A stretch of DNA of 64,000 bases. Origin: Microbacterium sp. zg-Y818 (GTDB lineage Bacteria; Actinomycetota; Actinomycetes; Actinomycetales; Microbacteriaceae). The notes under the pieces were generated by a model. The model saw only the letters and a list, made by a program, of their open reading frames with translations, did no database searches and was not told where the DNA came from. Below are positions 1 to 64,000 of the stretch, one piece after another (position 1 is the first letter of the stretch; every line of letters begins with the position of its first letter). The position numbers and the translations under genes were made by a program. The stretch covers positions 2,542,001 to 2,606,000 of the forward strand of contig NZ_CP126741.1 in the NCBI RefSeq assembly GCF_030246905.1. The letters run 5' to 3'.

Positions 1-475
1 GGACCGCGTGGGTGCCGGCGCCGCCGACGGGGAGGGACGAGCCGGTCAGGTGACCGATGCCGCGCTCGAGCGTTGCGTCGGACGTTCCGGAGTACACCGG
101 CAGCGCAGCGTCGATCGCCGGTATGCGCAGCTGCGCGAGGACGCCGTCGGGTTCGTCGGTGACCAGCTCCCGCGCCTCGACGACCTCCGCCGTGTCCTCC
201 TCGCCTGCCCCGAACGGGTCGCGCGCGATCCCCGCGCCGAGGGCGGCGTTGTAGGCGCGGGATGCCGCGAGTCTGCGGTCGAGTTCGGCGGGACCGACGG
301 CGTCGATCGTCTCTGCGTAGCCTTGCAAGCGATCGCGCTGCGAGAGGTCTGAGAACCAGCTCGCCGCCGAGGGGTAGATCATGATCGCTACCCCCGCGAC
401 GACGAGGGCCACCACGAGCACGCGGGCGCGCAGAAGCCCCGGCCGACGCGGGTGCGCCGACCGGGGCTCGTGCAT
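1..475 (-). CDS. Class C (pilus) sortase, N-terminal part, cut by window edge
   Basis: Membrane transpeptidase expected to join the LPXTG pilins encoded just upstream. Only the first 158 codons are present; the catalytic His, Cys and Arg lie beyond base 1. From ATG at 475 there is a basic head, one hydrophobic segment (about residues 17-35), then a region with FSDLSQRDRLQGYAETI and, further on, LRIPAIDAALPVYSGTSD and LERGIGHLTGS, the blocks that open the class C sortase fold. It starts 45 bp after the pilin stop, as in a typical pilin-sortase operon. No good ribosome site is seen before ATG 475, and an 8-bp hairpin (435-468) covers codons 3-14, so a GTG start further in is possible. Confidence 0.85.
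   Translation of the reverse strand, partial: MHEPRSAHPRRPGLLRARVLVVALVVAGVAIMIYPSAASWFSDLSQRDRLQGYAETIDAVGPAELDRRLAASRAYNAALGAGIARDPFGAGEEDTAEVVEARELVTDEPDGVLAQLRIPAIDAALPVYSGTSDATLERGIGHLTGSSLPVGGAGTHAV
435..468. repeat. Hairpin at the pilin-sortase junction
   Basis: AGCCCCGG (435-442) and CCGGGGCT (461-468) are perfect 8-bp inverted arms. The hairpin sits 52 bp past the pilin stop and inside the first codons of the sortase as annotated. It could lower sortase output relative to pilin, or be a partial terminator if the sortase starts further in. No run of T follows it. Confidence 0.4.
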
Positions 476-520
476 GTCCGTGATGATGATCGATCCGGCT
501 CGGTGGTTCCGATCAGGACG

Positions 521-2104
521 TCAGGCGACGGCCCGGCTGCGGCGCGCGCGGATGGCGATGCCGGCCGCCAGCAGGAGCAGTCCGGCGCCGGTACCCCAGA
601 ACACGACGGTTCCGGTGCCGCCGGTGAGCGGCAGCTCGAACCCCGCGTTGTGCGGTGCGTTGCGCACCGCAGCCTGGTAGGTGAACGGACCGGTCACGGC
701 GCCCGCGTCGACGAGCTCGACCTCGATCGGGTCGGCGAGCAGCCCATAGCCCTCTGGCGCCACGACCTCGACGAGATAGTAAATGCGGTACTCCGGGTCG
801 GTGTCGGCGATGCGGGCACCGTCGACGAAGTTGCTCAGGCGCAGGCCCCCGATCGCGGCTTCACCGCGTGCGTCGGTCGTGACGACCTTTGTGCCGGCCG
901 GCTGGCCGGGGATGTCGACCGCCTGGGTGAGGTCGCCCGCGCGGGCGGCGGCCTCGTCGAGGAACACGGCGAACTGGGCCCCGGCGAGGGCGGTGGTGCC
1001 GTCCATCGCCGTCTTGGCGATGCGGATGCTGCCCAGGCGCGTCTCGACCTCGTTGGACGGGATGCCGCTCGGGTTGTGGTCGACCTGGTACTGGTTGGGG
1101 AACAGCACGGCGTCGTTAGGGATCACGCCGTCGCCGATCGCGGTGGAGAGGGTCGTGATGCTGATCCGCACCTGCGCGGCGGGGTTGGCCTTCTTCGCCT
1201 CCTCGATCTTGGCGAGACCGGTCGCGGTCAGCTCGATGGTGACGCGGGTGTGCTCGTCGACCGTGGCCGCGGAGCCGATGAGGGTGGTCTGCCGGGTCGC
1301 GGTGACGGTGTAGTCGGCGGCGATCAGGTCGAGGGCGGGGGCGGTGAGCCCGTCGATGGTCACGGCCGTCTCCGCGGCGACGAACTCGAGACGCGGGTCG
1401 AGGTCGTCGACGACGAGCCAGCGGTCGGTCTGGCCGCCCTCGGGGATGCTGGCGTCGATCGTCCAGACGACGGCATTGTTGTTGCCGTTGTCGGGCGCGG
1501 TCGTGCCGATCGTGTCGGAGTCCTCCACGCGCTTGACGATCGCGTCGTTGTTGTTCTTGGGATAGACGTGCACGTCGTACAGCCAGGCGTCGAGGTCGGC
1601 CGGGTGTGTGATCGGCACGGTCACGACGAACGGTGCACCGGGGGTGAGACCCGAGGCGAGCTGCGCCGCCGTCAGGTGCTCCTGCACGTAGTAGGCCCCG
1701 AGGTCGAGGTCGTCGAAGACGACGACGCCGTCGGACGCGGTGATACCGTCGGCATCCGGTGTCGCGCCGGCCACGGCGGCAGCCGCGTCGGCCACCGTCA
1801 TCGCCGCGGCGGCGCTCCACCCCGCGTCCGTGCCGAGGTCGATGCCGGGCACGCGGGCGGCGGTGAAGCGGATGTCGGCCAGCGCGTCCCATCCGGCGGT
1901 GTCGGCTGCGGGCAGCTCGAGACCGTCGCCCGCGTCACCACGCAGCAGCGGCTGCTCGTACTTGTGGACCGTGATGCTGCCCGTCTGAGCCGGGTCGATC
2001 GTGGGTGCGGCCAGGGCCGGTGCGGCGACGGTGGCGCCGAGCAGCGCGGCGACGGCGGCCGTCGCTGCGACGGCCCATCGGCGGACGTGGGTGTGCTCTC
2101 GCAT
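521..2104 (-). CDS. SpaA-type major pilin, LPXTG anchored
   Basis: Backbone subunit of a sortase-assembled pilus, 527 aa. It has a signal peptide (residues 1-32), a pilin motif WLYDVHVYPK (about 173-182) whose lysine is the expected linkage residue, an E-box YYLVEVVAPEGY (about 441-452) typical of isopeptide-bonded CnaB domains, and the sorting signal LPLTG at 491-495 followed by a membrane segment and an RARRSR tail. The ATG at 2104 is chosen because a signal peptide follows directly and AGAGGAC lies 7 bases upstream; the frame stays open above it but has no signal sequence there. It is the middle gene of a tip-pilin-sortase operon. All diagnostic motifs are present. Confidence 0.93.
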   Translation of the reverse strand: MREHTHVRRWAVAATAAVAALLGATVAAPALAAPTIDPAQTGSITVHKYEQPLLRGDAGDGLELPAADTAGWDALADIRFTAARVPGIDLGTDAGWSAAAAMTVADAAAAVAGATPDADGITASDGVVVFDDLDLGAYYVQEHLTAAQLASGLTPGAPFVVTVPITHPADLDAWLYDVHVYPKNNNDAIVKRVEDSDTIGTTAPDNGNNNAVVWTIDASIPEGGQTDRWLVVDDLDPRLEFVAAETAVTIDGLTAPALDLIAADYTVTATRQTTLIGSAATVDEHTRVTIELTATGLAKIEEAKKANPAAQVRISITTLSTAIGDGVIPNDAVLFPNQYQVDHNPSGIPSNEVETRLGSIRIAKTAMDGTTALAGAQFAVFLDEAAARAGDLTQAVDIPGQPAGTKVVTTDARGEAAIGGLRLSNFVDGARIADTDPEYRIYYLVEVVAPEGYGLLADPIEVELVDAGAVTGPFTYQAAVRNAPHNAGFELPLTGGTGTVVFWGTGAGLLLLAAGIAIRARRSRAVA

Positions 2105-2159
2105 GGGGTTGTCCTCTGTCTTTCGGATTGCGGGTCTCATGGGCGGAAGGGGGTGCATG

Positions 2160-5100
2160 TCAAGCGCGCCGACGCCACTGACGGATGCCGACACCGAGGC
2201 CGGCCAAGGCGAGCAGCGCACCGGCGAGCAGGTAGGGCAGGTTGCCGGTCGAGCCGGTGAGCGGCAGCGCGCGCGCGGCGACGTCGGCGACCGTGACGGT
2301 CGAGACGCCCGCGTCGGTCGCCGCGGAGACCAGGCGCGAGCCGTCGGGAACCGTGACGGTGCCGTCGACGGCAACGGCGATCTTCACCGGCTGCGGGAGC
2401 AGCGCATGCCCGGTCGGGGACCGGGTCTCCTCGACCCAGTAGGTGCCGGCGGGCAGATTGGCGACGATGAAGCGGCCGTCGGCGTCGGGGACCGGGGTCA
2501 CGGCGACGGGATCGGCGGCGCCGGGGCGCGAGCCGTCTGTCGCATCGTCGCGGAGGATCCGGAACACTGCGCCCTCGAGCGCAGCGCCGTCGGCGTCGGC
2601 CTTCTGGATGTAGAAGGCGGAGGCGCGGGCGTGGAACGGGTCGTCGTCCGAGACATCGAACGGCCGCGTCGGATCGGCCGGGTCGGGCGCGATGACAGCC
2701 TCTCCCGCCGGATCGGTGCGCGGGGCACCGGTGGGCGCGCCGTCTCGGTCGCTCTCGGGCACGACGACGCTCGCCGTCGCGGTGACCTCATCGTGATGAC
2801 TCTGCTGCACGTCAAGGGCGAGGGAGCCCGTCACGACGAACGACTGACCGGGGCCGAAGAGGATATCGAGTTCCGCGTCGACGGGAACGGACGCCGGGTA
2901 GCCGAGCAGCGCTCCGTCGGGGCCCTCGAGCGGCGACGGGTCGGCGACCCAGTCGGTGACGGCGGGGCCGGCGACCGTGTCGTCGACGAGACGAACGGCG
3001 GTCAGCCATGTGTTGCCGGTGTTGGTGACGACGTAGCGGACGGTGTTCGTCTCACCCGGCCCGTACACGACGGCGTCCGCTGCGGTGTCGGCATCCGCCT
3101 GAGGCGAGGCCGTGCCGTAGGCGTCCTTGTCCGGCGCGACCCAGTCGGTTCCGCGCGCGTACGCGGGAGCGTCGGCGTCGGGCGCCCCGTCGTACTTGAT
3201 CACCTGGATGGCGCCGGTGTAGGCCGAGTACGGGTTCGCGCCGTCGACGGGGTTGCCCGAGATCGCGCCGTCCGCCCGGAATGAGGCCTCGTCGCGGTGC
3301 GCAGCACCGTCGCCGGCGGAGACCGTCAGCGTCGCCTCGCCGACGATCACGTCACCCACGGCCCAGGTCGTGGCCGGGTAACCGGTCGGGCGACCCTCGG
3401 CGTCGAGGTCCACCGTCTCGGCCCACGTATACGACCACGTCGCCGCACCGGCATCCCATGTCGCGTCGCGCGGCGCGCTCGCTCCGGGCAGCCACCACCG
3501 CAGCGAGGTGATCGCGGCGCCGCTGATGGCGGCATCCGTGAGGACGACGTTCTTCAGCGGCTCGGGCCCGGTGTTGGTGAGGCGGATGACGATTCTGCGG
3601 CTCTCGCCCGACTCGTAGACCGCGCCCGTGTCGAACGTGTCGGCGTCGACGCCCTCCCCGGTGACGACACCGGTGCCGTCGACGTCGCCGTCGAACTTCT
3701 CGATCGTCGCGGTGGGCGTCAGATCGGCGAAGTAGCCGGCATCCAGCGAGTGGTCGTTCTGCCCGCCGGAACCCGTCGTGTACGCGAACGAGCCGGTCGC
3801 GGGGTCGGGGTTGGAGTCGGCCTCTCCGCGGGATCCATCGCCGGCGCGCTGGAGCGTCAGCTGGAAGTCGCCCCACGTGACCGCACCGTAGAGCGGATCA
3901 CCCGGGAACACGCGCGAGGTCGGGTCCACGCCGGGCGGAAGGCCGAAGCTGATGACGTAGTCGGTGCCGAACTCGAGCGGGTTCGCGTCCGTGCTGCTGA
4001 ACAGGTAGGCGCCGTCGGCGTTCGTGGTGGTCACCAGCGGCGTGCCCGTCCCGTCGGCGTGCGTCGCGGTGACGACGATGCCGCCCAGCGGGGGCTCGCC
4101 CGGATCCTGCACGCCGTTGCGGTTGGCGTCGAACCAGACACGATCGCCGATCTGCAGCGGCGCCTGCTCGGCGAGCGTCTGCACGTTTCCAAGGCCGCCG
4201 CCCTTCTGGAACGAGTGCGACCCGGGATTCGTCTGCTGGGACGTGTGCTGGTACCCGCCCACGGGGTTGCCGTTGTCGGTGTTGAACCACTTCAAGCCGG
4301 TGACGTTCACCGTGCTGAGGGGGTCGATGACCGCCGCGATGATGCCGTTGTAGCCCGTCTTGGCCGCGATGCCGCCGAGCGTGCTCTCCGGGTGGTACTC
4401 GTTCGCCCCGCCGTTGACCTTGTTGGAGTCGAAGAAGAACTCCCTACCCCCGATGCCCTGCCCTGAGTTGCCCTTGGCAGAGGTACGGCCGTCGATGAGG
4501 CGTCCGTCGCGTTCGAGGACGTACTCCCCCTCCGCATTGGGGGCCGCGATGAGGATGTCGCCGCTGGAGATCGCCTCGTATCCCCTGTTGTTGACGCCGG
4601 TCACGCCGCCGTTGACGGAGGTGTTGTCGTCGGCGGCCCGGTTGCGGTTGCCCGCCTGCAGGCTCGTGCGGTCCATGAGCCCGAGCACGAGGTCGTTGGT
4701 GTCGCTGAACTCGATGTCGCTGAGGATCGCCTGCGGGTAAGTCTGCACGGAGTTCCACGCGCTCGCACCGGCGTCGTATCCCACGCCCGTCGGCTGCTGC
4801 TGTCCGATGCCCTTGGCACCCGGGTTGGGATTGCTCCACGTGTCCACCCACGAGTTCCAGCGCCACAGCCAGGGCGCGTTGGCCCTGGTGGTGTTGGTAC
4901 CTGAGACGTACGACGGGCCTTTCGTGTAGCCGAGATCGACCGTGAGCTCGGTCTTCCACCCGACGACCGCGCCGGCGGCAACGGCCGCAGAGATCTCGTC
5001 GGTCGTGGCGGAGACGACGGTCGCTGCGAGGGCCGTGTTCGCCTGCCAGGCGGTGCCCTCGTCGACGTAGCCGACGTACACGCGGCCGTGGTGCTCACTG

Positions 5101-6368
5101 ACGGCCCAGGCGCGCTTGCCTGCGGGAAGGTTCAGGACGACGCGCTCGATGTGCGGGGTCGCGGCGGTCACGACGGCCGGGCCGCTCACGTCGATGCGGT
5201 AGACCTCGCGGTCATGCAGGTTGACGAAGTAGAGCCACCGGTCATCGGCGCTCACCGTGATCGCGCCGATGCCGATCCTTCCCGCGTTCGCGAACGCGTG
5301 CTCGTCCTTCGTCCAGTCGCTCGGAACGCCAAGGCCGCGCTGCGCGTTGGTGAGGGCGGGGCCGAGGTCCACCGTCGCGCCCGGCACGTTCGCCACCGGC
5401 TTGCCCTGGACGTCGAGCCACGGCTCGGCGGCTGCTGCTTTCGAGGCCGACCGCTGCCCGTCGACGGTGGCAAAGGTCACCGGGATGCGATAGATGCCGC
5501 CGATGCCCAGGGGGCCGAGGCCCGCCAGACGCTTGTACGACGCCGAGGCGAAGAGGGTGTTGCGTGAGGTCTGGAATGCGGTCCCCCACACCGAGCCGAC
5601 CTCGCCGAAGGTCGCGAAGGTGTTGCGAACCGGGTACTGCGCGGTGGTGATGACGCCGGCGCCGTTGCGCTTGCTCGCACTGCCGTTCGCGGTGCTGTTC
5701 TGCCCGTCGTCGGCCGCGTAGAACGACTTCCAGTACTGGCCGACGATCGCCGCCTCGCTGCGCGCCGCGTTGGCGCTCAGCAGCGGGTCACCGGCGGACT
5801 GGATCGTCGAGACGATGGGTGGGGCGGTGGTCGAGTAGTCCTCGGGGGTGCTCACGCCGTAGTCGACGCCGGTCACCGACGAGGCGGGCGCCTGGATGAA
5901 GCGGACCGATGCGTTGCTGTACAGCGAGGGCGCCTGGCCGGTGGCGCTGAAGGTGTCGTGGAAGCCGTGCGCCGTGAACTCCAGGCGGAGCGGGTCGCCC
6001 GGAGCGACGGACGCGTCGAGCGTCAGCGAGTACGAGCCCCGGCTGTACCAGGCGCCACCGGCGTCGGTCGTCGAACCGAGCGCCGACAGGGTCTCACCGA
6101 CGACGGTGCCGCGTGCGTCGTAGGCCCGCACCACGACGTTCTCCAGCCCCATCTCGCGCGGCCCGTTGCCCACCGCGACCCGTTCGAAGGTGCCGTTGCC
6201 GTTGTAGTCCCGGAAGGCCTGTCCGCTGATGGTCGTGCCTGCGGCAGTCGCCGACAGCGGAGGCACGATGATCCCGCCCGCGGCGATGAGCACGGCGGTG
6301 AGCGTCGCCAGCCACCGCCCGCGTCGCGCGGTCATGGTTGCGTCATGAAATCGGGCACGGCGCTGCAA
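2160..6368 (-). CDS. Large LPXTG surface protein, probable pilus tip adhesin
   Basis: A 1402-aa cell-wall-anchored protein at the head of the pilus operon, 55 bp before the pilin. After the signal peptide comes an SdrD-B-like stretch (ISGQAFRDYNGNGTFER, about 46), a long central region (about 180-690) of repeated short beta motifs, a second SdrD-B-like domain (IGDRVWFDANRNGVQDPGE, about 738), DUF11-like repeats, a CnaB/SpaA domain ending near residue 1350 with WVEETRSPTGHALL, and LPLTG at 1368-1372. The start is taken as TTG 6368 because GAGGAG lies 6 bases upstream; ATG 6335 has no ribosome site but would still leave a full signal peptide. Tip location is inferred from gene order and size. 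The ligand is unknown. Confidence 0.9.
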   Translation of the reverse strand: MQRRARFHDATMTARRGRWLATLTAVLIAAGGIIVPPLSATAAGTTISGQAFRDYNGNGTFERVAVGNGPREMGLENVVVRAYDARGTVVGETLSALGSTTDAGGAWYSRGSYSLTLDASVAPGDPLRLEFTAHGFHDTFSATGQAPSLYSNASVRFIQAPASSVTGVDYGVSTPEDYSTTAPPIVSTIQSAGDPLLSANAARSEAAIVGQYWKSFYAADDGQNSTANGSASKRNGAGVITTAQYPVRNTFATFGEVGSVWGTAFQTSRNTLFASASYKRLAGLGPLGIGGIYRIPVTFATVDGQRSASKAAAAEPWLDVQGKPVANVPGATVDLGPALTNAQRGLGVPSDWTKDEHAFANAGRIGIGAITVSADDRWLYFVNLHDREVYRIDVSGPAVVTAATPHIERVVLNLPAGKRAWAVSEHHGRVYVGYVDEGTAWQANTALAATVVSATTDEISAAVAAGAVVGWKTELTVDLGYTKGPSYVSGTNTTRANAPWLWRWNSWVDTWSNPNPGAKGIGQQQPTGVGYDAGASAWNSVQTYPQAILSDIEFSDTNDLVLGLMDRTSLQAGNRNRAADDNTSVNGGVTGVNNRGYEAISSGDILIAAPNAEGEYVLERDGRLIDGRTSAKGNSGQGIGGREFFFDSNKVNGGANEYHPESTLGGIAAKTGYNGIIAAVIDPLSTVNVTGLKWFNTDNGNPVGGYQHTSQQTNPGSHSFQKGGGLGNVQTLAEQAPLQIGDRVWFDANRNGVQDPGEPPLGGIVVTATHADGTGTPLVTTTNADGAYLFSSTDANPLEFGTDYVISFGLPPGVDPTSRVFPGDPLYGAVTWGDFQLTLQRAGDGSRGEADSNPDPATGSFAYTTGSGGQNDHSLDAGYFADLTPTATIEKFDGDVDGTGVVTGEGVDADTFDTGAVYESGESRRIVIRLTNTGPEPLKNVVLTDAAISGAAITSLRWWLPGASAPRDATWDAGAATWSYTWAETVDLDAEGRPTGYPATTWAVGDVIVGEATLTVSAGDGAAHRDEASFRADGAISGNPVDGANPYSAYTGAIQVIKYDGAPDADAPAYARGTDWVAPDKDAYGTASPQADADTAADAVVYGPGETNTVRYVVTNTGNTWLTAVRLVDDTVAGPAVTDWVADPSPLEGPDGALLGYPASVPVDAELDILFGPGQSFVVTGSLALDVQQSHHDEVTATASVVVPESDRDGAPTGAPRTDPAGEAVIAPDPADPTRPFDVSDDDPFHARASAFYIQKADADGAALEGAVFRILRDDATDGSRPGAADPVAVTPVPDADGRFIVANLPAGTYWVEETRSPTGHALLPQPVKIAVAVDGTVTVPDGSRLVSAATDAGVSTVTVADVAARALPLTGSTGNLPYLLAGALLALAGLGVGIRQWRRRA

Positions 6369-6530
6369 CGTGACTCCTCAGAGGATCCGGAAACGCGGGA
6401 CCCGACCAGGGCCGTCATCGACTCCTGCCAAGAATGGGTCTCCCCCGCGAGCCCCAGGCTAGGGAGCCAGTGAGGGCCGCTTCCGACACCTCGGCGGGAT
6501 CTCACCCGCTGGTTCACCCCCTTCACCCTC

Positions 6531-6548
6531 GCGCCCCCGGAGGGGCGC
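6531..6548. repeat. Inverted repeat upstream of the beta-helix gene
   Basis: GCGCCCC-CGGA-GGGGCGC, perfect 7-bp arms with a 4-base loop. It ends 14 bases before the -10 box of the plus-strand promoter and so covers its -35 region. It is either an operator for the beta-helix/DyP operon or a structural hairpin in the 206-bp gap between two divergent operons. Confidence 0.4.
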
Positions 6549-6562
6549 TCACGCGCGCTCCG

Positions 6563-6568
6563 TAGACT
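6563..6568 (+). promoter_or_regulatory. -10 box, probable leaderless promoter
   Basis: TAGACT followed by six bases and then ATG at 6575. There is no ribosome site between, so transcription probably starts at or next to the start codon. No good -35 hexamer is seen; its place is taken by the inverted repeat 6531-6548. Confidence 0.55.
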
Positions 6569-6574
6569 GCCAGC

Positions 6575-7876
6575 ATGCCCGCCCGACCGTCCGTGATTCG
6601 GCGCGCCCTCGTCTCTGCGCTCGTCGGCGCGCTGCTGCTTCTCGGCGGCTGCGCGCGCAGCGATCAGGACGCTCCCGCCCTGGTGCGGGTGCCCGCCGAC
6701 GCGGCCACGGTGGGCGAGGCCATCGGACTCGTCGCGGAGAACGGTCTCGTGCTGGTGGACCCCGGCGTTTACCGGGAGCAGATCCTCGTCGACAAGCCGG
6801 GGGTCACCGTCCGGGGCGTCGACCGCAACGAGACCGTCATCGACGGCGAAGGCATCCGCCCATACGGTGTCGTCGCGGTCGCCGACGGCGTGAGTGTCGA
6901 GAATCTCACCGTCACGGGGGCCACCTTCTACGGTGTGCTCGTGACCGGCCTGCACGATGAGGACGGACCGACAGCGCACGGGGGCGACGGATACGACCTG
7001 CTCGATCCTGAGCGGTTCCCCCCGATCCAGCGCTTCGCGATCGACCATGTCACCGCCTACGACAACGGACTGTACGGTCTGTACGCGTTCGACGCGCAGC
7101 ACGGCGTCATTCGGGACTCGTACGCGTCCGGGTCGGCCGACAGCGGCATCTATGTCGGCCAATGCCGCCAGTGCGACGTCCTCGTCACCGGAAACGTCGC
7201 CGAGAACAACGCGGTCGGGTTCGAGAACGCGAACGCATCCGACAGTGTATGGATCGTCGGCAACCGCTTCAGCGGCAACCGGATCGGGATGACGCTGATC
7301 TCGAACTACCGCGAGGCGTTCGTGCCGCAACGCGGCAACCTCGTCGCCGGCAACCTCATCGCCGACAACGCCGAGGCGGAGTCGCCCGCGCATGCCGACG
7401 GCGGCTTCGGCGTGGGCGTGGGGGTCAGCGGCGGCACCGAGAACGTCTTCGAACGCAACCGCATCGAACGCAATCCCGTCGCCGGCGTCGTGCTCACGAG
7501 CACCGAGGACCTGGCCGCGACCGGCAACAGGTTCCGTGACACGGCGTTCGCCGGCAACGGGATCGATATCGCGAACACGTCGACCGACCGCGCCCCCGCG
7601 CGGGGCAACTGCCTCGACGGCCCCGTCGTCGCCGCGCCGCTCGACCTGTTCGCCGCGTGCACGGGCGCCCAGCCGGCCGTCCTCCCCTCGGCACTGCCGG
7701 CCGTGGCCGTGCCTCCGGGGATGAGTTTCCTGCGCGTCCCTCCCCCGCCGGCGCAGCCCAACATGCCCGACGTCACGGCACCCGCACGCATCCTGCCTGC
7801 CGAAATCGGGGCACCGGATGCCGCTGCCCACCCGCTGCCTGACAGCACACTGCTCGCGGATCGGTCGCGCCGATGA
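6575..7876 (+). CDS. Right-handed parallel beta-helix lipoprotein
   Basis: Secreted lipoprotein of 433 aa. The lipobox LLGGC (C26) follows a short hydrophobic signal. Residues 40-350 show repeated beta-helix rungs of the NosD/carbohydrate-binding type, with runs such as NLTVTGATFYGVLVTG and recurrent Asn in turns. A CxxC pair (C197 and C200, in VGQCRQCD) lies on one rung, which is unusual for this fold and may bind metal or heme; this is inference. It is first in a three-gene set with overlapping stop/start codons leading to a DyP peroxidase, so its role is probably tied to that enzyme at the outer face of the membrane. The substrate is unknown. Confidence 0.82.
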   Translation: MPARPSVIRRALVSALVGALLLLGGCARSDQDAPALVRVPADAATVGEAIGLVAENGLVLVDPGVYREQILVDKPGVTVRGVDRNETVIDGEGIRPYGVVAVADGVSVENLTVTGATFYGVLVTGLHDEDGPTAHGGDGYDLLDPERFPPIQRFAIDHVTAYDNGLYGLYAFDAQHGVIRDSYASGSADSGIYVGQCRQCDVLVTGNVAENNAVGFENANASDSVWIVGNRFSGNRIGMTLISNYREAFVPQRGNLVAGNLIADNAEAESPAHADGGFGVGVGVSGGTENVFERNRIERNPVAGVVLTSTEDLAATGNRFRDTAFAGNGIDIANTSTDRAPARGNCLDGPVVAAPLDLFAACTGAQPAVLPSALPAVAVPPGMSFLRVPPPPAQPNMPDVTAPARILPAEIGAPDAAAHPLPDSTLLADRSRR

Positions 7877-8586
7877 GCACCCGCCACCGGCTCGCGGCCG
7901 CAGTGGCCGTCGTCGCCGTCGCGCTTTCTCTGGTCGCCTGCGCGCCCGCCGACGGCGTGCGGCCGGTGACGACGGAGGAGTCGCAGGTGCTCGCATCGAT
8001 GCGTTTCCGCAACTTCGACGCGGGCACGCGTGCCCTGTCGTTCGCGCTGGAGGAGGGCGATCTGACGCTCGCCATCGCGGGCTGGTACGACTTCGCGGGA
8101 CACCGCGGATACGGGCTGCTCGACACCGGCGACGGGCGAGCGCTTCTCGCCTGGTCCGGCGACACGGTCGGGATGAGCGCGGGCGCACCCGAGGACGGCG
8201 CGGCCCCGCTGCCGATGCCGGAGGACGCGGAGTGGTCCACCACGCCGCTGGACCCGACGTCTTCGCGTCTGCACGCCCTCCTCGCGGTCATCGCGGGTCT
8301 GGGCTCCGACCGCCCCGACAATCCGCTGCTGCTGCAGCAGTCCGGCGCCTTGTGGGTCGCGGAGGAGACGGTCGACGGGGAGCCCGTCACGGTGTTCGCC
8401 GGCCCGCCGTCCGACGAGCCGCTGCACACCGGCGCCGAGGTGGACCCGGATGCGTCCGGCACCCGCTACTGGGTGGATGCCGGCGGGGTGCTGCACCGCG
8501 CCGATATCCGTGTCGGCGGCGACTGGGTGCGCCTGGACTTCGCTGCTGCGCAGAACGTCGACCTCGGCGCCGGAGCAGCAGGATGA
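7873..8586 (+). CDS. Uncharacterised lipoprotein, middle gene of the DyP cluster
   Basis: 237 aa, with a signal peptide ending in the lipobox LVAC (C23). The remainder is a soluble, acidic beta-rich domain with many Trp/Tyr residues and no further cysteine beyond the lipobox; I do not recognise a family. Its ATG overlaps the TGA of the beta-helix gene (ATGA), and its own TGA overlaps the start of the DyP peroxidase in the same way, so the three are almost certainly translated together. The role is unknown; an accessory or scaffold protein for the exported peroxidase is the simplest guess. Confidence 0.8.
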   Translation: MSTRHRLAAAVAVVAVALSLVACAPADGVRPVTTEESQVLASMRFRNFDAGTRALSFALEEGDLTLAIAGWYDFAGHRGYGLLDTGDGRALLAWSGDTVGMSAGAPEDGAAPLPMPEDAEWSTTPLDPTSSRLHALLAVIAGLGSDRPDNPLLLQQSGALWVAEETVDGEPVTVFAGPPSDEPLHTGAEVDPDASGTRYWVDAGGVLHRADIRVGGDWVRLDFAAAQNVDLGAGAAG

Positions 8587-9764
8587 GCACGGGGCACGGC
8601 CGCGTCAGCCGGCGCGGCCTGCTGCTGGGCGGCGCCGGTGTCGGCCTGGGCGTCGTCGCGGGGGCGGCCGGCGCGGCGATGATGCGGCCTCCCGCGGCGC
8701 CGCTCGCCGGGCCGGACGGCGGTGGGCCGACATCCGCCGTTCCGGCGCGCGGGCGCCACCAGGCCGGGGTGGACCGCCCCGCGACTCCGCAGCGGTCGGC
8801 GCTCGTGGTCGTGCTGGACCTTCCAGCGGCGAGCGCGCGCAACGACGTGCGCACCGCGGTGGCCGCGCTGGGTGATGCTGTCGAGGGCTGCACGGACGGC
8901 GCAGACCCCACACTGATGCCGGACGGGCCGGGTGACCTGGCCGTGACGATCGGACTCGGTCCGCGCCTCGTGCGGCTGATCGACCCCGCGCTGCCCGGCG
9001 CGCAGGACCTCCCCGACTTCGCAGGCGACGACGCGATCGCACGCGAGGCGCGGGGCGGAGACGTGCTGCTGGCGATCTACGCCTCGGATCCGAACGCGCT
9101 GCCGATCGTGGCGGGACGGCTGCGGGATGCGCTGCCGGGATCTCGAATCCGGTGGCAGCAGTCCGGGGTGCGCGGGCCGGGCGAGGGCACGGTGGCGCGC
9201 AACCCCCTCGGCTACCACGATGGCGTGATGGTGCCCGAGGGCGCCGAGCTCGACGACGCCGTTTGGATCGCGGACGGTCCGGCCGCGGCCGGGACGATCG
9301 CGGTGATCCGCCGCCTGCGCCTGAACGTGGAAGCGTTCCACGATCTGTCTCGGCGCGAGCGCGACCGGGTGATCGGACGGGAGCGCACCTCGGGCGCACC
9401 CCTCTCGGGCGGTGACGTGCACGACGGCGTGGATCTGACCGCGAAGACCCCTGAAGGCGAGTACGTGGTCCCGGCCCGCGCGCACGTGCGTGCGGCCCAC
9501 CCGTCGTTCACGGGGAGCGCGCTGATGCTGCGGCGCAGCTACGGCTATGCCAACGGTGTGGACGCGACCGGCGCCCCGGACGACGGCATCCTCTTCATGT
9601 GCTTCCAGCACGACGTGGATGTCTTCGTCCGCACGCAGGTGCGGCTGGACGAATCCGATGACCTGATGCGTTTCGCGCGTCCGACGGCGTCCGCGACGTT
9701 CTTGATTCCACCGGGCCGCACCGGCGACGAACCCTTCGGCGCCGCCCTCTTCCGTCCCTCCTGA
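8583..9764 (+). CDS. Tat-exported DyP-type heme peroxidase
   Basis: Dye-decolourising peroxidase, 393 aa, expected to use heme and H2O2 outside the membrane. The N-terminus SRRGLLLGG followed by a hydrophobic stretch is a twin-arginine signal. The family GxxDG motif is present as GYHDG (about residues 210-214), the probable proximal heme histidine is in RAHVRAAHP (about 300), and the C-terminal GILFMCFQHDV segment matches the family core. The ATG at 8583 overlaps the preceding stop; the frame is open further upstream, but only this start gives the Tat signal. The closest known relatives by layout are EfeB-like enzymes, though no EfeU or EfeO gene is beside it. Confidence 0.9.
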   Translation: MSTGHGRVSRRGLLLGGAGVGLGVVAGAAGAAMMRPPAAPLAGPDGGGPTSAVPARGRHQAGVDRPATPQRSALVVVLDLPAASARNDVRTAVAALGDAVEGCTDGADPTLMPDGPGDLAVTIGLGPRLVRLIDPALPGAQDLPDFAGDDAIAREARGGDVLLAIYASDPNALPIVAGRLRDALPGSRIRWQQSGVRGPGEGTVARNPLGYHDGVMVPEGAELDDAVWIADGPAAAGTIAVIRRLRLNVEAFHDLSRRERDRVIGRERTSGAPLSGGDVHDGVDLTAKTPEGEYVVPARAHVRAAHPSFTGSALMLRRSYGYANGVDATGAPDDGILFMCFQHDVDVFVRTQVRLDESDDLMRFARPTASATFLIPPGRTGDEPFGAALFRPS

Positions 9765-9958
9765 CCCGCGCACGCCCGTCCGGTCACGACCGCTCGGCAT
9801 CGACCCGCTTCGCCGACGAACCGGGCTCTGACGACACTATTGTCGGCGCGGCTTGGCCTTCACCGCGCGATTTGCGCGAGGACTGTCGAGGCATCGCGCC
9901 GAGCGAAACACTTCCACAAGGCGAGCACGGCAAGACCTACGCGCTCGGTGGCATCAAT

Positions 9959-10180
9959 ATGGCCCACGCCGACTTCCACCGCATGATCGCGGAGGAGGCG
10001 GGCATGGATCCCGCCCGCGGCATCGAGCACGGCATGCACCAGGCGGATGCCGCACGCGTGCAGGAGCGGTTCGCGTACGTCGAGCCGTGGCAGGTTCTGC
10101 GGCGCGCTGCGCTCCCGAGCAACACGAACTGCCGCCCGAACAGCGACCCGCCCTGGGCAGAGGTCGAAGCGCCGCTCTGA
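9959..10180 (+). CDS. Small hypothetical protein
   Basis: 73 codons from ATG 9959 with GC-rich third positions and a plausible soluble protein rich in His, Met and Ala (MAHADFHRMIAEEAGMDP at the start). I recognise no family. The frame is open upstream to a TTG at 9872, so the start is uncertain; only a weak GGTGG lies before 9959. It converges on the membrane protein ending at 10200. It could be a remnant of a longer gene, and no promoter is clear. The 194 bp before it (9765-9958) hold nothing I can identify. Confidence 0.4.
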   Translation: MAHADFHRMIAEEAGMDPARGIEHGMHQADAARVQERFAYVEPWQVLRRAALPSNTNCRPNSDPPWAEVEAPL

Positions 10181-10199
10181 TCCTGCGCCGAACGGCGAC

Positions 10200-10577
10200 C
10201 TACGGGGAGCGATCGCCCACTCGCTGCTGCCGCCGTTCGGGGTCACGGTGCGAGACGAACAGGGCGACGGCACCCACGACAGTCAGGACGACACCCGTCA
10301 CCAGAAGCACCGTCGGCACCAAGTCGGCGCCGTAGACGATCTGCTCACCTGAAGGCATCGTGAACGAGCACGTGAGTCCGAGCGGGAACAGCTGCCAGCT
10401 TCCCTCGACGGTGAGCGTGCGATCGAGGCCGAGCTCCACGTGCCGTTCAATGCACGCCCGCTCCTCGCCAACGGCGGCCGGACCCCCATAGAAGCTCGCG
10501 ATGAAGAGTCCCGTGAACAGCCACCAGAATATGAGGACGGGCAGGACCGCAGCACGGACGGTTCGTCTTCGGTCCAT
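10200..10577 (-). CDS. Two-pass membrane protein of unknown function
   Basis: 125 aa with membrane segments at about residues 9-30 and 86-108. Between them lies an extracellular loop containing two cysteines (ERACIERH and GLTCSFT) that could form a disulfide. The tail is charged (SHRDPERRQQR). Codon use is like its neighbours. No homologue is recognised. It lies downstream of tRNA-Tyr on the same strand but behind a strong terminator hairpin, so it is probably transcribed on its own. Confidence 0.65.
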   Translation of the reverse strand: MDRRRTVRAAVLPVLIFWWLFTGLFIASFYGGPAAVGEERACIERHVELGLDRTLTVEGSWQLFPLGLTCSFTMPSGEQIVYGADLVPTVLLVTGVVLTVVGAVALFVSHRDPERRQQRVGDRSP

Positions 10578-10691
10578 CGCTCAGCACCCTCCTGGCCGGT
10601 ACGTCGACCGTACGGCATCGGCTGATCGGGGGGCAAAACCGGCACCGCTGGTCCCGTGCGAAAGGCGTCCCGGTTGCCCGCCGGAAAGACA

Positions 10692-10730
10692 GATGTCCCG
10701 CGACACATGAGACACATGTCGCGGGACATC
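10692..10730 (-). terminator. Strong hairpin, probable tRNA-Tyr terminator
   Basis: GATGTCCCGCGACA (10692-10705) and its exact complement TGTCGCGGGACATC (10717-10730) form a 14-bp perfect stem with an 11-base loop, starting 8 bases past the 3' end of tRNA-Tyr. Read on the minus strand it is followed by TGTCTTTCC, a short T-rich tail. It is the best intrinsic terminator in the window. Confidence 0.75.
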
Positions 10731-10737
10731 ACATCCG

Positions 10738-10819
10738 TGGCGAGTGAGGGATTCGAACCCCCGAAGGCTACGCCGGCTGATTTACAGTCAGATCCCTTTG
10801 GCCGCTTGGGTAACTCGCC
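10738..10819 (-). tRNA. tRNA-Tyr (GTA anticodon)
   Basis: 82-nt class II tRNA on the minus strand. The acceptor stem GGCGAGT/ACTCGCC pairs fully with discriminator A; the anticodon stem-loop is CTGACTGTAAATCAG with anticodon GTA; a long variable arm follows (GCCGGCGTAGCCTTC), and the T arm GGGGGTTCGAATCCCTC is canonical. No CCA is encoded. No integrase or repeated att site is seen beside it. Confidence 0.97.
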
Positions 10820-10902
10820 AGGGCGCATCCGACCGGCTTAGTCAGTCGATCGGAGGCGCGATTGTCTATCGTACTCGGTCAAGGCGAGTGGCCGAAATCG
10901 AG

Positions 10903-11394
10903 TCAGTCGGCGGCGTCGAGCACCCGCGCCACGAACGCTTCGGTGCGCTGCCTGGTGCCGTCGATGCGGCGGTCGACGCTCGCACGAACCTCGCTGGGAG
11001 CCAGCGGAGCGGCCAGCCGCACGTTCTCGTGGCACGACAGATCGGCGCAGATGTAGGTGCCGATGCTGTCGCCGTGCGCGCCGGCATCCCCCGCCTTTCG
11101 GGCGGTGAACAGCGTCACCTGGTTGGCGGGCTGCATCGTGTGGCACAGGTTGCACATGGCCGACCGCGCCCGACTCGACCCGTCCGCCGCACGCAGCACC
11201 ACGCCGGTCAGCTGACCCTCGACCTCCGCCACCACGTATCCCCGGCTGCGGGTGCGGGGATCACGCCACGCATAGAAGTCGAGGTGGTCCCAGTCGGCGA
11301 ACAGGAAGTCGGCGGGCACGGCGACGAGGCGAAGGTCGTCGGAGCCGGCGTTGACGAACGACGTGCGCAGTTCGTCCTCGGTGAGGGCACGCAT
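10903..11394 (-). CDS. FBP/FusB-like zinc-finger protein
   Basis: 163 aa. Two cysteine pairs, C81-x2-C84 (CNLC) and C116-x4-C121 (CADLSC), match the treble-clef zinc finger of the FBP C-terminal family, which includes FusB/FusC, proteins that bind elongation factor G and free stalled ribosomes. The N-terminal half (LTEDELRTSFVNA) fits the helical domain of that family. Chromosomal actinobacterial members are common and not proven to give fusidic acid resistance. ATG 11394 is preceded by TAGACT seven bases upstream, so it may be read as a leaderless message; that TAG is also the stop codon of the upstream transporter gene. Confidence 0.82.
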   Translation of the reverse strand: MRALTEDELRTSFVNAGSDDLRLVAVPADFLFADWDHLDFYAWRDPRTRSRGYVVAEVEGQLTGVVLRAADGSSRARSAMCNLCHTMQPANQVTLFTARKAGDAGAHGDSIGTYICADLSCHENVRLAAPLAPSEVRASVDRRIDGTRQRTEAFVARVLDAAD

Positions 11395-11404
11395 GGGTGC
11401 CAGT

Positions 11405-12307
11405 CTACGAACGCGCGTCCGTTGCAACACCCTCCCTGGGCCGAGCGGATGCCGCCGAGCGCCGATCGCGGATCACGAAGCCGAACCCGAACGCGATGAA
11501 GAACATCAGAACGCCGTACACCGCCGCAGGCAGGCTCAGCTCCATCGATCCGAGCACCGTCTGGGCGATGACGATCGCGAGCGTGGCGTTGTGGATGCCG
11601 ATCTCGAACGACGATGCGATCGCCTGGCGCGTGCCGACCTTGAGCAGGCGCGGCACCACGTATCCCACGGCGAGACTCAGCAGGCAGAAGAGCACCGTGA
11701 TGAGCGCGAGGCTGGCGATGTTCTCCACCAGAAGGTCCCAGTTCGAGGCCACCGCCCCCGCGATCACCACGATCAGCACCACCACCGAGACGATGCGCAC
11801 CGGCTTGTCCATGCCGTCGGCGAACCGCGGCCACACGCGACGCACCAGCATGCCGGCGGCGACCGGAAGCAGCACGATCGCGAAGACCTCGACTGTCTTG
11901 GCCCACTGCATTCCCAGCTCGCCGTCGAACGGATCGAAATAGGCGATCGCGAGGTTCGTGATGATCGGCAGGGTCACCACCGCGATGACGGAGTTGATCG
12001 CCGTCAGCGAGATGTTCAGCGCAATGTCGCCACGGAACAGGTGGCTGTAGAGGTTGGCGGTGGTTCCGCCGGGTGATGCGGCCAGCATCATCATGCCGAC
12101 GGCCAGCACGGGCGGCAGCCGGAACAGCAGTACGAGGCCGAAGCAGATCACCGGCAGCAGCACCAGCTGGCAGGCCAGCGCGACGATCACCGCCTTCGGC
12201 TGCTTCGCGACCCGCGCGAAGTCGCGCAGAGTGAGGCTCAGGCCCAGGCCGAACATGATGATGCCGAGGGCAACGGGCAATCCAATGGTGGTCAACGCTG
12301 ATCCCAT
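11405..12307 (-). CDS. Bile acid:sodium symporter (BASS) family transporter
   Basis: 300-aa membrane protein with about 9-10 hydrophobic segments. Conserved family features include the ASPGGTTANLYSHL segment and SLTAINSVIAVVTLPI, which form the crossover helices and sodium sites in this fold. Actinobacterial members mostly carry organic anions, and the substrate here cannot be told from sequence. ATG 12307 is chosen; an ATG at 12316 is equally possible, and neither has a ribosome site. It is divergent from yajQ with only about 40 bp between start codons, and the FusB-like gene follows 10 bp after its stop. Confidence 0.85.
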   Translation of the reverse strand: MGSALTTIGLPVALGIIMFGLGLSLTLRDFARVAKQPKAVIVALACQLVLLPVICFGLVLLFRLPPVLAVGMMMLAASPGGTTANLYSHLFRGDIALNISLTAINSVIAVVTLPIITNLAIAYFDPFDGELGMQWAKTVEVFAIVLLPVAAGMLVRRVWPRFADGMDKPVRIVSVVVLIVVIAGAVASNWDLLVENIASLALITVLFCLLSLAVGYVVPRLLKVGTRQAIASSFEIGIHNATLAIVIAQTVLGSMELSLPAAVYGVLMFFIAFGFGFVIRDRRSAASARPREGVATDARS

Positions 12308-12337
12308 GGGACACATAGTGCCCGACGCGAGGCTCGG

Positions 12338-12343
12338 TAGACT
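12338..12343 (+). promoter_or_regulatory. -10 box of yajQ (leaderless)
   Basis: TAGACT followed by six bases and then ATG 12350. No ribosome site lies between them, so the message probably begins at or beside the start codon. Confidence 0.55.
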
Positions 12344-12349
12344 CACGAC

Positions 12350-12838
12350 ATGGCTGATTCCTCCTTTGACATCGTCTCGAAGATCGACCGCCAGGAGGCG
12401 GACAACGCCCTCAACCAGGCGCGCAAAGAGGTCGAGCAGCGCTACGACTTCAAGGGCACCGACGCGTCGATCGAGTGGAGCGGAGAGTCGATCCTCATCA
12501 AGGCCAACAGCGAGGACCGCGCGAAGGCCGTGCTCGACGTGTTCCAGTCGAAGCTGATCAAGCGCGGCATCTCACTGAAGAGCCTCGAGACGGGCGACCC
12601 GACCCCCAGCGGTCGTGAGTACCGCATCGTCTCCACCCTGAAAGAGGGCATCTCGCAGGAGAACGCCAAGAAGATCGGCAAGCTCATCCGCGACGAAGGC
12701 CCCAAGTCGGTGAAGTCGCAGATCCAGGGCGACGAGCTGCGCGTGCAGTCCAAGAGCCGCGACGATCTGCAGGAAGTGCAGCGACTGCTCAAGGCCGCCG
12801 ACCTCGACGTCGACCTGCAGTTCATCAACTACCGGTAG
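12350..12838 (+). CDS. yajQ: YajQ-family nucleotide-binding protein
   Basis: 162 aa, full family length (about 160). The opening [19 protein letters not shown] and the central [13 protein letters not shown] and [13 protein letters not shown] blocks are hallmarks of YajQ/UPF0234, two ferredoxin-like domains. Some members bind cyclic di-GMP and act with transcription factors; others were reported to bind nucleotides or RNA, so the role here is open. It lies alone, divergent from the BASS gene and convergent with the methyltransferase gene. Confidence 0.93.
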
Positions 12839-12934
12839 CCCACCTCGCCGTGAGCCCACCTTCCGTTCTGTCGCGGTGATGGATCTTCGTGCGAGCTGAC
12901 GACCCGGTGGGCGGCGGGCGCAGGCATGCGCGCG

Positions 12935-13795
12935 TCAGATGCGGGAAGCGGTGACCAAAAGGTACTCCCAGTTCATCGCGCCCTCGTGAAGGGACCGATC
13001 GCCCAGCGCCGCCAGCTCGGTGTCCAGTGCGGCCACTTGGGCGGCATCCTCGCCGAGGAATCGGTACACGGCGATCGTGGGACCGTAATTGGCCTTGAAG
13101 AAGTCGCGGAACTCGATGCCATCGGAGAATCGGCCTACGCGCAATGTCTGCTGTCGCGCAACCAGGTTCTTGACGCGGTCGCCGAAAAGCGACCGAACGT
13201 GATCGGCGCGTCCCCACAGCGGGGCCGGGGACGCTCCGGCGGGCGGCGGTGGCGCGTAGGGCTTCATTGTGGCGAACATCTGGCCGATGAAGCCTTCGGG
13301 GGTCCAGCTCAGCACGCCGACGGTGCCTCCGGGGCGGCAGACGCGCAGCAGCTCGTCGGCGGCTTGCTGATGGTGTGGGGCGAACATCACGCCGATGCAC
13401 GATAGGGCGACGTCGAAGGTCGCGTCGCCGTGCGGCAATGCCTCGGCGTCCGCGGGCTGCCAAGTCAGTTCGAGTCCCTCGGCCATCGCCTCAGTTCTGC
13501 CCACGTCGAGGAGCTCGGGCGTCAGATCGGTAGCAGTGACGTGAGCGCCCCGACGCGCGGCGGGCAGGGCCGCAGTCCCGGTACCGGCCGCGACGTCGAG
13601 GACGCGCTGTCCGGATTGCACGTCGAGGGTATCGACAAGGATGCGGCCAAGGGAGCCGACGACCTCGTCGGCGACGGCGGGGTAGTTCCCGCTTGCCCAC
13701 ATCGCGGCATGCTTCGCCTTCAGGGCCCGGTCTTCTGGCGTTGACGTCAAGGGTGTACTCGTGGAAGTCGGTCGAGTGCTGTATTGCATGGACAT
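12935..13795 (-). CDS. Class I SAM-dependent methyltransferase
   Basis: 286 aa. The SAM motif I VLDVAAGTGTAALPAA (about residues 67-82), the acidic motif II (VTATDLTPELL), and the DVALSCIGVMFAPHHQQAADELLRVCRPGG post-motif region (given here as its key blocks DVALSC and LLRVCRPGG) place it in the UbiE/COQ5-like small-molecule methyltransferase group. The substrate is unknown. Start ATG 13795 has GGAGGA five bases upstream. It lies 120 bp downstream of the hydrolase-LuxR gene on the same strand, so that regulator may control or accompany it. Confidence 0.85.
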   Translation of the reverse strand: MSMQYSTRPTSTSTPLTSTPEDRALKAKHAAMWASGNYPAVADEVVGSLGRILVDTLDVQSGQRVLDVAAGTGTAALPAARRGAHVTATDLTPELLDVGRTEAMAEGLELTWQPADAEALPHGDATFDVALSCIGVMFAPHHQQAADELLRVCRPGGTVGVLSWTPEGFIGQMFATMKPYAPPPPAGASPAPLWGRADHVRSLFGDRVKNLVARQQTLRVGRFSDGIEFRDFFKANYGPTIAVYRFLGEDAAQVAALDTELAALGDRSLHEGAMNWEYLLVTASRI

Positions 13796-13915
13796 GGTTC
13801 CTCCGGAATTGGTTGTTGCCGCAACCGTAGGGATGATCATCCGGGTCGCACATCGGGGCCGACGCGCAACGAGGTCTCGGCGTCGACCGTCGAGTGGCGG
13901 CTGACGCGTAGCCGG

Positions 13916-15013
13916 TCAGACGCCGGAGAGCAGCCGCGCGACGGCCGCCGTACGCGCAGTGCGTCCGTGCAGCCCGAGCTTCGCGTACACGTTCTGCAGA
14001 TGCCGCTCAACGGTACGCACGGAGAGCGTCAGCTCTGCCGCAATCGCCTCGTTGTCATATCCCCCTGCAGCCGCGCGGAGGATCTCGAGCTCCCGGGGAG
14101 AAAGCGCCGAGGCCACGTCCTCCGCGGATGCGACGGGCGCGGCGTCCCTGTCGGGAGCGATGAAGTCCGTGATCTCGCGGCGCAGGACCGGCCAAGCCGG
14201 TTCATCGGACAGGACGATGTGGTTATTGCTGTCCAGCGCGACAAACCGAGCGCCCTGAATGTGCGCTGCGAGATATCGGGCCTGCTCGAAACTCTTGATC
14301 TGGTCCCCAAGGCTGTGCAGTATCAATGTCGGCAGGTGCAGTTCGCCTAAACGGCCGCTGGAGTCGATCATCTGGCGCTGGGACCGCGCGAGCACCGCCG
14401 TGTCCGCGTCGACGGCCATCTTCTGCAGCTCGTCGATCCAACACATCTGCTCCTCGGTTCCGCCGGGGATCATCATGCTCGTGAAGACCCGCCGGAACTC
14501 CGGCGTCGGGCGCCCCCACCCGACTTTGATCATCGCCTCGAACGCGCGACCCAATTCCAGCTCATTCGCCGACGGAACGCCGCGTGCTCCGGCGTCGCTC
14601 CCGTAGAAGATCAGTCGGGTCAGGCGCTCCGGATGGCGCGCTGCATACTCGATCGCCACCGGGCCGCCCTGCGCCATCGCAAGGAGAGCGAAGTGGTCGA
14701 ACCCGGCGCCGTCAGCGACGGCCTCGAGGTCCGCGACGCGGGCCTGCAGGCTGTGGTCGGTCACATCACGATCTGACAACCCGTGTCCGCGCTCGTCGTA
14801 CCGGATCACCGTCGCGATGCGCCCGAGCTCGACCAGGAAATGGCGCCAGACAGGGCTCTGCCAGTCGAACTGCAGATGACTCAGCCAGCACGCGTCGATC
14901 AGCAACGGCGGACCGGCACCATGTACGGCGTACGCGATCCCGACACCGTCTGCGGAGCGCGCGAAACGAATATCCTGCACAGCACCCGTTTCGCGAGTCC
15001 CCACGCGACTCAT
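13916..15013 (-). CDS. Alpha/beta-hydrolase fold fused to LuxR HTH, nucleophile lost
   Basis: 365-aa two-domain regulator. Residues 14-290 are an alpha/beta-hydrolase fold (YAVHGAGPPLL, RYDERGHGLSD). The nucleophile elbow reads LLAMAQGGP, so the usual G-x-S-x-G serine is alanine (A114), while the acid (LHSLGDQI) and base (DSNNHIVLSD) motifs remain. Residues about 300-362 are a LuxR helix-turn-helix (LSPRELEILRAAAGG, VERHLQNVYAKLGLHGR). I infer a ligand sensor that has lost catalysis. The start at 15013 is not supported by a clear ribosome site. The methyltransferase gene follows and is the likely target or partner. Confidence 0.85.
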   Translation of the reverse strand: MSRVGTRETGAVQDIRFARSADGVGIAYAVHGAGPPLLIDACWLSHLQFDWQSPVWRHFLVELGRIATVIRYDERGHGLSDRDVTDHSLQARVADLEAVADGAGFDHFALLAMAQGGPVAIEYAARHPERLTRLIFYGSDAGARGVPSANELELGRAFEAMIKVGWGRPTPEFRRVFTSMMIPGGTEEQMCWIDELQKMAVDADTAVLARSQRQMIDSSGRLGELHLPTLILHSLGDQIKSFEQARYLAAHIQGARFVALDSNNHIVLSDEPAWPVLRREITDFIAPDRDAAPVASAEDVASALSPRELEILRAAAGGYDNEAIAAELTLSVRTVERHLQNVYAKLGLHGRTARTAAVARLLSGV

Positions 15014-15186
15014 GCTAGAAGCCCTGAGCGCTCAGCACACCCCCGTCATCGCCGAGCAAAGAGCCGTCGCCTCGAACACGGGCAGCCCGCGCCTGCGGGC
15101 TGCCAAGTGTGCACGTCAGGGCGGTTGCCAACCGGTCCTCGATCGCAACAGATCAGCCGCCGGCAGGGCCGGCATCCCGTGCGCGC

Positions 15187-15789
15187 TCAGGCGCGGCGGT
15201 AGCGGATGTGCGTCGCCAGCGGCGAGTGCAGCACCTCCACGGGCTCGTAGCCGAACGACTTCGCGCCGTCGAAGATGCGCTCCCCCGAGCCCAGCAGCAC
15301 GGGCGCGATGTCGAGCGTGATCTCGTCGACCACGTCGGCGGCGAGCGCCTGACGGACGGTCGAGGCCCCGCCCGCGATGTGGATGCCGTCGTCGGCGGCG
15401 GTCTCGACCGCTCGCCCGTAGGCGTCGTCGAAGCCCCCGGTGACGAAGTGGAAGGTCGTTCCGCCTTCCATCTCGATCGGGTCGCGGGCGTAGTGGGTGA
15501 GCACGAACACGGCTGCGTGGTACGGCGGCTCCGGCCCCCACCAGCCGCGCCAGTCCCCATCCCACTCGCCGCGGATCGGGCCGAACATGTTGCGGCCCAT
15601 TACGTACGCGCCCCGGGGGCGTCCCAGCCATTTGGAAGCGAGGGCATCGGCGTCGGTGGCGCGCGGATGTCCCAGGTGCCAGCGGTGCAGCTCGAGGCCG
15701 CGCCTTCCGAGCGGATCGTCGAGGCTCTGGTCCGGCCCCGCGACGAAGCCGTCGAGGGACATCGAGATGTGGCAAGTGGTCTCCGGCAT
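15187..15789 (-). CDS. Dihydrofolate reductase-family protein (RibD C-terminal-like)
   Basis: 200 aa. The opening HISMSLDGFVAGPDQSLDDP, the middle GAYVMGRNMFGPIRGEW and the end HIAGGASTVRQALAADVVDE followed by LDIAPVLLGSGERIFDG are the pattern of the RibD_C/DHFR-like family (YyaP type). These bind NADPH, and their substrates are mostly unknown. ATG 15789 has AGAGG upstream. It lies 35 bp after selO on the same strand and may share its transcript. Confidence 0.87.
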   Translation of the reverse strand: MPETTCHISMSLDGFVAGPDQSLDDPLGRRGLELHRWHLGHPRATDADALASKWLGRPRGAYVMGRNMFGPIRGEWDGDWRGWWGPEPPYHAAVFVLTHYARDPIEMEGGTTFHFVTGGFDDAYGRAVETAADDGIHIAGGASTVRQALAADVVDEITLDIAPVLLGSGERIFDGAKSFGYEPVEVLHSPLATHIRYRRA

Positions 15790-15824
15790 GGGCCGCCCCT
15801 CTCGACGTGCGCGCGTCGATCCGG

Positions 15825-17288
15825 TCAGGTGCCGCAGAAGGTGCGGTACGGGCCGAAGGAGTCGGGCGCCGGCTCGGCGTAGCGCTCCAGGCCGGGGCGC
15901 TCGGTGAACGGCGAGGTCACGGCCTCGAGCAGCTGCTCGAACGGCTGCAGGTCGCCTGCCGTTGCGGCATCCAGCGCCTCTTCCACGAGATGGTTGCGCG
16001 GGATGTAGACGGGGTTCGCGGCATCCATCTTGTCGGCGTCGGGAGCGAGCGCGAGCCAGCGTTCTGACCACAGGTCGAACGGACCGGGGTCGGCGAAGAG
16101 CGCGCGGGTGCCCGCGGCGTCTCCGCGCGCGACGGCGCTCAACCGGCGGAAGAAGCCCGTGTAGTCGACGCGGCTGATCTGCAGCAGGTCGATCAAGTCG
16201 GTGAGAAGCGGCGTGGTCAACTCCTGGTCGGCGTCAGCCGGGATGCCGAGCTTGTCGAGCATCCCGCTGAACCAGGCCGCGTTGTACGCGTCGCGGAACC
16301 GCCCGAGCTCATCCTGGGCCAGCTCGATCGCCCGGTCGGTGTCGGGGTCGATCGTCGTCAGCAGGGCTTCGGCGAAGCGGGCGAGGTTCCACTCGCCGAT
16401 CAGCGGCTGCCGACCGAACGCGTAGCGCCCCTGCCGATCGATCGAGCTGTAGACGGATGCCGGGTCGAAGGCATCCATGAAGGCGCAGGGGCCGTAGTCG
16501 ATCGTTTCGCCCGAGATCGTCACGTTGTCGGTGTTCATCACGCCGTGGACGAATCCGAGCAGCATCCAGCGGGCGATGAGTGCCGCCTGCGCGTCGATCA
16601 CAGCGCCCAGGAGTGCCAGCGACGGGTTCTCGGCATCGGTCAGGTGCGGGTAGTGCCGGTCGATCGCGTGGGCGACCAGGCGGCGCGCGAGGTCATCGTC
16701 TCCGGTCGCAGCGGCGTACTGGAACGTTCCCACACGCAGGTGGCTCGCCGCGACGCGGGTGAGCACCGCCCCCGGGAGCACCGTGTCGCGCTGCACGCCC
16801 AACCCCGTCGCGGTCACGGCGAGTGCTCGCGTCGTCGGCACCCCGAGGGCATGCATCGCTTCACTGATCACGTACTCGCGCAGCATGGGGCCGACCGCAG
16901 CGAAGCCATCGCCGCCGCGAGCGAACGGCGTGGGGCCGGATCCCTTGAGATGCAGGTCGCGCAGGCCGCCGTCGGCGTCGGTGACCTCGCCGAGCAGCAG
17001 CGCGCGCCCGTCACCCAGGCGCGGCGAGTATCCGCCGAACTGGTGACCGGCATAGGCCTGCGCGACGGGGGCCGCGGTCTCGGGGACGAGATTGCCGGTG
17101 AGCAGCCCTACTCCCTCGCGCGTGCGGAGTCCTGCCTGGTCGAAACCCAGTTCCGCCGCCAGCGGCTCGTTCAGCACCAGCAGTCGCGCGTCCGGGAAGT
17201 CGGCGGCAGCCCATGGCACGGCCAGATCCGGGAACTCGCGGGCGAACCGCGAGCCGAGGTCGACGGCGGTCTGCGGCGCGAGGCTCAT
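15825..17288 (-). CDS. selO: SelO / YdiU protein AMPylase
   Basis: 487 aa, full length for the family. Members transfer AMP to Ser/Thr/Tyr of target proteins using a pseudokinase fold. Seen here: the [17 protein letters not shown] nucleotide-binding stretch, [15 protein letters not shown], the metal-binding [13 protein letters not shown], and [10 protein letters not shown]. The C-terminal YRTFCGT ends with a cysteine near the place where animal SelO has selenocysteine. ATG 17288 is preceded by TAGCCT six bases upstream, so it is probably leaderless. The DHFR-like gene follows 35 bp downstream. Confidence 0.95.
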
Positions 17289-17362
17289 GTTTCCAGGCTA
17301 CGACCGGTGCGGCAGGTGAGGGCCGGTTTGCGCGGCGTAGGGGCGCGGGCGCCCGGCGCGCG

Positions 17363-17941
17363 TCAGGCGGTGACGATGCCGCGGGTGAGCAGCCCGTAGA
17401 CCTCGTCGGCCGCGGCCTGCGGCTCGATGCCGTGCGTCACCAGCTGCACTCCGGCACCGAGCACCCCTTGCACGAGCGTGACAGTCGACCGGGATGCCGG
17501 CAGGCCCAGATCCTCCAGCACGCGGGTGAGGGGCCGCATGAGCGCGTCGTGCAGCGTCATGAGGTCTTCCATGCGGCTGGGACTGAGGTTCGCGTCACGC
17601 AGCGACCCGGCGATGGTGTGCCGCCCGTCGGCGGTCATCCGCATCGTCGCATCCACGAACGCGCGCAGTTCGGGAAGGCCACGCTCTGCGCCCTCCAGGA
17701 TCTGCTCGATGTCGGCATCCCATCGCTCGATCGCATCGATCGCGATCGCGACGAGCAGATCGTCCTTCGACGGGAAGTAGTCGTAGAAGCTCGATCGCTT
17801 CATGCCCGCGCGCTCGGACACGCTTCCCGGGTTCACCCCGGCCAGCCCCGACTCTTGCAGCAGCTCCTCGCCTGCGCGCACGAGTGCGGCGCGCTGAGAG
17901 GCGCGGTGCTCGGCGACCGTCGGAGCGGTGATCTTGGGCAT
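17363..17941 (-). CDS. TetR-family regulator beside the ABC transporter
   Basis: 192 aa. The N-terminal helix-turn-helix (SGLAGVNPGSVSERAGMKRS, then SFYDYFPSKDDLL) is typical TetR; the C-terminal ligand domain has no recognised specificity. It lies 123 bp downstream of the FtsX/LolD-type ABC genes on the same strand. A candidate operator CCGACA-NNN-TGTCRG is found at the starts of both the ABC operon and the small membrane gene at 20433, so it probably represses both. GATAAT lies six bases before ATG 17941, suggesting a leaderless message. Confidence 0.9.
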   Translation of the reverse strand: MPKITAPTVAEHRASQRAALVRAGEELLQESGLAGVNPGSVSERAGMKRSSFYDYFPSKDDLLVAIAIDAIERWDADIEQILEGAERGLPELRAFVDATMRMTADGRHTIAGSLRDANLSPSRMEDLMTLHDALMRPLTRVLEDLGLPASRSTVTLVQGVLGAGVQLVTHGIEPQAAADEVYGLLTRGIVTA

Positions 17942-18064
17942 CCGGTAATTATCGTCCTGATCTGGGCCGGCCGCATGCAGCGGCGCGGCGGATGAAACGT
18001 CCTGAAGGGAGCGCGTCGCCCGCGACAGCTGGAGCTGCCGCGGGCGACGAAGGGACGCGAGGTG

Positions 18065-18751
18065 TCAGACCGTGACGGGCGCGCCCAGCCGCCCGTCGAC
18101 CATCTCGAGCACGCGGTCGCAGTGCTCCAGCACGTCGCGGTCGTGGGTGACCATGACCACGGCGACGCCGGCGTCATGCGCCCGGTCGGCGAGAAGCTCA
18201 ACCACCTCGTGGCTGCGGCGACGGTCCAGCGCTGCCGTCGGCTCGTCCACCAGAAGCAGGCTCGGCTGGTTCACCAGAGCGCGCGCGATGCCCACGCGCT
18301 GACGTTCGCCGCCGGAGAGCTCCCCGGGGCGGTGACCGGCGCGGTGGCCCATGCCCACCGACTCCAGCACGGGGGCGGGGGCGACGTGGCGGTTGCCCGC
18401 CAGCCGCCCGGCCAGACGCAGCTGGTCGGCAGCGGTGAGCGCGGGCAGCAGGTTGCCCGACTGGAACACGAACCCGATGTTGCGCAGGCGGAACCGCGCC
18501 CGCGTGCGCTTGGACAGGGTCGACAGGTCGGCGCCGTGCACGCGCACGGTGCCGCTGTCGGGGTTCGCCAGCGCGCCGGCGATCGCCAGCAGCGAAGACT
18601 TGCCCGAGCCGGACGGGCCGACGATGGCGAGGAGCTCGCCGGGCATGACCGTCAGCGACACGTCGTCCAGGGCCCGGACGCGGGAGTCCCCATCGCCGAG
18701 TTCGAGGACGGCGTTGCTGATCTGGAGGGCGGGGGTGGTGTCGGTGCTCAT
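18065..18751 (-). CDS. ABC transporter ATP-binding protein (MacB/LolD type)
   Basis: 228 aa. Walker A GPSGSGKSS (45-53), signature LSGGERQR (145-152), Walker B LLLVDEP (165-171) and a switch His (MVTHD) are all intact, so it should be an active ATPase. Its sequence type pairs with FtsX-like permeases that move lipids, peptides or lipoproteins, or sense envelope stress. Its ATG overlaps the stop of the permease gene by four bases (ATGA), so the two are translationally coupled. Confidence 0.95.
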   Translation of the reverse strand: MSTDTTPALQISNAVLELGDGDSRVRALDDVSLTVMPGELLAIVGPSGSGKSSLLAIAGALANPDSGTVRVHGADLSTLSKRTRARFRLRNIGFVFQSGNLLPALTAADQLRLAGRLAGNRHVAPAPVLESVGMGHRAGHRPGELSGGERQRVGIARALVNQPSLLLVDEPTAALDRRRSHEVVELLADRAHDAGVAVVMVTHDRDVLEHCDRVLEMVDGRLGAPVTV

Positions 18752-19932
18752 CGCTGGCCTCCCAGGGCTCGGAGCGGGTCGATTCGGACGATGCGCAGCA
18801 CCGCGACGGCGGCGCCCAAGAGACCGAGCGTGATCGTCAGAGCGGATGCCACGGCGATCGGAGCCGCCTCGAGCGCGAAGGGCATGGCATCCGGCATGAG
18901 CGCGCCCAGGCCGACGCCGGCGGCCACGCCGAGGGCGGTGAAGCCGACCAGGAGGATGGCGGCCTGCAGCAGGCTGTCGCGCAGCAGATACCGGCTCGAC
19001 GCTCCGACGGCGCGCAGGACCGCGAGGTCGTGGCTGCGCTGGATGGTCCAGACCGTGAAGAACGCACCGACGACGAGAGCGGAGATGGCGTACAGGAAGA
19101 ACTGGATCATGCTGAGCGTCAGCGTCTCGGCCTCGTAGCCCGGGGAGGCGTTGAAGGCCTCGGTCAGGGTCATCGTGGTCGTGTCGGCTGTGGCGTCGAT
19201 GGCCTCGTAGTCGGGCGTGGCGTCCTTCTCGGCCTGCAGCGCGACGACGCTGGCGAACGGGAAGTCGACCGCGGCGATCTGGGCCTCCGTCGGTGCACCC
19301 GGCTGGGTCGCGCCGGCGGCCATGAGCTTCCAGGTGTCCAGCGGCAGGTACGCGACGTCGACATGGCCGAAGGTGGCCTGGCCCTCGGTGAAGCCGACGA
19401 CGGTCAGTTCCACGTCGGAGCGCTCGAGCCTGACGACGGTGCCGATCTCGACACCCTCGTCCTTCATCGGCTCCGAGACCACGATGCCGTTGGCGGCCCC
19501 GAGGCCCTCACCGGAGGACACCGGCGGCGTGAGGAAGCCGTCCGTCTCCACGCCGAAGAGCGTGAGGTCGATCTGGGTGCCGTCGTCGGTGACGCCGTTG
19601 ACGATGTTGACGCCCATCGGCTCGGCCTCGGCGATGCCCTCGACACCGTCCCAGGCCGCGAGCTGATCTTCGTCGACGACGGAGCGGCTGAACGCATTGT
19701 CCGCTTTGGTGCCGCCGTCGAAGGCGAAGGCGCTGGCGGGCATGGATTTGAGGCCGGAGACCCCGTCATTGACCAGTCCGGAGGACAGGCCCGACAAGAG
19801 CACGACCAGCAGCGAGATGAGGGCGATGACCACGCCCATCAACGCGAAGCGGCCGCGGGCGAATTTCAGTTCGCGCAAGGCAAGGAACATGAAGGTCTTT
19901 CTGATCGTGAGTTTGTCGACACTCGTCGACAT
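18748..19932 (-). CDS. FtsX-type ABC permease
   Basis: 394 aa. One N-terminal membrane helix (about 28-50), a large extracellular MacB-like domain (about 55-250), and three C-terminal helices carrying the FtsX core (LRAVGASSRYLLRDSLLQAA). One polypeptide with four helices means a homodimer works with the ATPase encoded next. Coding begins with an 18-bp inverted repeat over the start codon. The region upstream holds TACTGT seven bases before the ATG, overlapped by a candidate TetR operator. The substrate is unknown. Confidence 0.92.
   Translation of the reverse strand: MSTSVDKLTIRKTFMFLALRELKFARGRFALMGVVIALISLLVVLLSGLSSGLVNDGVSGLKSMPASAFAFDGGTKADNAFSRSVVDEDQLAAWDGVEGIAEAEPMGVNIVNGVTDDGTQIDLTLFGVETDGFLTPPVSSGEGLGAANGIVVSEPMKDEGVEIGTVVRLERSDVELTVVGFTEGQATFGHVDVAYLPLDTWKLMAAGATQPGAPTEAQIAAVDFPFASVVALQAEKDATPDYEAIDATADTTTMTLTEAFNASPGYEAETLTLSMIQFFLYAISALVVGAFFTVWTIQRSHDLAVLRAVGASSRYLLRDSLLQAAILLVGFTALGVAAGVGLGALMPDAMPFALEAAPIAVASALTITLGLLGAAVAVLRIVRIDPLRALGGQR
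19914..19931. repeat. Perfect inverted repeat over the permease start codon
   Basis: TGTCGAC-ACTC-GTCGACA, 7-bp arms with a 4-base spacer, lying over the first codons of the permease. It could be a second regulator site or an RNA hairpin that hides the start. Confidence 0.4.
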
Positions 19933-19936
19933 GATG

Positions 19937-19951
19937 CCGACAGTATGTCAG
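19937..19951. promoter_or_regulatory. Candidate TetR operator over the ABC operon promoter
   Basis: CCGACA-GTA-TGTCAG: a 15-bp near-perfect dyad that matches the perfect site at 20447-20461 in all but one arm base. It covers the -10 box (TACTGT on the minus strand, 19940-19945) seven bases before the permease ATG, a classic place for a repressor. Confidence 0.55.
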
Positions 19952-20079
19952 CAAAAACTGGGAGCGGCGCTCAGGCAGGGCCTGTGGACGCGCCTCGCGC
20001 CTGCGCCGCAGACGACGACGCCCGCCGCCGGAGGCCGGGGCGGGCATCGCTCGAGCGGCCGGACGGATCCGGCCGGTGA

Positions 20080-20433
20080 CTACTTCCAGACCGTTGCGAG
20101 CAGGACGTTCACGACGGTGAGCAGACCGATCGAGGGCAGCACCCACGAGGCGACCTGCTCCTTTTTGCGGTTGACCAGCGCGATGACGATGATCGCGATC
20201 AGAACGGCGAGCTTGACGCTGATCTTGACGTTGTTGACCTCGTTGCCGAGGGGGTACTGCAGGCCGACGAGCGCGATGCCGGTGACGAGCATGGTCCATG
20301 CGCCGTGCATCATGGCGGGCAGCACGCGGGGGGTGCCGCGACGGGCGGATCCCATCTGGTAGAGCACGCCTCCGAGCAGCGCGGCCACACCGATGATGTG
20401 AAGGGCGAGGATGACGTTCTTCAGAATCTCCAT
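20080..20433 (-). CDS. Small four-helix membrane protein
   Basis: 117 aa with four hydrophobic segments (about 5-25, 42-60, 70-88, 94-112) and a short basic loop (VNRKKEQ). I recognise no named family. A perfect 15-bp dyad lies between its -35 and -10 positions, and the -10 (TAAGCT) is seven bases before the ATG. The dyad matches the one at the ABC operon, so both are probably under the same TetR regulator. The function may therefore be linked to that exporter. Confidence 0.72.
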
Positions 20434-20446
20434 ACCCCCAAGCTTA

Positions 20447-20461
20447 CCGACACAGTGTCGG
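20447..20461. promoter_or_regulatory. Perfect palindromic operator, candidate TetR site
   Basis: CCGACACAGTGTCGG, perfect 7-bp arms around one base. It fills the spacer just upstream of the -10 box TAAGCT (20441-20446) of the small membrane gene. It shares the half-site CCGACA/TGTCGG with 19937-19951. Confidence 0.6.
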
Positions 20462-20483
20462 AACACTTACCAGTCGGCGGGGG

Positions 20484-21794
20484 TCAGCTGCGGTCTGCGG
20501 CAGTCACCGTCTCCCCCGCGTCATGCGGGGTCACGAGCAGGCGCGAGATGCGCCGCCGGTCGATCTCGGCGACTTGGATCGTGGCCCCGCCGACTTCCAC
20601 CTTGTCGCCGATGACCGCCAGACGCCCCAGCTGCTCCACCACGAACCCGGCCACCGTGTCCGAGGCGCCCCGCGGCAGGCTGATGCCGGTGGCCTCTTCG
20701 AAGTCCTGCAGGTTCAGGCGCCCGTCGACGAGACCCCCGTGGGCGGCGAGCGCCGCCGGTGCCACCTCGGTGTCGTACTCGTCGAAGATCTCCCCCACGA
20801 CCTCCTCGACGAGGTCCTCGAGGGTGACGATGCCGTCGGTGCCGCCGTACTCGTCCACCACGACGGCGATCTGGTCGTTCTCGGCGCGCATGCCGGTGAG
20901 GGTCGGGAGCACCCGTGCCGTGGCCGGCAGGTAGCGGATGGGGCGGACGATGCCGGCGAGCGGCGCTTCAGGGTCGGCCGCGGCCGCCTCGAGGACGTCA
21001 CGCACGTGCACGAACCCGGTGATGTCGTCGATCGACTGGTCGACGATCGGGTATCGCGAGAACGGCAGGTCGCGCACCCGGCCCGCCGCCGACGAGACGG
21101 TGTTGTCGAGGTCCAGCGTGACCACCTCGGGCCGTGGCCGCATGACCTCGCTCAGGTGCCGGTGCCGGATCGACAGCACGTCGTCGAGGATGCGCCGCTC
21201 ATCTTCGGGGAGCCCTTCGTGGCTCGAGACGATGTCGCGCAGCTCCTCGTCGCTCAGGCCCTCCGCCGTCTTGTTCGGGTCGCCGCCCAGCAGTCGCACC
21301 ATGGAGTTCGTCGAGACCGACAGCAGCCAGATCACCGGACGCATGAGCCGCGCGAACCCGTTCACGAGCGGGGCGACGCCATAGGCGAACTGCGCGTTGC
21401 GCTGAATGGCCAGCCGCTTGGGCACGAGCTCGCCCAGCACCAGCGAAAGGTAGGCGATCACCAGGGTGAGCAGAATGGTCGCGACGAGCGTCGCCGTCGA
21501 CTGCGACCATCCCCACGAGACGAACAGCGGGGCCAGGGATGGCGCGATCGACGAAGCACCGAAGGCCGCCGAGGCGAACCCGGCGACCGTCACCCCGATC
21601 TGCACGGCGGAGAGGAAGGTGTTCGGGTTGCGTGCCAGCTCGGCGACCTTCTGGCCACGGGGGCCGCGCAGGGCGATGGCGTTCACCTGACTTTCCCGCA
21701 GCGTCACCAGCGCCATCTCGGTGGCGGCGAACACCCCGCCGATCAGCACGAAGACGATGACGAGCGCGATGTTGAGCAGCAGGTCCCCGCTCAT
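20484..21794 (-). CDS. CorC/HlyC-type (CNNM-CBS) membrane protein
   Basis: 436 aa. An N-terminal CNNM (DUF21) domain with about four membrane helices (1-150), then two CBS domains (about 210-330, including [11 protein letters not shown] and a [18 protein letters not shown] stretch), and a CorC_HlyC domain at the C-terminus. Such proteins are linked to magnesium or cobalt efflux; the old name hemolysin is not functional evidence. Start ATG 21794 has GGGGAG upstream. It stands alone on the minus strand. Confidence 0.93.
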
Positions 21795-21859
21795 CGTCGG
21801 GCTCCCCGCCGCCGCGGCATCCGATCAGATGCGTTCATGCCTCCAGCGTATGAAACCGC

Positions 21860-22846
21860 TCAGCGCACTGCACCGCGCGTGAGCCACCGCTGCAGGGCGG
21901 CATAGGCCTCAGCCCGAGGGTCGGCGCTGGAGAGGAAGAGGTCGTGGATGCCGCCGTTGATCCGCTCCACACTGACGCGCTTCCCGATGCGGGTGGCCGC
22001 CTTGGCGATGTCGTCGACGACCAGCACCGAGTCGGTGGAGGTCATGTCCTGCGACCACACCATGGGATTGGACGACCGCTCCGCCAGCATCACCAGAGCG
22101 GGACACCCGACATCCAGCCCCGCTGACACCCGGCGATGCCCTTCGAGGATCGCCGCGAGCCATCCAGGGTGCGTCGCGAAGCCCCGGTCCGGTCGCCACT
22201 GGGCGCGCGGCGGGTCGGCCGGCAGCGACCCCAGCTCGGTCTGCGCACGCGTGTAGAACCCGAGGTCGACCGCCGGGTGGGTGCCGAGCGGATCCACCCG
22301 CGCCCGCACTTGGACCAGGGGCGCGATCGCCTGGCGTCCGATCGCGCCCAGCTGCAGCTCCAGCCACGGGCTGTTGAGCACGAGTGCCGATGCGCGACCC
22401 GGGTGCCGGGCGGCCCAGAGCGTCAATGTCAACCCGCCGGTGGAGTGCCCCAACAGCACCAGCCGACGACCCGACGCGGCATTCGGCGCGTGCCCCATCA
22501 CCGCGAGCGCCGCGCCGATGTCGGCGCCGTATTCATCGAGGCTGTTGATGTAGCCGGGTGTCTGCCCCTCGCGCAGGCTGCGTCCGTACTTGCGCAGGTC
22601 CAGCGCGTGGAACCGGGCGCCGAGGTGATTCCAGAACCGGGCGAGCTCGGTCTGGAAGAAGTAGTCCGACCAGCCGTGCACATAGAGCACGTCGACGTCG
22701 CGCAAGGGCTGGGTCATGCGCGCCGTGAGCGACGGGAGGCTCCGGACGAGCGTTGCCACCACCGGACCTTCGTCGTCGTTGCCGAGGGGCAGGGTGAGGC
22801 TCTCGAACGGCGCCCCCAGGATGTCGGTGGTCCACTGCTCGGCCAT
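21860..22846 (-). CDS. Alpha/beta hydrolase, lysophospholipase-like
   Basis: 328 aa. The fold features are VLYVHGWSDYFFQTELARF near residue 50, LDLRKYGRSLREGQTPGY, and the intact nucleophile elbow LLGHSTGGL. It resembles the serine aminopeptidase/monoacylglycerol lipase (Hydrolase_4) group, acting on lipids or esters. The ATG at 22846 is chosen because TAGGCT lies seven bases upstream (leaderless type) and the reading frame above it has no recognisable domain. It is monocistronic. Confidence 0.87.
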   Translation of the reverse strand: MAEQWTTDILGAPFESLTLPLGNDDEGPVVATLVRSLPSLTARMTQPLRDVDVLYVHGWSDYFFQTELARFWNHLGARFHALDLRKYGRSLREGQTPGYINSLDEYGADIGAALAVMGHAPNAASGRRLVLLGHSTGGLTLTLWAARHPGRASALVLNSPWLELQLGAIGRQAIAPLVQVRARVDPLGTHPAVDLGFYTRAQTELGSLPADPPRAQWRPDRGFATHPGWLAAILEGHRRVSAGLDVGCPALVMLAERSSNPMVWSQDMTSTDSVLVVDDIAKAATRIGKRVSVERINGGIHDLFLSSADPRAEAYAALQRWLTRGAVR

Positions 22847-23005
22847 GGGGGTCAGCCTACGATGCTCACGCGCGCGCCGCCGGGCTCGGAGGCACCCGCT
22901 CGCCTGTCGCATGTCGTCGCTTCCGGGCACGGGAAACCGCGATCCGCGACAGGTGAAGCGCCCCGAGGGACTCCGCGACTGCCGCACCGCCCGGCTGAGC
23001 GCGCG

Positions 23006-24379
23006 CTACTCGCCGCGTGAGACCGTGATCATCTCCTCGCGGGAGACGACCTTGATGCGGGCGCGCTCGCGCGCGGCGCCGAGCGCGACCTCGTACTCGT
23101 CGAGACGGTGCCAGCCCTCGAGGTCGGTCCACCGCACGCCGCGGGATGCCAGCAGCTCGGGGATCGCCTCTTCCGAGGGGTCCTCGGGCGTCCACCACGA
23201 GCCCTGGTCGTTGATGATGTGCCCGACCGTCTCCATGGCATCCGACTTGGTGTGGCCGATGAGGCCGACCGGTCCGCGCTTGATCCAGCCCGTCGCGTAG
23301 ACGCCGGGGACCCGCTCGTTGGAGTCCTTGTGGATCACCTGGCCCTCCTGGTTCGGGATGACGCCGTGCCGCTTGTCGAACGGCACTCCGGGAAGGGGGG
23401 ATCCGAAGTATCCGACGGCACGGTAGAGCGCCTGAACGGCCACCTCCCGCAGTTCGCCGGTGCCCTCGACGCCGCCCTGGCCGTCGGGACGGGTGCGCTC
23501 GTACACGAAGGCGGTCACGCGGCCCTCGGCATCCGTCTTCACCTCGACGGGCTTTGCCCAGAAGTGCAGGTGCAGCCGGCGCGACGCCTCGCCGCCGGCG
23601 TTGTTGACCGAGGGTCGCTGGCGCCACGACTGCAGCACCCGGTCGATCACCATGACCTGCTTGTTGCTGGCGACGGCCGCACGGGATGCCTCGTCGTAGT
23701 CGAAGTCCTCGTCGTAGACGACCATGTCGACGTCGCGCAGCTCACCGAGCTCACGCAACTCGAGCGGGGTGAACTTCACCTGCGCCGGTCCGCGACGACC
23801 GAACACGTGCACGTCGGTGACGGGCGAGGCCTTGAGGCCCTCGTACACGTTGTCGGGGATCTCGGTGGGAAGCAGATCTTCGGGGTGCTTGACCAGCATG
23901 CGCGTGACGTCGAGGGCCACGTTGCCGTTGCCGATGACGGCGATCGACTCTGCCTCCAGCGGCCAGGTGCGGGGCACGTCGGGGTGGCCGTCGAACCAGC
24001 TGACGAAGTCAGCGGCGCCGTATGACCCTTCGGCGTCGATGCCGGGGATGTCCAGAGAGGTGTCGCGGATGGCGCCGGTGGCGAAGATCACCGCGTTGTA
24101 GTGCCGCTTGAGGTCCTCGAGGGTGATGTCCTCGCCGTACCGCACGTTGCCGAACAGGCGGATGTCACCACGGTCGAGCACCTCGCGCAGCGCGTTGATG
24201 ATGCCCTTGATGCGCGGGTGATCAGGGGCGACGCCGTAGCGGACCAGACCATATGGCGCGGGAAGCTGCTCGAACAGGTCGATCGACACGTCGAAGCGAC
24301 GCTCGGCTTTGAGGAGGAGGTCGGCGGCGTAGATGCCTGCCGGCCCGGCGCCGACGATCGCGAGTCGCAGCTTGGTCAT
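23006..24379 (-). CDS. fprA: Ferredoxin/adrenodoxin-type NADP reductase
   Basis: 457-aa FAD enzyme that passes electrons between NADPH and ferredoxin. The FAD-binding IVGAGPAGIYAADLLL is at the N-terminus, YGVAPDHPRIKGI follows, and the NADP site VIGNGNVALDVTRML is in the middle; TGWIKRGPVGLIGHTKSDA near the end is the adrenodoxin-reductase signature. The length matches mycobacterial FprA (about 456). ATG 24379 has AAAGGA ten bases upstream. It lies 61 bp after the polyprenyl synthase gene on the same strand. Confidence 0.95.
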   Translation of the reverse strand: MTKLRLAIVGAGPAGIYAADLLLKAERRFDVSIDLFEQLPAPYGLVRYGVAPDHPRIKGIINALREVLDRGDIRLFGNVRYGEDITLEDLKRHYNAVIFATGAIRDTSLDIPGIDAEGSYGAADFVSWFDGHPDVPRTWPLEAESIAVIGNGNVALDVTRMLVKHPEDLLPTEIPDNVYEGLKASPVTDVHVFGRRGPAQVKFTPLELRELGELRDVDMVVYDEDFDYDEASRAAVASNKQVMVIDRVLQSWRQRPSVNNAGGEASRRLHLHFWAKPVEVKTDAEGRVTAFVYERTRPDGQGGVEGTGELREVAVQALYRAVGYFGSPLPGVPFDKRHGVIPNQEGQVIHKDSNERVPGVYATGWIKRGPVGLIGHTKSDAMETVGHIINDQGSWWTPEDPSEEAIPELLASRGVRWTDLEGWHRLDEYEVALGAARERARIKVVSREEMITVSRGE

Positions 24380-24440
24380 GGGTGGTGGTCCTTTCGTGGT
24401 CGGCGTCGCGGGGGCTCTTGAGAGCCGGGTCCGGCGCCGG

Positions 24441-25502
24441 TCAGCTGGATCGGTCGGCGACGGCGCGCGCGAACCGGGTGAGCGCTTCGCGCACGGCGCC
24501 GTCGGGAAGGGGCTCGAGGGCGGCGATCGCGGCGTCCGACCATTCCCCGGCGAGGGCCTGGGTCGCGGCCGTCGCCTCGTGATCGCGCAGCCGCGCGAGG
24601 GGCTCGTCGAGGATGGCCGGATCGGCGCCGTCGGCGATGAGCGCGACCCCTTCGTCGATCTCGGCGCGAAGGGCGACGGATGCCGCATCCGTCCGCTGCC
24701 CCAGCAGCAGGTACGGCATGGTCGGCACACCGGCGCGCAGGTCGGTGCCGGGAACCTTGCCGGTCTCGTCGGGGTCGGCGGACAGGTCGATGACGTCGTC
24801 CAGCAGCTGGAACGCAACGCCGGCCTTCTCGCCGAAGGCGACCATCGGCTGCTCGAATTCACGCGGCGCATTGCCGAAGATGACTCCCGCCTGAGCGGAT
24901 GCCGCAATCAGCGAGCCGGTCTTGTCGGCGAGCACCTGCAGGTAGAAGGCGACGGGATCGTCGGATGCCTGCGGGCCGACGGTCTCGTGCATCTGGCCGA
25001 GCACGAGGCGCTCGAAGGTGTCGGCCTGCAGATGGATCGCCTGCTCGCCGAGCCGCGCCATGATCTGGCTGGCCCGGGAGAACAGCAGGTCACCGGTGAG
25101 AATGGCGACGTTGTTGCCCCACACCGCGTGGGCGCTCGGCACGCCGCGGCGCACGTCCGCGCCGTCCATGACGTCGTCGTGGTAGAGCGAGCCCAGGTGC
25201 GTGAGCTCGAGGGCGGTGGCCGCCGCGATGACCTCGTCGGTGGCTCCGTCGCCCAGCTGCGCGGTCAGCATCGCCAGCATCGGGCGCACGCGCTTGCCGC
25301 CTGCCTCGTAGAGGTAGCGGCCCGTGGCATCCGCCAGGGCGTCGGTGGTCTTCAGCTCGGCGGCCATGTTCGCCTCGACACTGTCGAGACCGGCTTCGAT
25401 CCGCGCGATCAGCTTGCGCGCGCGGGGACCGGCGAACACGCGCTCGGTCAGGCCGAGGCGGCTCGCCAGGCGGGTACCCGGCGTGGAAGGGCTCGCAGTC
25501 AC
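24441..25502 (-). CDS. Long-chain polyprenyl diphosphate synthase
   Basis: 353 aa. Both aspartate motifs are present: the first in LYHDDVMDGADVRRG and the second in LLDDVIDLSAD. There is no bulky residue pair just before the first motif, which is the pattern of enzymes making long chains. Its place next to menG suggests it supplies the side chain of menaquinone. The start is GTG 25502, seven bases after TAGGCT, so probably leaderless. The product chain length cannot be read from sequence. Confidence 0.92.
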   Translation of the reverse strand: MTASPSTPGTRLASRLGLTERVFAGPRARKLIARIEAGLDSVEANMAAELKTTDALADATGRYLYEAGGKRVRPMLAMLTAQLGDGATDEVIAAATALELTHLGSLYHDDVMDGADVRRGVPSAHAVWGNNVAILTGDLLFSRASQIMARLGEQAIHLQADTFERLVLGQMHETVGPQASDDPVAFYLQVLADKTGSLIAASAQAGVIFGNAPREFEQPMVAFGEKAGVAFQLLDDVIDLSADPDETGKVPGTDLRAGVPTMPYLLLGQRTDAASVALRAEIDEGVALIADGADPAILDEPLARLRDHEATAATQALAGEWSDAAIAALEPLPDGAVREALTRFARAVADRSS

Positions 25503-25544
25503 GCTATCCAGCCTACCGGGGTCGCGTCGGCCCGAGCTGACTGC

Positions 25545-26270
25545 TCAGCGACCAGTCAGCGGCTTGCGAGCGCGGTGCAAGGCGACGATGCCGAAGGTGA
25601 GGTCGCGGTAGGCGACGTCCGCCCACCCCGCCTCGCGCATCCAGGCACTGAGCGTGGGCTGGTCGGGCCAGTCGCGGATCGACTCGTTGAGGTAGTCGTA
25701 GGCCGCGGCGTTCGAGCTGACGGCACGGGCGACCACCGGCAGCACCCGGTCGTTGTAGAAGCGGTACAGGCCGGCGAACGCGGGCGAGCGGGGGTGCGAG
25801 AACTCGCAGATCACCAGGCGCCCGCCGGGAGCGGTGACCCGCAGCATCTCGGCGAGGGCCTTCTTGGGGTCGTTGACGTTGCGCAGGCCGAACGAGATGG
25901 TCACCGCGTCGAAGGAGTCGTCTTCGAAGGGCAGAGCCGTGGCATCCGCTTCGACGAACGACAGGTTGGGCACGGAACCGTGCCGGCGCCGCCCCTCGGC
26001 GATCATGCCGGGCGAGAAGTCGGCGGCGACTACTTCGGCGCCGCTCGCGGCGAGCGCGACCGAGCTCGCCCCGGTGCCGGCGGCGAGGTCGAGGATGCGC
26101 TGTCCTGGACGCGGCGCGACCGCGCGGGTGGTGGCCACGCGCCACAGCCGGTCGTTGCCGAGGCTCAGCACGGTATTCGTGCGGTCATAGGCGGGAGCGA
26201 CCTCGTCGAACATGCCGCTCACACGGGCAGGGTCCTTGCCGAGATCGGCGCGCAGAGGTTCGGAGGTCAC
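25545..26270 (-). CDS. menG: Demethylmenaquinone methyltransferase
   Basis: 241 aa; makes menaquinone from demethylmenaquinone with SAM. The UbiE signatures [53 protein letters not shown] and the [11 protein letters not shown] block are all present. GTG 26270 is preceded by TAGGAT with six bases between; the TAG of that -10 is also the stop codon of the DUF402 gene. The polyprenyl synthase gene follows 42 bp downstream. Confidence 0.96.
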
Positions 26271-26279
26271 CCCTCGATC

Positions 26280-26846
26280 CTACGGCGCGGCGCCGTCGGC
26301 CTCGCTGAACTCCGCCAGGCGGGCGAACCAGCGCTCGGCGGTTGCGTCGTCGAAGGGCGCCTCACCGGCACGCACCCGCGCCTCGAGGTCGACGGCGACC
26401 TGCTCCAGCCGGTCGACGAGATCGAGCGGGTAGCCATAGAACACCCGGTGCTCCTCCCACTCGTCGCGGTCCTCGATGTAGACCTCGGTGCCGACGCGCT
26501 TCACGACATCCAGGTCCATGTCGATGCCGACAGGCTCGCCGTCCTGCCAGCCGACGTCCCACGCGATGTCGATGTAGATGCGGGTGCGGTGCGGCGGCGA
26601 GTTGCGGGTGAGGACCCAGGTGCCGTCCGGCGGGATCAGCGTGACATCGGGGTACTCGGTGACGATGTCGCGCCCCGGGCGCACGCTGCGGTCGCCGACG
26701 CGCTGCCCCACCCAGTCCCCCCACTGGTCGCTCCCGAGGTACACGCACTCGTGCACCCAGTGGGTGCCGCCGTCCCACTTTCGCCAGCGGAACAGCAGCG
26801 GCGTACCGGGGGCGGGGCGGTCGGATGCCGCGGAGGTCGCGTCCAT
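26280..26846 (-). CDS. DUF402 domain protein
   Basis: 188 aa. PGTPLLFRWRKWDGGTHW, then YIDIAWDVGWQDGEPVGIDM and the KRVGTEVYIEDRDEWEEH stretch, match DUF402, a fold shared with FomD and nucleoside di/triphosphate phosphatases of the YtgP/SA1684 group; the acidic residues would bind metal. Its own reaction is not known. Only 22 bp separate its ATG from the GTG of menF on the other strand, with overlapping -10 boxes. Its TAG stop overlaps the -10 of menG. Confidence 0.88.
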   Translation of the reverse strand: MDATSAASDRPAPGTPLLFRWRKWDGGTHWVHECVYLGSDQWGDWVGQRVGDRSVRPGRDIVTEYPDVTLIPPDGTWVLTRNSPPHRTRIYIDIAWDVGWQDGEPVGIDMDLDVVKRVGTEVYIEDRDEWEEHRVFYGYPLDLVDRLEQVAVDLEARVRAGEAPFDDATAERWFARLAEFSEADGAAP

Positions 26847-26852
26847 CTGGCG

Positions 26853-26862
26853 AGTCTAGGCT
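26853..26862. promoter_or_regulatory. Overlapping divergent -10 boxes of DUF402 and menF
   Basis: AGTCTAGGCT contains TAGACT on the minus strand (26853-26858; six bases before the DUF402 ATG 26846) and TAGGCT on the plus strand (26857-26862; six bases before menF GTG 26869). The two boxes share the central TA, so one site can serve polymerase in both directions. Confidence 0.6.
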
Positions 26863-26868
26863 TGAGGG

Positions 26869-28161
26869 GTGACTTTGACTCCTCCGCGCCTCGTCGTGCG
26901 GACGCGGGAGATCGACCACGTCGAGGACCTGCTGCCGTTCACGTCCCCGTCGCACCCGAAGGCGTGGATCCGCCGCGGCGACGGCATGGTCGGATACGGC
27001 ACGGCATACGCGTTCAGCGGTAACGGCGCCGAGACCTACGGCTCGCTCGCCGATGGCTGGAAGCAGCTGTCCGCGGCGGCGGACATCGACGACCCGCTGG
27101 GCCTGCCAGGCACCGGCCTCGTCGCCTTCGGCGCACTGGCGTTCGACGCCCGCTCGCACCGCGACAGCGTGCTGAGCGTTCCCCGCGTGATCGTCGGCCG
27201 TCGCGGCGGCCGGTCGTGGGTCACCACGATCACGCACGCCGACGCAGGGGCGGGCGACGAGGCGCGCGACCTGCTCGGGGACGGCGACGGTCCGCTCGAG
27301 CCCATCGAGACGCCGTACGGACCGCACTGGTCGGGCACCCTCGGCCCCGGCGAGCAGTCCCCGGCCGGATACATGGCCGCCGTGCAGGCGGGCCTCGACG
27401 CCATCGCCGCGGGCGAGGTCGGCAAGGTGGTGCTGGCCCGCGACCTGCGCGGCAGCGTACCCGTGGGCTCGGATCTGCGGCGACTCGCGCGCGCCCTGGC
27501 ATCCGACTATCCCGACACCTGGGTGTTCGCCGTCGACGGCCTCATCGGCGCGAGCCCCGAGACCCTCGTCACCGTGCACGGCGGCACCGTCACGGCACGC
27601 GTGCTCGCCGGCACCACACCGCGCGGGGCGGATGCCGACGCCGACACCGCCGCGGCGTCGGCCCTGGCCTCGAGCCCCAAGGACACCGACGAGCACGAGT
27701 TCGCCGTGCAGAGCGTGCTCGCGTCGCTCCGCCCCCACACCCGCGCGCTCGCGGCGAGCGATGCGCCGTTCACGCTGAAGCTCCCCAACGTCTGGCACCT
27801 CGCCACCGACGTCGAGGGGGAACTGCACGGCGCGGCATCCGCTCTCGACCTCGTGAGCGCGCTGCACCCCACCGCCGCCGTCGCCGGCACGCCGACGGCT
27901 GCCGCCGTGGAGCTCATCCACCGCATCGAGCCGTTCGACCGCGGTCGCTACGCAGGCCCGGTCGGGTGGATCGACGCCCACGGCGACGGCGAGTGGGCCA
28001 TCGCGCTGCGGTGCGCCCAGTTCGACGCCGCCGCGGCGCCGGGCGCGCCGATCGCCGCGACCGCGTACGCGGGCGCCGGCATCGTCGCGGGCAGCGACCC
28101 CGAGACCGAGCTCATCGAGACGCGCGTGAAGTTCCGGCCGATCGTCGACGCGCTGGCCTGA
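26869..28161 (+). CDS. menF: Isochorismate synthase
   Basis: 430 aa; first step of menaquinone synthesis (chorismate to isochorismate). Family marks: KVVLARDLRGSVP, FAVDGLIGASPETLV, RVLAGTTPRGAD, SSPKDTDEHEFAVQSV, the THR/KLPNVWHLATDVEGEL block, LHPTAAVAGTPTAAA and YAGPVGWIDAHGDGEW. The GTG start at 26869 follows TAGGCT by six bases. It is transcribed away from the DUF402/menG/polyprenyl synthase genes. It could in principle supply a siderophore pathway, but its men-rich setting argues for menaquinone. Confidence 0.95.
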   Translation: MTLTPPRLVVRTREIDHVEDLLPFTSPSHPKAWIRRGDGMVGYGTAYAFSGNGAETYGSLADGWKQLSAAADIDDPLGLPGTGLVAFGALAFDARSHRDSVLSVPRVIVGRRGGRSWVTTITHADAGAGDEARDLLGDGDGPLEPIETPYGPHWSGTLGPGEQSPAGYMAAVQAGLDAIAAGEVGKVVLARDLRGSVPVGSDLRRLARALASDYPDTWVFAVDGLIGASPETLVTVHGGTVTARVLAGTTPRGADADADTAAASALASSPKDTDEHEFAVQSVLASLRPHTRALAASDAPFTLKLPNVWHLATDVEGELHGAASALDLVSALHPTAAVAGTPTAAAVELIHRIEPFDRGRYAGPVGWIDAHGDGEWAIALRCAQFDAAAAPGAPIAATAYAGAGIVAGSDPETELIETRVKFRPIVDALA

Positions 28162-28165
28162 CTCT

Positions 28166-28194
28166 CCGGCGCGTCTGCGGCCGACGCCCGCCGG
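28166..28194. terminator. Hairpin between convergent menF and ppk2
   Basis: CCGGCGCGTC pairs with GACG..CGCCGG across a 7-base loop and a 2-base bulge, starting 5 bp after the menF stop. There is no T run. The remaining gap up to 28310 shows nothing else. Confidence 0.4.
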
Positions 28195-28310
28195 CGCCCA
28201 CCCTCCCCGTGCTCCCCCGTCACGGATGACGGTTTCCCGCCCACACAAGCAACAGAGCGCGACAGGCGAACCCGTGCGACGGGACGTTCCGGCCCCGAAG
28301 CACCCGCCGG

Positions 28311-29174
28311 CTAGGTCGCCGCGAGGCGCTTCTTCTCCGCCTCGACGTCGAAGGTGGCCGTCGGCCACTGCGGGTCGAGGCGCTCCAAGGTCGCCAGCAG
28401 CAGGTGCTGCACCGCGAGGCGTGCGTACCACTTGCGACCGGCGGGGACGACGTACCAGGGGGCGACGTCGGTGGAGGTCCGGTCGAACACGGTCTGGTAG
28501 GCATCCATGTACTGCGGCCAGAGGAGCCGTTCGTCGATGTCGCCGGGGTTGTACTTCCAGTACTTCTCGGGCCGCTCCAGGCGCTGCATCAGCCGCTCCT
28601 TCTGCTCGGCCGGCGAGATGTGCAGCATCACCTTCACGATGGAGGTGCCCTCGTCCGTGATGCGCCTCTCGAAGTCGTTGATGGCTCCGTAGCGGCGCTC
28701 GATCTCCTCCGGCGGTGCGAGCTCACGCACCCGTCCGATCAGCACGTCCTCGTAATGCGAGCGGTCGAAGACGCCGATGTAACCGGGGTGGGGGACGTTC
28801 TTCTCGATGCGCCAGAGGAAGTCGTGCGCGAGTTCCTCCTTGGTGGGCTTCTTGAACGCCTTCAGATGGATGCCCTGAGGGTCGGTCGCACCGATCACGT
28901 GGCGCACGATGCCGCCCTTTCCGGCGGTGTCCATCGCCTGCAGCACCAGCAGCACCGAGGGCTTGGAGTGGTCCTCCCGGCTCTGGGCGTAGAGCCGCTC
29001 CTGCAGTTCGTCGAACTCGTGCGCCCCGACGACGAGATCCTCGGCGGCCTTGGCCTTGTCCTTCCCGTACCCCGGCGTCGCACGGGTGTCGACGTCGGCG
29101 AGGCGGAATCCCTCCCGCACCCGCAGCGCCTCGACCAGGTCGACGTTGACATTGGACTGACGTATCGCGGTCAT
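28311..29174 (-). CDS. ppk2: Polyphosphate kinase 2 family protein
   Basis: 287 aa. Walker A AMDTAGKGG (80-88), lid-type residues, and Walker B-type GVFDRSHYEDVLIGRV are present, and FLWRIEKNVPHPGYI matches the family. PPK2 enzymes phosphorylate nucleotides from polyphosphate or the reverse; the subclass (NDP or NMP substrate) is not certain from sequence alone. It is alone on the minus strand, convergent with menF, with menD ending 46 bp upstream of it. Confidence 0.93.
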   Translation of the reverse strand: MTAIRQSNVNVDLVEALRVREGFRLADVDTRATPGYGKDKAKAAEDLVVGAHEFDELQERLYAQSREDHSKPSVLLVLQAMDTAGKGGIVRHVIGATDPQGIHLKAFKKPTKEELAHDFLWRIEKNVPHPGYIGVFDRSHYEDVLIGRVRELAPPEEIERRYGAINDFERRITDEGTSIVKVMLHISPAEQKERLMQRLERPEKYWKYNPGDIDERLLWPQYMDAYQTVFDRTSTDVAPWYVVPAGRKWYARLAVQHLLLATLERLDPQWPTATFDVEAEKKRLAAT

Positions 29175-29220
29175 GCAGTCATCATGGCGGATGCCGAGCT
29201 CCGCGGCACCTGCTTCTTGC

Positions 29221-31038
29221 TCAGCGCGGCAGCGGAACCTCGATGAGCTGGCGGCCGCCGACGGGCGAGGTGAGCGCCTGATCGAGCGCGGCGCGCGTGG
29301 TCACCCGCTGGTACTCCCAGCCGTACGCGGTGGCCAGCGGCTCGAGCCGTGCGGTCTGCGGCGTGTACAGCACGCGGTCCATCGCCGAGGACCCCGCCAC
29401 AGCCGCGACCTCGAGACCGTCGAAGATCGTGCCGCCGCCGTCGTTGCCGACGATCACCTGAATACGCGGCTCGTGCTCGTGCGGGGGCAGCAGCAGCGCG
29501 CCCACATCGTGGAGGAAGGCGAGGTCACCCAGCAGCAATCTCGTGACGCCGGGAGCGCCGCCGGCCTGCGAGGCCAGCGCGATGCCCGTCGCGGTGGCGA
29601 CCGTGCCGTCGATGCCGGCGAGTCCCCGGTTGGCGTGGACGGTCACCTTCTTGCCCGGCAGCACGGCATCGGCCACGCGCACCAGGCGAGACGACCCGAA
29701 CATCAGCCGATCGTGCGGCCATGTCGCCCGCCACACGGCGTCGACGAGGGCCTCACGGTCCAGCGGCGCGCGAATGGCCTGCAGCTCGGCGGCGATCGCG
29801 CCGAGGCGCTGCGCCGGTTCCGCCGACGCCAGCCCGTCCGCGTCGGGCGCGGCGGGAGCGAGATCGACCGCTGCCGCTCGAGAGGCCAGCATCCACTCCC
29901 CGAGCCATTCGCGGTCCGCGTCGCCGGGAGCGACGTCGACGCCGCCGACCGCCGTCGTCGCGCCGTTGAGGTTCAGTGGCTCCCCCGGTCCGCGGACCGC
30001 GATGACCTCGACGTCGGGCCGCGACAGGAGGGCGACGACCTCGCGGCTGAGCGTGGGGTGGCCGAAGACCACGGCGCGCTGCACGCGTCCACCGAGCGCC
30101 GGCTCGCGCAGCAGCGCGCGGTACCCGTGGACGAGGTTGCGACCGAACCGGGCGCCGCTGACGATCTCGGCGATGAGCGGCCACGACCCGCGGTGGGCGA
30201 GGTCCTCTGCTGCCGCACCGGCATCCGCTCCGGCCACAACGACCGTGCGCAGTCCCTGGTGAAGTGTCACCGGCTCTTCGTCTCCGCCAGCGGGGAGGTC
30301 GGACAGACCGATGCCGCCACCACCCTGGTAGAGCGCGCCCGACACCTCGCCGTCATCCTCGGCGTGACGCTCGTCGGCTGCGTCGCCCCCATCCGCAGCA
30401 GCGCCGTCGCCCGCGCCCCCGGCCGGTGCGGCATCGCCCAGCAGCCAGGTGGGCAGCACGCCCCCCAGCGGCTCGCGGCAGGGCACGTTCAGGTGCACCG
30501 GACCGCTCGGAAGGCTCCCCCACCCGAGGCTCGCGGCGTACGCATCGTCGGCGACGTCCCGCAGCATGGCGGTCTGGTCCGCGTCGCCGTCGCGGTCGAT
30601 CTCATCGGGCACGGGCAGGTCGTACTCGCGCCGCGCGCTCACGGCGAACATGCCGGGCTGACGGGTGGTCTGGTTGGCGCCGACCCCACGCAGCTCGGGC
30701 GGCCGGTCCGCGGTCAGCAGCAGCAGGGGCACGCCCGCATGGTGGGACTCCAGCGCCGCCGGCAGCAGATTGGCGGCGGCGGTTCCCGACGTGCAGATGA
30801 CGGCGGCGGGCACCCCCGACTCACGGGCCAGGCCCAGCGCCGTGAACCCGGCGACCCGCTCGTCTATGCGCACGTGCAGGCGAACGAGGCCGCGCGTCTC
30901 GAGCTCAGCGGCCACCAGGGCAAGGGCCTGCGACCGGGATCCCGGGCTCAGCACGAAATCGCGCACGCCGCGCTCGACGAGCCGGCCCAGCAGCGCCGAG
31001 GCGGCATCCGTCGCCGGAGCCTGCTCCGCCGTGGTCAT
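29221..31038 (-). CDS. menD: SEPHCHC synthase
   Basis: 605 aa; ThDP enzyme joining 2-oxoglutarate to isochorismate. Family blocks: FVLSPGSRSQALALVAAEL, catalytic glutamate in HVRIDERVAGF, CTSGTAAANLLPAALE, TADRPPELRGVGANQTT, and the ThDP/Mg site NRGLAGIDGTVATATG with LLLGDLAFLHDVGAL. A low-complexity acidic, Gly/Ala-rich insert of about 55 residues lies after the first domain (near residues 200-260). Its ATG overlaps the stop of the upstream PLDc_N gene (ATGA). Confidence 0.95.
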   Translation of the reverse strand: MTTAEQAPATDAASALLGRLVERGVRDFVLSPGSRSQALALVAAELETRGLVRLHVRIDERVAGFTALGLARESGVPAAVICTSGTAAANLLPAALESHHAGVPLLLLTADRPPELRGVGANQTTRQPGMFAVSARREYDLPVPDEIDRDGDADQTAMLRDVADDAYAASLGWGSLPSGPVHLNVPCREPLGGVLPTWLLGDAAPAGGAGDGAAADGGDAADERHAEDDGEVSGALYQGGGGIGLSDLPAGGDEEPVTLHQGLRTVVVAGADAGAAAEDLAHRGSWPLIAEIVSGARFGRNLVHGYRALLREPALGGRVQRAVVFGHPTLSREVVALLSRPDVEVIAVRGPGEPLNLNGATTAVGGVDVAPGDADREWLGEWMLASRAAAVDLAPAAPDADGLASAEPAQRLGAIAAELQAIRAPLDREALVDAVWRATWPHDRLMFGSSRLVRVADAVLPGKKVTVHANRGLAGIDGTVATATGIALASQAGGAPGVTRLLLGDLAFLHDVGALLLPPHEHEPRIQVIVGNDGGGTIFDGLEVAAVAGSSAMDRVLYTPQTARLEPLATAYGWEYQRVTTRAALDQALTSPVGGRQLIEVPLPR

Positions 31039-31412
31039 GCGTCGGACGGGCGCGGGGGCTGGGGAGGCTGCGGCGGGTTGTTCCAGCGCGGGTCGTCGTC
31101 ATCGGCGTCGAGGGCCTTGAGCTCCTCTTCGATGCGGCGGATGCGCTCGTCCGTGTCGCGGATGTCGCCGATGCGCCCGAGGAACTCGGGGTCGTCGTCC
31201 GGCGCCTTCGGGCGCGGGATGTCGGCGCGCTTGGTGCGGCCGACGGCGAACCAGAGGATGCCGCCGAGAACCGGCAGCGCGATCGTGATCAGCAGCCACA
31301 TGGGCTTGCTCACGCCGCGGTGGCGGCGCGGGTCTTGCACGGCACAGTCGACGATGCTGTAGACCCAGAAGACGGCCAACAGCAGCGCAACGATGAGCAG
31401 GATACGCGCCAC
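31035..31412 (-). CDS. PLDc N-terminal domain membrane protein
   Basis: 125 aa with two membrane segments (about 3-22 and 37-58) joined by VDCAVQDPRRHRGVSKPMW, the pattern of the phospholipase D-nuclease N-terminal (PLDc_N) family, which in actinobacteria usually stands alone without a catalytic domain. The C-terminal half is charged and ends in a proline-rich tail. GTG 31412 follows TAGGAT by six bases. It overlaps menD by four bases and is therefore co-translated with it; no link to quinone synthesis is known. Confidence 0.85.
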   Translation of the reverse strand: MARILLIVALLLAVFWVYSIVDCAVQDPRRHRGVSKPMWLLITIALPVLGGILWFAVGRTKRADIPRPKAPDDDPEFLGRIGDIRDTDERIRRIEEELKALDADDDDPRWNNPPQPPQPPRPSDA

Positions 31413-31485
31413 ACTCTCATCCTAGGCGTGCTCACCTGGGCAAGCGCCGACCGTGACCGAACCGAAGCGGACACTCAGCGGACCG

Positions 31486-31491
31486 TAGGAT
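31486..31491 (+). promoter_or_regulatory. -10 box of the DUF4229 gene (leaderless)
   Basis: TAGGAT followed by six bases and then the GTG at 31498. No ribosome site lies between. Confidence 0.5.
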
Positions 31492-31497
31492 GGAATC

Positions 31498-31785
31498 GTG
31501 AAAGCACGCTCCGCGATCGTCTACTCGGTGCTGCGTCTGCTGGCGTTCCTGGTTCCGCTGGGCGTGATGATGCTCTTCCCGATCATGCGGGAGTACTACT
31601 GGCTGTCGGCGATCTTCGCGGCCCTCATCGGGCTCAGCCTGTCGCTGCTGTTCCTGCGGGCCCCGCTGGACGAGGTCACATCCGACCTGGCCGCGCGGCG
31701 GCAGCGGCGCACGACCGAGCAGCAGGATGCCGACGCGGAGGATGCCGCAGCCGGCTCCCTCGGCGACGACGCACCGCTGCGCTGA
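31498..31785 (+). CDS. DUF4229 membrane protein
   Basis: 95 aa with two closely spaced hydrophobic segments (about 8-28 and 34-53) and a charged tail (RRQRRTTEQQDADAED). The pattern YSVLRLLAFLVPLGVMML, then YWLSAIFAALIGLSLSLLFL is that of DUF4229, a small actinobacterial family of unknown role often found near menA. The GTG start follows TAGGAT by six bases. It converges on menA, with a 15-bp tandem repeat in the gap. Confidence 0.85.
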   Translation: MKARSAIVYSVLRLLAFLVPLGVMMLFPIMREYYWLSAIFAALIGLSLSLLFLRAPLDEVTSDLAARRQRRTTEQQDADAEDAAAGSLGDDAPLR

Positions 31786-31817
31786 CTCCGGCCGCGCTGA
31801 CTGGGGCCGCGCTGACT
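31779..31817. repeat. 15-bp tandem repeat between convergent genes
   Basis: GCGCTGACT followed by CCGGCC, then GCGCTGACT GGGGCC, then GCGCTGACT: about 2.6 copies of a 15-bp unit. It runs from the stop of the DUF4229 gene to the stop of menA. Confidence 0.7.
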
Positions 31818-32793
31818 AGGCGGCGAACGCCCAGAGCAGCAGCGCCCCGTAGACCAGCGACGTCAGGGACGTCACCCCCAGCGCCACCACGAGCTCGCGC
31901 GGCGCGCGGTACGTCCAGACGATGAGGATCGCCGCGGCCGCCGGAATCAGCGCCAGCAGCGTCAGCCACGCGATGGGGAAGAACAGCGCGAGGTACGCGG
32001 AGATGCCGAACGGCACCAGCAGGAACAGCGTGAACAGCGCCTGAGTGGCGCGCTTGCCGATCCGCACCGTCAGGGTGCGCTTGCCGGCCGCGCGATCCTG
32101 GTCGATGTCGCGCAGGTTGTTCGCCAGCAGCACCGCGCAGGCTAGCAGTCCCGCTGCCACTGCGCCGAACCACGCCTCCTGCGGCACCACGCCTACCTGC
32201 GCGTAGGCCGTGCCGGCCGTGGCCACCAGGCCGAAGAAGACGAAGACGAAGAGCTCCCCCAGTCCCGCGTATCCGTAGGGCCTCTTCCCGCCGGTGTAGA
32301 ACCAGGCAGCGACGATGCAGGCGGCGCCGGCTGCCAGCATCCACCACTCCTGGGTGCGGATGACGATGGCCAGGCCGGCGAGCGCGGCGAGGGCGAAGAA
32401 CGCCAGCGCGACGGTCAGCACCGTGCGCGGCCGGGCCTTGCGCGAGGCGGTGAGGCGGGCGGGGCCCACCCGGTGGTCGTCGGTGCCGCGGATGCCGTCG
32501 CTGTAGTCATTGGCGTAGTTGACGCCGATCTGCAGCGACACCGCCACGACGAGGCAGGTCAGCGCGATCACCCAGTGCAGCTCGCGGTCGACCACGAGGG
32601 CGGCGCCGGTGCCGATCAGCACCGGGGAGACGGCCAGCGGCAGGGTGCGCAGTCGCGCGGCGCCGATCCAGTCGCCGACCGTGGCGCGGGAGGGCACGAC
32701 CGGCGAGCCCGAGGCCTTGGGCTTCTGCGGGTTGCCGCGAGCCTTTCGGCCTGCTGCCGACGATGAACGCTTCTTACGCGAGGGTGCTGCCAC
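31816..32793 (-). CDS. menA: 1,4-dihydroxy-2-naphthoate polyprenyltransferase
   Basis: 325-aa UbiA-superfamily membrane enzyme that attaches the polyprenyl chain. About eight to nine helices follow a basic, Ser/Lys-rich head. The first aspartate motif is in NYANDYSDGIRGTDD and the second in NNLRDIDQDRAAGKRTL. GTG 32793 follows TAAACT by eight bases. menE ends just upstream, so it sits at the end of a menB-menE-menA run on the minus strand. Confidence 0.95.
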   Translation of the reverse strand: MAAPSRKKRSSSAAGRKARGNPQKPKASGSPVVPSRATVGDWIGAARLRTLPLAVSPVLIGTGAALVVDRELHWVIALTCLVVAVSLQIGVNYANDYSDGIRGTDDHRVGPARLTASRKARPRTVLTVALAFFALAALAGLAIVIRTQEWWMLAAGAACIVAAWFYTGGKRPYGYAGLGELFVFVFFGLVATAGTAYAQVGVVPQEAWFGAVAAGLLACAVLLANNLRDIDQDRAAGKRTLTVRIGKRATQALFTLFLLVPFGISAYLALFFPIAWLTLLALIPAAAAILIVWTYRAPRELVVALGVTSLTSLVYGALLLWAFAA

Positions 32794-32799
32794 GAGCAG

Positions 32800-33993
32800 T
32801 CAGTTTAGGCCGCGTCGGCCTGGTGCCTCGCCCGGGGGCGGCGCATCGTCGACGACGGCCCGGCGAATCGCCTCCCGGTCGGGCTTGCCGCTCGGAAGCG
32901 TCGACAGCTCGTCCACGAGCACCAGCCGAGCCGGCCGTGCGTGCGCGCCGATCTCCGCCGCCACCGCATCGCGCGCCGAGACCAGGTGATCGGCGTCGCT
33001 GCGGCGCAGCACGTCGCCGCGCGGGCAGACGATGACCGAAGCCTCCCCCCACCGCTCGTCGGGAACGCCGACGACCACGGCGCCGGCGAACCCCGGGATC
33101 CCCCGCACGATCTGCTCGACGCGGTCCAGCGACACATTGATGCCGCCCGAGACGATCACGTTGTCCAGGCGCCCGCGCACCTGCAGCACGCCGTCGGTCA
33201 GCATGCCGGCGTCGCCGGTGCGATACCAGCGGGTGCCGTCGTCATCCACGGGGAAGGTGGCGGCGGTTCGCTCAGGGTCGTCGAGGTAGCCGTCGGCGAG
33301 CGTGGGGCCTGCCACCTGCACCTCGCCGTCGACGATGCGCAGCGCCACGCCGTCCAGAGGCACGCCGTCGTAGACGCACCCGCCGCTGGTCTCGGTGGAG
33401 CCGTAGGTGCGCACGATCCGGGCCCCGGCCGACTGGGCGCGCTCGAGCACCGCGGCGGGCAGCGCCTGACCGCCCACGAGGATGGCCTCGTACGAGCGCA
33501 GTGCCGACGCCACCACGGTGTCGTGCTCCGCGGCATCCAGCAGCTTCTGCAGCTGAGCGGGCACGAGCGACGTGAAGGTGGGCACCCGCTCGCCGTTGCG
33601 GGTGGAGGTCATCATGAGCGAGGCGGCGGCGAAGGCCTGCGGCGTGAACGCCCCCGAAAGCAGGGCGGGCTCGCGGTCCGAGACGATGGCCCGCACGAGC
33701 ACCTGCAGCCCCGCGACGTACGACGCCGGCAGCGCCAGCAGCCACGCGCCCTCGCCGATGCGCGCTGCTGTGGCGAGGGCTCCCGAGGTCAGAGCGCCGC
33801 GGCTGAGCACGACGGACTTCGGGATGCCGGTGGAGCCCGAAGTGGTGACGACCACCGCGGTGCCGGCGGGCACGGCGCGCGCGGCGGGGTCGACCATTCC
33901 CAGGCCGAGCGCGGGGCCCGCGCCGTGCAGCGCGGCCCGCAGCGCCCGCATCACGTCGCGCGGGTCGGCGCCGTCCACCGCCTGCAGTTCCAC
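32800..33993 (-). CDS. menE: o-Succinylbenzoate-CoA ligase
   Basis: 397 aa; AMP-forming ligase. The P-loop VVVTTSGSTGIPKSVVLS, TYGSTETSGGCVYDG, DDGTRWYRTGDAG and the lysine-bearing PSGKPDREA at the C-terminus show an active ANL enzyme. It is shorter than the Bacillus enzyme, as is usual in actinobacteria. GTG 33993 is chosen because TGAGGCG lies upstream and overlaps the menB stop; the frame continues upstream inside menB but has no enzyme sequence there. Confidence 0.94.
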   Translation of the reverse strand: MELQAVDGADPRDVMRALRAALHGAGPALGLGMVDPAARAVPAGTAVVVTTSGSTGIPKSVVLSRGALTSGALATAARIGEGAWLLALPASYVAGLQVLVRAIVSDREPALLSGAFTPQAFAAASLMMTSTRNGERVPTFTSLVPAQLQKLLDAAEHDTVVASALRSYEAILVGGQALPAAVLERAQSAGARIVRTYGSTETSGGCVYDGVPLDGVALRIVDGEVQVAGPTLADGYLDDPERTAATFPVDDDGTRWYRTGDAGMLTDGVLQVRGRLDNVIVSGGINVSLDRVEQIVRGIPGFAGAVVVGVPDERWGEASVIVCPRGDVLRRSDADHLVSARDAVAAEIGAHARPARLVLVDELSTLPSGKPDREAIRRAVVDDAPPPGEAPGRRGLN

Positions 33994-34000
33994 CGTCGCC

Positions 34001-34903
34001 TCAGTAGTGCCAGGGATACGGCGACCAGTCGGGGTCGCGCTTCTCGAGGAACGAGTCGCGGCCCTCGACCGCCTCGTCGGTGCCGTAGGCGAGCCGTGTC
34101 GCCTCGCCCGCGAACACCTGCTGGCCGACCAAGCCATCGTCGACGGCGTTGAACGCGAACTTCAGCATGCGGATCGCCGTCGGGGACTTCGTGAGGATCG
34201 TGCGCGCCATCGCGATCGCCTCGCGCTCGAGCTCGGCGTGCGGCACCACCCGGTTCACCGCCCCCATCTCGTACGCGCGGTCGGCGGAGTACTCCTCGGC
34301 GAGGAAGAAGACCTCGCGCGCGATCTTCTGGCCCACCTGGCGCGCCATGTACGCCGAGCCGTAGCCGGCGTCGAACGAGCCCACGTCGGCATCCGTCTGC
34401 TTGAACCGCCCGTGCTCGCGCGAGGCGATCGACAGGTCGCAGACGACGTGCAGCGAGTGGCCACCGCCGGCAGCCCACCCCGGGATCACCGCGATGACGA
34501 CCTTCGGCATGAAGCGGATGAGTCGCTGCACCTCCAGGATGTGCAGGCGCCCGGAGCGCGCCGGGTCGGGGACCTGCGCCTGGTCGCCCTCGTACTTGTA
34601 GCCGTCGCGACCCCGGATGCGCTGGTCGCCGCCGGAGCAGAACGCCCAGCCGCCGTCCTTGGCGCTGGGGCCGTTGCCGGTGAGCAGCACCACGCCGATG
34701 CGCGAGTCCTGCCGCGCGATGTCGAGCGCCCGGTAGAGCTCGTCGACCGTGTGCGGGCGGAAGGCGTTGCGCACCTCGGGCCGATCGAACGCGATGCGCG
34801 CGATGCGGCCGTCTGTGGAGACGTGCGCGGTGATGTCGGTGTAGGCATCGGCGCCGGGGGCCAGCTGCCACGCCGTCGGATCGAACAGCTCGGAAACACT
34901 CAC
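34001..34903 (-). CDS. menB: 1,4-dihydroxy-2-naphthoyl-CoA synthase
   Basis: 300-aa crotonase-fold enzyme. RPEVRNAFRPHTVDEL, the oxyanion-hole GDQRIRG and GWAAGGGHSLHVVCDL, SFDAGYGSAYMARQVG, and the FLEKRDPDWSPYPWHY end are diagnostic for MenB. GTG 34903 follows TAGGCT by six bases, so leaderless. menE starts 7 bp after its stop. Confidence 0.97.
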   Translation of the reverse strand: MSVSELFDPTAWQLAPGADAYTDITAHVSTDGRIARIAFDRPEVRNAFRPHTVDELYRALDIARQDSRIGVVLLTGNGPSAKDGGWAFCSGGDQRIRGRDGYKYEGDQAQVPDPARSGRLHILEVQRLIRFMPKVVIAVIPGWAAGGGHSLHVVCDLSIASREHGRFKQTDADVGSFDAGYGSAYMARQVGQKIAREVFFLAEEYSADRAYEMGAVNRVVPHAELEREAIAMARTILTKSPTAIRMLKFAFNAVDDGLVGQQVFAGEATRLAYGTDEAVEGRDSFLEKRDPDWSPYPWHY

Positions 34904-35018
34904 CCGACCAGCCTACGGCGGCAGGGGCGGGCGCGGGATCGCCCGGTGAGAGGACGAAAGCGTGGACGCACGCACTGCAGCGCCCTTATAGTTGCGGGAA
35001 ATCCCGGGGAGGCGCGGC

Positions 35019-35480
35019 ATGTCCACCGACATCACCACGTCAGAACGGACGCCGCTGACCGCAGCTCTGCTCCTCGAGCTCCACCGCATGGCCCGCAGCG
35101 GACTCGTCTGGGCACTCTTCTACGGCGTGTTCTCCCGCGCCGTACGTTCGGCGTGCCCCGGACCGCCATCGGATGCCGCGGCCGACTCTCTCGGTGAAGG
35201 TGCGTGCGTCACCGCGACGCTCGGCCCCTCGCCGCTGGTATGGCTCGCGACGGCGGCCGTCTTCGTGTGGGCGCTCGGCCGCCTGCGCAGAACCGAGGAC
35301 GTCCTCGCGACGCGGCGCATCGTGCTCTGGACGTCGTGGGCCATGCCGCTCATCCCGCTGGTCGCGGGGGCACTCACCTTCTGGTGGTTCACGGCGATGC
35401 CGCTCGACGCCGTGGCGCTGGCGGAAGACTCCCCCTGGGTGAATGTCCTCGTGGAGCGGTACGACCCCGACGCGCCGTGA
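35019..35480 (+). CDS. Hypothetical membrane protein
   Basis: 153 aa with about three hydrophobic segments (near 30-42, 72-90 and 105-130) and two cysteines (RSACPG, EGACVT) in the first loop. No family recognised. ATG 35019 has GGGGAGG upstream; the frame is open to a TTG at 34992, but that has no ribosome site. A TATAGT at 34987-34992 may be its -10. It is convergent with the F420-type oxidoreductase, with a strong hairpin between. Confidence 0.65.
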   Translation: MSTDITTSERTPLTAALLLELHRMARSGLVWALFYGVFSRAVRSACPGPPSDAAADSLGEGACVTATLGPSPLVWLATAAVFVWALGRLRRTEDVLATRRIVLWTSWAMPLIPLVAGALTFWWFTAMPLDAVALAEDSPWVNVLVERYDPDAP

Positions 35481-35481
35481 A

Positions 35482-35506
35482 CACCCGCGCGGCGGTCGCG
35501 CGGGTG
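35482..35506. terminator. Hairpin between convergent genes
   Basis: CACCCGCGCG-GCGGT-CGCGCGGGTG: a perfect 10-bp GC-rich stem starting 2 bp after a stop and ending 10 bp before the opposite stop. No T tract follows on either strand, but its place fits a bidirectional terminator. Confidence 0.6.
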
Positions 35507-35516
35507 CCCGAGGGCG

Positions 35517-36314
35517 TCAGGCGTTCTTGCCGTCGCGCCAGCGCAGCCAGCGCTCGACGAGCGCGTAGTCCCAGTCCGGGCCCTGGAAGCCGAGCGTGTA
35601 CAGGCGAACGCCGCTGTCGTAGAGGGCGTCGGCGACGTCCTCGTCGCGGTCCTTGAGCTCGTTCGAGATGATCAGCCCATCCGTCGGGCGCTGTTCGACC
35701 TCGGCCCACTTCTCGACCACCGAGAGCTTGTGGGGCAGGTTGTCGGGTCCCACGAAGCTGTGCCAGATGTCGGCGTGACGGGCGACCAGGCGCAGCGTCT
35801 TCTGCTCGCCCTGGCCTCCGATCATGACGGGGATGCGGCGCGTGGGCGCCGGGTTGAGCTTCTCCCACCGCTTCTCGATGCGGGCCAGGCCCTGCTCGAG
35901 GTCGCGCAGGCGCGAGCCCGGAGTGCCGAACTCGTAGCCGTACTCGTCGTAGTCCCGCTCGAACCAACCGGCGCCGGTGCCGAAGATGAACCGGCCCGTC
36001 CCGCCCTTGGCCGAGATGTGGTCGATCGTGCGGGCCATGTCGGCCTGCAGGTCGGGGTTGCGGTAGCTGTTGCAGTTGACCAGGGCACCGAACTCGACCC
36101 GCTCGGTCTGCTCGGCCCACGCGGCGAGCATCGTCCACGACTCGAAGTGCAGACCCTCGGGGTCGCCCGAGAGCGGGAAGAAGTGGTCCCAGTTGAACAG
36201 GATGTCCACCCCCATCTCCTCCAGCCGCATCACGGCCTCGCGGAAGGCGGGGTACAGGGCGTGCTGGGGCTGCAGCTGGATGCCGAGACGTACCGGCGTG
36301 TCGAGAAGAGGCAT
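35517..36314 (-). CDS. LLM-class F420-dependent oxidoreductase
   Basis: 265 aa with the luciferase-like TIM-barrel pattern: RLGIQLQPQHALYPAFRE, DILFNWDHFFPLSGD, RVEFGALVNCNSYRNPDL and GRFIFGTGAGWFERDYDEYG. This is the actinobacterial group that uses cofactor F420; the substrate is unknown. ATG 36314 lies seven bases after TAGGCT. It is alone on its strand, convergent with a small membrane gene and downstream of the HAAS operon. Confidence 0.9.
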   Translation of the reverse strand: MPLLDTPVRLGIQLQPQHALYPAFREAVMRLEEMGVDILFNWDHFFPLSGDPEGLHFESWTMLAAWAEQTERVEFGALVNCNSYRNPDLQADMARTIDHISAKGGTGRFIFGTGAGWFERDYDEYGYEFGTPGSRLRDLEQGLARIEKRWEKLNPAPTRRIPVMIGGQGEQKTLRLVARHADIWHSFVGPDNLPHKLSVVEKWAEVEQRPTDGLIISNELKDRDEDVADALYDSGVRLYTLGFQGPDWDYALVERWLRWRDGKNA

Positions 36315-36371
36315 GCGGCTCAGCCTAGAGCGGGTGGGATGCCGCGAGGGTCGGCATCCACCCGATCGATC

Positions 36372-37322
36372 TCAGCGCGCGCGGCGCGCACGCCGCAGGG
36401 CGGCGACGATGCTTGTCCCCGCGATCGTGATCGCACCGGCGACGACGCACACCGTGACGACCGTGCGCGCGTCTGCGTCGATGTCGATGTACGCCACGAA
36501 CGCGGGATCGAACAGGTCACCGGTGAGCGCGAGCACCACGACCGGCACCGTCCACGCGAGCGCGAGCAGGGCGCTGGCGATCGCACTGCCCATCCCCCAC
36601 CGCCGGGCGATCCGCGCCCGCAGCGTCACGAAGGCGCCGGCGAGGACCAGCAGCACTCCGACGACGAGGTTCCACGGCCAGAGCGCCGGATCGAGCACGG
36701 ACAGGCGCCCGGCGCCGTCGATGTCCCACGGGACGGCGAGGAAGACGATCCCGGCGATCGCGAAGCCCACCGCGATGATCCACGCGATCCACTCGCCGCG
36801 GCCGACGGGCAGCGCCTGGTCGACATCGCCGCCCGGCAGCTGCTCGACGTTCCACGGCTCCGCCTGCTCCCCCGCGCGTTCGAGAGCGGCGTAGACGAGC
36901 GTCATGCCCGTGAAGATGCCTGCGCCGACGGCGAGGGTCACGCCGATCGTCGGTCCCACGATCCCCCAGAACGCCCGGTCCTCGAGGGCCATCGCCAGGG
37001 CGACGGCGAATGCGACGGGCGGCAGCGCGCTCCACAGCACGATCCGCAGCACGCGCCGCCATGTCGGGTACCAGCGAGGGCCGAGGAGGTGCAGCGGCCG
37101 GTCGGCGTAGTCGGCGGCGAGGACGGCCGGGTCGCCGAGGTCCGTGAGCACCGCGATCTCGGCGGCGGCGGCATCCTCCCCCTGCTCGATGCGACCGTCG
37201 ATCTGGTCGCGGATCGACGCGCGCAGCTCGGCGGCGTGGTCGGCACGCTCGCGCACCGGCAGGGGGCGCGTGGCGGCCGCGATGTAGCGGCTGGTGTAGT
37301 CGCCGGCGGTGAGCGGTTCCAT
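36372..37322 (-). CDS. HAAS-domain membrane protein, copy 2
   Basis: 316 aa. The first 90 residues are the soluble HAAS-type helical domain (SRYIAAATRPLPVRERADH, RASIRDQIDGRIEQGED), followed by about six membrane segments (from near residue 95). It is paralogous to the gene just upstream, sharing the LRASI.DQID and LGDP.VLA..Y.DRPL patterns. HAAS domains are usually found next to PadR regulators, as here. The function is unknown; regulation of envelope stress has been suggested for related genes. Confidence 0.83.
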   Translation of the reverse strand: MEPLTAGDYTSRYIAAATRPLPVRERADHAAELRASIRDQIDGRIEQGEDAAAAEIAVLTDLGDPAVLAADYADRPLHLLGPRWYPTWRRVLRIVLWSALPPVAFAVALAMALEDRAFWGIVGPTIGVTLAVGAGIFTGMTLVYAALERAGEQAEPWNVEQLPGGDVDQALPVGRGEWIAWIIAVGFAIAGIVFLAVPWDIDGAGRLSVLDPALWPWNLVVGVLLVLAGAFVTLRARIARRWGMGSAIASALLALAWTVPVVVLALTGDLFDPAFVAYIDIDADARTVVTVCVVAGAITIAGTSIVAALRRARRAR

Positions 37323-37350
37323 GTCCGTGCCTTTCTTCTGGCGTCCGGTG

Positions 37351-38319
37351 TCACCGGACGCGCCGGGCCTTGAGGTAGCCGTCGAGCGTGTCCCAGGCTG
37401 CGGCCGCGACAGCGCCGAAGCCGATCAGCGTCACCACGACGGTCTCCACCGTCTCGGCCGAGTCTGCGGGGATGAGGCCGCGGAACAGCCCCGGATTCAG
37501 CAGCTCCTGCCGTGTCAGCAGCCACAGCAGCGGCACCACGAACAGCACATTGAGGGCGGCGTTCACGGTCGCCGTCGCCAGCGTCCAGCGACCCCGCAGA
37601 TAGACGGTGACGGCGAGCGCCGCTTCCAGCGCGATGAGGACGACGAGTCCGAGGATCCACCCCGGCCAGAGCGCCGGCGACAGAGCCGGCAGCCAGCCGC
37701 CGGCCTCGACCAGGTAGGCCAGCCCGAACAGCTGGTCCCAGATGACGGCGCCGGCGGCGAGGGCGAGGAAGACGAGGGAGGCCACGAGGTCGCTGAGTCC
37801 GGCGCCGCGCTCCTTCTTCTCCGGGAGGCGGTCGAGGGTCCACACGGAGACGACGCCGGCATCCTTGTCTCCGGTGGAGCGCTCGATGATGAAGAACACC
37901 AGCGCCGTCCAGAAGCCGATGTTGACGATGACCGAGATCACCGCGGGGACGACCGCGCCGATGACGGTGCCGATGCTCTCCCCCGCCAGCACCTGGCCGA
38001 GGGCGACGGCGAACGCGACGCAGGCCGGCACGATCGCCCACAGCAGCTTCGTCAGGCGCCACCAGGTGAGGTAGTAGCGCGGTCCGATGAGCCAGAGGGG
38101 ACGGTCGATGTATCCCGCGGCGAGCGCGTCGGGGTCGCCGAGCTCCGTGAGCACGGTGCGCTCGGCGGCATCCTGAGGGTCGCCCGCGGCGACGCGCGCA
38201 TCGATCTGGTCCTCGATCGACGCACGCAGCTCGGCGGCGAGGTCGGGGCGCTGCTTCTCCGGGACCGAGCGCATGGCGGTCTCGACATAGCGGTCGGTGA
38301 GGGTGGCGGTGGTGGTCAT
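37351..38319 (-). CDS. HAAS-domain membrane protein, copy 1
   Basis: 322 aa. The N-terminal HAAS domain (DRYVETAMRSVPEKQRPDL, ELRASIEDQIDARVAAGD) is followed by about six membrane segments and a basic end (GYLKARRVR). Its ATG is one base after the PadR stop (TGACATG), so it is translated directly with the regulator. The paralog follows 28 bp downstream. Confidence 0.84.
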   Translation of the reverse strand: MTTTATLTDRYVETAMRSVPEKQRPDLAAELRASIEDQIDARVAAGDPQDAAERTVLTELGDPDALAAGYIDRPLWLIGPRYYLTWWRLTKLLWAIVPACVAFAVALGQVLAGESIGTVIGAVVPAVISVIVNIGFWTALVFFIIERSTGDKDAGVVSVWTLDRLPEKKERGAGLSDLVASLVFLALAAGAVIWDQLFGLAYLVEAGGWLPALSPALWPGWILGLVVLIALEAALAVTVYLRGRWTLATATVNAALNVLFVVPLLWLLTRQELLNPGLFRGLIPADSAETVETVVVTLIGFGAVAAAAWDTLDGYLKARRVR

Positions 38320-38320
38320 G

Positions 38321-38656
38321 TCAGCTCTCCTCGGGGAGCCCGGCGATCGCGTCGGCGATCGCGGTGAAGTCGTCGGTGAGGGCGCGGGCCAGGCGCTGCC
38401 CGGCTTCGCTCGTGCGGTAGAACTTGCGGGGCCGGGCCTCGTCGGTGTTCCACTCGCTCGTGAGGTGTCCCTGCTTCTCCAGACGGCGCAGCAGGGGGTA
38501 CAGCGTGTTGGCGTCGGTGTCGAACCCACGCCGGCTCAGCTCCTCGAGCAGTCCGTAGCCGTACCCGGGCTGCTGCAGCAGCCGCAGGCACGCGAGCACC
38601 GTCGTGCCGCGCCGCAGCTCCTGCAGGTGGGTGTCGAGGGCTTCGGTCTCGCTCAT
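38321..38656 (-). CDS. PadR-family regulator of the HAAS operon
   Basis: 111 aa, a standard small PadR. The winged-helix pattern RRGTTVLACLRLLQQPGYGY, GFDTDANTLYPLLRRLEKQ and YRTSEAGQRLA is complete. Upstream are TTGACG and TACAGT with an 18-base spacer and only seven bases to the ATG, so the message is leaderless. A perfect 13-bp palindrome fills the spacer, so autoregulation is likely. It is the first gene of the PadR-HAAS-HAAS operon. Confidence 0.93.
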   Translation of the reverse strand: MSETEALDTHLQELRRGTTVLACLRLLQQPGYGYGLLEELSRRGFDTDANTLYPLLRRLEKQGHLTSEWNTDEARPRKFYRTSEAGQRLARALTDDFTAIADAIAGLPEES

Positions 38657-38663
38657 GGATCAC

Positions 38664-38693
38664 ACTGTACTGTGCGACGCACACTATCGTCAA
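38664..38693 (-). promoter_or_regulatory. padR promoter with palindrome in the spacer
   Basis: On the minus strand: -35 TTGACG (38688-38693), 18-base spacer, -10 TACAGT (38664-38669), then seven bases to ATG 38656. The palindrome TGTGCGACGCACA (38671-38683, 6-bp arms) fills most of the spacer and is a good operator candidate for PadR itself. Confidence 0.7.
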
Positions 38694-38747
38694 CGGCACA
38701 TTGATGGTCAGCGCCGTGGCGGGGCCGTGCAGCGGGGCGCGCCCGCG

Positions 38748-38826
38748 CCGACTCCTCAAATAACGCGCGCGGCGGCGGCAATACGGCCCCCGCGCGCACC
38801 CGGCACCCGGTTCTTGAGGAGTTCGG
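38748..38826. repeat. Inverted repeat pair between padR and menC
   Basis: CCGACTCCTCAA (38748-38759) and TTGAGGAGTTCGG (38814-38826) pair as 12-bp arms with one bulged T, separated by 54 bases. The sequence between is extremely GC-rich. Its role is unclear; it could be an operator pair or a structured RNA. Confidence 0.5.
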
Positions 38827-38908
38827 ACCGGCCATCGGACGCACCGGCGCCGGGTATGCACGGCGCGGGACCCGCGCGGCCCGCGCGCCGGCGGGCCAGG
38901 ATGGGGGT

Positions 38909-39901
38909 GTGCCATCGATCCCTCCGCTCGACGAACTGATCCGCGACGCCGTCGTCGTGTCCCTCCCCCTCGCCACCCGGTTCCGCGGCGTGGACACGCG
39001 CGAGGCGATGCTGCTGCGCGGCCCTGCCGGCTGGACGGAGTTCTCCCCCTTCCTCGAGTACGACGATGCGGAGGCCTCCGCCTGGCTGGCGGGCGCGATC
39101 GACTTCGGCTGGAACGAGGCGCCGCAGCCGCTGCGCGACCGCGTGCTCGTCAACGCCACCGTTCCCGCCGTCGCAGCCGACCGCGTCGGCGACGTGCTCG
39201 CTCGCTTCGACGGATGCCGCACGGCCAAGGTGAAGGTGGCCGAGCGCGGCCAGGTGCTCGCCGACGACGTCGCCCGCGTCCGCGCCGTGCGCGCAGCGAT
39301 GGGGCCCGAGGGCCGCGTGCGCATCGACGCCAACGGCGCCTGGAACGTCGACGAGGCCGAGCACGCCCTGCACGCCCTCGCCGAATTCGACCTCGAGTAC
39401 GTCGAGCAGCCGTGCGCGAGCATCCCGGAGATGGCCGAGCTGCGAGCCCGCATCCGGTACATGGACATCCCGGTGGCCGCGGACGAGAGCGTCCGCAAAG
39501 CCGCCGACCCGCTGGCGGTCGCCCGCGCGGGCGCCGCAGACATCCTCGTGGTCAAGGCCCAGCCGCTGGGCGGCGTCCACCGCGCGCTGCAGCTCGTCGC
39601 CGAGGCAGGGCTCCCCGCCGTCGTCTCCAGCGCCCTGGACACGTCGATCGGCCTGTCGATGGGGGTCGCTCTGGCGGCCGCTCTGCCGACATTGGACTTC
39701 GACTGCGGCCTCGGCACCTCAGCGCTGTTCGTCGACGATGTCGCCGCCCCGGCGCTCGCGCCCCAGGGCGGGGCGCTTGCGGTCGGCCGCATGCAGCCGG
39801 ATGCCGCAGCACTCGCCGCCCGCGCGGCGCCGGCAGACCGCCGGGCGTGGTGGCTCGACCGGATCGCGCGCTGCTACGCCGTGCTGGATTCGGTCAGCTG
39901 A
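38909..39901 (+). CDS. menC: o-Succinylbenzoate synthase
   Basis: 330-aa enolase-superfamily enzyme. Catalytic lysines in TAKVKV and VVKAQPLGG and metal ligands in RIDANGAW, EQPC and ADES are all present. GTG 38909 follows CAGGAT by six bases. It is separated from the rest of the men genes by the PadR/HAAS operon. Its stop overlaps the end of the convergent TetR gene by eight bases. Confidence 0.95.
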   Translation: MPSIPPLDELIRDAVVVSLPLATRFRGVDTREAMLLRGPAGWTEFSPFLEYDDAEASAWLAGAIDFGWNEAPQPLRDRVLVNATVPAVAADRVGDVLARFDGCRTAKVKVAERGQVLADDVARVRAVRAAMGPEGRVRIDANGAWNVDEAEHALHALAEFDLEYVEQPCASIPEMAELRARIRYMDIPVAADESVRKAADPLAVARAGAADILVVKAQPLGGVHRALQLVAEAGLPAVVSSALDTSIGLSMGVALAAALPTLDFDCGLGTSALFVDDVAAPALAPQGGALAVGRMQPDAAALAARAAPADRRAWWLDRIARCYAVLDSVS

Positions 39902-40523
39902 CCGGCGGGTCCACGAGCGCTGCGGCCAGTCGCTCGGCTCGGGCGTTGAGCAGCTCGCCGGCGCGCTCCTCGTTCAGGCCCTGCAGCGCGGCGCGCACGG
40001 AGGTGTCGTCGGCGATCGCGACGAACAGACGCGCCACCTCGTCGGCGGGCAGCCGCAGACGGAAGCCGTAGGCGTCGACCAGCCGCGAGACGATCTGCGA
40101 GATGCGGGCGATCATGCCGTCCTGCCAGGCGAGGTACGCCTGCGCCATCTGGGGATCCCGCAGCGCCTGCGCGCGGATCTCGCTGCCGAGCGCGGGATCG
40201 ATGCCGGGACCCACCGACAGCCCGACCAGGCGGCGCAGTAGATCGGCCGGGTCGGTCGAGACACTGTCGGCGTCGAGGCCGCGCACGCGCGTCTCGGCCT
40301 CCTCGATCTTCACCTCGGCGACCCGAGCGATGAGGGCGAGGAACAGCTCGCCCTTGGAGGCGAAGTTCGAGTAGAAGGCGCCCCGGGTGAAGCCGGCGCG
40401 CTCGCACACCTTCTCGACGGAGGCCCCATCGAGCCCGACCTCCGCGAACACCTCCAGCGCGGCGTCCAGCAGGCGGCCGCGGGTGTTCTCTCGACTGCGC
40501 GTGAGCGGGCGCGGATCCGCCAT
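39894..40523 (-). CDS. TetR-family regulator of the MMPL operon
   Basis: 209 aa. The HTH is clear (VFAEVGLDGASVEKVCERAG, FTRGAFYSNFASKGELFLAL). The C-terminus resembles the TetR_C domain common near MMPL and RND exporters. ATG 40523 has an excellent ribosome site, AAGGAGGTG. It is divergent from the MMPL gene, and the gap holds two tandem 16-bp operators, so it probably represses both itself and the exporter. Confidence 0.92.
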   Translation of the reverse strand: MADPRPLTRSRENTRGRLLDAALEVFAEVGLDGASVEKVCERAGFTRGAFYSNFASKGELFLALIARVAEVKIEEAETRVRGLDADSVSTDPADLLRRLVGLSVGPGIDPALGSEIRAQALRDPQMAQAYLAWQDGMIARISQIVSRLVDAYGFRLRLPADEVARLFVAIADDTSVRAALQGLNEERAGELLNARAERLAAALVDPPVS

Positions 40524-40577
40524 CGCGCCACCTCCTTCACATGAATCACCCAGCCCGGCGGGGCCGGCGCGAATTAC

Positions 40578-40610
40578 GATACACCTACGTATCCGATACA
40601 TTTCTGTATC
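40578..40610. promoter_or_regulatory. Two tandem 16-bp TetR operators
   Basis: GATACACCTACGTATC (40578-40593) and GATACATTTCTGTATC (40595-40610). The second is a perfect 6-4-6 dyad; the first differs by one arm base. Centres are 17 bp apart. They lie between the divergent TetR and MMPL genes. Confidence 0.7.
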
Positions 40611-40639
40611 CACCCCAAGACTGTCGATCGAAGGACGCC

Positions 40640-43498
40640 GTGTCCACTCTCCTGTTCTCCCTGGGCCGCTGGTCGTACCGTCACCCCTGGCGCGTTCTCG
40701 TCGCCTGGGTGCTGCTGCTGAGCCTCGCGGGAGGCGGCGCCCTGGCCTTCATGAAGGGCACCGACAACGCCTTTTCGATCCCGGGCACCGAAGCCCAGGA
40801 AGGCATCCAGCTGCTGGAGCGCACTTTTCCGCAGGCGAGCGGCACGAGCGCCCAGATCGTCATCGTCGCCGATGACGGCGACGTCGTGACCGAGGAGCCC
40901 TACACCGCGGCCATCGCCGACACCGTCGCCGCATTCACCGACCTCGACGGCGTGCTGGCCGTCACAGACCCGTTCGACGACATGGTCTCGGGGCTCGTCT
41001 CGGACGATGAACGCGCCGCGATCGTGCGCCTGCAGTTCGACGGGCAGGCCATCGACGTCAGCGAGGAGACGACACAGGCCCTCCGCAACATCTCCGCAGA
41101 CGTGCGCGACGAACTCCCCGCCGGGGCCCAGGTCGCCCTCGGCGGGGACCTGTTCGGCACGTCCATTCCGACGCTGTCGATCATCGAGGCGGTCGGCGTG
41201 CTCCTCGCGCTGTTCGTCCTCATCGTGACGTTCCGCTCCCTCGCCGTGGCCTGGTTCCCGCTGGTGAGCGCCCTCATCGGGGTGGGACTGGCGATAGCCC
41301 TCATCTACGCGGCGACGGCCTTCACCCTGATCTCGTCGACGGCTCCCATGCTGGCGATCATGCTCGGGCTCGCGGTCGGCATCGACTACGCCCTCTTCAT
41401 CGTCGCGCGCCACCAAGACCAGGTGCGTGCCGGGGTGGAGCCCGAGGAGTCCGCCGCCCGCGCCACCGGCACCGCCGGCTCCGCCGTGGTCTTCGCCGGC
41501 ATGACGGTGCTGATCGCACTCGTCGGGCTCTCGTTCGCCGGCATCCCGTTCCTCACCGTCATGGGCATCGCCGCCGCGGCCGCCGTCGCCATCGCGGTGG
41601 CGGTCGCCGTCACGCTCACCCCCGCCCTCCTCGGGTTCTCGAAGGGCCGCGTGGTCGGGTGGCCACGCCGCGCACGCCGCACGTCGAAGTCCGACGAGAC
41701 GGATGCCGCGGCGCCGGCGCCCCGCCGCGCTCGCCGGGGCTTCGCGCAGCGGTGGGTGATGCTCGTCACGCGTCACCCGGTCGTGACGACCATCGCCGTC
41801 GTGGCGGGCCTCGGGGTGGTCGCGGTCCCCGCGGCATCCCTCACGCTCGCCCTTCCCAACGCCGGCGTGCAGTCGCCGGCCAGCGAGGCTCGGCAGGCGT
41901 ATGACCTGACCGCCGAGCACTTCGGACCCGGCAGCAACGGCCCCCTGATCATGACGGGGACGATCGTCACGTCGACCGATCCGCTCACCCTGATGACCGA
42001 CATCGGCGACGAGGTCGCGAAGATCCCCGGCGTCGCCGAGGTGGCCCTCGCCACACCGAACGAGACGGCCGACACCGGTCTGGTGCAGATCGTCCCCGAG
42101 ACCGCACCCGACGACCCGGCCACCGCCGACCTGGTGCGGGAGCTCCGCGCCCAGCACGACCGACTGCTCGACGAATACGGCGTCGATCTCAAGGTCACCG
42201 GCTTCACCGCCGTCGGCATCGACATCTCCGACCGCCTCGGCGCGGCGCTGGTGCCCTTCGGCCTCTTCGTCGTCGGGCTGTCGCTCATCCTGCTCACGAT
42301 CGTCTTCCGTTCGATCTGGGTGCCGGTGACCGCCGCCGCGGGATACCTGCTGTCGGTCGCCGCCTCGTTCGGCGTCGTGGCGGCGGTGTTCGAATGGGGC
42401 TGGTTCGCGGATCTGCTGCACGTCGCCCGCACCGGACCGGTCATCAGCTTCATGCCGATCATCCTCATGGGCGTGCTCTTCGGCCTCGCCATGGACTATC
42501 AGGTGTTCCTCGTCTCGCGCATGCGCGAGGACTACGTGCACGCCCGTCGTGACCGCGCCGGACGCGCCGACCGTCATACCGCCGTCGGCGCCGTGCGGTC
42601 GGGCTTCACGGCGTCGGCCCGCGTCGTGACCGCGGCCGCCGTCATCATGTTCGCCGTCTTCGCCGCGTTCGTACCCGAGGGCGACTCGTCCATCAAGCCC
42701 ATCGCGCTGGGCCTTGCCGCCGGCATCGCGATCGACGCGTTCCTCGTGCGCATGACGCTCGTGCCTGCCGTCATGGCCCTGCTGGGAGAGAAGGCCTGGT
42801 GGATGCCGCGCTGGCTCGAGCGCCGGCTGCCGCACTTCGACATCGAAGGCGAGGCGGTGGAGCGCGAGCTCAGCACCGCGCACTGGCCCGAGCGGCCCGC
42901 GGCCGTCGCCGGCGAGGGCGTGACGCTGACGGCCGATGCCGGTCGCCGCGGCGAGGTCACCCTGTTCCGGGACTGCACCTTCCGCGTCGACGACGGCGGC
43001 ACGCTGCTCGTCGACGGCGAGCGGCGCGCCGCACGCGCCTTCGCGCTCATGGTCGCCGGGCGCCTCACCCCCGACGACGGGCTGCTGCGCGTGGCCGGCC
43101 ACCTGCTGCCCGGACGCGCGGCCTGGGTGAGGGCACACGTCTCCGTCGCGCTCCTCGACGCCGCCGACGACCCCGTTCGGGCACTCCGGCACGCCCTGTC
43201 GGGCTCGCCGCGCCTCGTCGTCGTCGACGGCCTCGACGCTCTGCCGTCGGAGCACCGGGACGAAGCCGCGCGGATGCTGCGCACGGCCGCCGCGAGCCTG
43301 CGCGAGCGCTCCGGCGACCCGCGGTCTGCCCTCACAGTCGTCGCATCCGGCCACTCCGACGGCGGTGCCCGTGCGGTGCTCACGGCGGCCGGGCGGCCCG
43401 AGCCCACCCTCCTGATCCTCAACGACCGACCGGCATCCCCCACGCCCGACACGGATGCCGCGTCTGACCGAACCGCGGAAAGCAAGGCCTTCGCATGA
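40640..43498 (+). CDS. MMPL-family exporter with degenerate ABC-ATPase-like tail
   Basis: 952 aa. Residues 1-740 are a full MMPL (RND-like) transporter: 12 membrane helices and two large outer loops, with GIDYALFIVARHQDQVRAG and AMDYQVFLVSRMREDY carrying the proton-relay region. Residues about 760-945 are extra: they follow the plan of an ABC nucleotide-binding domain, with a Walker-A-like position GERRAARAFALMVAGRL lacking the GKS/T lysine, then LRVAGHLLPGR, and a Walker-B-like PRLVVVDGLDAL. Start GTG 40640 has GAAGGA; the open frame upstream crosses the operators. It overlaps the YhgE/Pip gene by four bases. The substrate is unknown. Confidence 0.92.
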   Translation: MSTLLFSLGRWSYRHPWRVLVAWVLLLSLAGGGALAFMKGTDNAFSIPGTEAQEGIQLLERTFPQASGTSAQIVIVADDGDVVTEEPYTAAIADTVAAFTDLDGVLAVTDPFDDMVSGLVSDDERAAIVRLQFDGQAIDVSEETTQALRNISADVRDELPAGAQVALGGDLFGTSIPTLSIIEAVGVLLALFVLIVTFRSLAVAWFPLVSALIGVGLAIALIYAATAFTLISSTAPMLAIMLGLAVGIDYALFIVARHQDQVRAGVEPEESAARATGTAGSAVVFAGMTVLIALVGLSFAGIPFLTVMGIAAAAAVAIAVAVAVTLTPALLGFSKGRVVGWPRRARRTSKSDETDAAAPAPRRARRGFAQRWVMLVTRHPVVTTIAVVAGLGVVAVPAASLTLALPNAGVQSPASEARQAYDLTAEHFGPGSNGPLIMTGTIVTSTDPLTLMTDIGDEVAKIPGVAEVALATPNETADTGLVQIVPETAPDDPATADLVRELRAQHDRLLDEYGVDLKVTGFTAVGIDISDRLGAALVPFGLFVVGLSLILLTIVFRSIWVPVTAAAGYLLSVAASFGVVAAVFEWGWFADLLHVARTGPVISFMPIILMGVLFGLAMDYQVFLVSRMREDYVHARRDRAGRADRHTAVGAVRSGFTASARVVTAAAVIMFAVFAAFVPEGDSSIKPIALGLAAGIAIDAFLVRMTLVPAVMALLGEKAWWMPRWLERRLPHFDIEGEAVERELSTAHWPERPAAVAGEGVTLTADAGRRGEVTLFRDCTFRVDDGGTLLVDGERRAARAFALMVAGRLTPDDGLLRVAGHLLPGRAAWVRAHVSVALLDAADDPVRALRHALSGSPRLVVVDGLDALPSEHRDEAARMLRTAAASLRERSGDPRSALTVVASGHSDGGARAVLTAAGRPEPTLLILNDRPASPTPDTDAASDRTAESKAFA

Positions 43499-45546
43499 CC
43501 CTCCTCCTCGAGCGCGCGCGCTCGCGCCGCCCCGTCACGTGGCTCACCCTCATCGGGGTGCTGCTGCTCCCGGTGATCATCGGCGGGGTGCTCGTCGCCG
43601 CGCTGTACAACCCCACGGAGCGCCTCGACGCCATGAACGTCGCCGTCGTCAACGACGACGAGCCCGTCACGATCGACGACCAGCTGGTGCCGCTGGGCCG
43701 GCAGCTGACAGCAGGCCTCGTCGAAGGCTCCGACGACCTGCCGAGCAACCTCACCTGGACGATCTCCAACGACGAGGATGCCCGTGACGGACTGGCCGAC
43801 GGCGGCTACGACGCCATCGTGACCATTCCGGAGAACTTCTCCGCCGCCGCCACCTCCACCGCTCCCGGCAGCATCCCGGAGCAGGCCACCATCGTCGTGG
43901 AGACCGCCCCCGACAGCCTCGTCGTCGACGAAGCCATCACCGCGCAGGTCACGCAGGCCGCAGCGGGGTTGCTGGGAAGCCAGCTCTCGCAGGTGTACCT
44001 CGAGAACGTCTTCCTCGGATTCACCACGCTCGGCGACCAGCTGGGTACGGCGGCCGACGGTGCCGCGGAGCTCGGCGACGGCGCCCGCACCATCGGCGAC
44101 GGCGTGACGAGCCTCGCCGACGGCGTGCGGGCACTGGGCACCGGCGCCGGCGCGATCGCCGACGGCGCACGGGAGCTGTCCTCGGGCGCGGGAGCGCTCG
44201 CCGGCGGAGCGACCGAGGCCGCCGATGGACTCGACTCGCTCGCCGACGGCGCGACGGCCCTCGCCGACGGTCAGCGGCAGCTCGCGGGCGCGATCGGCGG
44301 GATCGCATCGCAGATCCCCGCGGACATGCCCCAGATGCCGCAGCAGCTCACCGACGCCATCGCCGGCATCGCCGCCAACAGCACCGCGATCAACGAGCAG
44401 CTGACGGCATCGGCGCAGCGACTGGCAGAGCTCGCCGCCTCGTGCGATCCGACCGCCACCCCGGCGCTGTGCACGCAGCTGAACGACGCGGCCCAGCGCG
44501 CGCAGCAGGTGCTGCCCACCGCCGCGACCCTCGTGGGTCAGGCCGGTGCCATCGGGTCGGCCCTCGAGGGCATGGGGCAGATGCCGGCGCTCGGCGCCGG
44601 CCTCACCGAGATCGCCGCACAGGCCAACCAGATCGCCGACGGCGTCGCGGGGCTCGCCGGCGGCGCGCAGCAGGCGGCGGGCGGGGTCCGTGAGCTCGCC
44701 GTCGGCGCCGACGCTCTGGCATCCGGCGCCTCACAGCTCGCGACCGGCGCCGATCAGCTGACCTCCGGGGCTACGGACGCCGCCAACGGCGCCGATGCCC
44801 TGGCCGACGGTGTCGGCGAACTCGCCGGTGGAGCGGACACCCTGTCGGACGGCCTCACCACCGCCACCGAGGCGCTCCCGTCGTACACCGACCAGGAGGC
44901 CGCCGACCTCGCCTCGGTCGTGGCCGACCCGGTGGCCGCCGAAGGGCTGGGCACGAACCTGTTCGGGGCATCCGCCGTTCCCCTCCTCGTGACGATCGCG
45001 CTGTGGTTCGGCGGGCTGGGCTCGTTCGTGGCGCTGCGTGCGGTCTCGGGCCGGGCCCTCACGTCGCGTCGGCCCTCGGCGCTGCTCGCGCTGCGCTCGC
45101 TCGCGCCGGCAGCGGCGATCGGCGCCCTGCAGGGTCTGCTGGTCGCCGGGGTGGTGCAGCTGGCCGCAGCCTACGACGGCGGCACCTGGTCGCTGTTCGC
45201 CCTGCTGTGCATGCTCGCCGGTGTCGCGTTCGCCGCGGTGAACCAGGCGCTGGTGGCCGTGCTCGGCGGCGCCGGCCGCTGGGTGTCCGCGCTGGTCGGC
45301 GTGCTGGCGGTCGCCACCGGCGTCGTGTCGACCGTGCCCGGCGTGCTCGCCTCGATCGCAGGCCTCATGCCCACGACCCCCGCCTACCAGGCCATGCTCG
45401 GCGTGCTCACCGACGCCGGCGGCGTGGGAGCGGGCGCTGCGGGCCTGGTGATCTGGGGAGTCCTGGCCCTCGTCGCCTCGACGCTCGCGGTCACCCGCCG
45501 TCGGTCGACCTCAGCCAAGGCCGTGCTGGGAGCCGCCGCGGCGTAA
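43495..45546 (+). CDS. YhgE/Pip-type membrane protein
   Basis: 683 aa. One membrane helix near residues 17-40, a long extracellular domain with an Ala/Gly-rich helical repeat (GTGAGAIADGARELSSGAG and similar units, about 195-460), then about five C-terminal helices (from 485). This is the YhgE/Pip family, related to phage infection protein and to EsaA of type VII secretion and to ABC-2 exporters. ATG overlaps the MMPL stop, so it is probably a partner of that exporter. Confidence 0.93.
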   Translation: MTLLLERARSRRPVTWLTLIGVLLLPVIIGGVLVAALYNPTERLDAMNVAVVNDDEPVTIDDQLVPLGRQLTAGLVEGSDDLPSNLTWTISNDEDARDGLADGGYDAIVTIPENFSAAATSTAPGSIPEQATIVVETAPDSLVVDEAITAQVTQAAAGLLGSQLSQVYLENVFLGFTTLGDQLGTAADGAAELGDGARTIGDGVTSLADGVRALGTGAGAIADGARELSSGAGALAGGATEAADGLDSLADGATALADGQRQLAGAIGGIASQIPADMPQMPQQLTDAIAGIAANSTAINEQLTASAQRLAELAASCDPTATPALCTQLNDAAQRAQQVLPTAATLVGQAGAIGSALEGMGQMPALGAGLTEIAAQANQIADGVAGLAGGAQQAAGGVRELAVGADALASGASQLATGADQLTSGATDAANGADALADGVGELAGGADTLSDGLTTATEALPSYTDQEAADLASVVADPVAAEGLGTNLFGASAVPLLVTIALWFGGLGSFVALRAVSGRALTSRRPSALLALRSLAPAAAIGALQGLLVAGVVQLAAAYDGGTWSLFALLCMLAGVAFAAVNQALVAVLGGAGRWVSALVGVLAVATGVVSTVPGVLASIAGLMPTTPAYQAMLGVLTDAGGVGAGAAGLVIWGVLALVASTLAVTRRRSTSAKAVLGAAAA

Positions 45547-45577
45547 GGCCCGCGCGCCGTCGCAGCGGTGCGGGCCT
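45546..45577. terminator. Hairpin between convergent YhgE/Pip and ccsB
   Basis: AGGCCCGC (45546-45553) and GCGGGCCT (45570-45577) are perfect 8-bp arms around a 16-base loop, starting at the last base of the YhgE/Pip stop. No T tract is present. Confidence 0.5.
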
Positions 45578-45582
45578 GCGCG

Positions 45583-46632
45583 TCAGTTCAGGCCGCTGTA
45601 GGCGTGCAGGCCCTTGAAGAACTGGTTCACGATCGTGAAGTTGAAGATGACCGTGGCGAAGCCGATGATCGACAGCCACGCCGAGCGCACGCCGCGCCAC
45701 CCGCGCGTGGCCCGGGCGTGGATGTAGCCGGCGTAGAGCACCCAGATCACGAAGGTCCAGACTTCCTTCGTGTCGAAGCCCCAGTAGCGGCCCCACGCGT
45801 CGTTGGCCCAGATGGATCCGGCGATGAGGGTGAAGGTCCAGAAGATGAACCCGATGATCGCGAAGCGGTAGGCGAGCGACTCCAGCGTGTCGGCGTTGGG
45901 AAGCGTGCGCAGCAGGCGCGACCCGCCGCCGGGCGCGGAGACCTCCTGCGGATCGCGGTCGGCGACCCGCAGGAGCTTCGCCTCGCGGTGCGCTTGGAAC
46001 AGCTGCACCACCGACAGCGCGAACGCCAGCGCGAAGAAGGCCGTCGACAGCGACGCGACGAAGACGTGGATGACGAGCCACACGCTCTTGAGGGGGTCCA
46101 TGAGCGGCTGCACCTCGACGTAGTACGCCAGGGTCGCGCCACCCAGCAGCACCACGACGAGCCCGCTGATGAAAGCGCCGAGGAAGCGCAGGTCGTGCCG
46201 GAAGAGCACGCCCAGGTACACCGCGACGATCAGCATGGTGCCGGTCAGGGCGAACTCGTACATGTTGGCCCACGGCACGCGCTCGGCGGCGATCCCGCGC
46301 AGCACATCGGCGACGACGTGGAATACGAAGCCCAGCCACATCAGGGCCGTGCCGATGCGCGCCCACAGGTGCCGGCGGCGCTCGCTGCCGGGGGCGTCGA
46401 CGTCCGGGCCGGATGCCGCGGCCTGCGCGCTGCCCGACGATGCCGCGCCGGCAGCCCCGGCGGTGGCGCCGACGAGGGCCCGCTGGCGGGTGTCCTGCGC
46501 CTTCACGGCCTGGTCCGAGCGACGCGCGAGGTCGACGGCGTAGGCGATGAACGCCAGTGCGTAGATCGCGATGGCGGTCCACACCAGCAGCACGGACACG
46601 TCGTCGAGCGAGAGCGCTTCGGTCACAGGCAT
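45583..46632 (-). CDS. ccsB: Cytochrome c heme-attachment protein CcsB (system II)
   Basis: 349 aa, about seven to eight helices. The tryptophan-rich motif DAWGRYWGFDTKEVWTFVIW corresponds to the WWD-type heme-handling motif (one Trp is Phe here). HVFVASLSTAFFALAFALS and FHVVADVLRGIAAERVPWA are other family blocks. It works with ResB (48077-49801), from which it is parted by four small plus-strand genes. ATG 46632 follows TAGACT by seven bases, so it has its own leaderless promoter rather than being read from resB. Confidence 0.95.
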   Translation of the reverse strand: MPVTEALSLDDVSVLLVWTAIAIYALAFIAYAVDLARRSDQAVKAQDTRQRALVGATAGAAGAASSGSAQAAASGPDVDAPGSERRRHLWARIGTALMWLGFVFHVVADVLRGIAAERVPWANMYEFALTGTMLIVAVYLGVLFRHDLRFLGAFISGLVVVLLGGATLAYYVEVQPLMDPLKSVWLVIHVFVASLSTAFFALAFALSVVQLFQAHREAKLLRVADRDPQEVSAPGGGSRLLRTLPNADTLESLAYRFAIIGFIFWTFTLIAGSIWANDAWGRYWGFDTKEVWTFVIWVLYAGYIHARATRGWRGVRSAWLSIIGFATVIFNFTIVNQFFKGLHAYSGLN

Positions 46633-46794
46633 GGAATCCAGTCTACGTTGGCGCATCCCGCACCTCGGCGGGACGGCGGGGGCGGCCGACGCCGGTCACT
46701 CCCGCTTCCCACGTGCTTGCCCCGACCGGGGCGCAGGTCGCAGACTGGCCGTGCGGTGTCGCTCCGACGTGGCGGGCGACGGAAGGAGGTCCCG

Positions 46795-47109
46795 GTGGGA
46801 CGACTGACGTTCGGTGAGGGGATCCGGGTGGACTTCGAAGACCGCGCCCTCGCCCACCTGTACCGGGCCATGCGGGGAAAGCTCCACAAGGGCGAGGCGT
46901 TCCACCTCTCCTGGAAGGATGACATCTCCATCGGCGACGGCCGTATGACCGTGTGGGTCCATCCCGACACATCCATCGTCTGCAAACTGGGTCGTCCGGT
47001 GGGCGAGCTGAATCCGGCGTGGCTGGCGGCGTTGTCGGTCGCGGCTAACAGCGTCGAGGGCCTGCATCTGGTCCCCGAGCCCCCCGCGTCGGGGCCGGAG
47101 AGACGCTGA
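46795..47109 (+). CDS. DUF7882-like small protein, copy 1
   Basis: 104 aa. MGRLTFGEGIRVDFEDRALAH, given here as its blocks RLTFGEG and DFEDRALAHL, then SWKDDISIGDG, TVWVHPD and a C-terminal ANSVEGLHLVPEP. It is a paralog of the next gene. This family is common in Microbacteriaceae, usually annotated as hypothetical and sometimes wrongly as DNA ligase. GTG 46795 has a near-perfect GGAAGGAGGT. It is first of a group of small genes inserted between resB and ccsB. Confidence 0.82.
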   Translation: MGRLTFGEGIRVDFEDRALAHLYRAMRGKLHKGEAFHLSWKDDISIGDGRMTVWVHPDTSIVCKLGRPVGELNPAWLAALSVAANSVEGLHLVPEPPASGPERR

Positions 47110-47118
47110 GGAGGAGTC

Positions 47119-47448
47119 ATGGGCAAGTTCATGTACGAGAACCTCGTCAAAGCCGATTTCGAGGATCGGCTGCTGGCGCACCTGCAAGTGGTGATCGGCG
47201 CGAAACAGCGGCGGGGAGAGTCCTTCTCGTTCACCTGGAAGGACGACATCAGCGTGGGAGACGGCACCACGTCGGTGTGGATCCATCCGCGGTGCACCCT
47301 GGCGTACAAGTTCTACGGTGGCCGCAAGCCGATCATCAACCGGGCGTGGGTCGAGCAGATGATGTTGACGGCCAACTCCACGCGGGGGCTCTACATCCTG
47401 TCCGAGCCGACCGAAACCAGCCGGGTCACGGAAGAGGTCGTCGTATGA
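47119..47448 (+). CDS. DUF7882-like small protein, copy 2
   Basis: 109 aa. It shares with copy 1 the blocks ADFEDRLLAHLQ, FTWKDDISVGDG, SVWIHPR, NRAWVEQ and TANSTRGLYILSEP. By eye about 40 percent of positions are identical, suggesting an old tandem duplication. ATG 47119 has GAGGAG upstream, 9 bp after the previous stop. The function is unknown. Confidence 0.83.
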   Translation: MGKFMYENLVKADFEDRLLAHLQVVIGAKQRRGESFSFTWKDDISVGDGTTSVWIHPRCTLAYKFYGGRKPIINRAWVEQMMLTANSTRGLYILSEPTETSRVTEEVVV

Positions 47449-47657
47449 AGCGGATCGACATCCGATACGGCGGACACTCGTTCAGCGTCGGCGGCCGGGA
47501 ACTCGCCGACCTGCAGAAGGAGATCGAGACCGGCCTTCATACCGGCGGGAGCGTGTGGCTCCGGGTCAACGAGGGCGAGGGCATCCGACGGGACGCCTAC
47601 CTGCTCATCACGCCCGGCACGTCGATTTCGCTGATCCCGCTGGAAGGCGAGCAGTAG
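47445..47657 (+). CDS. Small hypothetical protein of the DUF7882 group
   Basis: 70 aa; a compact alternating beta pattern (IDIRYGGHSFSVGGRELAD, SVWLRVNEGEG, DAYLLITPGTSISLIPL). ATG 47445 overlaps the stop of the preceding gene (ATGA), so it is translated with it. No family recognised. The tight coupling suggests it works with the DUF7882-like pair. Confidence 0.72.
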   Translation: MKRIDIRYGGHSFSVGGRELADLQKEIETGLHTGGSVWLRVNEGEGIRRDAYLLITPGTSISLIPLEGEQ

Positions 47658-47716
47658 CCGGTTCCGCCCGAAGCGACGGAACGCACACCGGTCGGCACCG
47701 TCTGCGCAACCCCTGT

Positions 47717-47744
47717 ACGAGGTGTGCGGACCTCGTCGTAGCCT
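47717..47744 (+). promoter_or_regulatory. Dyad and -10 box before the 47751 gene
   Basis: ACGAGGT-GTGCGG-ACCTCGT (47717-47736), perfect 7-bp arms, is followed by TAGCCT (47739-47744) and six bases to ATG 47751. The dyad lies over the -35 region and looks like an operator. The promoter appears leaderless. Confidence 0.5.
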
Positions 47745-47750
47745 CTCGGC

Positions 47751-48089
47751 ATGAAGCGCCTCACTTTTGCCGACAAGAGCCTGCTCACCGGCGACGCCAT
47801 GGCGGATGCCGTGCTCGAGTACGCGGCTCTGCTCGCCAATGCCGGCGACGCGAGGCCGGTCGAGTTGAGCGCGTACGGCGCGTCCGGCGAGAAGGTCACG
47901 GCCACACTCCTCTTGGGTGCCGGGGCGCCGGTCATGGTGGAGACCACGGGCACCGACTTTCCCGAGCCGGACAACGGCCTCGCCCTGGACATGATCCTCG
48001 GAGAGATCCGGCTGCGGCTGGATCCCCCCAGCGCACGGATGGTCGACGGCCCACCGGCGGGCGACGAGGACGACGCCTATACCGGCTGA
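47751..48089 (+). CDS. Small acidic hypothetical protein
   Basis: 112 aa. KRLTFADKSLLTGDAMADAV opens it, and a beta-rich middle (GEKVTATLLLGAGAPVMVE) and acidic tail follow. No family recognised. It has its own -10 box and a dyad upstream rather than being coupled to the three genes before it. Its last 13 bases overlap the end of resB on the other strand. Confidence 0.68.
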   Translation: MKRLTFADKSLLTGDAMADAVLEYAALLANAGDARPVELSAYGASGEKVTATLLLGAGAPVMVETTGTDFPEPDNGLALDMILGEIRLRLDPPSARMVDGPPAGDEDDAYTG

Positions 48090-49801
48090 TGGTCCCGACG
48101 CAGACGCGCGTCGAGGGCGTCTGCGTGACGCCGGGCGACGTCGTCGACAGCCGCGCTCAGCGTCGGGTCCTCACCCCGGGCGAGGCCGGCGTACTCCAGG
48201 CGCACCGTGCTGCCGTCAGGCACCGCCTTCACCCACATGCGACGCCGCGGAACGAACAGCGCGACCATGAGGCCCAGCGTCGCAAGGACGGCGAAGAACA
48301 GCACCCACGGGGCACCCACGTCGCGGTGGATCGACAGCGACGCGAACCGCGGCACCGACTCGGCGTAGCCCGTGACGCCCTCGGGTGAGGCGTTCTCGAA
48401 CGTGATGGTGCCCCACCCGTTCGGGAGGTCCGCCGTCTCGCCCGGGGCCAGCTCGATCGAGTCGACGTCGACGGCGCGCCCGGTCAGCTGCTCCATCCCC
48501 TCCGGGTCGAGGGTGTACACCGAGCGGGGCGTGCCGTCATCGATGCCGAGGTCACCTGCGTAGACGTCCAGAGTGAGCACCGGGTTGATGAGGTCGGGAT
48601 ACACCGAGGTCAGTGCTCCGGTGCCCAGGGCCGCCGCGGTCGGATAGAAGAACCCGACCATGCCCAGCTGCTCGGGCATGCCGTCGGGCACCTTGACGAC
48701 ACCGAGCGAGGTCATCGCGGCATCCTGCGGCAGGAACGGCACGGATTCGCTGTAGACGACAGCGCCCTCGGCGTCGCGCACCGTCAGAACGGGGGCGTAG
48801 CCGTTGCCCATGAGATAGATGCGGTCGCCCTCGATGTCGATGGGGTGGTTCACCCGCACCTCGGCGGGCTTCTCTTCCTCGCCAGGCACCTTCGTCGTCA
48901 GCACGGCCGCGAAATCGCCCGCCTGGCCGGCTCCCTGCTCACCGGCGGGGATGTAGCTGACCTGGAACTCCTCCAGGGTCATCGAGTACGGCGGCAGAGC
49001 CTCGGTGTCGACGAAGCGTCCCGGGTTGAAGGACGAGTAGTCGGCGAGGGTGTTGACGAAGCTCTGGCCACCTTCGACCAGCACGTCCTGTCCGGTGTAG
49101 GTGAAGCCGCCGCCCACACCCACCGAGATGAGCACGCCGACCAGCGACGCGTGGAAGACGAGGTTGCCCGTCTCGCGCAGGTAGCCGCGCTCGGCCGACA
49201 CCGAGGAGACACCCCTGCTGTCGTACCGCTCGACGCGATAGCCGGCCTTGCGCAGCTGCTCCCCGGCCAGGTCGATCGCCTCGGCTGCGGTGGCTGCGGC
49301 ATCCGACCCTTCTGGCACCTGCACGACCGCCTCGGTGTGGTCGTCGAGGCGGGACAGCCGCGCGGGCGTCCGAGGCGGCCGCGCGCGCAGCGCCTTCCAG
49401 TGGTGCTTGGTGCGCGGGATGACGCACCCGATCAGCGAGATGAACAGCAGGATGTAGATCGACGAGAACCACGGCGACGAGTACACGTCGAACAGGCTCA
49501 GCCCGTCGAGCACCGGGTAGAGGTCGGGGTTGTCGGACTCGAACTGCGCCACGCCGTTCGGGTCGGCGCTGCGCTGCGGGACGATCGATCCGGGGATCGC
49601 GGCGATCGCCAGCAGCAGCAGCAGCACGACGGCCGTGCGCATGCTCGTCAGCTGCCGCCAGCCCCACCGCGCCCAGCCGACGACGCCGAGGGCAGGCTGC
49701 TGGATGCCGCGGGGAGCGTCGCCGTCGGCATGGTCGCCGGGGCGCAGCGGTCCGTCCACCTCGTCGACGAGGGTGCCGTCGTCAGAGCGGGAGCTGGACA
49801 C
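48077..49801 (-). CDS. resB: Cytochrome c biogenesis protein ResB (Ccs1)
   Basis: 574 aa. Three N-terminal helices (TSMRTAVVLLLLLAIAAIPG, then VYSSPWFSSIYILLFISLIG), a large extracellular domain, and a fourth helix near residue 500. These features and the length are those of ResB, which with CcsB carries heme across the membrane and attaches it to apocytochrome c. Its start overlaps ccdA by 20 bp. The order tlpA-ccdA-resB is the usual actinobacterial one. Confidence 0.95.
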   Translation of the reverse strand: MSSSRSDDGTLVDEVDGPLRPGDHADGDAPRGIQQPALGVVGWARWGWRQLTSMRTAVVLLLLLAIAAIPGSIVPQRSADPNGVAQFESDNPDLYPVLDGLSLFDVYSSPWFSSIYILLFISLIGCVIPRTKHHWKALRARPPRTPARLSRLDDHTEAVVQVPEGSDAAATAAEAIDLAGEQLRKAGYRVERYDSRGVSSVSAERGYLRETGNLVFHASLVGVLISVGVGGGFTYTGQDVLVEGGQSFVNTLADYSSFNPGRFVDTEALPPYSMTLEEFQVSYIPAGEQGAGQAGDFAAVLTTKVPGEEEKPAEVRVNHPIDIEGDRIYLMGNGYAPVLTVRDAEGAVVYSESVPFLPQDAAMTSLGVVKVPDGMPEQLGMVGFFYPTAAALGTGALTSVYPDLINPVLTLDVYAGDLGIDDGTPRSVYTLDPEGMEQLTGRAVDVDSIELAPGETADLPNGWGTITFENASPEGVTGYAESVPRFASLSIHRDVGAPWVLFFAVLATLGLMVALFVPRRRMWVKAVPDGSTVRLEYAGLARGEDPTLSAAVDDVARRHADALDARLRRDHQPV

Positions 49802-50531
49802 TGCCGATCACCGCCCCGAGCCGTGACATGAGGTCCGTCCAGACGCCGGTGACCATGAGCAGTCCGAGTGCGATGAGAAGCACTCCTCCCGTGATGTTGA
49901 TCGCGCGGATGTAGCGCTTGACGAACGCGACCGAACGGGTGGCCCACCCGAAGCCGATCGCCAGCAGGATGAACGGCACGCCGAGGCCCAGTGAATAGGC
50001 AACGCCCAGGATGCCGGCGCGCACCGGGTCGCCCTGGTTGATCGAAATGGCGAGGATCGCCGTCATCGTCGGACCGATGCAGGGAGCCCAGCCGATGCCC
50101 ATCGCCACGCCGAGGAGCGGCGCGCCCACAAGGCCGAGGTTCTCCCGCATGCGGGGCCGGAAGGTGCGCTGCGCGACGCCGAAGACCCCGATGAAGACGA
50201 GACCGAGCAGGATCACCACGACCCCCAGCACCCGGGTGATCGGGTCCTGGTAGCGGATGAAGAGCTGCCCGAGCGATCCCCCGAGCACGAAGATCGCGAC
50301 GAACACCGCGGTGAAACCGGCGATGAACAGCAGCACGCCGGCCAGCAGCCGTGACCGGGTCTTGGTGCGCGTGCCGCCGGTGCGGGCGGGGGCCGCGCCA
50401 CCCAGGAAGCCCAGGTACCCCGGCACCAGCGGCAGCACGCAGGGCGAGAGGAACGACACCAGTCCAGCGAGCATCGCGATCGGGATCGCCAGCCACAAAG
50501 CGCCGTCGAAGACGATCCCGAGAGGGCTCAC
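49782..50531 (-). CDS. ccdA: Thiol-disulfide transmembrane protein CcdA
   Basis: 249 aa, six helices. The two redox cysteines are in FLSPCVLPLVPGYLGFL and GWAPCIGPT, the CcdA/DsbD-core pattern. It passes reducing power to the exported TlpA to keep apocytochrome cysteines reduced. The GTG start at 50531 overlaps the TlpA stop (GTGA). Confidence 0.96.
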   Translation of the reverse strand: MSPLGIVFDGALWLAIPIAMLAGLVSFLSPCVLPLVPGYLGFLGGAAPARTGGTRTKTRSRLLAGVLLFIAGFTAVFVAIFVLGGSLGQLFIRYQDPITRVLGVVVILLGLVFIGVFGVAQRTFRPRMRENLGLVGAPLLGVAMGIGWAPCIGPTMTAILAISINQGDPVRAGILGVAYSLGLGVPFILLAIGFGWATRSVAFVKRYIRAINITGGVLLIALGLLMVTGVWTDLMSRLGAVIGSVQLPL

Positions 50532-51157
50532 GGGGTCTCCGCGAGCGTGTCGCGCACGAGGGTCTCAAGGATCGAGGCATCCGGCAGCTGGCCGATCACA
50601 CGGGCGGCGAGGCGCCCTTCGGCGTCGAGCACGAGCGTGGTCGGCACCGCCTGCAGCGAGGTGACCTCGGCGAAGGCGAGCTTCAGGTCGGGGTCACGGT
50701 GAGCGAGCATCGACGGGTAGGTGATGCCGTAGGTGCGGTCGAACGATGCCGCGGTGGCGGCCTCGTCGTAGATGTTGACGCCGAGGAAGGAGACGTCGGC
50801 ATCGGCGAACTCCTCGTTCGCCTGCTGCAGGTACGGCGCCTCCGCGCGGCAGGGCCCGCACCCGGCGTACCAGAAGTTCACGACCACGACGTCACCGAGC
50901 ACGTCCTCACTGGTGATGGTGCTGCCGTCGACGCCGGTGCCCGAGAAGACGATCGGGTCCTCGCGGTCGGCGGGCGCGATCTCGGTCGCGGCGAAATCAC
51001 GCGAGACGAAGCCGGCCGTGTCGCCCTCGCGGTAGGCGTCGACGAGGTCGTCGTTGCCGCCGGTGCACCCCGCGATGCCCGCAGTCAGTGCCACGGCGGC
51101 CGCAGCGGCCAGCAGACGGCGCGTGCGGCGCGGCCGGGAGGAATCACGAAGGGCCAT
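50528..51157 (-). CDS. TlpA/ResA-like thioredoxin lipoprotein
   Basis: 209 aa. The lipobox AGIAGC lies after the signal peptide (about residue 31). The active site is WYAGCGPC (about 100-107), and VNIYDEAATAASF and VPTTLVLDAEG are thioredoxin-fold marks. It reduces cysteines of apocytochrome c. ATG 51157 overlaps the stop of the phosphatase gene by one base, and its end overlaps ccdA. Confidence 0.94.
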   Translation of the reverse strand: MALRDSSRPRRTRRLLAAAAAVALTAGIAGCTGGNDDLVDAYREGDTAGFVSRDFAATEIAPADREDPIVFSGTGVDGSTITSEDVLGDVVVVNFWYAGCGPCRAEAPYLQQANEEFADADVSFLGVNIYDEAATAASFDRTYGITYPSMLAHRDPDLKLAFAEVTSLQAVPTTLVLDAEGRLAARVIGQLPDASILETLVRDTLAETP

Positions 51158-51789
51158 CACACTGCTCCCACATCCACGGCACCGGACAGACTCGCCGGCT
51201 CCACATAGGCGACCTCCGACCACGTGCCGTCATCGCCGAGCTCGACGCTCGTGATGCTCGACAGCGCACATCGACGCTGCGTGGGGTTGTGGCGCAGCGG
51301 CGTTCCGGTGATCGCGAGGTGGGTGATCCAGATCGGCAGCTGGTGCGACACGATCACGGCGTCGCCCGATTCGGTCTCGTCCCAGGCATCGCGCATCGCG
51401 GCATCCATGCGCGCGACGACCTGCGCATACGGCTCGCCCCAGCTCGGCAGGTCGGGGTTGCGCAGATGCAGCCAGTTGGCGGGGTTGGCCATGGCGCGCT
51501 TCATGCGCCGGCCCTCGAAGACGTTGGTCGGCTCGATCACCCGCTCGTCGATGCGCGGGTCGATTTCGAAGAACTCCGCGAACGGCTCGGCCGATTCACG
51601 CGCACGCTGCAGGGGAGAACACACGAGATGGCCCACGGGGCGCTGCTGAGCCTGCACGTACTCGGCTGCCTGACGGGCCATGCGCCGCCCGTCAGAGCTC
51701 AGTCCGAAGCCCGGAAGCCGACCATAGAGCACACGCCCGGGGTTGAAAACCTCTCCGTGGCGCACGAGATGAAGGCGGTCGGCAGGCAC
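51157..51789 (-). CDS. Histidine phosphatase (phosphoglycerate mutase-like)
   Basis: 210 aa. The catalytic LHLVRHGEVFNP is at the start, SPLQRARESAEP and DAVIVSHQLPIW supply the other catalytic residues. It is typically found first in the actinobacterial ccs operon. The substrate is unknown. GTG 51789 follows TAGACT by six bases. It is joined to the tlpA-like gene by a one-base overlap. Confidence 0.93.
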   Translation of the reverse strand: MPADRLHLVRHGEVFNPGRVLYGRLPGFGLSSDGRRMARQAAEYVQAQQRPVGHLVCSPLQRARESAEPFAEFFEIDPRIDERVIEPTNVFEGRRMKRAMANPANWLHLRNPDLPSWGEPYAQVVARMDAAMRDAWDETESGDAVIVSHQLPIWITHLAITGTPLRHNPTQRRCALSSITSVELGDDGTWSEVAYVEPASLSGAVDVGAV

Positions 51790-51838
51790 CCGCCAAGTCT
51801 ACGTCGACGCGGACTGTGCACGCGCTGGACGTCGGCCG

Positions 51839-52534
51839 CTACACGACGTCGGTGCCAGAAGCGTCGCGGGCGGCCAGCAACGCACGCACCCGCATGTAGA
51901 TGAACCAGGCCACACCGACGACGGCGGCGATGATCACGATGTACTGCAGAACGTCCGCGTAGGCCTCCACGACGTGCCACGACTCCCCCAGGAAGAACCC
52001 CGCGAGCACGAAGATGCTGTTCCAGATGAGGCTTCCGGCGAGGGTCAGCAGACCGAATCGCCACAGCGGCATGCGCGCGATGCCGGCGGGGATCGAGATC
52101 AGACTGCGGAAGATCGGCAGCATGCGGCCGAAGAAGACCGCCTTGCCGCCGTGCTTGTGGAACCAGGCGATCGTGCGGTCGATGTCTTCAGGGTGCAGCA
52201 GCGGCATCTTGTCGGCGATGTACTTCAGCCGGCGGGCGCCGAGCCACGCCCCGATGCCGTAGAGCACGAACGCTCCCACCACGGAGCCCGCGGTCGTCCA
52301 GAACAGGGCCTCGAAGAGCGTGAAGCCACCGCGGCTTGCTGCGAGTCCCGCCATCGGCAGGATGACCTCGCTCGGGAGCGGCGGGAAGAGGTTCTCGAGA
52401 GCGATCGCCGCGCCGGCGCCGATCGGCCCGATGGTGTCCATGAGCGACACCGTCCAGTCGGCCAGCGCGGTCAGCCAGGAGCCGTCCGAGGGGTCGGCGG
52501 CGGAGGCGGCGGTCGTCATGGCGGCAGTCGTCAT
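51839..52534 (-). CDS. DedA-family membrane protein
   Basis: 231 aa, about five to six membrane segments. ENLFPPLPSEVILPMAG, the GARRLKYIADKMP stretch, HGGKAVFFGRMLPIFRSLIS and PAGIARMPLWRF are DedA/SNARE-associated family blocks, including the acidic and arginine residues needed for function. These proteins are thought to flip phospholipids or undecaprenyl phosphate. The start at 52534 has GGGGGT; ATG 52519 is an alternative. Confidence 0.92.
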   Translation of the reverse strand: MTTAAMTTAASAADPSDGSWLTALADWTVSLMDTIGPIGAGAAIALENLFPPLPSEVILPMAGLAASRGGFTLFEALFWTTAGSVVGAFVLYGIGAWLGARRLKYIADKMPLLHPEDIDRTIAWFHKHGGKAVFFGRMLPIFRSLISIPAGIARMPLWRFGLLTLAGSLIWNSIFVLAGFFLGESWHVVEAYADVLQYIVIIAAVVGVAWFIYMRVRALLAARDASGTDVV

Positions 52535-52593
52535 ACCCCCACGGTAGGGAACAGCCGCCTGCAAAACCTGGAGGAAGGCCCCGAATGCCGCGA

Positions 52594-52621
52594 TTGGACT
52601 CGGGCCCGGCCCACGTAGACT
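52594..52621 (+). promoter_or_regulatory. Promoter of aspS
   Basis: -35 TTGGAC (52594-52599), 16-base spacer, -10 TAGACT (52616-52621), eight bases to GTG 52630. No ribosome site lies before the start, so the message is probably leaderless or nearly so. Confidence 0.6.
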
Positions 52622-52629
52622 GACTCTTT

Positions 52630-53982
52630 GTGAGTGAACGCGTTCTCGTCCAGCAGCTGCAGGGTCTCCCCGATGGACCCGTCTCGGTATCCGGATGGGT
52701 CGAGACGGTCCGCGATCAGAAGAAGGTGCAGTTCGTCATCCTGCGCGACGAGACGGGGGCGGTGCAGCTGGTCAACCCGGCCACCCGTCCGCCCGCCGCC
52801 GACGCGGTCGACGCGCCAGAGCCGGATGCCGACAAGCTGGCACTGACCTCGCTCATCTCGGAGCTGACCACGGGCACCTTCCTGACCGTGACCGGCGAGC
52901 TGAAGCACGACGAGCGCGTCAAGCTCGGCGGCGTCGAGATCAAGATCGGCTCGCTCGAGGTGGCATCCGCAGCTCTCCCCGAGACCCCCATCGCCGCCGA
53001 CAGCGGCATGGACAAGCGCATGGACTGGCGCTTCCTCGACCTGCGCCAGCGCCGCAACAACCTCATCTTCCGCGTGCAGACGACCCTCGAGCACGCGATG
53101 CGCTCGTACTGGATCGAGCGGGACTACATCGAGGTGCACTCCCCCAAGCTCATGGCGTCGGCGTCGGAGTCCAACGCCGAGCTGTTCGAGGTGCCGTACT
53201 TCGAGGACAAGACCGCGTACCTCGCGCAGTCGCCGCAGTTCTTCAAGCAGATGGCCCAGGTCGCCGGCTTCGGCAAGATCTTCGAGATCGCCCCCGCCTT
53301 CCGCGCCGACCCGTCCTTCACCAGCCGCCACGCGACCGAGTTCACTTCGATCGACGCCGAGATCAGCTGGATCGACTCGCACGAGGACGTCGCCGCGATG
53401 CAGGAGGAGCTGCTGCAGACGGCGATCCAGGCGGTCAAGGACAAGCACGGCGCCGAGATCGAGGAGCTGTTCGGCATCGAGGTGCAGGTGCCTGCGATCC
53501 CGTTCCCCCGCATTCCGCTGGCCGAGGCCCGCGAGATCGTGAAGAGCCGCGGCTACGAGATCCCCCGCACAGACGGCGACCTCGACCCCGAGGGCGAGCG
53601 CCAGATCTCGGCGTACGTCGAGGAGACCTACGGTCACCAGTTCGTCTTCATCACCGACTACCACCCCGAGATCCGCGCTTTCTACCACATGCGCGACGAG
53701 CAGACAGGGCTGACGAAGTCCTACGACCTGCTGTTCAAGGGCGTGGAGATCACCACCGGCGCACAGCGCGAGCACCGCGTCGACGTGCTGATCGAGCAGG
53801 CCCGCGAGAAGGGCCTGGAGCCCGAGCACCTCGAGTTCTACTTCGACTTCTTCCGCTACGGTGCCCCGCCGCACGGTGGCTTCGGCATGGGCCTGGCCCG
53901 CGTGCTGATGCTGCTGCTCGGGCAGGACTCGATCCGCGAGGTCACCTACCTCTTCCGCGGACCCACGCGCCTGGCTCCCTGA
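52630..53982 (+). CDS. aspS: Aspartyl-tRNA synthetase, archaeal/eukaryotic type
   Basis: 450 aa. OB fold at 15-110 (VSVSGWVETVRDQKKVQFVI), class II motif 1 around HSPKLMASASESNAELFEV, motif 2 IFEIAPAFRADPSFTSRHATE (as its halves IFEIAPAFRA and SFTSRHATE), and motif 3 GGFGMGLARVLMLL. It has no GAD insertion, and at 450 aa it is much shorter than the bacterial form (about 590). This archaeal-type enzyme is standard in some actinobacteria and may also charge tRNA-Asn. GTG start 52630 follows the promoter above. Confidence 0.95.
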   Translation: MSERVLVQQLQGLPDGPVSVSGWVETVRDQKKVQFVILRDETGAVQLVNPATRPPAADAVDAPEPDADKLALTSLISELTTGTFLTVTGELKHDERVKLGGVEIKIGSLEVASAALPETPIAADSGMDKRMDWRFLDLRQRRNNLIFRVQTTLEHAMRSYWIERDYIEVHSPKLMASASESNAELFEVPYFEDKTAYLAQSPQFFKQMAQVAGFGKIFEIAPAFRADPSFTSRHATEFTSIDAEISWIDSHEDVAAMQEELLQTAIQAVKDKHGAEIEELFGIEVQVPAIPFPRIPLAEAREIVKSRGYEIPRTDGDLDPEGERQISAYVEETYGHQFVFITDYHPEIRAFYHMRDEQTGLTKSYDLLFKGVEITTGAQREHRVDVLIEQAREKGLEPEHLEFYFDFFRYGAPPHGGFGMGLARVLMLLLGQDSIREVTYLFRGPTRLAP

Positions 53983-53992
53983 GCCCGCTCAC

Positions 53993-54493
53993 TCACACCG
54001 AGGGACCACGGCGGGTCGCCGCACAGGCCGCGCACCGGCCGACGAGCGTGCTCTGATCGAGCGCCAGGCTGAAGCCGACCATGGTGCGCAGCATGCGGGC
54101 GGCAGTGCGCATGGCCTCGGGCGGCAGCACGACCACGGCGCCGCATTCGGCGCACTGGCCGTGAAGGTGCCGGCGCCCGGCAGCGGTCGTGGCGAGGTGA
54201 TACCGCGCGGCGCCGCTCGCCGCGTGCTGGCGTGAGACGACACCGGATGCCGCCAGCAGGTCGAGCGTGCGGTACACCGTGGCGCGGTGCACGTCCCCCT
54301 CACCGAGAAGGTTCGCGACCTCATCGGCGGTCAGGTGGTCGGCGCGCGCGGCCAGCACGGTCAGCACCGCGCGCCGGGGTGCGGTGACCCGCTCCCCGCG
54401 CATGCGCAGCGCGCTGATGGCGGCCAGAACGTCGTCGCCACGGGCGGCCGCGTGCAACTCACCGTGCTCGAGACCCACGCCCGCCTCTGCCAT
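53993..54493 (-). CDS. Fur-family metal regulator
   Basis: 166 aa from ATG 54493 (GTG 54499 is also possible). VTAPRRAVLTVLAARADHL and HRATVYRTLDLLAASGVV form the winged helix; RRHLHGQCAECG gives metal ligands H109, H111, C114, C117; C154 and C157 (RCAACA) complete a structural zinc site. It lies 68 bp downstream of the urea transporter gene on the same strand, at the end of the urease operon, so a nickel-responsive (Nur) role is plausible; zinc (Zur) or iron sensing cannot be excluded. Confidence 0.9.
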   Translation of the reverse strand: MAEAGVGLEHGELHAAARGDDVLAAISALRMRGERVTAPRRAVLTVLAARADHLTADEVANLLGEGDVHRATVYRTLDLLAASGVVSRQHAASGAARYHLATTAAGRRHLHGQCAECGAVVVLPPEAMRTAARMLRTMVGFSLALDQSTLVGRCAACAATRRGPSV

Positions 54494-54561
54494 GCCCACA
54501 TGGTGTCACCGCCCCACGGGATCCTCTACCCCCAAGAGAACACGGAGGGCGGTGACACCGG

Positions 54562-55485
54562 TCAGGTGCGCTTCAACCCCGACATGTAGTGCGCAACGAT
54601 CAGTGCCACCCAGGTGGTCAGGATGTACGGCCAGGTGTAGGTGTCCAGCCCCGCGCGGTGCATGAGGAGGGTCACCACAGCCGTCACCACGATCCACGGC
54701 AGCGAGTACAGCCACGACGCGGTGGAGCTCTTCAGGAACGTCACCGCAAGGGCGATGGCGGTCAGCACTCCCGAGTAGTTGGCCAGGCCGTTTGCGATCT
54801 CGCTCCACGACTCGCCCATGGCGATGGCGGTGAGCGTGCCGACGACCGATCCCATGATCGCTGCCAGCCCCACCTTCCAGCTCGCGATGAACAGTCCGAC
54901 GAGAATCAGCGCGCCGCTGATGGGGTTGTCCACCAGCACGACCTGCGACACGTTCGTCAACAGGGACAGGAAGAATGCCGGCACGGGCTCGTCGGGCAGG
55001 TCGGATGCCGGCGAATCGACCGCGAGGCTCAGCGTCGACAGAGCGATGATCGTGGCGACGATGACGAACGGCGCCGTCGTGTACGGCAGGTTGTAGACCT
55101 TCAGCGGCGTCTTGGTGAAAAGCGCGTTGACCAGCCATGTGACCGGCCCGGTCACGAGAGCGCCGACGAAGGCGAGCACGTACGACCACCACGCGTCGCC
55201 ACCCAGCGCGGCGAAGACGGCGGCACCCACAAGGGTGCCGCAGAAGGACTGCATACCCGACGCGACGCTGCTGGGGGGGAAGCCCACGGCGCGCCCACCG
55301 AGCATCCCCCCGACGGCACCGATCGCTGCGAGCACCCCCATGCGCCAGTCCGCGATGACGAAGGCGGCGAGCACGAGGATGCCGGTGATGACGTTCTGCT
55401 GGAAGTAGATCTGTGACGGGCCGTGGAGAAACCCGAGGCCCCACTGGCTCGCGGAACCGCGCTTCTCGGTCTGCGTATCGGTCAT
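54562..55485 (-). CDS. Urea transporter (UT family)
   Basis: 307 aa, about ten helices. Two family repeats are recognisable: LGFLHGPSQIYFQQNVITGI with GMQSFCGTLVGAAVFAALGG, and VVLVDNPISGALILVGLFIA. LPYTTAPFVIVATIIAL is between. This is a channel-like passive urea carrier. ATG 55485 has GGGAGG six bases upstream. It is the last enzyme-linked gene of the urease operon, 22 bp after ureD. Confidence 0.92.
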   Translation of the reverse strand: MTDTQTEKRGSASQWGLGFLHGPSQIYFQQNVITGILVLAAFVIADWRMGVLAAIGAVGGMLGGRAVGFPPSSVASGMQSFCGTLVGAAVFAALGGDAWWSYVLAFVGALVTGPVTWLVNALFTKTPLKVYNLPYTTAPFVIVATIIALSTLSLAVDSPASDLPDEPVPAFFLSLLTNVSQVVLVDNPISGALILVGLFIASWKVGLAAIMGSVVGTLTAIAMGESWSEIANGLANYSGVLTAIALAVTFLKSSTASWLYSLPWIVVTAVVTLLMHRAGLDTYTWPYILTTWVALIVAHYMSGLKRT

Positions 55486-55507
55486 GACGATCCTCCCTGC
55501 CGATTTA

Positions 55508-56548
55508 TCATTTCCTGACGAGCGGCGCCGGCCGCCCGGTGAGCAGTTCGTGCACCGCAGCCGCTGCGCCCGTCTGCGCGGCGAGCGACGTGACGGTGTC
55601 ATCGCCTGCGTAGCGCAGCCACGCGCCGGCATCCGCCGGCAAGACGCTGACCCCGAAGCGGACACTGTCGTCGGAGGATGCCGCGACCACCTTCGCCACG
55701 GCATCGTGCAGTGCCGCCGCCACCCGCGCGGCGGGCTGGAGCGGGGTCACGACGTACAGCGACGACACGATGTCGCGGCCGCCGAGCACCGCGTCGCCGC
55801 CGACGCGACCGTCGCGCGGCACCAGCCGCACGCGGTCGATGGCGACGGGCTCGCCGCCGTGGTCGTCGGGACGGCGAACCTCGAGGTCGCTCGCGTATGC
55901 ATCGAAGGCGTAGCGCTCACCTCGCGTCAGGCGGCCGGCGTACACCGTCTCGCCGACCAGCAGGGTGGCATCCGGATGAACGCGCGCCGTCAGGTGCTGG
56001 TAGAAGCGCGAGTTCGCGTAGGGGATGAGCGGGTCGGGGAGGTACTCGACATACGCACCCTCGGCGACGTCGATGTTGATGATCGACGTGGCGTAGCCCG
56101 AGACCATGCGGTACACCTTCGTGTGCGCCTGGGTCGTGATGAAGGCTGAGGTTCCCTCGCCGAAAGTGAGGTCCATGCGCTGCCGGTCGTTGTGCAGCAC
56201 GCCGCCGCCGGTCGTGATGAGGTACGTGTACGGCATGTCGGGCCGCAAGGTGTTGTAATACAGCGGCTTCATGATCTGCAGCGGAGCCTTCTGGTAGTGA
56301 TGCACCAGCTCCGTGCGCTGGGAGTCGCCCTGTCCGCGCAGCTCGAATCCGAGTTCGAGGATGCCGACTTTGCCGGGGCTCCCCACGGGCAGCGTGTAGC
56401 TCTCGGTGCCGTAGCGGGCCACCTCGATCGGCACGTGCGCCGGCTCGAAGTGGGCGGGCTGCAGCCGCGGCCCGCCGTACAGCGGCGCCGCCTCCGGCGT
56501 CGGCGACGACGACTCGGCATCCACCTCGCCCACCTCGAGATCGGTCAC
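55508..56548 (-). CDS. ureD: Urease accessory protein UreD
   Basis: 346 aa. GGVLHNDRQRMDLTFGEGT and ITTQAHTKVYRM are the UreD core blocks; LVGETVYAGRLTRGERYAF follows. UreD (UreH) holds apo-urease while UreF and UreG deliver nickel. The GTG at 56548 overlaps the ureG stop (GTGA), so this start is preferred over an upstream in-frame GTG at 56578. Confidence 0.93.
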   Translation of the reverse strand: MTDLEVGEVDAESSSPTPEAAPLYGGPRLQPAHFEPAHVPIEVARYGTESYTLPVGSPGKVGILELGFELRGQGDSQRTELVHHYQKAPLQIMKPLYYNTLRPDMPYTYLITTGGGVLHNDRQRMDLTFGEGTSAFITTQAHTKVYRMVSGYATSIINIDVAEGAYVEYLPDPLIPYANSRFYQHLTARVHPDATLLVGETVYAGRLTRGERYAFDAYASDLEVRRPDDHGGEPVAIDRVRLVPRDGRVGGDAVLGGRDIVSSLYVVTPLQPAARVAAALHDAVAKVVAASSDDSVRFGVSVLPADAGAWLRYAGDDTVTSLAAQTGAAAAVHELLTGRPAPLVRK

Positions 56549-57180
56549 GAGACCAGTTCGCCCGTCTTCGCGTGCCACACCGACATGATGGTGTCGAAGA
56601 GCTCCTGCACCCCGGTGCCGTCGAGCGAGTTGGTGAGCACCACCGGCTTGCCGTTTCGCACCGCGTGGGCGTCGCGTTCCATGACCGACAGATCGGTGCG
56701 CACATACTGCGCGATGTCGATCTTGTTGATCACCAGGATGTCGCTCTCGGTGATGCCGGGACCGCGCTTGCGCGGCATCTTCTCCCCCTCCGAGGTGTCC
56801 AGCACGAACACGAACACGTCCGCCAGCGACGGCGAGAAGGTCAGCGTCAGATTGTCGCCCCCGGACTCGTAGATCAGGGTGTCGATGTCGGGGAAGCGCT
56901 CGAGCATCTCCTCACCCGCGGCGAGGTTCATCGTGGGGTCGTCGCGCACCGCGGTGTGAGGGCACGCGCCCGTCTCGACGCCCACGACGCGCTCAGGGTC
57001 GAGGATGCCGGCGAGTTCCCGCCGCACGTGGTGGGCGTCCTCCTGGGTGTAGATGTCGTTGGTGATGACGCCCGGGGTGCGGCCGGCGGCGATGAAGATG
57101 GGCACCAGCGCCTCGGTGAGCGCCGTCTTCCCCGACCCGACGGGGCCGCCGATTCCGACGCGCAGAACGTTGTCGCTCAT
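56545..57180 (-). CDS. ureG: Urease accessory GTPase UreG
   Basis: 211 aa. Walker A GGPVGSGKTAL (11-21), VITNDIYTQEDA, VETGACPHTAVRDD (the CPH nickel-binding motif) and VINKIDIAQYV are all present. GTP hydrolysis drives nickel insertion into urease. ATG 57180 has GAGGAA upstream. It lies 31 bp after ureF and overlaps ureD. Confidence 0.97.
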   Translation of the reverse strand: MSDNVLRVGIGGPVGSGKTALTEALVPIFIAAGRTPGVITNDIYTQEDAHHVRRELAGILDPERVVGVETGACPHTAVRDDPTMNLAAGEEMLERFPDIDTLIYESGGDNLTLTFSPSLADVFVFVLDTSEGEKMPRKRGPGITESDILVINKIDIAQYVRTDLSVMERDAHAVRNGKPVVLTNSLDGTGVQELFDTIMSVWHAKTGELVS

Positions 57181-57211
57181 GGGGTTCCTCTTTCTTTGCA
57201 TTCGTGGGATC

Positions 57212-57937
57212 TCAGTTGGTGAACAGTCGCGCTTCGGCACGCTCGTGGCCGGCCGACATGATGTCGCCCATCGGCACGAAGCCGCCGATGTCGGCGACCG
57301 GGCGCACCAGCGCGTCTTCGGTCACCGCCTCGATGACCGGGTGCACCCGCCGGATCATCACCTGCGCCGACCGGTGGTCGGCCAGGCGCAGGCGCAGAGC
57401 GGCGAACGCGTAGCTCGCCGCGAAGGCGAAGAGGTCCGCCGCCACCGCCGCGGCGATGGGCACCCGTTCCGCCGCGTAGCAGACCGCCGTCACGACGGGC
57501 TGGCAGCCCGGCGTGCGGCGCTGCTTCACCCGGGCGGCCCAGGCCGCGATGTCGTCGGCACCAGGCGTCCCCTCGAAGATCTCCGCGGTGATGTCGGCCA
57601 GCTGCCTTCCGCTGCGCACGCTGGACGTGCGCAGCTCCGCGTTCAGCTTCGACGCGTACAGCACCCGGTCGACCTCGGCCACGGCATCCCACTCGCCGCG
57701 GGACGCACATCCGTGCGCCCGAGCGAGCGCCGTGGCGTCCCCCGGCCCCACAGAGGAGATCAACAGGTCCTCGAGCAGGTCGCCCACCGTGCCGGCATCC
57801 ACGAGCCCGGCCTGGTGGAATCCCTCCAGGCCGTGCGACATCGTGTAGAAGCCACTGGGGAATGCGGAGTCGGTCAGTTGCAGGCCGACCAGCAGCGGTG
57901 CCACCGCCGACCCCGCACTCGTGGTCGTGATCGTCAT
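57212..57937 (-). CDS. ureF: Urease accessory protein UreF
   Basis: 241 aa, all-helical. LTDSAFPSGFYTMSHGLEGF is the family start, and the C-terminal VADIGGFVPMGDIMSAGHE supplies the conserved tail that binds UreD. It starts 10 bp after ureC on the same strand. UreF acts as the gate in the UreD-UreF-UreG complex. Confidence 0.94.
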   Translation of the reverse strand: MTITTTSAGSAVAPLLVGLQLTDSAFPSGFYTMSHGLEGFHQAGLVDAGTVGDLLEDLLISSVGPGDATALARAHGCASRGEWDAVAEVDRVLYASKLNAELRTSSVRSGRQLADITAEIFEGTPGADDIAAWAARVKQRRTPGCQPVVTAVCYAAERVPIAAAVAADLFAFAASYAFAALRLRLADHRSAQVMIRRVHPVIEAVTEDALVRPVADIGGFVPMGDIMSAGHERAEARLFTN

Positions 57938-57947
57938 ATCGGGGCGA

Positions 57948-59672
57948 TCATGCGAGGAAGAACAGCTGGGTCAGCGGCAGCGCCTGGGCCGGTTCGATCT
58001 CTGCCGGGACCCCATCCAGCGACACCCGGTAGGTCTCCGGATCGACCGTGACCTCCGGGGTCTCGCTGTTGCGCACCATGCTGCTCTTGCCGATCGATCG
58101 GGTGTTGCGCACCGGGAGGATCTGGCTCTTCAGCCCGAGCATCTCCGGCACCCCCTTCTCGATCGACACCTTCGACACGAACGTCGCCCGCGTCGCGTGC
58201 AGCGGCTGCGGCAGGGCACCGAACGCCGGCCGGAAGTACACCGGCTGGGGCGTGGGCAGCGAGGCGTTGGGGTCGCCCATCAGACCCCAGTTGATCAGGC
58301 CGCCCTTGATGACCACCTTCGGCTTCGCCGCGAACGTGTCCACCGGCCACAGCACGATGTCGGCCATCTTGCCCGGCTCGAGCGAGCCGACGTAGTCCGA
58401 GATGCCGTGGGTGATCGCGGGGTTGATCGTCACCTTCGCGAGGTACCGCAGCACCCGGAAGTTGTCGTTGTCCTCGGCATCCTCCGGCAGCTTGCCGCGC
58501 TTGTCCTTGCAGTGGTGCGCCGTCTGGAACGCCCTCGTCACCGACTCGCCGATACGGCCCATGGCCTGCGAGTCCGACGAGAACATGGAGATGACGCCCA
58601 TGTCCTGCAGCACGGTCTCTGCCGAGATCGTCTCGGCGCGCACCCGGGAGTCGGCGAACGCGACGTCCTCCGGGGCGTCGTACGAGAGGTGGTGGCACAC
58701 CATCACCATGTCCAGCAGCTCGTCGACGGAGTTGACCGTGTAGGGCAGGGTGGGATTCGTCGAGGACGGCAGCACGTTGGACTGCCCCGCGATCTTCATG
58801 ATGTCCGGGGCGTGTCCACCGCCGGCACCCTCGGTGTGGTACGTGTGGATCGTCCGGCCATTGATCGCCGAGATGGTGTTCTCCACGAATCCCGACTCGT
58901 TCAGGCTGTCGGTGTGGATGGCGACCTGGATGTCGTACTCGTCGGCGATCTGCAACGCCATGTCGATGGCGGCCGGAGTCGTTCCCCAGTCCTCGTGCAC
59001 CTTCAGCCCACCCGCGCCGGCTTCCACCTGGTCGATGAGCGCCTGCGGCAGCGAGCTGTTGCCCTTGCCGTGGATGCCCACATTGATGGGGAGGTCGTCC
59101 CATGCCTGCAGCATGCGGTGGATGTTCCACGTGCCCGGTGTGCAGGTCGTGCCGTTGGTGCCGTCGGTCGGGCCGGTCCCACCGCCGAAGAGCGTGGTGA
59201 TGCCGTTGGACAGCGCGTTGTACACCTGCTGCGGGGAGATGAAGTGCACGTGCGGGTCCATCGCTCCGGCGGTCGCGATGAGGTGCTCACCGGCGATCAC
59301 CTCGGTGCCGGGGCCGACGACGAGGTGCGGATCGACGCCCTTCTGCGTCTGCGGGTTGCCGGACTTGCCGATGCCGGCGATCTTGCCGTCCCGCACGCCG
59401 ATGTCTGCTTTGACGATGCCGAGGATGGCATCCATCACGATCACGTTCGTGATCACGAGGTCGAGCGATCCCTGCGAGGAGCTGGCTTGGGGGTCTGATC
59501 CCATGCCGTCGCGGGCGGACTTGCCGCCGCCGTACACGACCTCGTCGCCGTAGCTGTCAGCGGCGTAGTCCTTCTCGATCTCGATGACGAGGTTCGTGTC
59601 TGCCAGAGGCACGCGGTCGCCGACGGTCGGACCGAAGAGGTCGGTGTACTGCTTCTTGGAGATGATGGCCAT
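57948..59672 (-). CDS. ureC: Urease alpha subunit
   Basis: 574 aa, full length. Nickel ligands are visible: HVH (141-143), the carbamylated lysine K224 in [12 protein letters not shown]253 and H279; the active-site flap C326-H327-H328 is in MVCHHLS. The enzyme splits urea to ammonia and carbonic acid. ATG 59672 lies 2 bp after the ureB stop, so the two are tightly coupled. Confidence 0.98.
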
Positions 59673-59674
59673 GG

Positions 59675-60151
59675 CTACTTGCTCCCCTTCTTGCTTCCGG
59701 ATGCCTTGTTGTCTGCTTTTGCGTTACCAGACGACTTTTTCGCCGTCGCCGGGCTCGCATTCCCGCCGCTGTCGGCCTCGCCGTTCTGGTACCCGCGCTC
59801 GGCGAGCATCCTCATAGCGTCGGCCTTGGTCTGCGCCGCATCGAGGCCGCCGTTGACGAACCCGTTGAACCCCACGACGCGGCGGGCACCGGCGAAGGCG
59901 ACCAGGGTGACCTGCTTGGTCTCTCCTGGTTCGAAACGCACCCCGCTGCCGGCGGGGATGTCCAGGTGCATGCCCCATGCCTGCTCACGCGGAAAGAGCA
60001 TGGCGGAGTTGACTTCGAAGAAGTGGAAGTGCGAGCCGATCTGCACCGGCCGGTCGCCGGTGTTCGTGACATTCATCGTCGCCGAGGGCCGGCCCTCGTT
60101 GATCTCGATGGTGTCGGCACCGTGGTGGTAGCTGGGGCGTCTGCTGAGCAT
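59675..60151 (-). CDS. ureB: Urease beta subunit with Lys/Ser-rich tail
   Basis: 158 aa. The first 105 residues are normal UreB ([49 protein letters not shown]). A tail of roughly 50 residues then runs into a low-complexity Lys/Ser/Ala stretch ending [10 protein letters not shown], longer than most. ATG 60151 has GGAGGG upstream. It lies between the CbiX-like gene and ureC. Confidence 0.96.
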
Positions 60152-60172
60152 GATGTTCCCTCCGGTTACGAC

Positions 60173-61060
60173 TCAGTGGTCGTGGTCGTGGTGCGCGTCG
60201 GAGAGCGCCAACGCGTCGCTGTCGTGATGGTGCAGCACGTGGGCGTGCAGGCCCCCGTGCGTGTGGGAGTGCCGCGTTCCGTCGGCGTGGTCGTGCGGAT
60301 GCGGGTGGGTGTGAGCCTCCTCCTCGAACGCGTGCGAGTGGGCGTACCCGTGGCCGTGGTCGGCGAGGAGCCCCGTGTCGATGCCGTCGTCGCCGGCATC
60401 GAGGGCGGCGAGCGCGTCGCGCACCCGGGTGCCGATCACCCGCACGATCGACGCGTCGCTCATCACCGGGCCGCCGAATTCGACGTCTGCGGCGGGCAGC
60501 GAGGCGGCGAATCCCGCAGGAACCGCCACGACGCGCGTCGCGCCGAGCCGGCGCAGCCGCGCCGCTGCCGCGGAGAGCTGTGCGCCGTCGTCGGCGATCG
60601 CCACCGCCACCTCGTCGAGCGCTCCGTGCGTGGCGACGAGATAGCCCACGCGGTGCAGCTCCGCTTCGTCGAACGGGTTGGAGTGCGGCGCGACGATGAG
60701 CAGAGCGGATGCCGGATCGACGAGACTCGCCCGATTGGCCGCGGTGCGCAGCCAGGCTGTGAGATGGTCGATCTGCCCGAAGGGGGCGGTCAGCGCGATC
60801 CGCCCAGCGTGCGTACGGTTCAGCCAGCGGAGCGTCTTGGCCGCGTCGGCGACCATGGCGGGGTCCCGCCCGAAGGTCATCGGGAGCACCACGACGGGGT
60901 CGCCGTGGTCGAGCGCGGCGCTGACGATGTTGTGCAGCGCCCGGCCCGCGACCGTGGTGCGCGCGCCGTCCACGAGCGGCTCGAACCGCTCGAGGTCGCG
61001 CGCGTCGTCGCTCTCGTGCCCGCCGACGAGGACGATCTGCACTCCGGTGGCGCCCGTCAT
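60173..61060 (-). CDS. CbiX-like chelatase-fold protein with His-rich tail, in the urease operon
   Basis: 295 aa, between ureA and ureB. The first 230 residues have the two-domain plan of the CbiX/sirohydrochlorin chelatase family (VLVGGHESDDARDLERF, VVVLPMTFGRDPAMVADAA, LIVAPHSNPFDEAEL), though one of the usual metal-binding histidines seems missing. The last 61 residues hold 21 histidines, much like the nickel-binding tail of UreE. No ureE is in the operon, so I infer a nickel store or chaperone that replaces it. ATG 61060 lies 4 bp after the ureA stop, with GAGGAG unusually close. Confidence 0.8.
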   Translation of the reverse strand: MTGATGVQIVLVGGHESDDARDLERFEPLVDGARTTVAGRALHNIVSAALDHGDPVVVLPMTFGRDPAMVADAAKTLRWLNRTHAGRIALTAPFGQIDHLTAWLRTAANRASLVDPASALLIVAPHSNPFDEAELHRVGYLVATHGALDEVAVAIADDGAQLSAAAARLRRLGATRVVAVPAGFAASLPAADVEFGGPVMSDASIVRVIGTRVRDALAALDAGDDGIDTGLLADHGHGYAHSHAFEEEAHTHPHPHDHADGTRHSHTHGGLHAHVLHHHDSDALALSDAHHDHDH

Positions 61061-61064
61061 CTCC

Positions 61065-61370
61065 TCAGCCGCCGATGGGGTCGTGGCAGGAGACCAGTTT
61101 CGTGCCGTCGGGGAATGTCGCTTCGACCTGCAGAAGCGTGACTCGTTCACGGACGCCGGGCATGCACTGGTCGACCGTGACGATTTTCTTTCCCAGCTCC
61201 ATGCAGTCCGAGACGGTCTTGCCGTCACGGGCGGCTTCGAGAACCCCCTCCGTCACGAGGGCGATCGCCTCACTGACGTTGAGCTTCGTGCCGCGATCTC
61301 GGCGGCGTCGCGCGAGTTCCGCGACCTGGTAGACGTACAGCTTGTCGATCTCGCGTGGCGTGAGGTCCAT
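61065..61370 (-). CDS. ureA: Urease gamma subunit
   Basis: 101 aa, full length. MDLTPREIDKLYVYQVAELA opens it, and KLNVSEAIALVTEGVLEAAR and PGVRERVTLLQVEATFPDGT are the family blocks. ATG 61370 has AGGAG seven bases upstream; the frame above has no urease sequence. It is the first gene of the operon, with the promoter region in the next 200 bp. Confidence 0.96.
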   Translation of the reverse strand: MDLTPREIDKLYVYQVAELARRRRDRGTKLNVSEAIALVTEGVLEAARDGKTVSDCMELGKKIVTVDQCMPGVRERVTLLQVEATFPDGTKLVSCHDPIGG

Positions 61371-61427
61371 TGCAGCTCCTGACATCCGATTGAGAGAGGA
61401 CGCGCTCCGACGTGTGTGCGTGGGGCG

Positions 61428-61454
61428 TCGATAGGGCGTCAGCCTTACACGCCC
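61428..61454 (-). promoter_or_regulatory. Possible ureA promoter with inverted repeat
   Basis: Read on the minus strand, TATCGA (61428-61433) could be a -10, giving a leader of about 50 bases. Just upstream is the dyad GGGCGT-N9-ACGCCC (61434-61454), 6-bp arms. No -35 hexamer is clear, which fits an activated or repressed promoter. Confidence 0.3.
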
Positions 61455-61570
61455 GGGAAGACCTGAACAGGCCCCCTCCTGCACGATCCGCACCACCTGC
61501 GACCGTGTCGCAGGACCACTGGGCAGGCCCCGTCGGCGGGGCTATAGTCGAGGCCTCGAACGGGGGCGGC

Positions 61571-62974
61571 ATGGTGAAATCAGGGAGTGTCGCGGGCGGC
61601 TGGCTGATCGTCGTCTGCTGCCTTTCGCAGTTCCTGCACACCGTCTACGGCAGCGTCGCCAATATCGCGCTGCCCGATATCTCGCGGGATCTGGGCGCCG
61701 GAATCGACTCGCTGCAGTGGGTCGTGAGCGCCTACGTGCTGACGCTCGCGAGCCTGCTGATCTTCGCCGGAAACCTGGCAGATCGCATCGGTCGACGACG
61801 CGTGCTCGTGATGGGCAACGTGGTGATGATCGTGGGCTCGGTCGTCTGCGCCCTGAGCACGTCGGTGGGCCTGCTCGTCGTCGGACGGGTCATCCAGGGC
61901 GCCGGCAGTGCGCTCATCGCACCCGCCGGCCTGTCGCTTCTGGCAGCGGCGTTTCCGCAGCGCGCGCAGCGCGCCGTCGCGGTGATGTGGTGGACCACCA
62001 TCGGCACGGCGTCGCTGGCGGCGGGCCCGATCCTCGGCGGACTGCTCGTGAAGGATCTCGGCTGGACCTCGGTGTTCTGGGCCGGCGTGCCTCTGGGGGT
62101 GGTGGCGTCGGTACTCGCGCTCGTCCTCCTGCGCGAATCCCGCGCGCAGCACCCTGCGCGCCTGGACGGCGTCGGCCAGATCCTGCTGACCCTCTTCCTC
62201 GCCGCCCTCGCGTTCACCCTGATCGAGGGCGTGCACCTGGGATGGACCTCCGTGCCCGTGCTCGCGGCGATCGCCGTCGCCCTGCTGTCGCTGGTCGCGC
62301 TCGTGCCGTACGAGCGCCGTCGGCAGGATCCGCTGCTGCCCCTGCATCTGCTGACCGACCGGCCGTTCGTCACCGCGCTGACGATGGCGGTGGCCGGGTA
62401 CCTGGCACTCGCAGCGCTGCTGTTCGTCAACACCTTCTATCTGCAGTCCGAGCGCGGGCTGAACGCCACGCAGGCGGGCCTCATGACGATCCCCCTGGCC
62501 GCCGGCGCCACCGCATCCGCCCTCCTGGCCGCCCGATTCGTCGCACACCAGCATTCGCGCGCCGCACTCATCATCAGCGGAACGCTCCTCGCCGTCGGCT
62601 CTGCTGGGCTGTGGCTGACCGAGAGCGCCCCGCTGTGGACGGTGTTCCTGCCGTACTTCGTGTTCGGGTTCGGGTTCGGCCTCATCGCCGATCCCGTCAG
62701 CGTAACCGCGCTCTCGGAGCTGCCCACCGAGGAGTCCGGACTGGCGTCGAGCTTCATCTCCACGTCCAAGCAGGCCGGTCAGCTGCTGGGCATCGCCGGC
62801 GCCGGATCGATCCTCGCCGTCGCAGGCACATCATCGGACGCGACCGCGTTCGACGACATGGGCGGGTGGGTGTGGGCGGTGCTGGTGGCGGCCGGCGTGC
62901 TCATCGCCGGGCTCGCCGTCAGCACGCCGCGCACGCACATTCCCGTGCCGCCCAAGCCCGCGGCCGTGCACTGA
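61571..62974 (+). CDS. MFS exporter, DHA2 (14-helix) type
   Basis: 467 aa, about 14 helices. SVANIALPDISRDLGAGIDS and LQWVVSAYVLTLASLLIFAG with the motif A sequence GNLADRIGRRRVLV are typical of DHA2 drug exporters, as is the VIQGAGSALIAPAGLSLL motif C region. The substrate is unknown. ATG 61571 is preceded by GGGGGCGG; a TATAGT at 61543-61548 may be the -10. It is divergent from the urease operon. Confidence 0.92.
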   Translation: MVKSGSVAGGWLIVVCCLSQFLHTVYGSVANIALPDISRDLGAGIDSLQWVVSAYVLTLASLLIFAGNLADRIGRRRVLVMGNVVMIVGSVVCALSTSVGLLVVGRVIQGAGSALIAPAGLSLLAAAFPQRAQRAVAVMWWTTIGTASLAAGPILGGLLVKDLGWTSVFWAGVPLGVVASVLALVLLRESRAQHPARLDGVGQILLTLFLAALAFTLIEGVHLGWTSVPVLAAIAVALLSLVALVPYERRRQDPLLPLHLLTDRPFVTALTMAVAGYLALAALLFVNTFYLQSERGLNATQAGLMTIPLAAGATASALLAARFVAHQHSRAALIISGTLLAVGSAGLWLTESAPLWTVFLPYFVFGFGFGLIADPVSVTALSELPTEESGLASSFISTSKQAGQLLGIAGAGSILAVAGTSSDATAFDDMGGWVWAVLVAAGVLIAGLAVSTPRTHIPVPPKPAAVH

Positions 62975-62980
62975 GCCGGG

Positions 62981-64000
62981 TCAGCGCGACGCGCGGCCGC
63001 GGCGGTGGCGGCGGTCGGGATCGGCGGGAACCTGCGTGCCCGGCCCGTCGGGAGGGTCCACTGTGCCCGGACGGATCGACTCGATCAGTGCGAGCACCGA
63101 CTGGTTCAGGCGCGTCAGCTGGACGTGTGCGTCCGCCTCGGGACCCTCACCCTTTCCGGGGTCGAGCGCGAGATCGGCGAGAGGATGCAGTCTGCTGGGC
63201 AGCGCACCCCGCAGCACCTCCTGGACGGCCGCGAAGTTCTCGTCGGACATCTGCGCGAGCCGCGACCACTGCGCGGTGTCGGCGGCGCCGTCCGCCCGCG
63301 GTAGACGCACGAGAGTGCGCCCCAGCCGCCGCTCGTAGTCGAGCACCGACCACAGTGCCGTCAGCTGCGCTTCGATGCCGTCGGCGCGCAGCGAGCCGGG
63401 GTCACGGCGCAACGGAGCCGCCCGCGTCTCCAGCGCTCGCAGCAGGTCGCCCAGCTCGCGCTCACGCTCGGCGACCTGCTGTCGGGTCAGCGCCTCCTCC
63501 CCCAGCCGCGGGGCGAGCAGATCCGACAGCAGCGCCCGCGCCCGACCCACCGCCGACGTCATGCCCGCCACGACCTGCGACCCGGTACGGGTGGGCAGCA
63601 ATAACGCCGAGATCACGATGGCGACCACGCCCCCGACGAGCGTCTCGAGCATGCGCGCCTGCACGGTCTCCACGCTCAGCGTTCCCATCACGTCGTACAT
63701 GGTCGCCAGGCCCAGCGTGACCCAGAACACCATCGCCGCCGGCGAGATGGCGCGGGTGAACGCCACGAAGAAGACGCTCACGATCAGCAGCGGGTAGGCC
63801 CAGACCGGATCGTGCCCCGCGACGATCGCCAGCCCGAACGCGATAGCCGAGGCGGCGACGGTCGCGATGATCCGCTGGATGCTCTTGACCCGGGTCTCCC
63901 CGTCGGAGCCGCTGATCGTCTGGAAGGCCGGCATGGCCGCCCAGTACTGATGCGTCGACGAGACCAGCGACCCGAGGAGCAGCGCGAGCCCCGTCGCGAC
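62981..64000 (-). CDS. FUSC-family membrane protein, cut by window edge
   Basis: At least 340 codons; the start lies beyond base 64000. Repeated membrane segments (VAASAIAFGLAIVAGHDPVW, YPLLIVSVFFVAFTRA) and the ETLVGGVVAIVISALLLPTR turn followed by a long cytoplasmic helical region match the FUSC/aromatic acid exporter family. An ATG at 63934 lies in the same frame, but the membrane protein continues above it (STHQYWAA), so the gene is partial. The C-terminus is basic (RRHRRGRASR). The MFS gene stops 6 bp away on the other strand. Confidence 0.9.
   Translation of the reverse strand, partial: VATGLALLLGSLVSSTHQYWAAMPAFQTISGSDGETRVKSIQRIIATVAASAIAFGLAIVAGHDPVWAYPLLIVSVFFVAFTRAISPAAMVFWVTLGLATMYDVMGTLSVETVQARMLETLVGGVVAIVISALLLPTRTGSQVVAGMTSAVGRARALLSDLLAPRLGEEALTRQQVAERERELGDLLRALETRAAPLRRDPGSLRADGIEAQLTALWSVLDYERRLGRTLVRLPRADGAADTAQWSRLAQMSDENFAAVQEVLRGALPSRLHPLADLALDPGKGEGPEADAHVQLTRLNQSVLALIESIRPGTVDPPDGPGTQVPADPDRRHRRGRASR

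Follow-up and report, generated by a model that had tools for sequence, protein, structure and literature searches.

A histidine-rich chelatase-like protein encoded between ureA and ureB as a candidate nickel donor for one clade of ureases

The urease operon of Microbacterium sp. zg-Y818 contains, between the genes of two urease subunits, a gene for a histidine-rich chelatase-like protein (working label CbiXL). We consider it likely that this protein is a nickel metallochaperone or nickel donor for urease, derived from a two-domain CbiX-type chelatase and replacing both UreE and the histidine tail of UreG. We infer that the metal is nickel, that it is handed on and not only stored, and that UreG is the receiver. 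The urease operons in which the protein occurs lack the usual nickel-supplying parts, and it probably represents a so far undescribed way of supplying urease with nickel. No account of the gene was found in the mostly open-access literature on urease together with chelatase, sirohydrochlorin or CbiX. A 2026 Microbacterium paper, in its accessible portion, describes UreE as missing and leaves the nickel donor open (PMC13152184). A concrete gene is now proposed as the nickel donor for one urease clade, and the proposal is directly testable.

The gene, its operon and its relatives

The stretch of DNA analysed, hereafter the window, comprises 64,000 nucleotides. The features referred to below, in coordinates of the window, are:

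60173..61060, minus strand: gene of the histidine-rich chelatase-like protein, an open reading frame (ORF) of 295 aa with an ATG start, assigned from its fold and its relatives
60176..60358, minus strand: histidine-rich C-terminal 61 residues with 21 His (residue count; pLDDT 50-67 from residue 241)
60323..60364, minus strand: conserved motif ADHGHGYAHSHAFE, residues 233-246 (alignment of 57 sequences and 37 loci)
61016..61018, minus strand: H15 (in GHES), probably corresponding to the first metal ligand of chelatases (57/57 aligned, 36/37 loci)
60845..60883, minus strand: PMTFGRDPAMVAD, residues 60-72, His-free region of the second metal ligand of chelatases (alignments)
61065..61376, minus strand: ureA, urease gamma subunit (Pfam PF00547, Urease_gamma, 2e-40)
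59675..60151, minus strand: ureB, urease beta subunit (Pfam PF00699, Urease_beta, 1.2e-40)
57948..59672, minus strand: ureC, urease alpha subunit (Pfam PF00449 and PF01979)
57212..57937, minus strand: ureF (Pfam PF01730)
56545..57183, minus strand: ureG, with a short N-terminus and no His tail (Pfam PF02492; tail counts)
55508..56578, minus strand: ureD (Pfam PF01774)
54562..55491, minus strand: urea transporter of the UT family (Pfam PF03253)

The 295-codon ORF proved intact, and the residue count and the Pfam assignments of the neighbours confirmed what a sequence-only reading of the window had stated about the 21 histidines and the location between ureA and ureB. The operon runs in the order ureA, the chelatase-like gene, ureB, ureC, ureF, ureG, ureD and the urea transporter. 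Only 4 bases (GGAG) separate the TGA of ureA from the ATG of the chelatase-like gene, and 21 bases containing GGAGGG lie between its stop and the ATG of ureB, a tight spacing that makes translational coupling with the neighbours likely. The genome consists of one contig of 3.23 Mb, is 100% complete and holds a single copy of the gene. On the same strand, the next gene after the urea transporter encodes a Fur-family regulator (53993-54499, minus strand; PF01475, 8.5e-18), which could be the metal sensor of the urease operon. Convergent to it lies an ORF at 52630-53982 on the plus strand that resembles, by eye, aspartyl-tRNA synthetase.

Our searches found 232 relatives, some of which are named sirohydrochlorin chelatase or CbiX in the databases; the alignment of 57 sequences used below consists of the window protein and 56 of the best 120 of these relatives. 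A scan of named genomes, which relied on two short peptide patterns and may therefore miss very distant relatives, yielded 29 loci in 14 genera: Microbacterium, Humibacter, Arthrobacter, Oerskovia, Sanguibacter, Cellulomonas, Rhodococcus, Microterricola, Mumia, Nocardioides, Antrihabitans, Speluncibacter, Catenulispora and Corynebacterium. Within the family of the window's organism (Microbacteriaceae), 8 of 299 genomes matched, seven strongly (E 2.2e-67 or better) and one weakly (E 8e-4), the weak match having no adjoining urease genes. Within its class, 25 of 394 genomes matched. Five of these matches were strong (E 5.3e-58 or better) and 20 had E 6.9e-9 or worse, those of the latter that were read being CbiX proteins or unclear.

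Removal of duplicates left 37 distinct loci (36 distinct cores and the most distant locus, L030). The order ureA, chelatase-like gene, ureB was found in all 37, including one locus whose ureB was missed by BLAST and identified by eye. The sequence-only reading had regarded this place as unusual for such a gene; the gene is not misplaced. Individual loci showed peculiarities of their own. In one Arthrobacter locus, a NicO nickel permease gene lies between ureD and the urea transporter gene, and in Arthrobacter sp. ATA002 both ureC and ureG were recovered in two tblastn pieces each, which probably reflects frameshifts or sequencing errors.

Chelatase fold, metal-ligand residues and histidine tail

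The AlphaFold2 model of the window protein had a pLDDT of 95-98 over residues 11-230 and contained the bilobal fold of class II chelatases, with SirB as the top-ranking solved structure in each of the two fold searches using this model. A profile search of the window protein matched no Pfam or NCBIfam family up to E 10, PF01903 (CbiX) and the UreE domain included. PF01903 was matched by 16 of the 57 aligned proteins at E ≤0.01, which indicates distant kinship with CbiX, and a global profile-profile comparison with actinobacterial CbiX proteins gave a match of 99.4% probability (eight such proteins served as controls; all six that were scanned match PF01903). The CbiX fold named in the sequence-only reading is thus upheld by the model, by SirB and by the relatives, although the window protein itself has no profile match. 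Two matches from a sequence search of the PDB, with E 0.24 and 0.68, were taken as chance.

The residues that would hold the metal in a chelatase are conserved only in part. H15 is a histidine in all aligned proteins and in every locus except L030, and judging from the alignments it is the probable equivalent of the first chelatase ligand (SirB His10); hhalign sets the CbiX histidine against a gap two columns ahead of H15. Positions 58-80, where the second ligand is expected, contain no histidine in any of the 57 aligned proteins, and among the 37 loci one occurs there in two only, near the end of the stretch in L015 and within GRHP in L030. The loss of one metal-site histidine, suspected earlier for the window protein, accordingly extends across the alignment. 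CxxC was found in none of the 57 sequences. MxCxxC is present in four of the eight actinobacterial CbiX controls; among the other four, one undetermined residue and one masked stretch fall at this place.

Uroporphyrinogen-III methyltransferase (SUMT) makes the substrate of these chelatases. The own genome has no SUMT (TIGR01469) over the cut-off, its best score being 19.8 bits against 185, and no CbiX-family match. In the 36 genomes carrying the gene that were searched for SUMT, two duplicates among them, 22 had SUMT over the cut-off and 14, including the own genome, did not. The missing ligand histidine and the own genome without SUMT make activity as a sirohydrochlorin chelatase very unlikely, barring a SUMT in the own genome that escapes recognition, and an ordinary CbiX protein was rejected as a candidate on the same grounds. 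A true sirohydrochlorin metal chelatase for Co, Fe or Ni, present in the urease operon by chance, would explain the fold, the PF01903 matches, the database names of some relatives, the retention of H15 and the SUMT of the 22 genomes. However, with the second ligand absent throughout the alignment, SUMT below the cut-off in the own genome and 13 others, and a urease-operon location in all 37 loci, we give this explanation hardly any credence. The name sirohydrochlorin chelatase on such genes is probably wrong.

The whole protein contains 29 histidines. The 21 in its last 61 residues would arise by chance with a binomial probability of about 8e-20, given an assumed histidine background of 2.2%, and none of eight other products (UreA, UreB, UreC, UreD, UreF, UreG, the urea transporter and the Fur-family protein) exceeds 4 His per 40 residues. 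The tail opens with the motif ADHGHGYAHSH, of which D234, H235, H237, H241 and H243 are invariant in the 57 aligned proteins. Across the 37 loci, H241 is present in 37, H243 in 36, H237 in 36, H235 in 35 and D234 in 32, the motif being looser in the distant loci L025, L027, L028, L107 and L109. L030, which has lost H15, retains the histidine motif. From the motif onward, the segment is long and variable, with a median of 17 histidines (range 9-32 in 57 sequences), and the low pLDDT of the block from residue 241 suggests that the tail is probably disordered. The sequence-only reading had likened this tail to that of UreE, which stands as far as a histidine-rich C-terminus is concerned; it had missed the conserved opening motif. 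The conservation of ADHGHGYAHSH in the alignment points to a putative defined metal site and not merely a sponge. Histidine-rich tails bind Zn, Co and Cu as well.

A long, variable, histidine-dense and predicted disordered segment could also belong to a nickel store or buffer resembling Hpn-type proteins, which would sequester nickel near urease, or guard against excess Ni, Zn or Co there, without a specific hand-over to UreG. The histidine-rich region of CbiX-L from Bacillus megaterium, as described in the accessible text of its report, is dispensable for cobalt insertion and has likewise been proposed to store and deliver metal (PMC7689651). However, conservation extends to both the post-core motif and the folded core, and with UreG bare in 32 of 32 loci, as described below, the operon would have no dedicated donor. 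We therefore consider a mere store or buffer unlikely.

UreE, UreG and the placement of histidine-rich segments

The sequence-only reading had started from a missing UreE and named a ureE elsewhere in the genome as evidence against its proposal. UreE_N (PF02814), the profile searched with UreE_C left out, matched nothing in the complete own genome. It also matched none of the 37 distinct genomes with the gene (35 that include two duplicates, the own genome and three further ones), which extends the check to the homologues in other urease operons that the same reading had suggested. Of the 394 genomes of the class, however, only 7 have UreE_N over the cut-off, while Urease_alpha matches in 178. 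UreE is thus rare in the class and its absence alone is weak evidence, for which reason we dropped it as the main argument. HypB as an alternative nickel donor was rejected, being over the cut-off in only 3 of the 37 genomes, the own genome not among them; the sub-threshold HypB match of the own genome falls on ureG itself.

According to the available part of Haas 2009, ureE-less genomes, all but two, have a histidine stretch in UreG (PMC2770081), and UreG was therefore examined in 144 urease loci. These are the scored part of a table of 178 loci, from which loci shorter than 7,000 bases and nine duplicates had been excluded and in which 34 rows lacked a UreG within reach (33 without the chelatase-like protein and 1 with it). 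A UreG was counted as His-tailed if its N-terminal extension or its last 35 residues contained at least 3 His; the C-terminal criterion was added post hoc, after a first look at the data, and the starts of UreG were set by a ribosome-site heuristic. The 33 loci without chelatase-like protein, UreE or UreG in the fetched stretch (L157, L176, L191, L218 and others) look like orphan ureABC that have no accessory genes close by; some of these stretches end at contig ends and many are about 12 kb long.

A UreG His tail was found in none of the 40 loci with the chelatase-like protein (32) or UreE (8), and in 99 of the 104 loci with neither; the remaining five UreG proteins have 1-2 His. Four further loci with the chelatase-like protein likewise had no UreG tail (0/4). 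Some tailed UreG barely pass the threshold of 3 His, and together with the five below it they indicate that a strong tail is no absolute necessity. Fisher's test gave p = 1.8e-30 for this exclusion, a value that ignores the kinship of the loci within one clade and overstates the case. The bare UreG and the 37 genomes without UreE_N strengthen the earlier proposal that the protein replaces the usual nickel store or donor, even if the missing UreE says little by itself.

The tail of UreG takes two forms, an N-terminal one of the MHLDH type and a C-terminal one, mostly on UreG of the GPVGTGKS type. Most of the 31 loci with a UreG P-loop outside our first pattern carry the C-terminal form. Long C-terminal tails occur in L097, L099-L101, L254-L266 and L269, from the window's family and its relatives, and C-terminally tailed UreG has mostly a GPVGTGKS-like P-loop, which was read in L097 and L099-L101 only. 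Four loci (L243, L245, L267 and L268) have very divergent urease operons, with UreC 46-49% identical to that of the window, and a divergent UreE. The UreE of L245, L267 and L268 lay beyond the first tblastn seeds and is counted in the final tallies.

The partition is complete within the window's family. Its 299 genomes contain 25 long UreC matches, corresponding to 25 urease loci, of which 7 have the chelatase-like protein, 3 UreE and 15 a His-tailed UreG, with no overlap of the three classes within loci and every locus belonging to one of them. The seven genomes matching the chelatase-like protein strongly are exactly the seven whose UreC is at least 75% identical to that of the window. The other 18 UreC are 48-58% identical, and the tail of the 15 UreG is C-terminal. 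Two genomes, G195 and G418, each combine two kinds of urease operon, one in which the chelatase-like protein accompanies a bare UreG and one with a His-tailed UreG.

In a UreC tree of 112 of the 176 rows (30 of 74 with an N-terminal tail, 12 of 32 UreG-less loci and all of the other groups), 32 of 32 rows with the chelatase-like protein grouped in a single clade (SH-aLRT 99), and the tree offered one independent pair for the exclusion test. The exclusion pattern thus reflects one event followed by long conservation and not repeated convergence, and one pair allows no repeated-event statistics. The strict linkage to one UreC clade, the position between structural genes and the tight spacing with its likely translational coupling would also suit a structural or assembly factor of urease itself that is synthesised together with UreA and UreB, binds apo-urease and offers its His tail as a local nickel funnel, with no contact to UreG. 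However, loci of sufficient length do contain UreF, UreG and UreD, and it is the UreG tail, not any feature of a structural subunit, with which the protein is mutually exclusive. We regard such a factor as improbable.

Proposed nickel supply to urease and comparison with known systems

In the nickel donor reading that we favour, a two-domain CbiX-type chelatase would have lost its tetrapyrrole chemistry, and its ADHGHGYAHSH site and histidine-rich tail would bind Ni(II). The metal would then pass to the tail-less UreG or to the complex of UreG, UreF, UreD and apourease, a job otherwise done by UreE or, in most actinobacterial loci examined, by the UreG His tail. Against the donor reading, genes of accessory proteins do not usually lie between those of structural subunits. 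We lean, by a little, towards a wider formulation as well: a chelatase stripped of its catalysis may serve as the dedicated nickel metallochaperone of the whole urease clade, its motif site loading UreG, and form a third, fold-unrelated nickel delivery besides UreE and His-tailed UreG. Any urease operon can serve to check the resulting rule, by which the histidine segment would be found on UreE, on the N- or C-terminus of UreG or on a chelatase-like protein.

At the metal-ligand site, the window protein is to be compared with SirB, CfbA and CbiK. The metal site comprises His10 and His76 in SirB and His9 and His75 in CfbA, according to the accessible part of the source (PMC11301274), and the second of these is absent in the window protein. 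CbiX-L, the cobaltochelatase of B. megaterium, likewise combines a two-domain chelatase fold with a histidine-rich C-terminal tail. It has both His14 and His79, as stated in the portion of its report at hand (PMC7689651), whereas the window protein is without the second ligand histidine. Furthermore, CbiX-L has an MxCxxC Fe-S site, while the 57 aligned proteins have no CxxC, and unlike CbiX-L the chelatase-like protein is encoded in urease operons and is present even where the genome has no SUMT over the cut-off.

The window protein resembles UreE in its proposed role, its histidine-rich C-terminus and the same exclusion with the UreG His tail, as seen in the eight UreE loci, but it has a chelatase fold in place of a UreE domain. 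In ureE-less systems with a His-stretch UreG, such as those of Mycobacterium tuberculosis, Arabidopsis and others, UreG itself supplies the histidine-rich metal-binding segment, as the available text of Haas 2009 describes (PMC2770081). In the operon of the window, by contrast, UreG is bare and the histidine segment belongs to a protein of its own.
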